In this document: positions 1 through 64,000 of the stretch, piece by piece | Layout: each line of letters starts with the position of its first letter | How positions within the stretch are numbered: position 1 is the stretch's first letter | Source of the DNA: Glandiceps talaboti | Taxonomy: Eukaryota; Hemichordata; Enteropneusta; Spengelidae | Assembly: GCF_964340395.1 (NCBI RefSeq) | Contig: NC_135550.1 | Location: forward strand, 8,253,864 to 8,317,863 | Length of the DNA stretch: 64,000 bases | Direction of reading: 5' to 3' | Notes under the pieces: model-generated | Seen by the model: only the letters and a program-made list of their open reading frames with translations | The model's database searches: none | Told to the model about the DNA's origin: nothing | Translations under genes and position numbers: made by a program

Positions 1-985
1 TAGGTGGTAAACAGTGGAATGACACCATTTTCTAAAGCATTGAAAATGCTGTCATTCCACTTATTTTATAGAGTGGCGGCTGTCATTCCACTGGTTTTAC
101 AGTGCAGAGTGTGTCATTCAACTAACTGATTGTAGAAAAGGGTGTCATTCCACTGTTTACCACCTAGAAATGCTGTCATTCCAGTTCTAAAGCATTGAAA
201 ATGCTGTCATTCCACTTATTTTATAGTGTGGCGGCTGTCATTCCAGTGGTTCTACAGTGCAGAGTGTGTCATTCAACTAACTGATTGTAGAAAAGGGTGT
301 CATTCCACTGTTTACCTCCTAGAAATGCTGTCATTCCAGTTCCAAAGCATTAAAAATGCTGTCATTCCCCTTATTTTATAGAGTGGTGGCTGTCATTCCA
401 GTGGTTGTACAGTGTAGTTGGTGTCATTCAACTAACTGAATGTAGAAAAGGGTGTCATTCCACTGTTTACCACCTAGAAATGCTGTCATTCCAGTTCTAA
501 AGCATTGAAAATGCTGTCATTCCACTTATTTTATAGAGTGGCGGCTGTCATTCCAGTGGTTCTACAGTGCAGAGTGTGTCATTCAACTAACTGATTGTAG
601 AAAAGGGTGTCATTCCACTGTTTACCACCTAGGAATGCTGTCATTCCAGTTCTAAAGCATTGAAAATGCTGTCATTCCACTTATTTTATAGAGTGGCGGC
701 TGTCATTCCAGTGGTTCTACAGTGTAGAGGGTGTAATTCAACTATCTGAATGTAGAAAAGGGTGTCATTCCACTGTTTACCACCTAGAAATGCTGTCATT
801 CCAGTTCTAAAGCATTGAAAATGCTGTCATTCCACTTATTTTATAGAGTGGCGGCTGTCATTCCACTGGTTTTACAGTGCAGAGTGTGTCATTCAACTAA
901 CTGAATGTAGAAAAGGGTGTCATTCCACTGTTTACCACCTAGAAATGCTGTCATTCGTTTTCCGTCATTCAGGTTGTCATTCGTT
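1..985. repeat. Tandem array, 31-bp monomer in 155-bp higher-order unit
   Basis: The motif TGTCATTC recurs every 31 bp: for example it starts at 143, 174, 205, 236, 267, 298 and 329. Five different monomers make a 155-bp unit, and the marker CACCTAGAAA or its variant starts at 161, 316, 471, 626, 781 and 936, exactly 155 bp apart each time. Copies are nearly identical within the array. The array decays after about 951 into irregular TGTCATTC copies and ends near 985. At the left edge (1-26) the monomer is in reverse orientation. No protein-coding potential is apparent. Confidence 0.95.
14..60. repeat. Inverted-repeat junction at the edge of the 155-bp array
   Basis: Bases 14-32 and 42-60 are inverted copies of each other with one mismatch, separated by a 9-bp loop. 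Positions 1-26 are the reverse complement of the monomer that otherwise reads GGTGTCATTCCACTG in the array. The array therefore changes direction here, which makes a hairpin-capable junction. Confidence 0.85.
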
Positions 986-1026
986 TTAGGGTCACCCGGT
1001 TTCGGGACAGGTTCAGGACGCGTTTG

Positions 1027-1092
1027 CGTCTATACGAGCTTCAAATTATCCTGAATCCTACCTCAGGTAGGATTTTTAGTGCCGTGTAGACG
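1027..1092. repeat. Hairpin-forming sequence
   Basis: The outer arms (about 1027-1040 and 1079-1092) are imperfectly complementary. The inner arms AATCCTACC at 1054-1062 and GGTAGGATT at 1066-1074 are perfectly complementary around a 3-nt loop. It may be the end of a DNA element. The rest of 1093-1697 shows AT-rich unique sequence with no gene that I can support. Confidence 0.6.
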
Positions 1093-1697
1093 GGGCTATT
1101 GATACATTTTACAACGTCATTGTGTGTTCTTATAAAAGAGATCATTGAATAGGGACTTCAAGAAACACGGCAATTAATGTCTTTGTACAGACAACAAATA
1201 TATATATATATCCAAATATACCTAGTGCAGTATGTTTAAGGTTATACGATTGGTGGGTGCAAGCACTATCAAATGAAGTGACGATAATAGTGATGATGCA
1301 TGGTGATAATTGTTTTCTAATTGTAGCAATGTCGATAAGTAAAGTTCCAAAGTTAACATCAATTGAACATAATTTGTTATTTTAAAATTATAACATTGCC
1401 ACGTGTTCAAACTCTGATATATATAAACATTACATAACATTTGATAGGGTGGTTGACCCAGTCCCCTAAAACTGTCGATGACACCGTTTTTTTCCAAGCA
1501 GTAAAAAAGTATTAAAAGACCGTTAGAGCCTCGAGACAAGGCCATACATAATATTGGCAACGTCATATTAGAACGGTCTTTAATTAAGTCACGCTCGACT
1601 TCACACCCAGAGCTGATAGATTTGATCAGTCAAAGGATGATGATGTTGGCAACTCAGGAAAGTGTTTTCAACGCAACTTTTAGTAATGTGACCATTA

Positions 1698-1930
1698 GGG
1701 AGCATTCAGTATTTACAGGGGGGGGTTGGAGGAATCGGGGGCAGGTCTCATTTTACAAATCTGTTCTTGGGGGAGGGTCATATTTTGCATTACAATATTT
1801 GGGGGAGGGTGACATTTTACAATCCGTAGTTTTGTGGCCAAATTAAAGATTCAATTATTGTCAATTTGTTTTGTATGTTTTGAGATGTAAAGTGAGATGA
1901 GCACTCAACATGAGTACTTTACATTCCAAA
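1698..1930. repeat. G-rich dispersed element, copy 1
   Basis: This begins with GGGAGCATTCAGTATTTACA, followed by degenerate units containing GGGGGAGGGTCA or a close variant and T-rich spacers. It then has an AT-rich part that ends near GAGCACTCAACA. The same order of sequence returns at 2724-2895, so this is a dispersed repeat and not a gene. Confidence 0.75.
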
Positions 1931-2052
1931 ATACAAAAATCAAATTACATATATTGTAAGAAAATTGTTTAATAAAACGATGCATTTTGTTGATTGAACC
2001 ATCTCACCTTATCACTCACACGGTCCGTGAATGTTGTTAAAATATGATGGTG

Positions 2053-2257
<205 letters not shown>

Positions 2258-2579
2258 AGTTTTGAATGTCATAGAGAACACGGACAGTGATACATGTACT
2301 GACTCAAGTAGTGACAGTGAGTCAGATTAAAGTGACACTGATAATGACAATACTGAAGGTGAGGTGCTGATGATGATGAACTTTTAAAAGTGACCTGATC
2401 AGACAGAGTATGCACAACAATGAAAGCACGTTTTAGATACTTACTAGATTGTGTTAGTTTTTTACTGTTTGTCACTTTATATGTCGAAATATTGCTTTCT
2501 AATACAGAGTCAGAATCATTTAATTTGTATATATACATATAATGGGAATATTGATTAACGTTCAGTATATGCAATTGTC

Positions 2580-2895
2580 ATGGGAGGGTCATGTTTTTCA
2601 AACTGGGACAATGGGGAGGGTCACTTTTTACAAATGGAGGATGGGGGGAGGGTCATGTTTTTCTTAAGAGACCATGTGTGTTTTCCCCCGGCCTCCCCCC
2701 CTTTAAATACTGAAGGCTCCCTTGGGGAGCATTAAGTATTTACAGGGGGCGGAGGAATCGGGGGTGGGTCACATTTTACAATCTGTAGTTTTGTGACCAA
2801 ATTGAAGATCCAATTATTGTCAATTTGTTTTGTGTGTTTTGAGATGTAAAAGTGAGATGAGCACTCAACATTTATTTTTACAAGTACTTTACATG
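2580..2895. repeat. G-rich dispersed element, copy 2, with inverted terminus
   Basis: Positions 2724-2895 repeat the element seen at 1698-1930 with moderate divergence. Just upstream (about 2695-2720) the terminal sequence occurs in the opposite orientation, so two element ends meet head to head. Positions 2580-2670 hold three further GGGAGGGTCA units in the direct orientation. Confidence 0.7.
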
Positions 2896-3177
2896 CTCAA
2901 CTCGACCAGTCATCAGGGTGTCGTCTTTGCCACCCCCTCCCCAACATCAGATGTATGGTACACGTGCACAGCCACCACTACCGGTACAACACCAAATGTG
3001 TGGTACACAGCCTGTATACTCTATACCTGTATACTGTATACGAAGTGGGTATATATATGTACATAAACCAAGACACTCAGCTTTGAAACATGTACGAGAC
3101 ATAATATCTTCAGCAATGAGATTGTTCAACTGTCGATGTTAAGGATAGCGCCCTCAGCCAAAGCCTTGGAATAATAA

Positions 3178-3231
3178 CGCATGCGCATTGGAACTTGATC
3201 CTAAAGAGTAAACCACTGGATTGAAGTGGAA
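3178..3231 (+). promoter_or_regulatory. Probable PSMC1 promoter / 5'UTR with NRF1-like site
   Basis: Immediately upstream of the PSMC1 start codon lies CGCATGCGCA (about 3178-3187), close to the NRF1 consensus common in housekeeping promoters. No TATA box is evident. The transcription start is not determined and is inferred to lie between about 3150 and 3225. Confidence 0.35.
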
Positions 3232-12898
<9,667 letters not shown>

Positions 12899-13705
12899 AT
12901 TAGAAAGTTTATTTGAATGGGGGGAGTCTCCCTTTTATGAAATTCTTTATTTCTGTTTTGTATCGTACACCATATTACAAGGACTATGATAACTTTGTAA
13001 ATCATGTGAGACATCACTGGACTGGAACACTTGTGTTATATTATTAGTTGAAAGACTGAAGGTGTCAGCATTTCAGCTCAAGGGATGCAAACAAATATAA
13101 TGAAAACCATGTCACATGAAACATGGCATCTTCTCTGGCTGAACAAAAATCTGACTATTACACATTGCTACTTTTCATCATCTGGCTCATGAAATTTTAG
13201 GAGCATTACTACATTTTCTTTGCGCTAGATACCTTTATCTGAGCAGATCATTAAATTGGACATGATTTGGTGTTGATCTGCTCAGATAATAGTATTTCAC
13301 AGAAAGAAAATGTAGTGATTTTATTTTCAAAAAGTCAATTATAACATTGTTTCAGATGATGTGGTTTTCATTGTAGTACAAAGGAAATCTTACTGTACAT
13401 GTAAACACGGTACAGTCAACTGAAACTAGTACTGGAATGTATAGCAGTCAGTTTTATATCAGTGTGATAGTGTTGTTTTGAGACACCAAGTCAACATACA
13501 GCCTTGGTGTCAGTAATTGCCCTATTAGGGGTAACCATCAATGTCAACATATTTCTAAAGGAGTTTACCTCGATATTAGTTTGTTTACAGTAAGTTTTCC
13601 ATTGGAATTTCATTGTCATAAAACAGTATTTACAAAAAAACAACTATATTGTTAGTTAACATTTGAAGTATTGGTAGAATTCAATAAATACTGTAGTCCT
13701 GTCAA
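12899..13705 (+). other. PSMC1 3'UTR (predicted)
   Basis: This follows the TAG stop. The first good AATAAA poly(A) signal is at 13683-13688, which gives a 3'UTR of about 0.8 kb. It contains the long imperfect hairpin listed separately. The end is inferred. Confidence 0.6.
13205..13318. repeat. Long imperfect hairpin in PSMC1 3'UTR
   Basis: The left arm 13205-13250 and right arm 13273-13318 are inverted copies of about 46 bp. The strongest matches are ACTACATTTTCTTT and ATCTGAGCAGATCA, and the loop is about 22 nt. It may be a small MITE. In the transcript it would form a double-stranded stem. Confidence 0.75.
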
Positions 13706-16039
13706 ACGTTAAGATTTATTTGTGTCTTTGTCTTTGTGTGATGATGTGTGGTTGTCAACCCCAAGTTGGTCAATGAATGAATCCAAACAGGTTGTAGGAA
13801 TGGTTCTGTCTGTATGTGTGTGTGTGTGTGTGTGTTTGTACATTTTGTCAGCCATATCTTTGGCATACATGATCCAATATTATTCAAATTTAGCACAAAC
13901 AGGTCACATACATGATCCAATTTCATTCAAATTTGATACAAGGGTGCCATACAAAAGGTTGCAAATGGATTTTATGCGCCCCAAGAAGTTGAAGTTGCAT
14001 AGGCTTTTGTGTTGATATACTCATAGGTCTATGCCATGGTTAATAAGTCCACAGAGCTATATATGATCATGACATCCATTGTGGAAGGCATATCATAAAT
14101 ATGAACTACTACTTGTTACTGCTGCTACTACTAAATACCACAGACGATGATATTTTGACCAAATAGCAGCCATATTTGACTTCAACCATGTCTTGGTGAT
14201 GACTAATCTTGTTTATAGAGCAGTTGAACTGGGTGAAATCACACTTTAGGAAGTCGTTATACATATCAAAACAAGCCCAGGTGTAATGATTACCAAACAC
14301 TGCTGCTATGTTACTTAGGAGAGATTTAGATGAGGATTTTTAAGCAGTTGATGGTTGTTCAGTGACAGTGTCTGGACCGTGATTCATTTACTAAGAATGT
14401 TCTTGCTTTGATTATTTACAACTATCATAATGATGCATTATATTGTAAATATATGGATATTTCGTGAGACATTGTATCCTGTATTCATACAAATGAAATG
14501 AACATTTTGGTGCGAGAAAGAGTGGGCGAGACAATATTACCAAACCAAAAATGTTCATCAGCTTTCTACATGTTCTACAATCAGCTGATAATACCGCCAC
14601 CTAGTGGTGAGCTGTAACTAGGGAATTTGACATTATGTTCAGGATTGTCGACCAAGCTCAATACAAGAAAACTATGAATTGCTTGTGCGTTATGACTTGT
14701 GTAAGTCAATATTAAATTTATATTCTCAGATTGTTATGGTATTAACATAAATAAATAAATAAATCATCATTTATTACATATTCATGTAATAAATCATAAC
14801 TTATAAATTTTCATAAGACTTTATCGGTATAAGCAATATTTTAATTCACTGGTAACATTTGTATTTTAATAGTCAGCAAACGTCGCCATGTGTTGGATGT
14901 CAACATGGAGCCATACTCATGACGGAAAGGTTTACATGTAATTTGTGACAAATTATATATTTACGGGTCAGAAACACCTGCCGTCCAACCACATCCACGT
15001 TCATTCTATTATCTTGATATTACGTGTGTTTTATGATAATATTCTGAAGGAATGATGAGAAGGCGAAACTTCCTTCATATTTCGTTGTTTCTGACAGCAG
15101 AAATATGTACTCCGGCTTGTGAGAATGTAATACCGATATGGATGATATAACAAAACATGACAATACTAGAGTAAAAACTATACTAGATACAATCAGAATT
15201 TTCGGTTCACATATGCATGGTACTTTCTGCTAGCCAGGAAAAACTTTGTCGCTATTTTTTTTTTAAATGTCACTCTCATTTTTCATTTGCATTCTAATCC
15301 TAAATCCCCATCTTACATACGTACACCCGGATCCATTACCAACAATTATTCGGCAACCAAAGATGGATGAGGGCGCCCCGTAACCGCGTACTTTTCAGAA
15401 GACCGAACTGTGACCACTAATTTTCCGCTGTACGCCGGTCTGTGCTATAATAGACTAAAGGCTCTGAGAGAAATGTAAATTTGAAATTAAAAAAGAACGT
15501 GTTTATATCGTTTTTGGCCATTTTTATATCCGGATCCTACGTCACGCGTCAAGAGCCAACGAAGACATAACTAATACATCCATTTTTGTCTGATCAAATA
15601 TAAGTTTATTGAGGTCAATGGTCAAAGTATACAGCGGATATTTTAGGCGCACATTTTTGGCTACAAAGTAGTCTAAATGTACAGTAGTGGTTATCACTGC
15701 ACCCACATCATTTAGAGATGAGAGCGATGCATGGAATGTACACAAGCGACATGCGAAAAGCCCCATGTTCTTGTGCGCTTCCAATGCAGTGATCTGATTG
15801 GTCAACTCTCTTTAGACTATTCCATTATTCTACATGCGAAGAACAAATGAAAGAATTGTTGTTAAAAATTATGACAACTACAAACATTTTTAACAATGAT
15901 TTGATATTTAATAAGAAATTTGGATTCAATTAAAATTCATAAGATATAATTCCGATCAGTCTTTAGAGACGGACCGTTTTTGGCAGATGTCCTTGTAAAT
16001 AAATCCATGACCCCTACTAATGCTAATGTATTAATCCAT
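13706..16039. other. Intergenic region PSMC1-KIF28
   Basis: It contains a short (GT)n at 13815-13836, a twofold repeat with ATGATCCAAT near 13868 and 13911, and a short AAATAAAT tract near 14748. A less AT-rich stretch lies at about 15300-15830. Minus-strand open frames of 60-90 codons (14109-14600, 15542-15805) have no recognisable domain. I see no RNA gene. Confidence 0.6.
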
Positions 16040-16239
16040 TCATAGAAGCCGTGAGTCGTAATCGGTAATCACGCACGCTCTGCGCTCTTAACACACATGC
16101 GAAAGAAGTTTACGATAGGCGCCAATCATTAGTCGAGAATGCGGAAATGACGAGTATTTTAGTAGAATTAGCACTATAAACTACCAGAGCAGAGTACGGA
16201 TATGAGCGGGAAAGACGGACACAGTTGAAACTTATCGAC
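16040..16239 (+). promoter_or_regulatory. Probable KIF28 promoter / 5'UTR with uORF
   Basis: The sequence upstream of the kinesin ATG is relatively CpG-containing and has no TATA box. An upstream ATG at 16202 opens an eight-codon frame ending in TGA at 16226-16228, 11 bp before the kinesin start codon. If transcription begins upstream of 16202, this uORF lies in the leader. The promoter position is inferred. Confidence 0.4.
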
Positions 16240-19200
16240 ATGTCTGGGGATAGTGTAAAAGTTGCCGTCCGCGTTCGTCCATTCAACCAGGTAAGGTCCC
16301 GTTATCAGTTTTGTCAAAATAACAATACGACTTGTTAATATTAATGATATGCAATTCGTCATTCTTTAGTTATTTCATGTGGTCAAGGCTTCTCTTTGAC
16401 TCAGAATCAAGGTGATTTTATTTTTAATTTGGGACGTTCAATTTGCATTTTGTTTGTATTTCGTGCGAGGAATGATAGAGTGGGGATATACGTATATTTA
16501 ATGAAATGCAAGTACCAAACAATCACTGCATTGACATTTTGTCTCGACTCTTGAGACAAGTGGACGCGAGATAAAAAGTCAATCGTTATATATAGACACA
16601 GTAAGTGGTAGTCAAATCAAAACTTATTATCGTGAATGGAACAAATTTTTTTTTGCGACACGGGCGTTTACTACATGTAAGTCCAGGGAGAGTTTGTTGC
16701 CTGTCAACAGCACGTTTGGAATTGAATTGTAATTTGATATCAGAACACTGATTTGAGAGCGAAACTGGTAACCAACAAACAGGTTCAAAGCATCCACAGA
16801 CCGTGCACCAGGAAGTACAAAAAAATAAATTAAAAAACAGAGAAAAATTAACAACGAAAATAGAAATTATTTATTGATTTATCATCAATATCAACAGATC
16901 AATAGTTGAAGAAAGATATGTATTGTAGCCGATGTTGGAGGATTTTTTTCTTAAGTAAGAAAGTCAATGAAACAATTGACTATGAATCCCATTAACCAAC
17001 ATATACGCTTAATTTATTCAGTTTTGTGGGTTATACTTCCATGGTTTTACATTGTAAATCTTAACAATCTATAAATGATTTGACGATGTTTCACCAAAAT
17101 TTTCAAAATTTCATTACATTTTACTTTTAATAAAGGAGGGAAAAAAATGAAAATTGGTAATGCCGTGCTTTCCACAAATGTGATTGTATTTTTTACAGAA
17201 TCTGTAGCCTGTGACAAGAAATGTGAAGTTAATGAGGTGTAAAGAGCTTGGACAAAGCACCCATTCTATATATATACATCCACCCTGACAATGAATGGGT
17301 GCAATTACTTTTTGTATAATAGTGTGATAAATAGAACAGATGCTGGAACAGTCAATTTGTGAGACTAAAAGCACAGCACAACACTGAAAACAAGATAAAG
17401 GCACAGCAGTATATCTACAATGAGATTGTAACCATGGAAACTAGAATACGTAAACAATTTTTACAAAGTTGTCATTTTGTCAAAAATAAACATATGAGGC
17501 ACTGCATGTATTTCTATAGGAGGATGTAAACATTTTGAAGGCCGTTTATGAGAATGATAATTTATCAAAATCTCCTGTGACAAGGAGCGGTCGCATAAAT
17601 TTATAATACCATGTACATGTATAGTAATCTACTGTATGACAATACCAAATGTCGTGACTCCAGACTCAGCACCTGGAAACTAGCATTGTGTACACACATA
17701 TGATGCTTTGAAAAGACAGGTGAATATCTGAATGATCGTGTCATTAACAACACATTCGTGTTCAACTTCGGAGATTACAAAGTTTTGAAAAACGAGTGAT
17801 CTACTGTGGTTTAATTTTTGCTTATCTGAAAAAAACACCAAATACCTAAAAAGTTGTTGAGATGAAATATTCTGAGTCCAATAAAGTTATTATGTTGGAT
17901 ACAGAATGAATGACATCAAAAGTTGAGTTGATAACACCGATACCTCTATGATTCTATGAATATTTAAATTTTTATACCATTTGAATTTTCTCCACAACAA
18001 GTAGTTATTAATTTATTTCCTGAGTCCATGTGTAAAACAATGTGTGAACTATAAAATCGGCTTCTTATTCACAGAGTTTTAATCAGCCATTTCTAATATC
18101 ATTGCACGCATTTTAGCAAACACAATTAAGCTAGCCAATTATTTAGGATTTTACCATATTATCAATATCAGAATCGTTGATTAGATACATTGTATATGTA
18201 GCTAGTCATCTGTAAGGGCGTTGAATCATTTTTTTTTCTTTAGTAGTCCCAGTGGGCTACCAGTTTCAGAAAGTAGTAATTCATAGATGGTGACCAATAG
18301 TCCAATATTCCTGAACTGAAAACCGAGTTCCTCTATTGGAGATATGTGTAATCTGAAGCATATAATAATATTAAAAAAAACATAGGACTTTCAGATTTGA
18401 CTGAAACCTGATTATTCATGAGTCACCTGGGTGAGATATGATCCTGTCAAAGTCATCCAACAGCTAATATTAAAGCTCTACAATAGACATAACACATGAC
18501 TTATCTTATTTGTTTTAAAACAGATATCAATGGTACACATGAGTAGGGAACTTCCCATCTATTTTCTCTTGATAAGGGTTCAATATCACAGTATTAACTC
18601 CATGGTCAATTGTAATTTATTTCCCACTTGCGTAAGATCCAAATCAACAAGATTCCTAGAGTGTACAGTAGGCTACATTTGACATATATGAATCAGTATC
18701 TTAAGTACTGGGGGAGGGGGTAATCATATTGTTATTTACAACTGTAAAAGATAAAAAACTACATTAAACTAATCTCCGGGTTGCAGTAGATCTACTTCAC
18801 AACCAGAAAAATGTTGGTATTGACTCAGTCATAAACTACACATGTAGTAGACCGGACATGTTTTTCTTCACCACAACTGTAACAAATCACATATTTTGGC
18901 ATTGGCTGTTTGTACAGCAATAAATCATTTGAATCATTGGCCAAATGACTATACTGGCAAACAACCTGTTTAACACATAGCCTAGAGTCCATTCATAGAA
19001 TATTACATGTACCACAACATGTTAGTTAAGAAGAGTGTCATTCGGTTTGAGTCTACCAAACAATGCAGGTTTTCCCTGGGTACTGAGTACTCCGGTTTCC
19101 TCCTGCACTAACACGGAACCTTCCTCCTGTGTTATTGGGCAATACCTGTTAGATGGTAAATAAATAAAATAAAAATATAGTATGTAGCATTTCACTGTCA

Positions 19201-22200
19201 GTTATGTTTTCAAACTTACATATTAGATTACAGTTTCTCCCCTGCAGTGACGATTGAATATAGTAATCATGCAGTTACATAGTACAGCTCACTCTCCAAG
19301 TTAGTCTTCCAAGTTAGTTCTAATTATGTCATGAGGCTAATTGACATCTCACAATGATGGAACAAATTAAATACCCAATAAGAATTTGTGCCTGCTTTCA
19401 GGCCTAAGTTACAAATATTAAGTAAAATGCTGTTAATGAAATCCTAGGCAGTAGGGGAAGTCATCTTTAGGTCTGTAGTTCACACAGCTTAGTTAATACA
19501 AATGTATAATACACCCCCTTCCCCTATTACATTGCCATGACGATTGTCTCCAAGGCAACTAAATAAGAATTGCATAATTGTGAAACAGTATGAATCTTGA
19601 GACATTATCAAACATTCTTTTATTCAGTGCTACATTTTTTCCTCACTAGAATTATACATCTGATTATCAGGTTCAACAAATATTTTCTAATATATACCAG
19701 GTATAAATATACACCCCTTGTCATAAAAGTTTGGAATTTCATTAGACACTCATATTTGGCTCCATTTTGATACTTCATAAAACCACATAGCATTTTACTG
19801 CATATTTGGACCTCAACTAAAAACGTAGCAATTAGTGTCGACAACATAAACATTTTTTGAGGAGCTGCTACACCATAGATTTGTTGCCAAGACTGTCAGT
19901 TTTTATTGATGACGCCATCACTCTTGGGGATTAGCATCCTTTGATGTAGTCAATGATATAGTGAAATATAACCCCGGAACTTAATAGGTTCATTTTTACA
20001 ACTACAGCTATTAAGTAAATGTTTTGTTGTTAAGTCAACATAGTCTAGTGCTATCCAATAGGCATGGAATCTCAAGATCTCTCTTTACACTCAGACCACT
20101 ATAGTGGTCTGAGCTTTACATCAGTGTTGAAGAGATGAAACAGTATGAATAACTCAAAACCATGATACCGTATAGGGACTAGACTACATTTTCTATGTCA
20201 AACTATGAAACTCTTACGTGTAAAAATAAAAAGTATTAATGACAAGGAGTATTATGTGTGCCATTTATGAGAAAATTACTGACAGCTATGGCAAATACTT
20301 CTATAGCTTATATCTCATTGACAGTACCTTTTCTTCTCATTTAAGTTTTACACAGACTTCTTTGTTCTATATTTAATTAAAACATGATTAACTTGCTATG
20401 TACCCCTTAACTTTCCTTTGTACTTAACCTCATCTAAACATTACAAACAGGAGAGCGGCATAAACACTTCTGGTGTTGCCATGGCAACATTGTTATGGTG
20501 ATCCCCGTTTGTATTTAGCTGATAACTATGGCTCATTACCTGTAATGATGTGAACCATTTTGACCCCTCAGGGGTTTGACCTCATTTCTAAAGAAAAAAG
20601 AAGAAAAAAAAGTGAAACTTGACCAGTTTGTTTCAGTTTTAGAAGCATGCCAAGAAAGGCTGGACAGGTATACACTGCCCAAAGACTTATCTGTGATGTA
20701 ATACGACACGATCTGTATGAACTGTAAAAGTTCCAAGTACTCTACATTTAGGATTTTTCACTTTGGTCTGACTTCCACGTACCTAGTCTGTAAGATATAA
20801 CATGTCCTGCCATGCTGTCAGCTAATCACTTCAGAGAATCGAACTAGAAGCCTAATAGAGCTGAACAACAAACCATATATCAAGTCTAACTTCCATCTAT
20901 TGAAATATTGTGTTACGGTATTCACAAAAGCAACTTGATCTCTACAGTGAGTGGGAATTGCAATTTACTGGACAGTTGTCAATGAAATATTTAGAGATTT
21001 AAAACAAAAATCTATTTTTAAAGGGAATAGTAGAAAGGATGATATTGTATTACATACTTTCATGAAGTCATAATGAAAAGTTCAAAAATGGAAAATTACT
21101 TCTTGTAATTTTTTTTTCTTTTTGATGAATTTTTGGCTCAAACTTGTATTGTACTACTTGAAAAGAATATATTTGAGGATGTCGTTTCTTATTTTCTGTC
21201 ATTCTGTCTCAAGCTGTTGTACATTCTGTTTCTTTTTACAGAGAGAGAAAAATGCCAACTCTCGATGTGCAATATCTATGTCTGGTAAGACAACCATTAT
21301 CAAAAATCCAGAAACTGGGAAAACTCATACATTTGCCTTTGACTACTCATACTGGTCACACGATGGTTTTAAAGATGATGAAAACGGTGTCTTTGTTGCC
21401 ACGGGAGCGAAATATGCAGACCAGGTAGGCATTATTAAAGACATATTGCATCTTACATGTCATTGCCCAATCATTTTGTTCTAAATTGCTGTTATTTTCA
21501 GACGGTCTCTCTCTCTCTCTCAGTGTGATATGATATTGTGTAGTCCCTCCATAGGCTGCTAGTGTTTACCCCATTACATTGTAACTAAGCTTAGGTTATT
21601 TGTACTAATACCATACTACCATGATTTTTTGCATGACAAATTTCTTCACCACAGCAAAATTATGTAGACTAGTGTGCTCACACATACTACAATGACCATA
21701 ATTCCTGGCAAAAATGAAAGCATATCACAGCTAGTCTTTTTGATAGTCAACATATCCAAAAATTGCCTATAGAATAGAATAGAATAGAATAGAATAGAAT
21801 AGAATAGAATAGAATAGAATAGAATAGAGTAGAATCGAATCGAATCTTTATTGCATCCGTCAAGAAAACTACATTTCTTCATGCCTATAGGCATATCTTG
21901 TGACCTTTGAACTTAGGATTATGAATAGTGCTTTTAGGATTGTGAAGGATTCATTTTTTCCCTTTCTCTTATAGTTGACGGCACACAGACTTATCAGTGA
22001 ATGGATTTCATAGGTTTTCTTCCAAGTTTTTAAGTTCATACTTGTAGTAGGCAGGCAGCCTCAGGGGTGGCCTATGAGCATTATGAGATCTGAAGAATAG
22101 TGTAGATGGTTATATACTGTGCTTGACAAGGGTGTAGATGGTTTTGTGTGGTTTTTAGACCTTTTAGTGTGTTTTTCCCTTCACGACAAAAAGATAAGCC

Positions 22201-25200
22201 TACCAAATCTATCAGAGTAAAATAAAATAATAATCCTAAGCGTAGCATTTAACATTCCTGCATTTTAATTGACAGAGAACTGTTTTCCGGGATCTTGGTC
22301 AAGGAGTGTTAAATAATGCGTGGGAAGGTTACAATGCAGCACTGTTTGCATATGGACAAACTGGATCCGGGAAAAGTTATTCCATGCTTGGTTACGGCCC
22401 AAATAAAGGCATTGTACCAATCACCTGTGATGAACTCTTTAAAGCTATTGATGAAAATAAAGACAATAAAAAACAACTTCAAGTTACTTATAGTATGCTG
22501 GAAATCTATAATGAACAGGTAAGTTCGAAACGTTATGCTCAAACTCAAACTCTGATGGTGGCTGTTGAAGGGTGTAAAGTTGCAGTTCAAACGTGAATAA
22601 CAAAAGGATCAAATTTCTTGCCCAGGGTGAATTTATTCCATCTTGTTATATTGCACAATTGTGATGTCTCCACATGAGGTACTTGTGTTACCACTAGTAT
22701 ATACCTTTACTGTGTGTGTGTGTCATCAGGGTCGGTGTTCACTATATTGAATGAATGAATTTTGGTAAGAGTCAAGCATTCTTACCTGTAATACAAAGAT
22801 TTTGAAAGAACTAGGAAATACTTTTAAGGTTCTCATCTTTCTTACTTTAATACAATGTTTTTCGTGTCAGCATTCTTACTTGCATTGAGTTGCAAAGATT
22901 TTGAATGAAGTAGGAAATACTCTTTTGAGTTCTCGATCTTTCTGACAAGTGTGCTACTTTAATACAATGTTTTTCTTGTCTAGAGTATGTTGTGTATATG
23001 TAAGCAAATGAACACACATGAAAACGAAAGTGAAAATTAAAGTTGACAGCTTTTTCACTGTTAAACATGGGGATTTGAGTAGACGGGTGGGTCGATCACT
23101 GCAGTCTCTAGTCAGTTATGTTAGTGAATATTCAACCAAACTTTGCAGAAAGTATGAAGTTCTCTAATCCATAATGATACTATTAAAATATCTTTGCTGT
23201 GATCTAGCCTGTCTGTTCTTTTTGACTGCACAGTGATGTCAACATTCAGGTAGTTATATGTCCAGTAAAAAAGCATAAACAAACTCATTTGAATGTAAGT
23301 TATCCCCCCCCCCCCCCCCCCGATCATTAACTTTTCACATTATTTCAACAATCTTGACAGAACATTGTTCTTATACATATAGCCAAGTCAACACACCAAT
23401 TCAACAACTGTGTCTGAAAGGTGCTTTTAGGAGTAACATGTATTGGCAAATTTCTCTATTCTGATGTCCATTGACGTGAAGAGTACGATTCCACTAGGTC
23501 TTACAATAGTGAGAGAATGATGCAGCAGAATCTAACAAACAAGCCCACACCCATCATGCTAGTAGGCATGCACACACTTAATCTAACTGAAATCCTCTGA
23601 AATAGCCCACACCTTTATGGTATAGGTCGTTGACCTCTCACCCTTGCAGTCAGAACTGGAAATATTAAAGTCACCTCAGGCTGGGTTTACTTAAAATTCA
23701 CTATAATTGTAATATTGTAAGGGAAGCTTTAGGATGTGGTTTATAGTGTACCCCAAATCAACAATGCTGGTTTTCAAACATTACTCCAGTTAATTTCCTT
23801 TACCCCAAACAGTGAACACTGGCAAAACTGGACAATCTTCTTGTGAATCTCCTTTTTTTTTTTAAAATTAAACTATAAGTGAATGCATAGAAAAAATGCT
23901 TTTATGTTATTCTAGAAGTTTGCAATAGTTGTGCCTAAATACCAATGATTTAGTGAACAATAGTAATTGTAATAGTTGTCACCTTCCGAGTAAATCGCAA
24001 TTAATACATGTCTGTCTTTCACAGCAAAGAAATTTGCCATATGTTTTCAAAGAACTTTCAGTTGCTTCACCATCTGTGACATGCTGATATACCTATGAAG
24101 ATGCACCAGTACTTTGGAACCACCTTAGTAATGACTTGAGGCTCAGGCCAATAACCTTTCTTAGTTCAATCATAGACATTTTATTTTTGATACCTGGATG
24201 TATTAAATTAGCCCTCTGGTGTTACTTTGTTAACCAAGTATAAATAAAATGATACTTAAATACAAAAATAATTGGCCTTTAAACAGTTATGACTGATGTT
24301 ATTTCCACAGGTAAGAGATTTGCTTGCCAAACCTGTTGCAGGTCAGCGGGGTCATCTAAAAGTCAGACAACATCCAAAAGCTGGTTTCTTTGTTGAGGGA
24401 CTCAAGGTAAATTAAATCTCCATTATCTTACAATTGAAGTGTTTTCTTTTGTATTAGTTGACATATAGAAAGAATGAATGTTTACCAAGGTGACACAAAG
24501 TGAGCCTCTTCTCCCCCCCCCCCAAAAAAAAAATCAATCTATAAAAATCAGAAAGATCATAATCCAAATGTTAATAAGTTGAAGAAGTGAATTGATCACA
24601 ATTTGTGATTTTGAGCCAAGAATTTTCTGCAGATCAAAATCAGATGGGGTAAATATATATGGCTCAATTTCTGTGTTTACCTTTACCTGTATTTCCTTCG
24701 TTTATTGTTCTTTGTTTTTGATTTTGTTGTTTTGGGAGTGATCACCACCTAATTCCCACAATCACACCCAGAACAACAAAATAAAATAAAAATGTCACAC
24801 TAAACAATGGAAATATAGGTAAAAATTTTGTTATTCCAGGAGTGATCGTGGGAAGGTGGCGATCACTCCTGCCGGAAATGAACAAAATTGAAAACCTGCA
24901 ATGACACTATTGAAACTGAAGGAAATTGAGGCTGTATATTCACCACATCAAATTTTAATCTAGAGTAATCAACCTTCTGATAGCTAACTTTATCTGTACA
25001 GAATAGATTCAGGTGATGTTGTCAATGAAACTCAAAGTCAAGGTTATGTATTTGATAAAAATTGCATGTCTACCCATCAGTGGTATGCAAGAAATAAGGT
25101 CACGCATTCTTAACTTTTTGCAATGAATGGAGGGTGTAAAATTGATTGTCGATGAAATACTCTTATACGAATGGCCCCTTTTGATTTGAATTGACTAGGT

Positions 25201-25955
25201 TAGCATTGATTTCACGCAAATGAGTGTGATGTAAAGGTATGCTTTAGAATTGGAGTGATCTGATTTGTAAAAGCGTTTAGTTCTTAAATGAAAGAGCAGT
25301 CATCTGTACTATTCTCACAATTTGTTTGAATGATGTGTAAATAAATAAATAAAGTGACTTAGCAACAACTAAACTGATTTCTCGTATCTTTGAAGAAATT
25401 ATTTTCTGTTTGAAAAATATGTCAAAGTTTTTATCTGTGTTATATGTGTTCATAAATTTACATTCCATTAAACCAACATTGTAGAAAATTGCCATTAACT
25501 TCCCCGATTTTTCTCTTCTGTAACTGCTGCTGGTATAAATATGTTTATACCAATATTTGTCTTCATTTAGTAATTTTGCTGTCTTTGAAATTACAAATTG
25601 TGTTAATAAACTTATCAAAACTGTACATGTTTTTTGTGTAAATTTTATCATATTGCATATTGTTCTGCCTGTATGACTGATTACTATTATACCAATGTGC
25701 AGTGATTTTGCTATCTTTGAAATACAAATTGTGATTCCGCAAACTTCAAAATGTTATTGTTTTTTATCCATATTCAGTCAGTTCCTGTTAAAAACTACAA
25801 ACAAATAGAACGATTGATGGATGATGGTACCATGAACAGAACAACAGCATCTACCAACATGAATGCTACAAGTAGTAGATCTCATATGGTTATTACAATC
25901 AAATTTAAACAGGTAAGACTTGGGGTATTTGATTCCCCCTCCCCTTCCCATTTAT

Positions 25956-26003
<48 letters not shown>

Positions 26004-29000
26004 ATATATATATATATATATATATGCATCTTTATCTATCTGTTTCTTTGTTTTGTTTATTTATTCTTTCATTTGCTTATTTATTTATTTATTTATTTAT
26101 CTATTTAAATATTCAACAACACAACAATCAGCTACGGAAGCTGTCTTATGGTTGCCAAGTTGAATAAAATGAAAAGTAAAAAATTAGTTAAGAAAAATAA
26201 GAACAAAACAAATTACAGCACAACACAACAGTGTTCAAAATATGGAAATGAAAAACACAAACATTTTCTACAGCTATAAAAACCATTGGTCCATGGGTGG
26301 TGTTGCTATATCATGTAAAAAAGTTTGATAAACACATCAAATACATTTTAAAAATGTTTTTTAAACTCCCAAGGAGACTTAACATGTATATTACTGTAAA
26401 CCTGGAACTTATAGCTACCCTAGGACTTTATTTTTGCTTATTTCGCTGGACAACAAAAACACACTGAAAAATGAGTAGTCACTAAAATGCCTTCTTGTAC
26501 ATGAACACAATGTACCAGTTTGGTACTTAGTGAAAATTTATAGGTCTTTGAAAACTAGTTGAAGACTTAAGAAAAACGCAAAATATTCTTAAGGTGAAAG
26601 GTTTTTACAGTAGTCTGTCAACTACTGAGCAGTGTTACTGGTTGAATCTATCATACCAATACTATAACATGAATTATTCTCTATCCATAGAGTATTTTGA
26701 CAGAGCCATCATTTCACGTCAGCTATTAATATATTGTATATTACATGACTATCCTGACAATTATAGAAAAGCTAAGATTATTTCCAAATTGGTAAATATA
26801 TTGTACCATGTACTACCTAGTCTAGTCCCAGTATTTGGTATCATTACGATTTACACCACTGGTTTAGTTATACAGACCATGTTGGCATCCAGACTGTGTG
26901 CTACCACAAGAAAGGTGAACATAATACTCATAATAGTAGCTAAAACTTATTACTTCCCAAATGGACTTTGTGTATTGTTATTGATTGTTGGTCTGTAACT
27001 AACTTCGATATGTGTTGAGTAGACAGCTGGGTTGTTATTTACTGTGAATAGCTAAGAGGATTAAATGAGGCAATGTGACATATATTATAGCCAGGCTATA
27101 ACATGTCAATACAGTCAACCTATCTTTTAGCGTTACGCAAACTCTTCAGGCATTTTTTCTTCATTTATTTGAGCAAATTATTTTTTTGAAACCCACACAA
27201 TGTGACATATATTATAGCCAGGCTATAACATGTCAATACAGTCAACCTATCTTTTAGCGTTACGCAAACTCTTCAGGCATATTTTCTTCATTTATTTGAG
27301 TAAATTACTTTTTTTGAAACCCACACAACTGTATTTGTTTGTGTGAAATGATAATTGTAACCTGACTGAGTGATTACAAAACAGTCAGATGAATGCCTAA
27401 ATCTGTAATGCTATCTGCGGCATTCAACCTCAAGACTCTTTGTCAGGTGAAGAGATAATTTGATAGTATCAATAATACCATGGTGTACATGTAGATCTAG
27501 ACTAGGTAGTCCTGTAAGGTATCAGGTCAGATTTAAACCTCCACTCACAGAGACCACATACAGACTAAGACTAGGTGAACACGTGTAGCCTTGGCAGTCC
27601 TAGTAACTCAGCCTAGTTCCTATACGATATCGTTACAATTTACACCTCCACCCACTGGTTTAGTTAGAGACCACGTTGGCATCCAAACCATAGTATTAAA
27701 CTGGGAACATTTTTTTTTAAAGTTAAGTAAGAATGCATTTCCTTTTTATAATAATACAAAACTAAAAATGAATAACAAACTCAAAACATATGAAGACTAT
27801 AAAAACCTCCCAAGGGTCTGGTGCCAGTTACTCTAGTTCCTATACGGTATGGTTACAATTTGCACCTCCACACACGTTTAGTTAGCGATCACGTTGGCAT
27901 CCAGACTTGGTGCCAGTCTACCTCTCCTCCTAATATCATGACTATCAACTGTGTTGTCACAAAGATCAGAAGTGATTAGTACTCTATTAATGATCAACGT
28001 AAAGTGTGTTTGTCACAATTACTTTATTGTGTAATCAACAATGACTCCATTTATTAACAGATACTAAAGAAGTTTTAAGAAGTTAATCAAAAATATATCA
28101 AGTGTCTGCCACAGGCACTTGAATTAATCGGTATAATAATGATCTATTTTGTAATAATGAAATTCCCATGTGACAATGTCAACAATAGTACTGATTCATT
28201 CTATTTCCTGTGCCAGCAGTCTACACTATAGTCACTTGATGTACTCTATACATTTGAGAGAGAAAAGGGTGTGAAATCACTTGAATTACAGAAACATATA
28301 AAATGTAAAAAAAAACAATAGGATTCAACAATTGTCTAACCCTGCCATACAACTACTGTAAAAACTCTCCAGTAACACCATTAATAGGAAAAGTACAACA
28401 CTTTTGACAAGTCAGTAATATTAGAGGTCAGAGGTTAATATGTACACATTGTCATGCACTCAGTGACTAGGCAGTTTACATTCAATAAGTCATAATATGT
28501 TCAGATTTACCACAAGTGTTACAAAACTGAACATTTTCAACTTTTTAAATAAAATAGATAAAACTTTCAATTTAACACAGCTAGATGATAGATTAATGAG
28601 ACAGGAATTTAATACCATGTCATGTTTCAGCTAAGAATTCATTGTAATCCTTATTCGGCAATTTACTATAGAAAAGTTTTGTCATTTCCTTTTTTTGTGT
28701 CAAAGATATGAATCTTGGCAATGAAATGTCAAATCGGGGATTATTACATTGACAGTACACTAACCTAGAATCTAAGCATTTTGACTTCAATGCTTTCAAG
28801 AAGGAAAGTATTGGATATATTTAGATTCTAGGGTAACTACACACATACATCTACAGTCAGTTGTCAGACTACACTGATATATAATGCAGTCTGATATCAG
28901 TTGATCAGTGAATCCATAGAACTTTTTTTTTATAAAACATACTTTATTATCCCTCACGGGGAAACTTATTGACTTGCAACAACACAGAAGAAATACATAA

Positions 29001-32000
29001 ACACTGTAAAATATGAAAAACAACATTAAACTAAAGTACGAAGATGTTGAAAACTCAGTAGAAGAGTAGATAAAAATATAAACACACACTTCCTTTATTT
29101 CTTACATTCTCTGAATAAGTATTATGGTCGAAGTTCGAGTTCTTTTTAAAAATTACCATTAAAAACTAAAATTTCATGTTTGAAAAGTAACATATTTGCT
29201 GATAATAATGGTATACTCAGCAAAAAGAATGTTAATTCGGGTATTTTTTGGTGTTACACAGGTTTTCATCAATGATGTTGGAGAAAGCACCACTAAAAGC
29301 AGTGAAATAAATTTAGTTGATTTGGCAGGAAGTGAAAGGGCTGATTCAACAGGTGCTACGGGAGATAGATTGAAAGAAGGTTCGGCCATCAATCAAAGTT
29401 TGTCATCATTGGGAAATGTTATCAGGTATGTATATACGAACAGAAAAATAGCGATGAAAGTCTTATGGCAAATTCACACTTAAAATAAACTTTAAGGGAA
29501 GAGTCTGCCATTTATCGGAATTATTTTTGGGCAAATGTTATCAGGTTTTAACAATAACACAAAATTGTTGACTTTTTGTTGCAAATTTAGATTTTTGATT
29601 CAAATTGTTTAAGGAAAATTTTGAATCTGGCTAAAATTTATATGAAAATTAGTTCACTGTAAATTGCTAAAATGTTGATCAATGTGTTCATAATTGTGAT
29701 TTTGAATTTGAGTTCTGTTATCTGAAATAGAATCTTACCACCTCGGCATTAGCAAACATTTCATTTCACAAATAATGACTTCCTCTATATGTGCTATGTA
29801 TATTAATATTTAAATTCTGAGTTCAAAACTACTACAAGATAATGACTCCAGAGCAACAAAATAATCTTTTTGGGTGTTATTTAATAATCTGATTACTTTA
29901 ACATCAAAATTACAACATTTTTACAGACATGAAAATTACTGCTATAATTCTGGTCCAATTCTCAGCATTTTAGTTCATGTCACAGGATGAATATAGAACA
30001 AGAAGGTTGATTTATTCTCACACTTTCACACTTGTCTAGATGGTAACCCATTGGGTTTGAATCTAAAGATCTCTAGGTTATGTAAAAGAGATCTTCAAAT
30101 TCAAACCCAACGGATATAGCCTATAAACTATTCTCACACTTGCCTATATATTTACCTAGTATATTTCAGATGAATCCCTCCACCTCCTTCAGCTGAAATA
30201 TACTAGGTACATTATTTACGGTCAGAGTTTGGCGCTACTGCTAGAAGATTGACACTAATTCTATAATATACTTTTACCTCCCCAATTTCCGTGGGTGTCT
30301 AATATCAAGAGAATCAACAGGTGTCTGCTATACTAACAATGGTATCGTAATATTAGTACTAACACAACTTTAGATTTCAGTGAATGGCCTTGAATAGAAC
30401 AATTACGCAACCTTTAAAATGCAATTAAAATGTGAAACTGTAATATATTTAACATTTAAATTAACATTTAGATTACTTTCACTAGTGTTTAATCTTAATA
30501 ATAGCATATTGTTTCTTTCACACAGATTACCAATAAAATCAGTCTCCTGATAAAAAATCGTACTTTGAATAGATTTCTATTCTTACCAAAACTATGATTG
30601 TTGTATATATCAAATACTTAACAATAGCTTGTTTAGTATTAATATTTTTAAAATATATTATTCTTTTATTTCTTGGGATATATTTTCCGAATAATTTTTT
30701 ACAATTTCAATTCCAAATATATTACAACAATATGTATATATCAATTCAAGCAGTGTTTTTATTGTTTTTGTACAAATTCAGTCCTTATTTTGCCAGCTTT
30801 ATACGACCGTTTGAAAAAATACACGTCATTTTTTGCATAAATAGTATTCCAGTCTGCATTGTTATTGTGTTCATCTATCTAACTTATAATTTGCTTCATT
30901 TACTTCTTTTACACTTCATCAAACTCACACGGAAGTGTTGTGACTGATGAGTACCTTATCTTAGGGGTTGAAGTAATTTCAAAGAAGTTAAAGTAAAATA
31001 AAATAAAAATCCAGCCTACCTACACTATTTTCTGAAGTCCGACATGGTATTAGCAACAAAACTTGTTATTTTAGTCATCATCATTATTTTTGTCTTATGT
31101 AGTGCATTGGCAGATCTAGCTATGGGGAAGAAGAAAGTAATGGTGCCATACAGAGATTCCGTCTTGACTAAACTCCTACAAGGTGCCCTGGGTGGTAACA
31201 GTAAGACTATTATGGTATGTACAATGTACTGATACATGTATTAAACCGATCATCATTCATTGGTCGTGAAAGCAAAACTGATGAAAAAAAGAGTATGGTT
31301 ACAAAAAATTGAGAATGATCAATATTGGCTAACAGAATGTTCATGGGCCAGAAGCAAAAAAAAAAATTTAAAATTAAAATTAAAAGTTGACATTTTGAGA
31401 ATAATCCTTCTATTATGAGAGCTAAAGTCCTTACACTTTTTATGTCAATGTAGGATGGAGTGTAATTAGAACATCCCAGTAAGCAACAACAAAAATATTG
31501 ACTTTTTATTTCAAATTTAGATTCTTGATTCAAATTGTATTCATTTATAATACAGACAAAGTGAAATTGTGAGGACACGGTGTTCTATCTTTTCATCACA
31601 GTCACATAAGCAAGGCTATTTCAAAATTCTGCTGAAAAAAAAAACACTCCCCAATTTTACATTTTTTTCATTTCCCAGATTGCTGCCCTGAGTCCAGCTG
31701 ATATTAACTATGACGAGACGTTATCCACACTGAGGTATGCAGACAGAGCTAAGAAGATTCAAAATAAAGCTGTCATCAATGAAAGCCCTACAGATCGACT
31801 CATTCGGGAATTGAAAGAAGAGAATGCCAAATTAATGGCCATGTTATCAAAACAAGGAATTGGGAAACAAGCCGGCTTTGGAGGTAAGAGGATTTCACCC
31901 GATGTATTTTGGTTACAAGCCAATTGTATTGTAATGATAATCAGGATTTAAGAAGGTGGATAATTGTGTCTAGAGACCACCCCTCCCCCTCCCCCCCCCC

Positions 32001-35000
32001 CCCCCCCCCTCACAACAAACTCCCTGTTGTCAAGGATGTAATGCCGGAAGTATCTACACACACCCAGTATTAATTACCAAACACAATGTACTTGATGTCA
32101 TACAAAAAGAGACGCCCAGTGGTGTACAAAAAGAGACTCCCAGCAGGTGTGCTATCTTTTACAACACTCTCACAGGAGATTTGGTCTGTTTGCAGTACCT
32201 CATTGAACCAATACAAATAAAAGCTTTTATTGTTGGTAAACATTCTAGAAATTTCTGTTGCATGATCATTGTAAAAGTACATAAAGTATTATAGCTACTC
32301 TCAGACTCGGGAAATTATTGTCAATAATACAAAATTCCAGTTTTGTAAGCATTCTCATCAGTATTGTTAGCAATACAATAATTTTCCTGCCCTTTGAGGA
32401 GCAATTATTGTTTATTTAATATGAACTGGAAATAAAAAAAAACCCTTCATTTTCACAAGGTAGAAGTAGTTTTCTAATGCTGCCAAATTACAGAAAATGT
32501 GTAACGTTTCCATTTGCTGTTGTAGTACTTTATTTCCTGGTTGGTTGTGTGTGATGTGCATGTTGGTACTCACAGCTATATTCACTCCCCCCACCCCTCC
32601 CCCAACATAGTCATGAAAGTATTAAACTCTATATTTGTCATTTTGATACAATGTACAACTCGTGAAAAAACACCAGTGCATTTGCTTGCTTTTGTCGTTG
32701 TATGAAGTCTTTCCTTAGCTCAGTTCATTGAAGCAAATGCACCGGTGTTTGTTTTTTTTTGTGCAGGTTGTATAACATGATCATTATGACATATGACTTG
32801 TGGCAACATAGAAAATTGGCATTTTTATTTATTTGAATAAAATTGTCAAAAATGTTTTCTTTACAAATGGAAAAAAAAAAGATGATAAATATAACAAAAA
32901 AATTACTACATTTAAGCTAATTATTAATATAGAAATGAAGAAGGCATACATGCAGGTGATTGACAGAAAAATATTGACAGAATTCCAAGTTACAGCTGTT
33001 TGTGAATAGTGTAAAGATCATTAAAATAAGTAAATGCAATTGTCTTAAATTTTACACATATCACTTATTATACAATGTAAATATACCCAGAAACCCATAC
33101 ACAGTCACTAACTCAGTTAGTAACCTGTTATACAGTTATGGCCAAGATACACTAAGCAATTTGGTGAGCAATTTGTCACATGTGAGACGAGGCTAGTAAC
33201 AACAACTGCATGTCCGTGTTGCCCAGTAAATTGCCACATGTATGCACAGTGCAGACATGTGGCAATTCACTGGGCAACACGAGAAGCAACTTGCAACGAA
33301 TTGCCGAAAATCCGACATGTCGATATTTCCTGGCAACACTGCAAGGCCCTGCAATTACGTATGAACACATGTGACAAATTTCTTAGTGCAATATTGCTCA
33401 CCAAATTGTCTTGTGTATTGTGGCCTTTAGATGTTTATTTTTTATAACTTCTCCTGTGTTATGTCTGATCTGATTGAAAATTTATGTGACAAGTAAGTAT
33501 AATAAATATACCAAACTCTGACCCTTTACTGACTGTTTCTGTTTGTCAAGAACTTAGTCCGCCAGTGTAACTGTCATGTTAAAATTATGAATTGTCCAGA
33601 GCTGTAAATACAGTGTTTTCCCCAGGATAGATATGAAGGATATTGACTAATTAGCATACTTTGCATAAATATTTGCATAATTAACATGTCATTTGTATGT
33701 GATGTTGGGAAATGGGAAATCTAAACTCCAAAAAAAAACAGGCATATACATTATATACACGTATTTAAACCAATTAAAACAATTTAAAATCAAATATATT
33801 TCATTTACGACATGGATTTCTGAGAATGCACACAGCGCCTATCAAGTCCCACTAAACCATACCAACATTATAAAAGAAACAAAAAAGTTTGATGTGTAGA
33901 AATGCAATGTGTGATCAATATGTAATAATCTACTCAGTAATATTTTGGAAGGCAAGACAAAACTCAAAAGTATTTTTTTTTTAAATGATTGCATAACTAA
34001 TAACATACTGAAAGTGCAAGAATAAAATCCAACAGTATGTTTATGTGAATTACATCGAAAAAAAAAATTTCCCATTGGGAATTGTCATCTAAAAATTTAC
34101 TTCTACATCCGATGAATGAAACTTTAATTGGAATTAAACTCTCCGAGGAAAATGATGTGATTCTGATGTAATACAAGGAAATGAACTCTACATTCTAATG
34201 TGTGCGTTTAGCTGTTGTTGACTATCTATTAGTCAGTTCATTGATTTCTTTGACACACCTGAAGGACACTTGGCCCAGCCTTCTGTGTGATAACAATTTT
34301 GAATCGGATTTTAAAGCTAACGGCAACAGTTTCATTTCGTCAACTTGGAAGCATATTGTAACATCCAAACACCGTAAATGTCACTCTCCTTTAAAGAGGC
34401 ACAAGCCAAGTTTTGTATGCTTTTAGGTATAGTTTTTGATGTATATTTATAAGGTGCTTGTAGTAATTTACTTACTGCAAGCACATTTAACCTCCACTTG
34501 CGATAAACTGAACTCAAATTGGGTATTAAGATATAACCCACAAATGATCTGATAACGTAGTTTATCATTAAAAATGTTCAGGAAACCCCCTATTGTGCAA
34601 TCAATAGTTCTAACAATGTCAGAAGTATACAAAGCATGCATTGACATTAAAATCATTTTAAAATAGTTTTAATCAAAGTTATTATGCAAATATTTTCACT
34701 TGAGTAAAAAATACTTACAAACTCGGGTTGTACCACTTTAATTCTAACACCCCCTAACACCCTAAATATCACTGACCCCTTAATGTTTTGTGTAAGTTTC
34801 ACTATAAGGTTAGCCTACCTGTAGACATGAGAAAAGCTATCTCTAGTACACTATTCCACTATCCTAACTGAATTTTCGCCCCAAACAATAGCGAAAATTT
34901 AAAAAAATGAAAATGTCAGTTAGCAGAATAGTGTAGCGATATCTGTTCTCAAGTCTACAGGTATTAAGCTAGTAGCTACTATAAGGTTATAGAAAATTTG

Positions 35001-38000
35001 TGTACACATGCCAGATTATTCTGTATTTTAATTGTTCTGCATGATCACTAAAGTTCCTTGATATGACTTTTAATTTGTTCTTCTTAATAACCATGAAGTA
35101 AAACTTACAATTAACCTATGATCATGCAGACACCATATTACATGTAATCTCAGTTTGATTCTCTGTAATAATACAACAGTTATTGTATTGGGTAGTGAGT
35201 GAGTGAGTGAGTGGGTTGTGAAATTGTCAGTCACAGTCTTCATCAGTCTCAGCTACTGTTTATGAGTTTGTTACCCAGGTGTTACATGTGTGTGATATGT
35301 GTTTGTGCGATAATTTGTTACCCACTATATGTATATGAAGGTGCAGTAGTTGATATGTGATGGAGTGTGGGTAAAAAAAAAAGTTCTATATATATATATG
35401 TGATGTAATGCTTTCTTGTAAACTAAGATTAGTAAGAATAAGATGTGATTGTGGACTGGGGTCAACGACCTTTGTGAATTACCTAATGAAAGAAACACAA
35501 TCAAGTCATTGTTATGTACATATCAATTACCTACTAGATCTACCGTACCAGCATGGGAACTTTTCTCATGGAATCAAATTTTCCCCTCAGATCGCTACCA
35601 TCAGAGTTTAATCTAAACAACTGCATCAGCAGCTATCCATTTCACTAATAATGATATTAAAATAACTTTAATACAAGTTTGTATATACTGTAGTGCTTTA
35701 TGACACTGTGGTCAAAGCACTTACAATTTACTCCAGGCATGAATTTATAACATCATAATGGCCCTCTACTCTTCCCCAACTCCCTGGGGAGCAATCCATT
35801 TAAGCAGCGTCTGTAAGTGCATAGAATTAATTAAAGCATTCACATTATGTAAATCTCTATCCCACCAGGTCCCTAATTAATTATACAGCTGGGTTGACTG
35901 GAGCATACGGTTAGTTTCATGGTTCAAATTATGCCAAATCCCATTCAGAAAGTAACACCTTGATGACACCATTACATTTTGCATTATTCTGAACATAATG
36001 TCATGTATGTGAATTGGGTCTGCAGCTACTACTGTATAGACAAGGACTTTTCTTCTCCGTCCATTGGGACATACATCATTCAAAGGGAGTCCTTCCTTCC
36101 ACTGATTATCCATCGCTATATGATGTATGTAGTATATACCTGATACCTGGCTAGCTCAGAATCTGCAAGTTTTTGGTTTAAGCCAATATGTCAATTATGA
36201 CTGTAATTTAATTGGCAAAAAAAATCCTTGAACAAGTTTTGAGCCATGATTCAACCCCAGTCTATCCAACTGTAACTGGGGACATGTTAGTTTGTGAAAG
36301 ATTTGATAATAGAAGTGGCAATGGATTATACTCCCCAGGGAGCTGCATGAAAAAAGTATAAGGGCCATTGTACCACAGTATTTTAGCTCTGTGCCAGTGG
36401 ATGATAATTGGAAGGTGTTCTGAGCAGTGTTAGAAACAGACGTAAATGAAAGGCAAAAATGTGAAATCTGTGCTCTGAAAAGCACTTGTAGACAACATAG
36501 ATAATTATTAAGTCACATTCAACGTGTCGCAAATTGCGTGTCTCTTCATATAATAAATTTGATTTTGATACCACCAAGGTCTTTGTATATACACATTCTC
36601 ACAAGAGATTGTGACAGATGTACCCTCATATATGTTACAAACACTACATATTTGAATTACATGTAACAGTCGTTGACAAGCTTGGGTCCTTTCATATGAT
36701 GTCTGTGTTTATTTTAGAAGGAAGTATGACATGCATTTATGGTGTTCTAGATGGTTGTCTAGTAGAAGTTATGATGACATTTACCCTAGACTATTTACTT
36801 GGTTTTAACCCTACCACCTAGTACCAGCAGGGGTTACACCAAAGTGTGACATTTACCCCTATCACTGCTTACAAAGTTTTAACCCTATCACCCGCTGATG
36901 ACAGAAGTACGCAAAGTTTTTATAGTTCTGTGGTTTAATTCATTCAATTGGCAATTTAAATAGAGTCTGGATGCCAACATGTTTTCTAATGTCTGAAAAT
37001 TTTGATGAAGGAATGGCAGTGAGACTAGAAACTGTCACGTACAGTTTTCTCAAAATCTATAAATATTTGTAAATGGCAATAGTTACTATAGATTTTGCCA
37101 CGCCATAAATAGATAAATAGAGCAACTCTTTGTTATATAAAACACTTTTACAACAGTACTGATACATTTTTGTATCCTTTTCTGTAAATCAATTTCATTG
37201 CTTTCTAAACTCTTAACTTCACATTTTGTTTCAATGTTATGTAAATTTCTACATCTTTATATGTTCTCTTTAACTTTTTAAAACATAAAAAAAAATAATT
37301 ATGAAAATATAACAACAATTTTGTTATTGCCAATAAAACACTAGTCTTGTGATAGAAATTATCATAGATTTGCAATATTGCAAATTGATATAAAAAAATT
37401 ATCATATAGCTTGGACCTTTGCTAAATATGGTTTAACATGTTTCATTATTGTACTTGAATTTTGAATCACTTCTTTGACTGTTAAATACTCGAAAAGTGA
37501 GTTGATATTGACCATGTTAATGGAAATATAGAAACAAAAAGTTGGACGCAGTTAATGTGTGATTTAATGTTTTTCCATTTTCAGATGTTGAAATGTTGTT
37601 GAAAGAGAATGAAAGGAGGATGAATGAAATGGAAACAACTTGGGAACAAAGATTAGAACTAGCCAAACAGGAATGGGAAATGTCTCATGTACGGGTATCT
37701 GAGGTAGGATTATATAGAATTACATTATGTACCAGAGATTTACTTGCACTGGTGTGTGCGCATATTACTGGTATTTGTACTGCAGTGCAATACCCAAAAC
37801 ATTACTGCATGATCTATAGTATACATGCAAATAATATGCAAATGAGGATGCGAGCATTCATTCTACACAAAAAGCACATGATCACATACTATCACTTTTA
37901 CAGAAATTTGTTGTTTCAGATATTAAAACATGTGTAATAATAACAGAACCTCATGCCGTGTGAGTTCCAGTGTGGGTACTGAGGGTTTTGGCACTTCTGC

Positions 38001-39376
38001 TTGCAGTGTTCTCTGCTTCACTTTCACTCACTACACTCGTGAAAGTACTGCCACAGAGAACACTGCAAGCACGAGTGCAAATACCCTGAGTGCGCCACAC
38101 TTGCACTAGTGCCTCACTGAGTTCTGTCACAGTCTGACCAGAAAAATAAAGTTGTAATTAGATACCACATTACAAAGTTTGTGAGTTACAGGACGATTGC
38201 TTTTGCTTTCATAAGAATTGATATCATTATAACACATCAAATCAGTAGTATTTATATCAAACTAAATTAATGTTATCATTATATCTTGTATGTATTTACA
38301 GATTGACTTGTCCAAAGAGAATCCTTACTTTCAAAATGTCAATGAAGATTTACAACTCTCAGGTATTATCAAGTATACCTTACAAAATGGTCAGACAGTG
38401 ATTGGTCGGGCTGGAAATACACCAGATGGGAATAAAATTGAACTCAAAGGATTGGGGTAAGCTTTAATATATTCAAAGTGATTGTGACAGTAATCTTAGT
38501 ATTTCATAATATTACTAAAAAAGTATGATATATACATACTTCAAGATCAACTAAAAGATATTCTTTCTATTTTGTATGTCTGTGTGACTGCATGGCTGGA
38601 ATGTTGCCAAGACATATTCCCTATTTGGCATGTTGCCAAAGTATATTAACCAATTGGCATATTGCCAATTGATATTAATTTGTTTGCTTTATTGCCTTTG
38701 CTCACTGGCCCGTAGCAAAGAAAATGATACATATTAAATAAATGAATAAATTAGCCACTCACAGGAAAACTTAACTATTACAGATCCCTGAGACAGCTTC
38801 CTTCCTTAATACAAATACTTGGTAGACAAATTTTCCCAGGTTACAAATAATTTTAACTTCAAAAAATTCAAATATACCAAAGACTTGATTTGGATGTCTA
38901 AATTTCCACTGTGGTATTAATTTTTCTCTATGACTTAGATAAAGTGAGCATTCAAATTGCCATCAATTTGATTAGTGTAAGCTTCAGTCAATTACCTGGA
39001 AAAAGAAACAGAAAGTAATGTTTGTGTTCATGAACTCAATTAAAATATGGGTGAAAATTGTCATGACTTTACTTTAACCATACACAATACAAATGATAGA
39101 AACAAAAGTTTCTTCCTGGATATGATGGTAAACGGCAATAATTTTGACTACTTATTGGTTTGTTTAATTTTCAGAATTCATGGCAGCCATGTTGTAATCT
39201 CCAACACTGGTCAGAAAGTAACCCTTGAACCTATTGACAATGCTAAGGTCATTGTCAATGGCAAAATGGTATCAAAGCAACGACAACTCATGCACCTGGT
39301 GAGAAAATTTAAATATGTCTTCAACGTTAGGGGTTGCACTATTTTTGTAGCTTGTGTAGGGGAACTATAATACTAA

Positions 39377-39416
<40 letters not shown>

Positions 39417-42400
39417 TGTCTGTCTGTGTCTGTCTGTTTTATCTGTCTGTGTGTTATCTGTCTGTCAGTGTGTTGTCTGTCTGGCTGTCTGTCTGTTATC
39501 TGTCTGTCTGTGCATATTCTTTTGATACCAAGCATTGTCAGTTTCTGTCTGGTTCTTATTTGAGGAAGTTAAGATTCTTTTTTTTTAGGCAGATCAGAGG
39601 ACATCATGTATATTTCAGTAAGTAGATAGTGACTATTCTTTGAGAGGACAATTTAGAAAACTTGTCATTTATTTCAGGACCGAGTCAAGCTGGGATCCAA
39701 CAGTCTGTTTCTGTATATCGGCTTCCCTGGTGAGAGGAAAAGTAATGAAGACATCCAGAAATATGACTATGAATTCTTCCAGTCTGAGTTAGCAGAAGCT
39801 GATGGGTTTTCTAATAAAGATTTCTTCCATAAAGATAAAGATGATACAGGGCCAGACCCAGCAGCTCTCCGCATTTATCATGATTATATTAAACTGTTAC
39901 CCATGATTGCTGAAGTTAATGCTGTCAGTGAAGAACTAGACAAGGTAAGACAGAAATCAGTGACAGTGTTGGTGATGTGAAGTGTCAATAGACCTGTTGC
40001 TGGTTCCAAGATGCATTGCGCATCTCTCCACACAACGCCATGTGCTGTGTGCACGCTGATGGGTTTACATGCGCTACTCGGGGGATGGTTGTTCACCTGA
40101 CAGTACCCTGGGTTCACCCCTCTCTATCATTGATGGCATTTAGTCTTTCTTATATAAAATCACTAATAATCAAAAGAGGTCAACATGTCTTTCCAACATT
40201 TCCTGATGAAAATGTTATTTCCTAACGTAACAAAGACAAAACAAGACTAATTGTAACAACATATTATCAATCTGATGTTTGGGTTATCAGAAAGACAAAA
40301 GATTCTATAGTCTGCCACTAGAGCGCGCTGTTGTGGAACCAGTATTTCGACCAGAAATGAGAATTGACTCCTATATATAGCCTCTTTTGAAAAAAATCAT
40401 CATTTCTAAAATATTTCAAGGCAAAGATTGGTTGCATTCTCAACCAGTCAAAGCATTCTACTGACATTGTTTACACTGTAAGAAGAATCTGGCTCTAGAA
40501 GATGAAGTTTTTGAAATTTGACTTTGCAGGGAAGGATGTCTGAGGTGAAAAATAATTTTGGAATTTAACTTTTCAGGGATGGGTATTTGAGCCATTCATC
40601 AAGAACCTGGCATCACATGATGTGATGGGACGTGACAAAGCCAAAGAGATCGAGGTCAAAGTCACAGACACAAACACTAACACAGTGTGGATTTGGTCAA
40701 AGCCAAAATTTGTTAATAGAAAATTTATTATTGAGGAATTATATCAGAAACATCTAGAGAATGAAATAAACATCAAAGAACTAGATAAGGTGAGTGTAAA
40801 CGTTGATGATATCTAGAATTCAGCAAATGTTGAACGCATGAACTGTATTTTCAAATTCAAGAATCGTAGCATGTGTTCATGTTTCCAAGAAGCATTTTTA
40901 AAGTCCACAGGTAATTTGGTTCGTATATGTCAAAGTTTTGGATTTCTTTTATATGCTACCATACCCCAAATTAGAACTTATTTGCTCTTGCTCAGTTTGT
41001 TGATCATCCATTGAATCTTTAGAACACATAACTGTGGATATCTAGATTTGAACACTATAAAATCCAGAGCTATTACTGTGACCACATGTTGAAATAACCA
41101 GTAGCATGCGCATGCTTAGTTCATTTAAATAATTTGGCATGATATATAAAATCATGCTTATGAACTGCTAAAGAACTGTTTACGAGTCAATACATGCTTA
41201 TAGACAGAATAAGCATGCAGAATAAGCATGTGCATGGTTATTCTGCATGCCTTTCACAGACATGTCAGCTCTAAGGGAATATCTATTACTGTAAGCACAG
41301 ACAAATATAGTTTTATTCATTTTCCTTAAGTGGGTTTTAATACTTCAGTGGGTCTCACAAACAAGGAGATTCAATTTCAGTGTAAAGGCAACAGTTTGTT
41401 AATGTTTGCAATATGTGCAGCCTAGCATTTCCATATCTGTTTTGGTTTTGTAAGACAGTCATTTGCCCCCTATCCCCCCCCCCTCACTTGAATAACAGGA
41501 AAAAATACTCTGTTTGTGAACAAGTGTTGTCATTGCCACTATGACTGCAGAGGACATCGACCGTCTCGACACTATCTTATTCTTGCCAGAGAGGGCACTG
41601 TTCCACAAAATATTATGGATGGGTGCAAATAAAAACTATTTTTTTTATTTTAAAGTTAGAGCTAAAAATTTTGGTCAGTCGGGTAATGGAGGAACAGAAA
41701 AAAAGGGTTACCCTTATAAATTATTGTCTTGACTTTCAATGGTGTTTTTTTCCAGGCACATGACCCTTTCTGGGACCCCACAGAGAACATTTTCCTTGGA
41801 AGGTATTTATATTTGTTGAAACTTTTTATTGAATTTTTTTTGACAAAATCAAACATGGACTTGGTTTGAAAAACAATCAGTCCCAAAAGTCATTATACTG
41901 GTATGTATACAGTAAAGTGTTTCTGGCCAAGACATTTCACTCAGGCTTTGCTGAGATACCTCAGTAGGCCCAATCCATTGTACTAATTATCACTTGTGTC
42001 CTGTTATGTGACCCAAAATGGTAATCAGAACAGTTGCTATTGTTTGCTGCTTATTCCATTTTCTCCGTATTTGCCAAGTTTTTTCCCAGAAGCTTTCATG
42101 TATTTAGTCTGTATGATTTGTTCTTCCATATCTTTTCAAGTCCTACTATTTTGAAGCAAAGCCTGAGTGAAACATCTTGGCCAGAAGCACTTTACTGTTT
42201 ATTGTATATTTTTTAATGAAACTGCTTAGTGTATATGTATATTATATGTATTATATGTAATAGATGACAGTTCTTTCATTTTGCATTTTTTTATTTGTCT
42301 TCAGTAAGGATGAAAAAAATCAAAAGAAGTGAAAATTCTGCTTAAATAATAAACACCAACTAAAAATTCTTTGACTGTTTTAGACTAAATATTTTTAGTT

Positions 42401-45400
42401 TATTTTGACCTCGAAATTTCCAGCTATGTTTTGTCAAATCTGATTAAAAGTGGATGTAGGAATACAGCTCAATTTCTCTACATCATATACCTTTGTATCC
42501 TGTCATTTGTTTTGCCTTCTTCCAACATCCGACCTCTGACCTCTGATAATTTAACATGCGAAATCAGAACATTGAAAGTGGCAATGGGAATCAGTCAGAT
42601 GAAGGGACGTACTATGACCAAAATGTGAACATGATGTAATAAAAAAGACACCATTCAAGTAAAACAAAGGTATATGCCAATAGTGAATAAATAGTCATCT
42701 ACTACATCAGATTTTAATCAGATTGTGTTTTGTCAACTCTGTATAATGTGGCTCTTTCTGTATCATTCTGTGTGTATTCATGATATTATGTTATCTGTTG
42801 TTGTAGTTGTCATGTATGGCTTCAAAGCATGGCCTATCAAATGGCTATAGAAGACCAGATTGAGATCCATAACTACATTGGCCAAGAGGAAGGTATTATA
42901 CAGTGTTGTTTACGACCTTGTGATAAAAAGGGAAAGTAAGTATAGTAGATTATCTCACAAATGAATTCCCTGTCTGCTGAAAATATCACTGGTGCTTAGA
43001 AAAGTAAGCCAGTCATATTTTTGTGTGTTTCCTCTAAACCTAAAGTAACAACAAGACCGTCACTATTGGTTTTTTTTCCAACAATTAAGCCATATTTATT
43101 GTTTACTTTGTTTCCTTGGTGATGATGAGTAGTTCTTGTTTACTTTGTTTCCTTGGTGATGATGATTAGTTCTTGTTTACTTTCAGTTTCCTTGGTGATG
43201 ATGCCATGGTATTAGATCCTATGGATTTGTTAGATAAAAGACTAGACTTTATGGTCTCTATATCAGCCTGTCTTGGTGTCAAATGGATAAAAGAAGAAAA
43301 TAGAAGAGGAGCACTTTGCAAGTAAGTCGTTTATAGCTTTTACTGACTGGATATGTGTTAGGGACATCTAAGGTCATCTAAGGAATGTTTGCCATGATAC
43401 TCTGTCTCGACATAAAGTTATTTCTTGCAGTCATTTATGAAACACAGATCTGACTGTTTTTTGTTTTGGTTTCATATGAAAGTAAACAGTTATTAACTGA
43501 TGGAAGTCATTTAAATTACAAGCAGTGAAAAAAATACCAATGCATTAATTTGGTTGCTAAATGACTGAAGTGAGCCAAGGAAAGACTTTTTGCAAGGGCA
43601 ATATTAGATAAAAACAACAATACAATTGATACAAAAAACAGCAGTGAGTGCCTTTGATACTAGATTAACACAATGCTTTTATCAGTTTGTTTAGATTTGT
43701 AGAAGTTAATGTAACAGTAACAGTCAAACTTAATGTCATAACATGTTGTGTTCTATCAGTAAACAGAGTCATGGAGTCCTGGATCCTGTGGTGTTTGTGC
43801 CTTGATAAGTTGTCGATGCTAATTGTAATGTATGTCTTTGCATAGCAGCTGTCTTATTCCTTACCACAACCAAGCAAATGCACCGGTGTTTTTTTGTGGG
43901 TCGTAATATGAGTCAAAGTTGATTACACAGCTTTATACTTTCAACAAAATTATTATTTTGATTTTTCAAATTAATTCATATTTAAGAAATGTTTCTTATT
44001 GGTCATGAAGTATGGACCAATAGATAATTCACCAAGTTATTATTTTATAGCAGTTCTGTGAGAGAATTGTAAAAGTTATGCTTTTTGACCGAAACTTTTT
44101 TTGTTTGTTTTTGGCGTACAGATTTGAATTTTATGACTGTCCAGATGAATTTAAAACCAGAACTGTATGGAATACAAGTAATCCAAAGTATGGATTTAAG
44201 AAACAGTTTACAATAAATCCAGTCACTACAGAATTCTTGACTTATTTACAAACACATGCCCTTGTCATAGAACTGTGGGGAACTCAAGGTTAGTTCTTTA
44301 TTATTGCATTGATCGTTACGACACTGGTAATCAAGCCTTCGGTTTACTAAGATAGATGAAAACAAAATCTACTGTTCTTCAACGTGGTAGATTGCACAAT
44401 TGGGTGATATAGTTCCTCTGTTGTGTGATTCTAATCACCCTGTGATCAACATAGTGTAAACATTGGAAGTCCCAAAACAGTACTGCAAGTTCATGGAACT
44501 CTAAATAAACTAGTTTTCTGCAGAGACGCCTCCCTACTGAGACTATAATTAAACCAACATCCATTCAACAGCTTATCACTGGTGTATCAACATGTTGCAA
44601 CAATAGATAAAAGTTTGTAAATCTTAGAAAACCGAAAGCTCAACTATGAGGGTAATATTTGTCTGTAAAGTACAATTTATTTATACATGTAATACAAAGC
44701 ATATTTCTTAAGACAGTATACTCAATTACTAACCATTTGTAAAATTATTATGATAATTTGTTTGTTTTTTGTACAGTTTGTTCAACCTTGGTGTTTCAAT
44801 TATGAAAAAGGGCCATGAAATGTATCAGCTAGTATAAACACAGACAGACAGACAGATAGACAGACAGAAACACAGACACACAGACAGACAGAAACACACA
44901 CATACACACACACAAACAAACAAACAAACAACAACGACAACAACAATTTTCAAGAGAGTGTTTAGTCTTTGGTCAGGCCAAAATTACCTTTGAACCAAGT
45001 ATACAGTTTTCAAGAATTAGAGTTATCTTTTGTGTAAAATTGACTGTTTCTGGTTTGTCGTTTAAAATAGATTAGTAACATGCACAGTCAAGATTTTTCA
45101 CTTAATTACCATAAATCTGAAAATATTAATTGATGTTATCTTTATGCAACCAGCCAATGGTGAGAACCAAAGGAAGATATCAACTGTTAGTATTGCTGAT
45201 GACATGCACAGATCAAGGTCAGGTTCATTGTTATCACAGGATAGTATGAGTTCAACCGAGTTAGAACTACAGTTGGTAAGTTGAGATTAATTTCACTGAA
45301 ATGTACATGCATATCACATAGAACCTAGTGTAGTGTATACTATATATATGACATAGAACCTCTATTTTTATACCGTGCACAAGCCAAGTTGAAGAAAAAA

Positions 45401-48251
45401 TATGGAATATATACCCTGGTTGTTCTACGTGTCATGACAACGTGCATCCACGTCACTGGTTGTGCTGTGTTTGAAATATGAGTCAAAACGTTCAAAATTG
45501 GCATTACTTTCCCTGATTTATCTTTGATGTTACTGGCGCTGGTATGATATAATGTTATTCTCCAATATTTTTCTTCATTCAGCTGGAAAATACTCGTGAC
45601 CTAAGGGTTGTCACTATGTGTTGCTATGTTGTTGCTAACAACCCTTAGGTCACAAGTATTTTCCGTGGCTGAACAAAGAAAAATATTTGGGAATAACATC
45701 TAATACTGTCTGATCATAAATCTATGATTAAATGTCTAGCAGACTAGAATTACGACAGCAATGCAAATAACTGATTATTTCAGCAGATAATGAATACAGC
45801 TTGAATCTTTGACTAGTTTTGTACCACAAGTTTTTTTTATCAAGTTAAACGACAATTTGAATTACACGTTTTTATCAGGTTGCCATGGAAAAAGAGATGC
45901 ATAACTTGAAACAAAGCATACAACAGCAAACAACAGAGAACTCTGGACTGAGACAGGCATATGATGCAAGCAGGAAAGATGTTTTCATGCTGAAAGAAAA
46001 ACTAGAAAAAGCCAAGAGTGCACACAAGATGAAAGCCGCTCTTATGAATGGAAGGCCACCATCAAGTGCTAAAGGTAAATACATCATACAATTTACCCTT
46101 CATTTACTGACTTGTAATTCGTATTGGGCATGCTGAGATGTACGGTGGCCCATAGGAGACACAGGAATAATAAAGTTATGGACTTAATAATTGATTTTTG
46201 AGAGCAAAACGGTTAACACAGAGATAAAACTTTTCTTTCATAGGACAAAAAATTATTTTGGGGGGTTCAAAATAGAAATATCAAAGCCAAAAGTTAAACT
46301 TTCTATGACAAAACTTTCTTTTTATAGAGCAGAAAATTAATTTGTAAAACAAGATTTTTAATTCTTGAGGCCGAAAGTTTGTTTATTAGTGATAACATTT
46401 AAGTTGTAGGATAAGATGTTTAATTATTGATGCAATATTTGAAAAAGTAGAACTGACTTTTCTAAAGTTTTGTAACAAGACTTGAAACATCTCATTGCAA
46501 ACTATTAATCCTTAGAGCAGTACACCAAGTTTTCATGAAAAAACTCTAAATTTGTGTAAAAGGTGTTTAAATGGCAAACCAAAATATGCATATAAGTCTA
46601 TTAAAATCTTGTACTCTGATTACAGAAACATTATTAGTCACCTTACAACCTCCTTTTCTTATCGAGGAAATTAACTTAACACAGGATACAACATTAATGT
46701 ATGGGGACAAAACATTAACAGTCGAGGACAAAATATTTTTTTGTGTGGATGACGAAAGTTGGACCGCATGACGGAAATTGATTATATATCCGACAATCCT
46801 CGGTACACTCTTGGCGGCTATTTCAACTTATCAAACAGCACTCTATCTGATCATGTCAAGTGGTAAACACATCAATTGTTTCCAGTGTATAAATGTTTGT
46901 ATAAAGATAATAAAGGATGGAAACACCATTCCCATCTATACTCCAGTTGTGAAAAAAGGACCGATAGCATTATCAAGAGTTTGAAGTTACATTGAAAAAA
47001 TGGTCTTAGAGGATTTTTTGGCCTGATACATGTATGCAGGAGTTTAAGGGAAAATGTTTTTGCATGTTAAGAGAAGAATTTATTTGATGGAAATTTCTAA
47101 TAAAAAACACTCACAAAAATGACAGAAATTTTGACAATATAAAGCAAGTTTAAAACAGTTCATTTCTAAGTTACAATTTCCATTATAATACTAGTAGGAA
47201 ATGGTACGCTGTATCAATTTTTTTTCAACTCGGTATAACATGAAATATTTGTCTGATTTGATATGGTATAGGATTGCATAGTGGAGAGGTTGTCAATGGT
47301 GTTCATTCACGTAGCCGTCCAGCCAGTCCGTCCCCTCACACACGAAGGGCATCTGTCTCCCCACCACGAAGTCAGGATAATTCACAGCGACCAGCATCTG
47401 CATCTGTTGATGCAGAAATTGCGAAGGCTCTCAAGATATTCTTTAAAGATGTGAAAGGTGTGCAACAGCAGTTGAGACATATCAAGGAACAAAATGAAAA
47501 GGTGAGTGATGAAAGGTTGATTTGTCCAAGAAGGTTTGTTCTGTAAGTCTCATCAAGTCTGTCATATTTTAAACTATCAAGTAGAATAAGTGATGACATA
47601 TATTACACAAATTGTTATGACAGAGAACACTAGAACTGATTACATAGCCACATTGTTGTGACACATCACACCAGAACTGATGACATATTACACGCACTTA
47701 TGACAGAGAACTGATGACATATGCATACACTATTTTGACACAGTATACCTGAACTGATGACATAGGTATACATTTTAGTGACATAATACACCAGAATGGA
47801 TGACATGCAAACACTATTATGACACCGTACACCAGAACTGATGACACATTGCACACACACTATATATGACGCATTACACCAGAACGTATGACATTATAGA
47901 CACACCTTGTGACATATATATCACTGTAGAATTGATGACGTAGACACACTTTGTGACATAGCACAACAGAATCGATGACACAGACATGATATTGTTTCGT
48001 AAGATTTATCCTATTTTGCATGGCAGCTATAGTACATATATTTAAAAAAAAAAAAAAAAACATTTTATGTCTGTTATCTCTTGATTTAGGTGAAACCAGA
48101 AGACATGGATGCATTAAAGTCTGTAGCTGTAAAGCAGCGAGATAACTTGAGTCAGGTTGATGAACAATTGTCATCCTGTGTTACAGTTCTTAAAACAAGT
48201 GTTACAGCTGCTATCAGGAGAATGAAAAACCAGGTGAATGGACAGCCATGA
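16240..48251 (+). CDS. KIF28: Kinesin-3 family motor, KIF28 / KLP-6-like
   Basis: Plus-end microtubule motor of the kinesin-3 family. Coding exons: 16240-16290, 21242-21424, 22276-22518, 24311-24406, 25778-25912, 29262-29425, 31103-31214, 31679-31883, 37585-37703, 38302-38456, 39175-39298, 39678-39944, 40577-40789, 41756-41802, 42807-42935, 43187-43321, 44122-44288, 45154-45275, 45879-46074, 47272-47501, 48090-48251. All are GT-AG and the frame is kept throughout, giving 1084 aa. The motor (1 to about 355) shows VRVRPFNQ, P-loop GQTGSGKS (105-112), switch I NATSSRSH (220-227) and switch II DLAGSE (256-261). A short coiled coil follows (about 370-436), then an FHA domain (about 454-545). A KIF1-type central region comes next (about 600-885), with a C2-like segment before residue 850. 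A coiled coil (about 890-955), a Ser/Pro/Arg-rich linker and a helical tail complete it. No PH domain is seen. Motor and FHA wording match KIF28 better than KIF1, KIF13 or KIF16B. C. elegans KLP-6 acts in sensory cilia; that role here is inference. Confidence 0.92.
19050..19172 (+). mobile_element. Possible SINE-like retroposon tail
   Basis: The block TTTCCCTGGGTACT...ACTCCGGTTTCCTCC, followed about 80 bp later by AAATAAATAAAATAAAA, resembles the 3' part of retroposons that are common in invertebrate genomes. No tRNA-like promoter boxes were found upstream, so it would be truncated. Confidence 0.35.
20475..20488. promoter_or_regulatory. Perfect X-box (RFX-type) palindrome
   Basis: GTTGCCATGGCAAC fits the RFX X-box consensus (GTNRCC, 0-3 nt, RGYAAC) perfectly and is fully palindromic. 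It lies in intron 1 of the KIF28-like gene, 4.2 kb after the start codon. RFX factors are known to drive ciliary genes; function at this site is inference. Confidence 0.5.
21770..21848. repeat. (AGAAT)n pentanucleotide repeat
   Basis: About 14-15 units of AATAG/AGAAT decaying into AATCG at the right end, in KIF28 intron 2 (21425-22275). Confidence 0.95.
23303..23322. repeat. Poly-C tract
   Basis: An uninterrupted C run of about 18 in KIF28 intron 3 (22519-24310). The rest of that intron holds no recognisable gene or element. Confidence 0.9.
24713..24897. mobile_element. MITE-like inverted repeat in KIF28 intron 4
   Basis: The left arm 24713-24759 and right arm 24847-24897 are inverted copies at roughly 80% by eye, sharing GGAGTGATC and ATTTTGTT. 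The length is about 185 bp. No target duplication was identified. Confidence 0.65.
25960..26025. repeat. (TA)n microsatellite
   Basis: About 32 TA units with one TC interruption near 26001, followed by a T-rich region with TTTA units to about 26105. It starts about 45 bp after the donor of KIF28 exon 5. Confidence 0.95.
26810..27912 (+). repeat. Three dispersed copies of a sequence of about 90 bp (KIF28 intron 5)
   Basis: Copies at about 26812-26900, 27598-27690 and 27828-27910 share the order CTAGT...CCTATAC-like, GTTACAATTT, ACACC, GTTTAGTTA, ACGTTGGCATCCA. All are in the same orientation, 230-790 bp apart. The rest of intron 5 (25913-29261) has only chance open frames. Confidence 0.7.
27072..27325 (+). 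repeat. Tandem duplication, 127 bp x 2
   Basis: Copy 1 (27072-27198) and copy 2 (27199-27325) are nearly identical, both opening AATGTGACATATATTATAGC. The few differences include a T run and C/T changes, so the duplication is recent. Confidence 0.9.
30049..30113. repeat. Short hairpin 1 in KIF28 intron 6
   Basis: Arms 30049-30074 and 30087-30113 pair with few mismatches around a 12-nt loop. The size is similar to a microRNA precursor, but no homology is claimed. Confidence 0.6.
30153..30209. repeat. Short hairpin 2 in KIF28 intron 6
   Basis: Perfect 17-bp arms (30153-30169 and 30193-30209, TACCTAGTATATTTCAG and its complement) around a 23-nt loop, only 40 bp after hairpin 1. The rest of intron 6 (29426-31102) shows AT-rich sequence; its hydrophobic open frame at 30594-30947 looks like chance. 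Confidence 0.7.
31977..32010. repeat. C-rich tract
   Basis: C runs totalling about 30 bp near the start of KIF28 intron 8 (31884-37584). Confidence 0.9.
32664..32751. mobile_element. Fold-back element family A, copy 1
   Basis: The ends ACACCAGTGCATTTGCTT and AAGCAAATGCACCGGTGT are inverted, with a span of about 88 bp. The interior CTTTCCTTAGCTCA reappears inverted at about 43568-43588 inside another KIF28 intron, which marks a repeat family. Confidence 0.75.
33140..33425. mobile_element. MITE with nested hairpin, 286 bp
   Basis: The outer ends are inverted: GGCCAAGATACACTAAGC at the left matches the complement of the right end, and both share CAATTTGGTGAGCAAT. A second, inner inverted repeat contains TTGCCCAGT and ACATGTGGCAATT (about 33218-33286). 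There is no transposase coding. Confidence 0.85.
34801..34989. mobile_element. MITE flanked by 12-bp direct repeat
   Basis: ACTATAAGGTTA occurs directly repeated at 34801-34812 and 34978-34989. Between them are long imperfect inverted arms sharing CCTGTAGAC, TACACTATTC and CTAACTG. The direct repeat may be the target duplication plus part of the element end. Confidence 0.8.
35017..37584 (+). other. KIF28 intron 8, right part
   Basis: It holds a short (GTGA)n at about 35198-35213 and AT-rich unique sequence. Open frames of 60-96 codons on either strand show no domain, and I support no gene here. Confidence 0.75.
37945..38125. mobile_element. Hairpin MITE in KIF28 intron 9
   Basis: The two halves (37945-38025 and 38038-38125) are inverted, with strong inner arms containing CAGTGTTCTCTG and CAGAGAACACTG and matching outer ends AGAAC...GTTCT. 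The element occupies about a third of the 598-bp intron. Confidence 0.85.
39380..39515. repeat. (GT)n followed by (TGTC)n-rich tract
   Basis: About 17 GT units, then irregular TGTC/TGTT units, in KIF28 intron 11 starting about 80 bp after its donor. Confidence 0.9.
41910..42197. mobile_element. MITE with 43-bp terminal inverted repeats
   Basis: The left end 41910-41952 and right end 42155-42197 are nearly perfect inverted copies (CAGTAAAGTG...TCAGGCTTTGCT). The length is 288 bp, with a T-rich interior of about 200 bp and no coding sequence. It lies in KIF28 intron 14 (41803-42806). Confidence 0.88.
43101..43204 (+). repeat. Triplicated intron-exon boundary of KIF28 exon 16
   Basis: TTTCCTTGGTGATGATG occurs at 43111, 43148 and 43187 with spacings of 37 and 39 bp, each after TGTTTACTTT. 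Only the third copy has the CAG that makes the acceptor, and it forms the first bases of exon 16. The two upstream copies lie in intron 15 and lack AG at the equivalent place. Confidence 0.9.
43527..43896. mobile_element. Fold-back element family A, copy 2
   Basis: The right end CAAGCAAATGCACCGGTGTT and the more diverged left end (ATACCAATGCATTAATTTGG) are inverted. The internal GCCAAGGAAAGACTT is the complement of the interior of the copy at 32664-32751. This copy is about 370 bp, so it has extra internal sequence or an insertion. Confidence 0.65.
44836..44945. repeat. CAGA / CACA / AAAC simple repeats
   Basis: A low-complexity tract of CAGA units passing into ACAC and AAAC units, in KIF28 intron 17. 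Confidence 0.9.
45552..45699. mobile_element. Strong hairpin element in KIF28 intron 18
   Basis: Arms 45552-45611 and 45638-45699 are inverted copies of about 60 bp with few mismatches (for example GTGACCTAAGGGTTGT and its complement), around a 26-nt loop. It is a typical short MITE with no coding sequence. Confidence 0.88.
47588..47985 (+). repeat. Minisatellite of about 33-46 bp units in KIF28 intron 20
   Basis: Nine or so degenerate units, each carrying AGAACTGATGACAT or a close variant and a second TGACA-containing half with ACACC at the end. Copies differ by indels and substitutions, so the array is old. Confidence 0.85.
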
Positions 48252-49074
48252 CCCGGTGACAAACCATGTACATGTACACAGAAGTGAAACTGATGAAAAA
48301 CAAACTTTATGACACATACAACAGTCAGCTGAAGTATGACAATAGCTGTCAGATTTCTTACACTGTCGTCTGGATTCCTCCATCTCTACTTTCTTGTTGT
48401 AACTTAAACTAGAACTTTAAGATGTAAACAAGGGCAGGTTCCCTTGGCTAGATTTGTGTTTTCTTTGTATGCAAAGTGGTTTATGTAGCAATCTTGCTTG
48501 TAAGGTGTATAAACTTTTTATCAGACATTTGTGTTGTCATTGAATGGCAATTATTGAGATATTACATACATAGAGATTGTCATCCATAACATTGACTTTT
48601 TGGGGGGATTTATACAATTTTGTGAAAAAAGTTGAAACAAAATGTGTGCATTTAAGTTAAAAATCTACTCACTTATCATGTAAATCATCAAATCAAGTGA
48701 TTTAAGTAACATTCTAGTCATAAAGACAATTTGACCAATTTCTGTAAAAGTGTAAATATTTGCAAATAATGGTTGTTATTTTCACAAGATACAGGGTATT
48801 ATATAAATTTTCAGAGTAAGCTTCTATACAGATATCTATATTGTATATATTTTTGGGTTGAAAACTCACTTTTATGCGTGGCCAAGAGCTTTAGATGAAA
48901 AACATTACAAGATTGCTTAAAGAGTAACTGCTTACAATCACTATCAGATTTATAATTCGGAATGAGTCTTAATTTTTACATGGAATTAACAATTCCGGTA
49001 CTTGTAGAAGTATCATTCTTCTAAATGTTTATCTTCTTGTGGTCAATGAAAATACACATGATGATATGAGAGGC

Positions 49075-49405
49075 AACAAATACAAGTAGCATAAGGGGCA
49101 TGCTAACAAGTAGAAGTGACATAAGGAGTCAGATATAAGAAAAACAAGTGTCATAAGGGGGCCTATTGATAAGTAGCATGAGGAGCCAGTTTACAAGTCG
49201 TGACATAAATTACAAGAAAACTGAGTTTCATATTAAAAGGGACATTGACAAAATACAAGGGACATAAGGGGCCTCTTGATAAGAAATACAAGTGACATAG
49301 GGTGTAGTAAGAACTGTCTATGACATAAGGGGCTTTGTAAGAAATGCACATGAAAAAGGTGTCTTATTAAACAAGAAATACAAATGAACTAAGGGGCTTC
49401 ATGTC
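49075..49405. repeat. Degenerate ATAAGGGGC-containing repeat
   Basis: About eight or nine irregular units of 30-50 bp combine ACAAGT/AAATACAA with GACATAAGGGGC or variants. Spacing is irregular. Confidence 0.65.
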
Positions 49406-49688
49406 AAGATGCAGTCGTTGGTTTTTTGGGGTTGGAGGATAATTTTTTACACACAAATCAAGTTTCCGATGCTTTAATGTAATGGATAAATTTCTAAAAA
49501 AAAATTGCAATTACGAGCACAATATCAAATGACCAGAAAATAAAGCCTTTATTTTCAGTCCAAACACTTCAACATACATTTTAGTATCACATATAATACA
49601 ACTGCTTGACCCAAATGTTGAGCTTCTAGAGCACATTTTTGTTGTTGTATTTCTTAAAAGTTTGCAGAATTTACAGCTGTTTTTTTTT

Positions 49689-50355
49689 GAAGAAGCTTGC
49701 CCAAGCTGTTAAATGAACTATCAAGATCAGTGAGTCTGATCACAAAGTTTCATGTTGAGATAGAGACCATAAAGATAACACACAAACATCACATACACAT
49801 TGTGGATTCTTTATTTAGTTAATGACATAAACAGTAACTGTATGAAAGAAACAGTTCAGTTGGCTGCTGACCATGGTTTTTATTTGAAGAAATTATACCT
49901 CATGTCTGTTTGTAATTGTAGTAGTCTGCATACTGTTACTGTTTATATTACCAGGTATTAACCAGATAAAGAGTTGACACTAGACTGTGGACAGTCATTC
50001 ATGCCTTTTTTTGCTATGTTTAATCTAAAACTAAAGTCGTTCCCTCGCTCCGATCTGGAGCAATACTATAACCACGTACTGATAGCAACAGCAAATACCA
50101 AAGGCAAGAGCTCATGTCTTTAGCACTCGCTGTTTCTATCACTATATGTAAGTATTCAGTGCTACGGAGCGAGGCAACAAGTTTGTTTTAGATTAACGTA
50201 GCAAAAATGGCACGAACAACTGTCTACAGTCTAAGTTGACACATGTAAGTGATGTTTGTGTGTTATCTTTATGGTGTCTATCTCAACATGAAACCTTGTG
50301 ATCAGGCTCACTTATCTTGATAGTTAGTTTGATAGCTTGGGCAAGCTTCTCCAAG
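49689..50355. mobile_element. Large inverted-repeat element with nested insertion
   Basis: The outer arms 49689-49800 and 50238-50355 share AGAAGCTTGCCCAAGCT and ATAAAGATAACACACAAACA. The inner arms (about 49969-50068 and 50163-50245) continue the same alignment. The left arm is interrupted at 49801-49968 by about 170 bp that itself ends in an inverted pair (49829-49844 / 49930-49946), a probable second element inside the first. Neither has coding sequence. Confidence 0.82.
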
Positions 50356-51222
50356 AAGAGCCATAAAAAGATACATCACAGTTTCAGTATATCATTGAAT
50401 GTTATAAAAGCATTTCTGTAAATAAAAAAATGACAGTCAGTCTGTCCATATCATTAATTTAAAACGACAGCAGATTTAATGACACTATCATTTTTATTAT
50501 GTCTGTATATTTTGTACTCTGAGTTTAACCAAAATTCAGTCCTCAGTTACAAACCGTACCACTTTCAATGTAAAAACTTCAAGTTACATGTCAGTGAAAT
50601 TTTTTAAAAAGGGGAAATATTTTGACTACTCACAACTCTAGTACTTGGAATATCAATACTGATACTATGCAATAATTGTGAATAAAAGCTCTCATTCAAC
50701 TATACAAACAAACACAGTGTTGTGTTTTTTTCATTTATTGCAAACACATTTATTTCTTCTCATCCATTTCTATTCACATTTCACATGTTTCCGACACAAA
50801 GAGCTTCAGTTCCTTGTCAAGTGTGATATGTCTGTATAAATAGATCAAATTACCATATAACAGACAGAGAGGGCTCCAGCCTTTATATTACTGCGCGCGC
50901 CAGCTTCCTTGCTTGTTCTCATCTATGATATTGTTCATGGGAGAAACCCCAATTTGTACTCAGCATTCAGTATAGCGTTATCCATATCCATAGTGTATGT
51001 GTATGTGTGAGCAAGAACATAGCAAATAAATGAGACAGTATTTGTTAAATTATGTTTAGGATATAGTTTAGATATAATTCCCCAATATTTTTTCTTTTGT
51101 TCCGCCAAAGAAAATACGGGTGACCAATCCCCGTTGAAATGTGCTCCGCGTAAAATGCCAATTTACTGCATCCCCGCACAAGATGGTGAAGAAAAATAAT
51201 GAACAATAAAGTAAGTTTTCGT

Positions 51223-51313
51223 ATGGAAGACTGGTGAGGACATCGCCCTGCGAGTTGTCGCTGGTGGCAGTTTTGCAACAACTCGCAGGTTGCTGTCCTC
51301 ACCAGTCTTCCAT
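51223..51313. mobile_element. Hairpin element
   Basis: Arms 51223-51258 and 51278-51313 are near-perfect inverted copies (ATGGAAGACTGGTGAGGAC and its complement; CGAGTTGT/ACAACTCG) with a 19-nt loop. Confidence 0.85.
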
Positions 51314-51807
51314 ATTTTCGTGATTTCGACTCCGTCTATGGTTATCTGCGAACATAAACCTAGTACCTGTCGTTACATTGTAGTATTATGCGGCTAAATT
51401 AAAGATAGTATTTTTCAATTTTAAAATGTTCTATATTTCAAACGTTCGATCTCAATATCGGCTTACAATTCGGAGAAAAAGGTCAGTCAGCCATCTTTCA
51501 CAAACACAGTATCGGACGCAGTATTACATCACATTGTTCTACTTCTTTTAATCTATTTATACGTATTTATAAAATCGACTTATTATATATGGCTATCTTA
51601 CAAGTTACAATAGTTTTGCCAAGGACAAGGTGTTTCAAACATTCTTTGAGAACAAAAAGCTTTTTAACAAAAATTAGTGAATGTGTGTTAAAAATTGATA
51701 TGAAATCTATTGTCACCCAGTATAAAGTAGGGAGAATTTCCTGTTTTCATTCAATTTTAACGTTCATTTATGAGTATTAATGCGTCTCAACGTTCTTTTA
51801 TTCGTTT

Positions 51808-51846
51808 TCGCCTGCCTGCCGGCCTGCCTGCCTGCCAGTGCCTTCA

Positions 51847-51889
<43 letters not shown>

Positions 51890-51890
51890 T
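51808..51890. repeat. (CCTG)n and (TCTG)n microsatellites
   Basis: CCTG-type units at about 51808-51838 and about ten TCTG units at 51847-51890. Confidence 0.95.
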
Positions 51891-52261
51891 AACACCTGAT
51901 CTATTTTGGGTTTTTATTACTTGTTTTTTATTTTGTTGTTAAATATGCAACATTTCAAAAACCTCGGCTAACAAATTATAAAGTGTGAGTTTTGAAATAG
52001 AGAACTAAAACTTTAACATTATGACATTTGCTAAGAAAATAAAAACCCACAATTCAAATACTAAAATTGCCGAGAGAGGGTCGGAGTTCCATCATGACTG
52101 CGGACAGAAAATAATGTGACCGGCCTTTATCTGTTAGATACAAACTCCACGGTAAAATTTGTTGTGGTATTATAAATTGGTGACTCTGTGACCATAGTCC
52201 CTCACAAAATAGAGCTTGTCCCCCGCAAAGATAATACTGGTCCTATCATGTGACCGCAACC

Positions 52262-52473
52262 TTTATCCAATCAGCATTGCGCCGTTCGTCTGTTTATACG
52301 TCCCTGGTTGCGGAGTCCAGGATGGAACGTGTACATGACAACAACGAAATGTAAACACGGTGGTATTACTACGGCAGTTATCTTTGCTGAAAACGCAGTT
52401 CGATAAACACTGCCTCGTTTATACTCCTGTTATTACGTTTATAGCTGAAGTCTATAGTCTATCGTATGCAGCT
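52262..52473 (+). promoter_or_regulatory. Probable promoter and leader of the small gene
   Basis: CCAATCAGC at 52267-52275 is a good NF-Y (CCAAT-box) site, followed by a comparatively GC-rich stretch. The leader would hold two short upstream frames, starting at 52322 and 52335, before the proposed ATG at 52474. The transcription start is not determined. Confidence 0.4.
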
Positions 52474-54088
52474 ATGGTCAATATGAATAGTGAAAAGTTT
52501 GCCATTAACTTGAACAAAATACGTCTTCTTTTATCAAGGTACAAGGTAAGTATTTGTATTTACCAAATAATTTTCTTTCTCTTTTCTTTCCTTGGTGACC
52601 AGGAATGTAGAAGGCTCTCAATATTGTAAGTCAAATCATCGTAAACTTGGTGACTATCCTTTTCCTTATTATTCAGTTTATTAAAATGTAAACAGTCATA
52701 GTCAAAATAGTTTATATCCAAAGTAGTTACAATATCTTGGTTTTTTGGATAACGTAATTGATTCGTCAAATATAGTAGTTTCTTCAGATTTTTCACGTGT
52801 GTTCTTTACATTTCTTCATATATGAAAGATCATATATTCAAAAGTAGAAGTTATCCACTGTCAAGTCTCACACTCTCTTCAATACTCAATCAACACCAGG
52901 TCCTGTTGAAATGTTTTGTGTAGGGGGCCTAATCTCGTAACAGCACATCGTAAGATGTCAAAACCACAATTTCACAAACTCAGATCATAACTGAAATATC
53001 CAAACACAAATGCGTTTAATTTGCCCGAATACAGAATCCTAGTGAACACACACTCATCGTCTTTCTTCTCGCGATGCGACGCGAAGGCACGCGTACGTTG
53101 GGATGGTGCCTGGTAATACGTTGCCATGACTCTTTGTTTACCATAATGCATGCCGGGTAGTTCTTTCATCAGCCACAGACAAGTTGTCTGTGCATCAGCG
53201 TACTAACGTTAAAGATTGCTGACAAAGTTTTCTGTATCTCTTACGATATTCACGTGTAATTTGATTTGATTTAAAGGGTATCTTATTGAATGAAACTTAA
53301 TGTATGTTTTGAGGGCTACATGATGAACCAGTGAAATATAGTTTTCATGGCATAGGTAATAATTTCACCTTAACTTACTTGATTCAACACAATGGTGACA
53401 GTATTTGTAAACTTATTTTATCTATCAGTATTGTTCATTTCAGTGATATTCATACATCAACACCTGTCACCAGAAGACTTAGCTCTGACATTCACGTTGA
53501 CTTGTTTGATGACAACGAGGTTGTCTTTACACCAACAAATGGGTGCTTTAAAATCAGAAGACGACAAACCCGACATCACAAGTGAGTATAGACAAGAATA
53601 GTCACTTTAAAGACAAGGAATCGAAATGTATTACAAGGAACGAGTGAAAAAGACTGGTGTTTCGCGTACTAATTTTAATAGTAAAACCACACTACCTATC
53701 GTATTTTCAGTGATCTTCGATTTCTTTGTCGGACATATATTGTTTATAGACCAGTGCTATTTGTTATATATTTACTTTGGTTATCCGAAATGTCGGGAAG
53801 GGATGGATGATGTGCACACGCTTTATGTTTTTAAAACCCCTCGATTATTTTTGTCACTGAATTATGTACAACATTATATTAAAAGATTGGAAACAAATTA
53901 TAACAGTTCCTTCTCCAAATGAAACTTTTCACTCATAAATCGTTTTTTATTTTTTTTTATTTTCTTTACCTTTATTCATAATAACTCTACTTTATCTTTT
54001 TTTTCCTTGTAGGGGTTTGTTCAGGAGAGTTGTTAATAGAACCAGAAGTGCAGTCAACTCTGCCAAGGCTCATTTTAACATTAATTAA
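52474..54088 (+). CDS. Unknown small basic protein (102 aa), four-exon model with a 23-nt microexon
   Basis: I do not recognise this gene. Proposed coding exons: 52474-52545, 52603-52625 (23 nt), 53444-53581, 54013-54088. All boundaries are GT-AG: donors GTAAGT, GTAAGT, GTGAGT and acceptors CAG, CAG, TAG. Without the microexon the phases do not join, because exon 1 to exon 3 would read TGA at once; with it the frame runs to TAA. The first intron is only 57 bp, has no in-frame stop and is a multiple of three, so its retention would add 19 residues. The protein starts MVNMNSEKFAINL and has a central acidic patch VDLFDDNEVV. Next come TPV and FTPT, possible proline-directed phosphosites, and then a strongly basic stretch (IRRRQTRHHK) before a helical C-terminus. 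No signal peptide, transmembrane segment or known domain is seen. An alternative donor (GTACAA after 52538) would also join exon 1 to exon 3 in frame. The model rests on splice signals only. Confidence 0.5.
53142..53163 (-). promoter_or_regulatory. ZNF143/Staf-like site
   Basis: Read on the minus strand, TACCCGGCATGCATTATG agrees with the Staf/ZNF143 consensus, as I recall it, at all but one position. It lies in a locally CpG-rich stretch (about 53060-53160), inside the second intron of the proposed small gene. It could mark an alternative or antisense promoter. Confidence 0.3.
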
Positions 54089-55349
54089 AAGAACTTCAGT
54101 AATATTTCACTTTAATCTAAGAAGAATATTCATTATGTTTTCTTTATTTTACTATTTTTGATAAAAGAGATGAGATATTATTTGTAAGAAAAACTTATAT
54201 ACAACGTATTTTCTAAAATGACTTGTTGTCTTGTCTGATTTTTTGGGATGGTATACTTACTCTCCTTCGTTTCTTTAAAATGTTTTTGAGTCTACATCGC
54301 CCAATCTAATTTCTTTAATGAAGGAAGAAAATTACTGATTTTGCCTGAGAAGCATTTCTGGTGTTTATTAAATGCAGGTTTCAATCGAATTCACACCTGA
54401 AGAAGAGTTACTATTCATTGCCGTCCGTTTATTGATGAAACTGTAGGCTGTGTTTTAGAGAATCACCAAAGTTTACCTTGCAGAGAGATGTGGGCCTAAA
54501 CATACACACGAGATGTAAGCGATAATGCATCAGAATACATTATGTGAATTCCACATAGAAATTACTAGAGAATAATCCTCGTGATTTGCAACTACAAATG
54601 AATGGCTATATTCCATATACGATCGACCAATTGCAAACCATGTGTTGCGATGCTTCCGGGATATTGGGGGGGGGGGGGGCGCTTGGTGAACGACAACCTT
54701 GCTTATGCACGCAAAAGTGTATCCATCGATGTACATAGAACCAGTAATTTATACATGGCATGATACATAGGTGTACTTTGACACGAGTACTACTTTATGG
54801 TTCATACAACTGGTACATTCTGGTTGGGTCTGTAATAGTGCTATTTTTAGAATAACTATACACCTACGTAATTAGCATTTTGGTACCATGTGCAAATTCC
54901 AAGAAATTGATGGCTGATTTGCGTAGACATGTATGTACATGTCTCAAACCTTTTGTATGGGTGTAACCCCGCTGTGTATTTCCTCCTTCGACACAGCCAA
55001 ATATTGCCCATTGCATTGGCCTCTGCTATTTGCGGTGCGCCTTGGAAGGTGCCGCAAAAGAGGCTGTGATTTACGACAGTTCAACTAAACGAAAGATAAA
55101 CTCCATTGTCTATGACCATTAGGCAATCAAACATGCAAATCATTGTTAGTAGATATTAGGTCATTTAAGGACATGGATGGAATGGCACGTCCATTTAAGG
55201 ACATCTACTGTGCTACTTAACTTGTTCTCAATAAACACTAAACGGGATAGGCACGAATTTTACCCAGGTATTACAAAGTGATTTACTGGCGTTAGGTATA
55301 TCTTTTGAGATAGCTAGGGATTCCGAGATCTTCTGTGGACAAAATCACC
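54089..55349. other. Region between the small gene and the TRIM gene
   Basis: AT-rich, with a run of about 14 G at 54666-54679. It contains the presumed 3'UTR of the small gene (an ATTAAA lies near 54366) and the leader of the TRIM gene. No other gene is supported. Confidence 0.6.
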
Positions 55350-56090
55350 ATGGCGGCTGGAGGTGTACCTGTAGAGACGGCAATTCTTGATAAAATCGGC
55401 GAAAATTTCCTATGCTGTACCATTTGTTTTGAACGATTTATAACTCCTAAGATTTTACCGTGTCTGCACAACTTCTGCGAGAAATGTCTCGTGTCAATAG
55501 TGAAAAGGAAAGGTTCTCTCCTGTGCCCGACATGTTCCACTCCTTGTCGCCTGACCGATCTTGGCGTTGCAGGGTTGACAACGAATTTTTTCATGAACAA
55601 TCTGATCGAAATATTCGAGGAACGAAAGGCGATGTCAGGAAATGAGTCCGTTCAGTGCGACATTTGCACAGAAAACACAGCAACTCGGCGATGTGTAGAT
55701 TGTCCACAATTCTACTGTGATAAATGTATCGAAGCACACCGAAAACTTCCAGCTCTTCGTTCGCATCGCATTCTGACCATTGAAGAGTTTCAACTGGGAC
55801 GTGAGTCCGCCACGCCCACCCCGATCCAACCTGTTGAACGTTGCAGTGTTCACCATGACAACCAGATCAAATTCTACTGTGACACTTGTCAGGTAGCAGT
55901 GTGTAGTGACTGTACAATAGTTGATCATCGAGTACCTGATCATAAACATCGCTATATAAAACAAGTAGCAGACGAGTATAAAACTGAGCTAACTCAGCTG
56001 ATTGCAGAGCTGAAGGAGAAAGAACGAGATGTTGACAGACAGAAAGTTACAGCCGTACAGAGATGTACAGAATTGAGAAAGCAACTCAAG
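55350..56090 (+). CDS. TRIM-family protein, first coding exon (RING, two B-boxes, coiled-coil start); 3' partial
   Basis: A probable RING E3 ubiquitin ligase of the tripartite-motif class. The start is the ATG at 55350 in a strong CACCATGG context. The exon codes 247 residues and ends in phase 0 at a GTATGT donor (56091). The RING finger uses C23, C26, C38, H40, C43, C46, C59 and C62 (C3HC4). B-box 1 lies at about 103-139 and B-box 2 at about 165-200. A charged helical segment rich in Glu and Lys (about 201-247) begins the coiled coil. The C-terminal domain (NHL, filamin, B30.2 or other) lies beyond the window, so the subfamily cannot be fixed. The arrangement recalls TRIM2/3/56/71-like invertebrate proteins. 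This exon is intact, with no frameshift. Confidence 0.88.
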
Positions 56091-56212
56091 GTATGTAACA
56101 TATTGTAGATAAAATCTATTGTGAATTAATATGGTAGAACAAATCACTTACCTGCATATATGAGCATATGTGTAATATTAAATTGTAGTGTTTGTTTTTG
56201 TTTTGAGTTTTG

Positions 56213-56236
56213 ATTGATTGATTAATTGATTGAATA

Positions 56237-56270
<34 letters not shown>
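56213..56270. repeat. (GATT)n microsatellite
   Basis: About 14 GATT units with a few ATTA and AATA interruptions. Confidence 0.95.
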
Positions 56271-56271
<1 letters not shown>

Positions 56272-56841
56272 TTAATTGTTCAGAGGTTTGTATGCAAAAC
56301 TTTTATTTTGAGTCATTTATTTATTTTGTTTTTGAGCTTTTTATCTTTCTGAGATTTACACCTAAAACTTTCTGTATATTTAGAACCAAACTTCAACAAA
56401 TTCAAAAGGTTAATGTGTACATCTGATGATGACTTACTGATTAATTTGTGTAAATTTGTTTTCCAAGCAATGAAATTGAGAACTTCATTTATAAATTCTG
56501 TACCTGTGCAATAAGTGCATGTTATTTTTGTTTCGTGGTATGTACTCCTTTTGCATATGGGCCGGTGGCCTAGTAAAGTGATAAAACCTTATTATTATTT
56601 GACCTAAAACTTTTAACTCCAGAACAAGATAACACTTTCTGATCTACTTTGGGTTTTTATTTTCTGACACTTTTTTTAAATAAATATTTTGAAGAATAGA
56701 TTGTATGATTCCATTTCAACACAATATTACTATACATTTTATCTTCAAATGAAAACTTAACTAGTTGACCTGTGTTGTTCAATGTGTTGCAATCAATTTT
56801 TGAAAATTGTGACTGAGAGTTTAGACTACGTATTAGTAATT

Positions 56842-57219
56842 CAGTCTTTATCAACCGATTGACGTATTATTCAGAACATGTGACCTTATATGGACATGTG
56901 ACCTTAGTATAAATAGGTCATAGGTGACTGGAAGCTTGTGTCACCCTCTGTCTCTGTTTAGAGATGGTTGGTATGCCCTGATGTCCATGGCTTCCATCAC
57001 TCCTCACTCAATATGATTGCTTTCTATATCAAGGATGTCCACTTTGTCAGTATTAACAGAATGTCATGGCAATTCTATATGTATATACTGGGAAACCTCC
57101 GATGTACTGGAGCTTGGACATCTGTTCTAAGAATCTTGTTTTAAGTAATCTTTCAGTCTCCCCAACGTGTCCATAAGTCACATGTTCTGAATAACGAGTC
57201 AGTCTGTTCACAAAGACTG
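56842..57219. mobile_element. Fold-back element with inverted ends
   Basis: The left arm (56842 to about 56900) and right arm (about 57165-57219) are inverted copies sharing CAGTCTTT, TTATTCAGAACATGTGAC and TATGGACA. The total is about 380 bp, without coding sequence. Confidence 0.8.
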
Positions 57220-57781
57220 AAAGTACACAGTCAGGTGAAAATGTTCAAGTTTGTGTTTGGATCAAACATTTAATACAACACATGCTGTATATTTTGTCAA
57301 AGAATCATAAATTGTGACCAAGTCAATCTTGTGAGTTATCTTTACACATTTGCTGAAATGTTTTACATTCCTCAGTCATTCATTACCTTTGAATACAATC
57401 ATTGTTGTACAATTTAGTAATCAATATATGTTTTTATTGTTGTTATTGTCTTGTTGTTCTTAGAGGGTGCACCTCTTTCCCACATCATTGTTTTGCAATA
57501 TATTTTCACTCGTAAAGTTTAAGTTTTAAAAGAAATAATCAAAACGTGAAGATTGTGATGTAAACTTTATCACAGTTGATAAGAAAATAAACACCCAAAA
57601 TAGATGTGTTTGCTATAATTATTGCAGCTAAATGAGTATAGGAGAGGAACTCTAATAAATTTCTGACAAACTTGTTATGACTGACAACTTCAGTCTCTGT
57701 ACACATATTTGAGTATGGGGGAATGATATCCGACTTGTTGAGTGGTAACTTTTTGTTTTATAATTTGATGGTTAAGTTAGG

Positions 57782-60700
57782 GGGATTTGTTCCAAGGAGT
57801 ATTTTTGAGGGGTGTCTATGACGGGATTTATACCAATGAATATTTTTGAGGGTGTCTATGCCAGGATTTATTCCAAGGAATATTTTTGAGGGGTGTCTAT
57901 GATGGGATTTATTCTGAGGAGTATTTTTGAGGGGTGTCTATGCCAGGATTTATTCCAAGGAATATTTTTGAGGGGTGTCTATGACGGGATTTATACCAAT
58001 GAATATTTTTGAGGGTGTCTATGCCAGGATTTATTGCAAGGAGTATTTTTGAAGGGTGTCTATGCCAGGATTTATTCCAAGGTGTATTTTTGAGGGGTGT
58101 CTATGATGGGATTTATTGCAAGGAGTATTTTTGAGGGGTGTCTATGCCAGGATTTATTCCAAGGAGTATTTTTGAGGGGTGTCTATGACAGGATTTATTG
58201 CAAGGAGTATTTTTGAGGGGTGCCTATGACAGGATTTATTGCAAGGAGTATTTGTGAGGGGTATCTATGACAGGATTTATTCCAAGGAGTATTTTTGAGG
58301 GGTATCTATGCCAGAATTTATTCCAAGGAGTATTTTTGAGGGGTGCCTATGACAGGATTTATTCCAAGGAGTATTTTTGAGGGGTGTCTATGGCAGGATT
58401 TATTGCAAGGAGTATTTTTGAGGGGTGTCTATGGCAGGATTTATTGCAAGGAGTATTTTTGAGGGGTGTCTATGCCAGGATTTATTGCAAGGAGTATTTT
58501 TGAGGGGTGTCTATGCCAGGATTTATTCCAAGGTGTATTTTTGAGGGGTGTCTATGATGGGATTTATTGCAAGGAGTATTTTTGAGGGGTGTCTATGCCA
58601 GGATTTATTCCAAGGAATATTTTTGAGGGATGTCTATGCCAGGATTTATTGCAAGGAGTATTTTTGAGGGGTGTCTATGATGGGATTTATTGCAAGGAGT
58701 ATTTTTGAGGGGTGTCTATGCCAGGATTTATTCTGAGGAGTATTTTTGAGGGGTGTCTATGCCAGGATTTATTCCAAGGAATATTGTTGAGGGGTGTCTA
58801 TGATGGGATTTATTCCAAGGAGTATTTTTGAGGGGTGTCTATGGCAGGATTTATTGCAAGGAGTATTTTTGAGGGGTGTCTATGATGGGATTTATTGCAA
58901 GGAGTATTTTTGAGGGGTGTCTATGCCAGGATTTATTCTGAGGAGTATTTTTGAGGGTGTCTATGCCAGGATTTATTCCAAGGAATATTGTTGAGGGGTG
59001 TCTATGATGGGATTTATTCCAAGGAGTATTTTTGAGGGGTGTCTATGGCAGGATTTATTGCAAGGAGTATTTTTGAGGGGTGTCTATGACAGGGTTTATT
59101 CCAAGGAGTATTTTTGAGGGGTATCTATGCCAGAATTTATTCCAAGGAGTATTTTTGAGGGGTGTCTATGCCAGGATTTATTCCAAGGAGTATTTTTGAG
59201 GGGTGTCTATGCCAGGATTTATTCCAAGGTGTATTTTTGAGGGGTGTCTATGATGGGATTTATTGCAAGGAGTATTTTTGAGGGGTGTCTATGCCAGGAT
59301 TTATTCCAAGGAATATTTTTGAGGGATGTCTATGCCAGGATTTATTGCAAGGAGTATTTTTGAGGGGTGTCTATGATGGGATTTATTCCAAGGAATATTT
59401 TTGAGGGGTGTCTATGCCAGGATTTATTCTGAGGAGTATTTTTGAGGGGTGTCTATGATGGGATTTATTGCAAGGAATATTGTTGAGGGGTGTCTATGAT
59501 GGGATTTATTCTGAGGAGTATTTTTGAGGGGTGTCTATGGCAGGATTTATTGCAAGGAGTATTTTTGAGGGGTGTCTATGATGGGATTTATTGCAAGGAG
59601 TATTTTTGAGGGGTGTCTATGCCAGGATTTATTCTGAGGAGTATTTTTGAGGGTGTCTATGCCAGGATTTATTCCAAGGAATATTGTTGAGGGGTGTCTA
59701 TGATGGGATTTATTCCAAGGAGTATTTTTGAGGGGTGTCTATGGCAGGATTTATTGCAAGGAGTATTTTTGAGGGGTGTCTATGACAGGGTTTATTCCAA
59801 GGAGTATTTTTGAGGGGTATCTATGCCAGAATTTATTCCAAGGAGTATTTTTGAGGGGTGTCTATGCCAGGATTTATTCCAAGGAGTATTTTTGAGGGGT
59901 GTCTATACCAGGATTTATTGCAAGGAGTATTTTTGAGGGGTGTCTATGACAGGATTTATTCCTGGGAGTATTTTTGAGGGGTGTCTATGCCAGGATTTAT
60001 TCCAAGGAGTATTTTTGAGGGGTGTCTATGCCAGGATTTATTCCAAGGAGTATTTTTGAGGGGTGTCTATGCCAGGATTTATTCCAAGGAGTATTTTTGA
60101 GGGGTGTCTATGACGGGATTTATTCCTGGGAGTATTTTTGAGGGGTGTCTATGACAGGATTTATTGCAAGGAGTATTTTTGAGGGGTGTCTATGACAGGA
60201 TTTATTGCAAGGAGTATTTTTGAGGGGTGTCTATGACAGGATTTATTGCAAGGAGTATTTTTGAGGGGTGTCTATGACAGGATTTATTGCAAGGAGTATT
60301 TTTGAGGGGTGTCTATGCCAGGATTTATTGCAAGGAGTATTTTTGAGGGGTGTCTATGCCAGGAGTTATTCCAAGGAGTATTTTTGAGGGGTATCTATGA
60401 TGGGATTTATTCCAAGGAATATTTTTGAGGGGTGTCTATGATGGGATTTATTCCAAGGAGTATTTTTGAGGGGTGTCTATGCCAGGATTTATTCCAAGGA
60501 GTATTTTTTGAGGGGTGTCTATGCCAGGATTTATTCCAAGGAGTATTTTTGAGGGGTGTCTATGCCAGGATTTATTGCAAGGAGTATTTTTGAGGGGTGT
60601 CTATGCCAGGATTTATTCCAAGGAGTATTTTTGAGGGGTGTCTATGACAGGATTTATTCCAAGGAATATTTTTGAGGGGTATCTATGCCAGGATTTATTC

Positions 60701-63700
60701 CAAGGAGTATTTTTGAGGGGTATCTATGATGGGATTTATTCCAAGGAATATTTTTGAGGGATGTCTATGACGAGATTTATCCCAAGGAGAGTTTTGAGGG
60801 ATGTCTATGACGGGATTTATTCCAAGGAGTATTTTTGAGGGGTGTCTATGATGGGATTTATTCCAAGGAGTATTTTTGAGGGGTGTCTATGACAGGATTT
60901 ATTGCAAGGAGTATTTTTGAGGGGTGTCTATGATGGGATTTATTCCAAGGAGTATTTTTGAGGGGTGTCTATGACAGGATTTATTCCAAGGAATATTTTT
61001 GAGGGGTGTCTATGCCAGGATTTATTGCAAGGAGTATTTTTGAGGGGTGTCTATGACAGGATTTATTCTGAGGAGTATTTTTGAGGGGTGTCTATGATAG
61101 GATTTATTCCAAGGAATATTTTTGAGGGGTGTCTATGATGGGATTTATTCTGAGGAGTATTTTTGAGGGGTGTCTATGATAGGATTTATTCCAAGGAATA
61201 TTTTTGAGGGGTGTCTATGATGGGATTTATTCCAAGGAATATTTTTGAGGGGTGTCTATGATGGGATTTATTCCAAGGAGTATTTTTGAGGGATGTCTAT
61301 GACAGGATTTATTCCAAGGAGTATTTTTGAGGGGTGTCTATGGCAGGATTTATTGCAAGGAGTATTTTTGAGGGGTGTCTATGGCAGGATTTATTGCAAG
61401 GAGTATTTTTGAGGGGTGTCTATGGCAGGATTTATTGCAAGGAGTATTTTTGAGGGGTGTCTATGGCAGGATTTATTGCAAGGAGTATTTTTGAGGGGTG
61501 TCTATGCCAGGATTTATTACAAGGAGTATTTTTGAGGGGTGTCTATGCCAGGATTTATTCCAAGGTGTATTTTTGAGGGGTGTCTATGATGGGATTTATT
61601 GCAAGGAGTATTTTTGAGGGGTGTCTATGCCAGGATTTATTCCAAGGAATATTTTTGAGGGATGTCTATGCCAGGATTTATTGCAAGGAGTATTTTTGAG
61701 GGGTGTCTATGCCAGGATTTATTCCAAGGAATATTGTTGAGGGGTGTCTATGATGGGATTTATTCCAAGGAGTATTTTTGAGGGGTGTCTATGGCAGGAT
61801 TTATTGCAAGGAGTATTTTTGAGGGGTGTCTATGATGGGATTTATTGCAAGGAGTATTTTTGAGGGGTGTCTATGCCAGGATTTATTCTGAGGAGTATTT
61901 TTGAGGGTGTCTATGCCAGGATTTATTCCAAGGAATATTGTTGAGGGGTGTCTATGATGGGATTTATTCCAAGGAGTATTTTTGAGGGGTGTCTATGACA
62001 GGATTTATTGCAAGGAGTATTTTTGAGGGGTGTCTATGACAGGGTTTATTCCAAGGAGTATTTTTGAGGGGTATCTATGCCAGAATTTATTCCAAGGAGT
62101 ATTTTTGAGGGGTGTCTATGCCAGGATTTATTCCAAGGAGTATTTTTGAGGGGTGTCTATACCAGGATTTATTGCAAGGAGTATTTTTGAGGGGTGTCTA
62201 TGACAGGATTTATTCCTGGGAGTATTTTTGAGGGGTGTCTATGCCAGGATTTATTCCAAGGAGTATTTTTGAGGGGTGTCTATGCCAGGATTTATTCCAA
62301 GGAGTATTTTTGAGGGGTGTCTATGACAGGATTTATTCCTGGGAGTATTTTTGAGGGGTGTCTATGCCAGGATTTATTCCAAGGAGTATTTTTGAGGGGT
62401 GTCTATGCCAGGATTTATTCCAAGGAGTATTTTTGAGGGGTGTCTATGCCAGGATTTATTCCAAGGAGTATTTTTGAGGGGTGTCTATGACGGGATTTAT
62501 TCCTGGGAGTATTTTTGAGGGGTGTCTATGACAGGATTTATTGCAAGGAGTATTTTTGAGGGGTGTCTATGACAGGATTTATTGCAAGGAGTATTTTTGA
62601 GGGGTGTCTATGACATGATTTATTGCAAGGAGTATTTTTGAGGGGTGTCTATGACAGGATTTATTGCAAGGAGTATTTTTGAGGGGTGTCTATGCCAGGA
62701 TTTATTGCAAGGAGTATTTTTGAGGGGTGTCTATGCCAGGATTTATTCCAAGGAGTATTTTTGAGGGGTATCTATGATGGGATTTATTCCAAGGAATATT
62801 TTTGAGGGGTGTCTATGATGGGATTTATTCCAAGGAGTATTTTTGAGGGGTGTCTATGACAGGATTTATTCCAAGGAGTATTTTTGAGGGGTGTCTATGC
62901 CAGGATTTATTCCAAGGAGTATTTTTTGAGGGGTGTCTATGATGGGATTTATTCCAAGGAGTATTTTTGAGGGGTGTCTATGACAGGATTTATTCCAAGG
63001 AGTATTTTTGAGGGGTGTCTATGCCAGGATTTATTCCAAGGAGTATTTTTGAGGGGTATCTATGATGGGATTTATTCCAAGGAGTATTTTTGAGGGGTGT
63101 CTATGACAGGATTTATTCCAAGGAGTATTTTTGAGGGGTGTCTATGCCAGGATTTATTCCAAGGAGTATTTTTTGAGGGGTGTCTATGCCAGGATTTATT
63201 CCAAGGAGTATTTTTGAGGGGTGTCTATGCCAGGATTTATTCCAAGGAGTATTTTTGAGGGGTGTCTATGCCAGGATTTATTCCAAGGAGTATTTTTGAG
63301 GGGTGTCTATGACAGGATTTATTCCAAGGAATATTTTTGAGGGGTATCTATGCCAGGATTTATTCCAAGGAGTATTTTTGAGGGGTATCTATGATGGGAT
63401 TTATTCCAAGGAATATTTTTGAGGGATGTCTATGACGAGATTTATCCCAAGGAGAGTTTTGAGGGATGTCTATGACGGGATTTATTCCAAGGAGTATTTT
63501 TGAGGGGTGTCTATGATGGGATTTATTCCAAGGAGTATTTTTGAGGGGTGTCTATGACAGGATTTATTGCAAGGAGTATTTTTGAGGGGTGTCTATGATG
63601 GGATTTATTCTGAGGAGTATTTTTGAGGGGTGTCTATGCCAGGATTTATTCCAAGGAATATTTTTGAGGGGTGTCTATGACGGGATTTATACCAATGAAT

Positions 63701-64000
63701 ATTTTTGAGGGTGTCTATGCCAGGATTTATTGCAAGGAGTATTTTTGAAGGGTGTCTATGCCAGGATTTATTCCAAGGTGTATTTTTGAGGGGTGTCTAT
63801 GATGGGATTTATTGCAAGGAGTATTTTTGAGGGGTGTCTATGCCAGGATTTATTCCAAGGAGTATTTTTGAGGGGTGTCTATGACAGGATTTATTGCAAG
63901 GAGTATTTTTGAGGGGTGCCTATGACAGGATTTATTGCAAGGAGTATTTTTGAGGGGTATCTATGCCAGAATTTATTCCAAGGAGTATTTTTGAGGGGTG
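57782..64000 (+). repeat. 41-bp minisatellite, about 150 copies, continuing past the window
   Basis: The unit is about 41 bp and contains GTATTTTTGAGGGGTGTCTA followed by TG, a variable triplet (CCA, ACA, ATG, ACG, GCA), then GGATTTATT and CCAAGGA or a variant (GCAAGGA, CTGAGGA, CCTGGGA). A few units lack one G (40 bp) or gain a T (42 bp). Marker variants recur at long fixed offsets: 60771 and 63436 (2665 bp, exactly 65 units), 59641 and 61895 (2254 bp, 55 units minus 1 bp), and 57984 and 63680 (5696 bp, about 139 units). The array therefore grew by large block duplications. It lies in the TRIM intron, is not open in any frame for long and has no gene. Confidence 0.97.

Follow-up and report, generated by a model that had tools for sequence, protein, structure and literature searches.

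The four-exon locus at positions 52474-54088 of the window, the 64,000-nucleotide stretch of the Glandiceps talaboti genome that we analyzed (C2:8253864-8317863), is likely a junction at which truncated copies of two gene families abut, such that its 102-amino-acid reading frame would be incidental and would encode no maintained protein. Comparison with copies elsewhere in the genome showed that positions 52193-52645 are homologous to the 5' end of one putative family, here called family B, and that positions 52757-54359 correspond to a gene of another, family A, that has lost the first five of its seven exons (x1 to x5). The truncated copies are probably no longer protein coding. An earlier note had presented the locus as a single small gene with a frame-restoring 23-nt microexon.

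Results

The gene model proposed in the earlier note is present in the window as described. Four exons on the forward strand, separated by three GT-AG introns, join to give 309 nt, that is, 102 codons plus TAA and a product of 102 amino acids. Exon 1 (52474-52545; 72 nt, 24 codons) ends at a phase-0 donor, GTAAGT, and is followed by a first intron of 57 nt (52546-52602) that is stop-free and a multiple of three. The candidate microexon (52603-52625; 23 nt) shifts the phase from 0 to 2, after which exon 3 (53444-53581; 138 nt) and exon 4 (54013-54088; 76 nt) complete the frame. As had been claimed, a stop is encountered immediately 3' of exon 1 when the microexon is omitted, and retention of the first intron leaves an open frame of 121 amino acids. 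The splice sites of the microexon had been called good; with a generic splice matrix, the sites of the whole model were rated ordinary to good, at 1.5 to 7.8 bits, with 7.8 for the exon 1 donor, 4.0 and 1.5 for the acceptor and donor of the microexon, 2.5 and 5.1 for those of exon 3, and 7.0 for the exon 4 acceptor.

Exons 3 and 4 come from an undescribed family, here family A. When the 102-amino-acid product was used to query the 590-Mb assembly (47 contigs), exon 3 was found at 11 further places with 57-89% amino acid identity (seven on C1 at 29.0-30.9 Mb, two on C17, and one each on C24 and C22), and exon 4 was also present in all 11, with order and strand unchanged. All of these copies show AG/GT borders at exon 3 and an AG at exon 4; in the C22 copy (L019), a small deletion alters the exon 3 donor, and part of the interior of exon 4 is lost. 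Five additional upstream exons are common to family-A copies, and the full gene has seven exons, x1 to x7, the last two of which are exons 3 and 4 of the window. In L015, exons of 25, 77, 69, 134, 201, 138, and 73 nt encode 238 amino acids that start MMTEIQSKDIIRVAAEIADIV and end KAHFKH. In six loci (L009, L012, L013, L015, L017, and L018), the exons have AG/GT borders and join into an open frame of 238-242 amino acids, and L014 is open throughout, with one x4 border misplaced by the alignment. Exons x1 and x2 of L011 were located further upstream, in L020. Exons x1 to x3 of L016 lie in L021, yet L016 carries an in-frame stop in x4. Stops and lost borders mark L010, and x1 to x5 were looked for at L019 and not found. 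The 238-amino-acid product gave at least 64 exon-level matches in the genome, and weak lone pieces were among the matches listed, for example at C17:20220460 (E = 0.003) and C2:17221273 (E = 0.07).

The basic tail of exon 4 is conserved among relatives, and exons 3 and 4, as the earlier note had supposed, are real coding exons; the family to which they belong has neither a Pfam match above the cutoff nor a significant PDB match. Neither the 102-amino-acid window protein nor the 238-amino-acid product scored above the Pfam cutoff, the sole match being that of DUF7265 to the window protein (13.5 bits against a cutoff of 24.6). PDB matches to the two products had E-values of 0.34 or worse and were rejected as not significant, and an NCBIfam search of family A gave no match above the curated score. 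As a separate observation, the 3' splice site of x6 and the first bases of the exon are tandemly repeated, with a period of about 42 bp, 5' of the true site in some loci, forming an array of decoy acceptors. There are nine extra acceptor copies in L011 (3190-3564), seven in L010, six in L017, and one in L014; in L010, L014, and L017, all three of which read in reverse, the repeats are just 5' of x6.

The family-A copy in the window lacks its coding front. A 5' flank and leader region (52757-53262, forward strand) is collinear with relatives, at 66-76% identity, to just before the start exon x1. There, 4 nt (53263-53266) stand where relatives have 63 nt containing x1 and its ATG, and the breakpoints fall at window 53262/53267 versus L015 2214/2278 and L012 1879/1943. 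About 80 nt of family-A intron 1 is retained after this junction. At a second junction (53318-53351), 1.7-1.8 kb that holds x2 to x5 in relatives is absent, and the junction segment aligns both to L015 intron 1 (end at 2355) and to the stretch preceding x6 (from 4063). Family-A homology resumes 5' of x6 and extends through the 3' flank (54089-54359, compared with L015) to position 54359. Both x6 and x7 retain the family-A borders and phases, and exon 4 is one base short near its end, so that the frame finishes FNIN (KAHFNIN) where relatives finish FKH (KAHFKH). When x2 to x7 were sought on both strands of positions 51939-55118 (L001), x6 and x7 only were found, and x1 had no match in the same interval. 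Within the family-A 5' region, conserved blocks at window 53104-53165 and L015 2082-2140 read GGTGCCTGGTAA, CGTTGCCATGAC, TTTGTTTACC, and ATGCATGCCGGGTAGTT; these may resemble RFX, forkhead, and ZNF143 sites.

Exon 1 is also real, in that it corresponds to the first exon of a second gene family, family B, with its donor conserved. The homology covers a 5' module (52193-52645, forward strand) that takes in promoter-like DNA, the first coding exon, the short intron, and the microexon stretch. This module has counterparts at 13 other genomic sites (on C1, C2, C6, C9, and C23) with 62-72% identity, two of them partial (L030 and L036), and one further match lies at 31.34 Mb of C1. Homologous frames of exon 1 are found elsewhere, for example, MANINSEAFVVNMNKVSLLLSRYA in L027. 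In a cluster at 28.0 Mb of C1, the module heads a putative three-exon gene in which the first exon is followed by exons B3 and B4. These exons join in phase 0 to give an open frame of 223-245 amino acids in four cluster units, the four whose B4 was found in the loci examined, and in one of them (L034) the start is GTG, not ATG. Matches to family B lie at C1 27.99-28.04 Mb (the cluster, L031 to L034, with L031 and L032b counted as one unit) and at C1 31.34 Mb (L038), with a diverged relative on C15 (L037) and a piece at C2 7.74 Mb. When B3 and B4 were sought in the window, neither was convincingly matched; the best E-values were 0.023 and 0.81, on the opposite strand or far off. Family B gave no Pfam match and no significant PDB match, and the Pfam and PDB comparisons of both families, together with the NCBIfam search of family A, yielded no function for either.

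Comparison with family-A exons and with the family-B cluster places the microexon outside the family-A frame and indicates that it breaks the family-B frame in most units tested. No matching exon was found among the family-A exons. In the cluster units, exon 1 reads directly into B3. The stretch that matches the microexon is 28 nt in four of the five units and 24 nt in the other (L033a), and, with it included, those four reach a stop after residue 31 and the frame of L033a stays open. The stretch is 23 nt in L028, where B3 was sought and not found, and 29 nt in L029, where B3 is cut short; both lengths would fit the phase of the window. Splice-like sites at the microexon stretch also occur in several family-B copies.

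The idea of a single ancestral gene was not borne out. Relatives of x6 and x7 have five other upstream exons and match neither exon 1 nor the microexon well (best E-values at family-A loci outside the window, 0.089 and 1.2, respectively), and relatives of exon 1 run into different exons, with the microexon stretch breaking the frame as described above. We also considered, and rejected, exon 1 plus the microexon as a diverged piece of x1 to x5: the DNA score was equalled by 156 of 1,000 shuffles and the protein score, against L015, by 39 of 2,000. Against a family-A consensus the score was reached by 1 of 2,000 shuffles, for a consensus that was typed post hoc and an alignment that spans a family-A exon border. 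That families A and B are one family was likewise rejected (BLASTP E = 0.42).

Exons 1, 3, and 4 are not chance sequence, since they have homologues elsewhere in the genome. With exon 1 accounted for by family B, the microexon is the sole remaining thing to explain. By the generic splice matrix, the proposed model is the top solution combining an ATG exon with a short exon within 1.5 kb 5' of exon 3. Among control stretches of 1.5 kb, taken from the window and the fetched loci and in some cases containing real exons, its score was equalled in 2 of 177 with a middle exon of at most 60 nt, in 3 with one of at most 150 nt, and in 4 with one of at most 250 nt; 2 of 73 did so in a smaller control set. 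In 13 of the 177, two exons could be joined directly with a donor score of at least 5. With exon 1 fixed, 12 of 290 control introns contained a frame-restoring exon of at most 30 nt that was just as good, and the count was 21 for at most 60 nt and 33 for at most 150 nt. By these counts of stretches and introns, the model is unusual but not extraordinary, and it was selected post hoc. We conclude that a frame-restoring microexon is mildly unusual by chance, which leaves a chimeric gene alive as a reading.

Constraint on the family-A exons of the window was assessed on a tree of 12 copies that has poor inner support and places the window with a bootstrap of 28. The window branch measured 0.062 at codon positions 1 and 2 and 0.078 at position 3; for flanks and intron its length was 0.205, giving a ratio of positions 1 and 2 to noncoding sequence of 0.30. 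Nine other copies, treated as intact although they include L016 with its x4 stop, summed to 0.053 at positions 1 and 2 versus 0.968 in noncoding sequence (ratio, 0.055), and the degenerate L019 gave 0.162 versus 0.306 (ratio, 0.53), such that the window is intermediate. Because the exon branch of the window (0.067) is far shorter than its noncoding branch (0.205), the family-A exons were constrained over most of that branch. With inputs rounded by hand, the approximately 8 changes at positions 1 and 2 exceed the 1.5 expected under the constraint of the other copies (Poisson, 1.7e-4) and fall below the 27 expected without constraint (Poisson, 1.8e-5). The simplest reading is that x6 and x7 of the window would have been under long constraint as part of a full gene, with recent loss after. 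We read the exon constraint on the window branch as predating the truncation of family A, although a truncated working gene would look alike.

Nine codons in the family-A exons are unique to the window copy, and seven of these are replacements and two are silent. In the close pair L012 and L013, replacements made up 4 of 9 and 4 of 10 unique codons. The figures were 2 of 3 for L015, 3 of 3 each for L017 and L010, 1 of 3 for L016, 0 of 1 for L014, and 17 of 20 for L019; L009, L011, and L018 had no unique codons. Purifying selection on the present frame may be relaxed at x6 and x7, as judged from few codons. On the family-B side, exon 1 was less identical to its relatives than the upstream DNA was in 9 of 12 comparisons (L030 being too short to include), and the 57-nt first intron was conserved as well as or better than exon 1 in several copies.

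Other features of the window were recorded. An open frame with RING and B-box domains (55314-56108), whose closest PDB sequences are TRIM2/TRIM3, is directly downstream of the locus. Exons of a kinesin gene occupy 25721-31951, and among PDB sequences its frame at 31610-31948 is closest to KIF1A. A proteasomal ATPase exon (Prot_ATP_ID_OB_C) lies at 7962-8309, and the frame at 12087-12503, which has no Pfam match, is presumably part of the same gene (PSMC1). The window starts with a 155-bp tandem repeat in six copies (30-956), and its end is filled by about 152 tandem copies of a 41-bp unit (57783-64000) with a GC skew of about 0.5. A bacterial promoter scan gave nothing useful for the locus.

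Discussion

Recombination or duplication would have placed the 5' end of a family-B gene beside a family-A gene, two deletions would have taken out the coding front of family A, and the remnant would have drifted thereafter. The 102-amino-acid frame would then be open because a family-B first exon, a splice-like 23-nt stretch of family-B leader, and the phase-2 exon x6 fit by accident. Any product would most likely be RNA from a B-type or A-type promoter, without a maintained protein. Some observations run counter to decay, however. Both x6 and x7 remain entirely open and their splice sites are intact, exon 1 retains its ATG, frame, and donor, few controls (2 of 177) reach the splice score of the model, and the position of the window in the tree is weak (bootstrap, 28). 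Moreover, replacement-rich unique codons are also seen in intact-looking copies (L017, 3 of 3; L015, 2 of 3), in small numbers.

The locus might instead be a young chimeric gene, in which a family-B promoter and exon 1 are joined through the 23-nt exon to x6 and x7, and a 102-amino-acid protein with the basic tail of family A is made under family-B control. The phases fit exactly and the frame is open, the model is the best-scoring solution in its region and was equalled in only those two controls, and the splice sites of x6 and x7 are intact. Moreover, the upstream DNA, the exon 1 donor, and the microexon-like splice sites are common to several family-B copies, and the 23-nt and 29-nt versions of the stretch in L028 and L029 would fit the phase of the window. 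We nonetheless consider such a gene unlikely, as seven of the nine window-only codons are replacements, in 9 of the 12 comparisons exon 1 is conserved less than the DNA upstream of it, the microexon stretch stops the frame in four of the five family-B cluster units, and the 5' region of family A would fall within intron 2. That a chimera is still forming, with the family-B promoter and exon 1 having captured x6 and x7 and the leader stretch having become a frame-bridging coding microexon, seems to us decidedly unlikely. Transcription might also begin in the family-A 5' region (52757-53262) and yield a noncoding RNA that is spliced to x6 and x7 and lacks the family-A start codon. As far as the lost start exon, that region is retained with 66-76% identity, and the splice sites of x6 and x7 are intact, but an Rfam search of the window gave no match at the gathering score, and we regard this account as quite improbable. 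Finally, the families lie in repeated clusters that are difficult to assemble, and a complete family-A copy could have been misjoined such that x1 to x5 are missing in the assembly only. The two gaps have separate breakpoints, however, and the flanks and intron of the window differ from those of the copies compared, which makes an assembly error very improbable.

The abutting remnants that we favor are like nonprocessed (duplicated) pseudogenes, in that parental introns and flanks are kept, the coding front is gone, and constraint appears relaxed. Unlike in such pseudogenes, the remnant in the window is still an open reading frame, because the first exon of a second family sits upstream. Chimeric genes that arise from partial gene duplication are treated in two papers (PMC3449122, PMC8824575). 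As in such genes, the locus sets the 5' portion of one gene next to the 3' portion of a second, and the splice phases are compatible, but its expression and selection are putative, and the bridging exon disrupts the frame in most family-B cluster copies. Microexons are 3 to 27 nt long. The 23-nt length and splice-like borders of the candidate agree with that class; however, 23 is not a multiple of three, and homologues do not support inclusion.

Two multicopy families of short proteins, A and B, for which no Pfam or PDB match was found, were brought out by the comparison. Why the locus resembles a gene may be simply that two decaying gene copies together can mimic a convincing new one. Ultimately, the locus would offer a precise case in which to test whether the frame of a recently fused gene can be bridged by a microexon.
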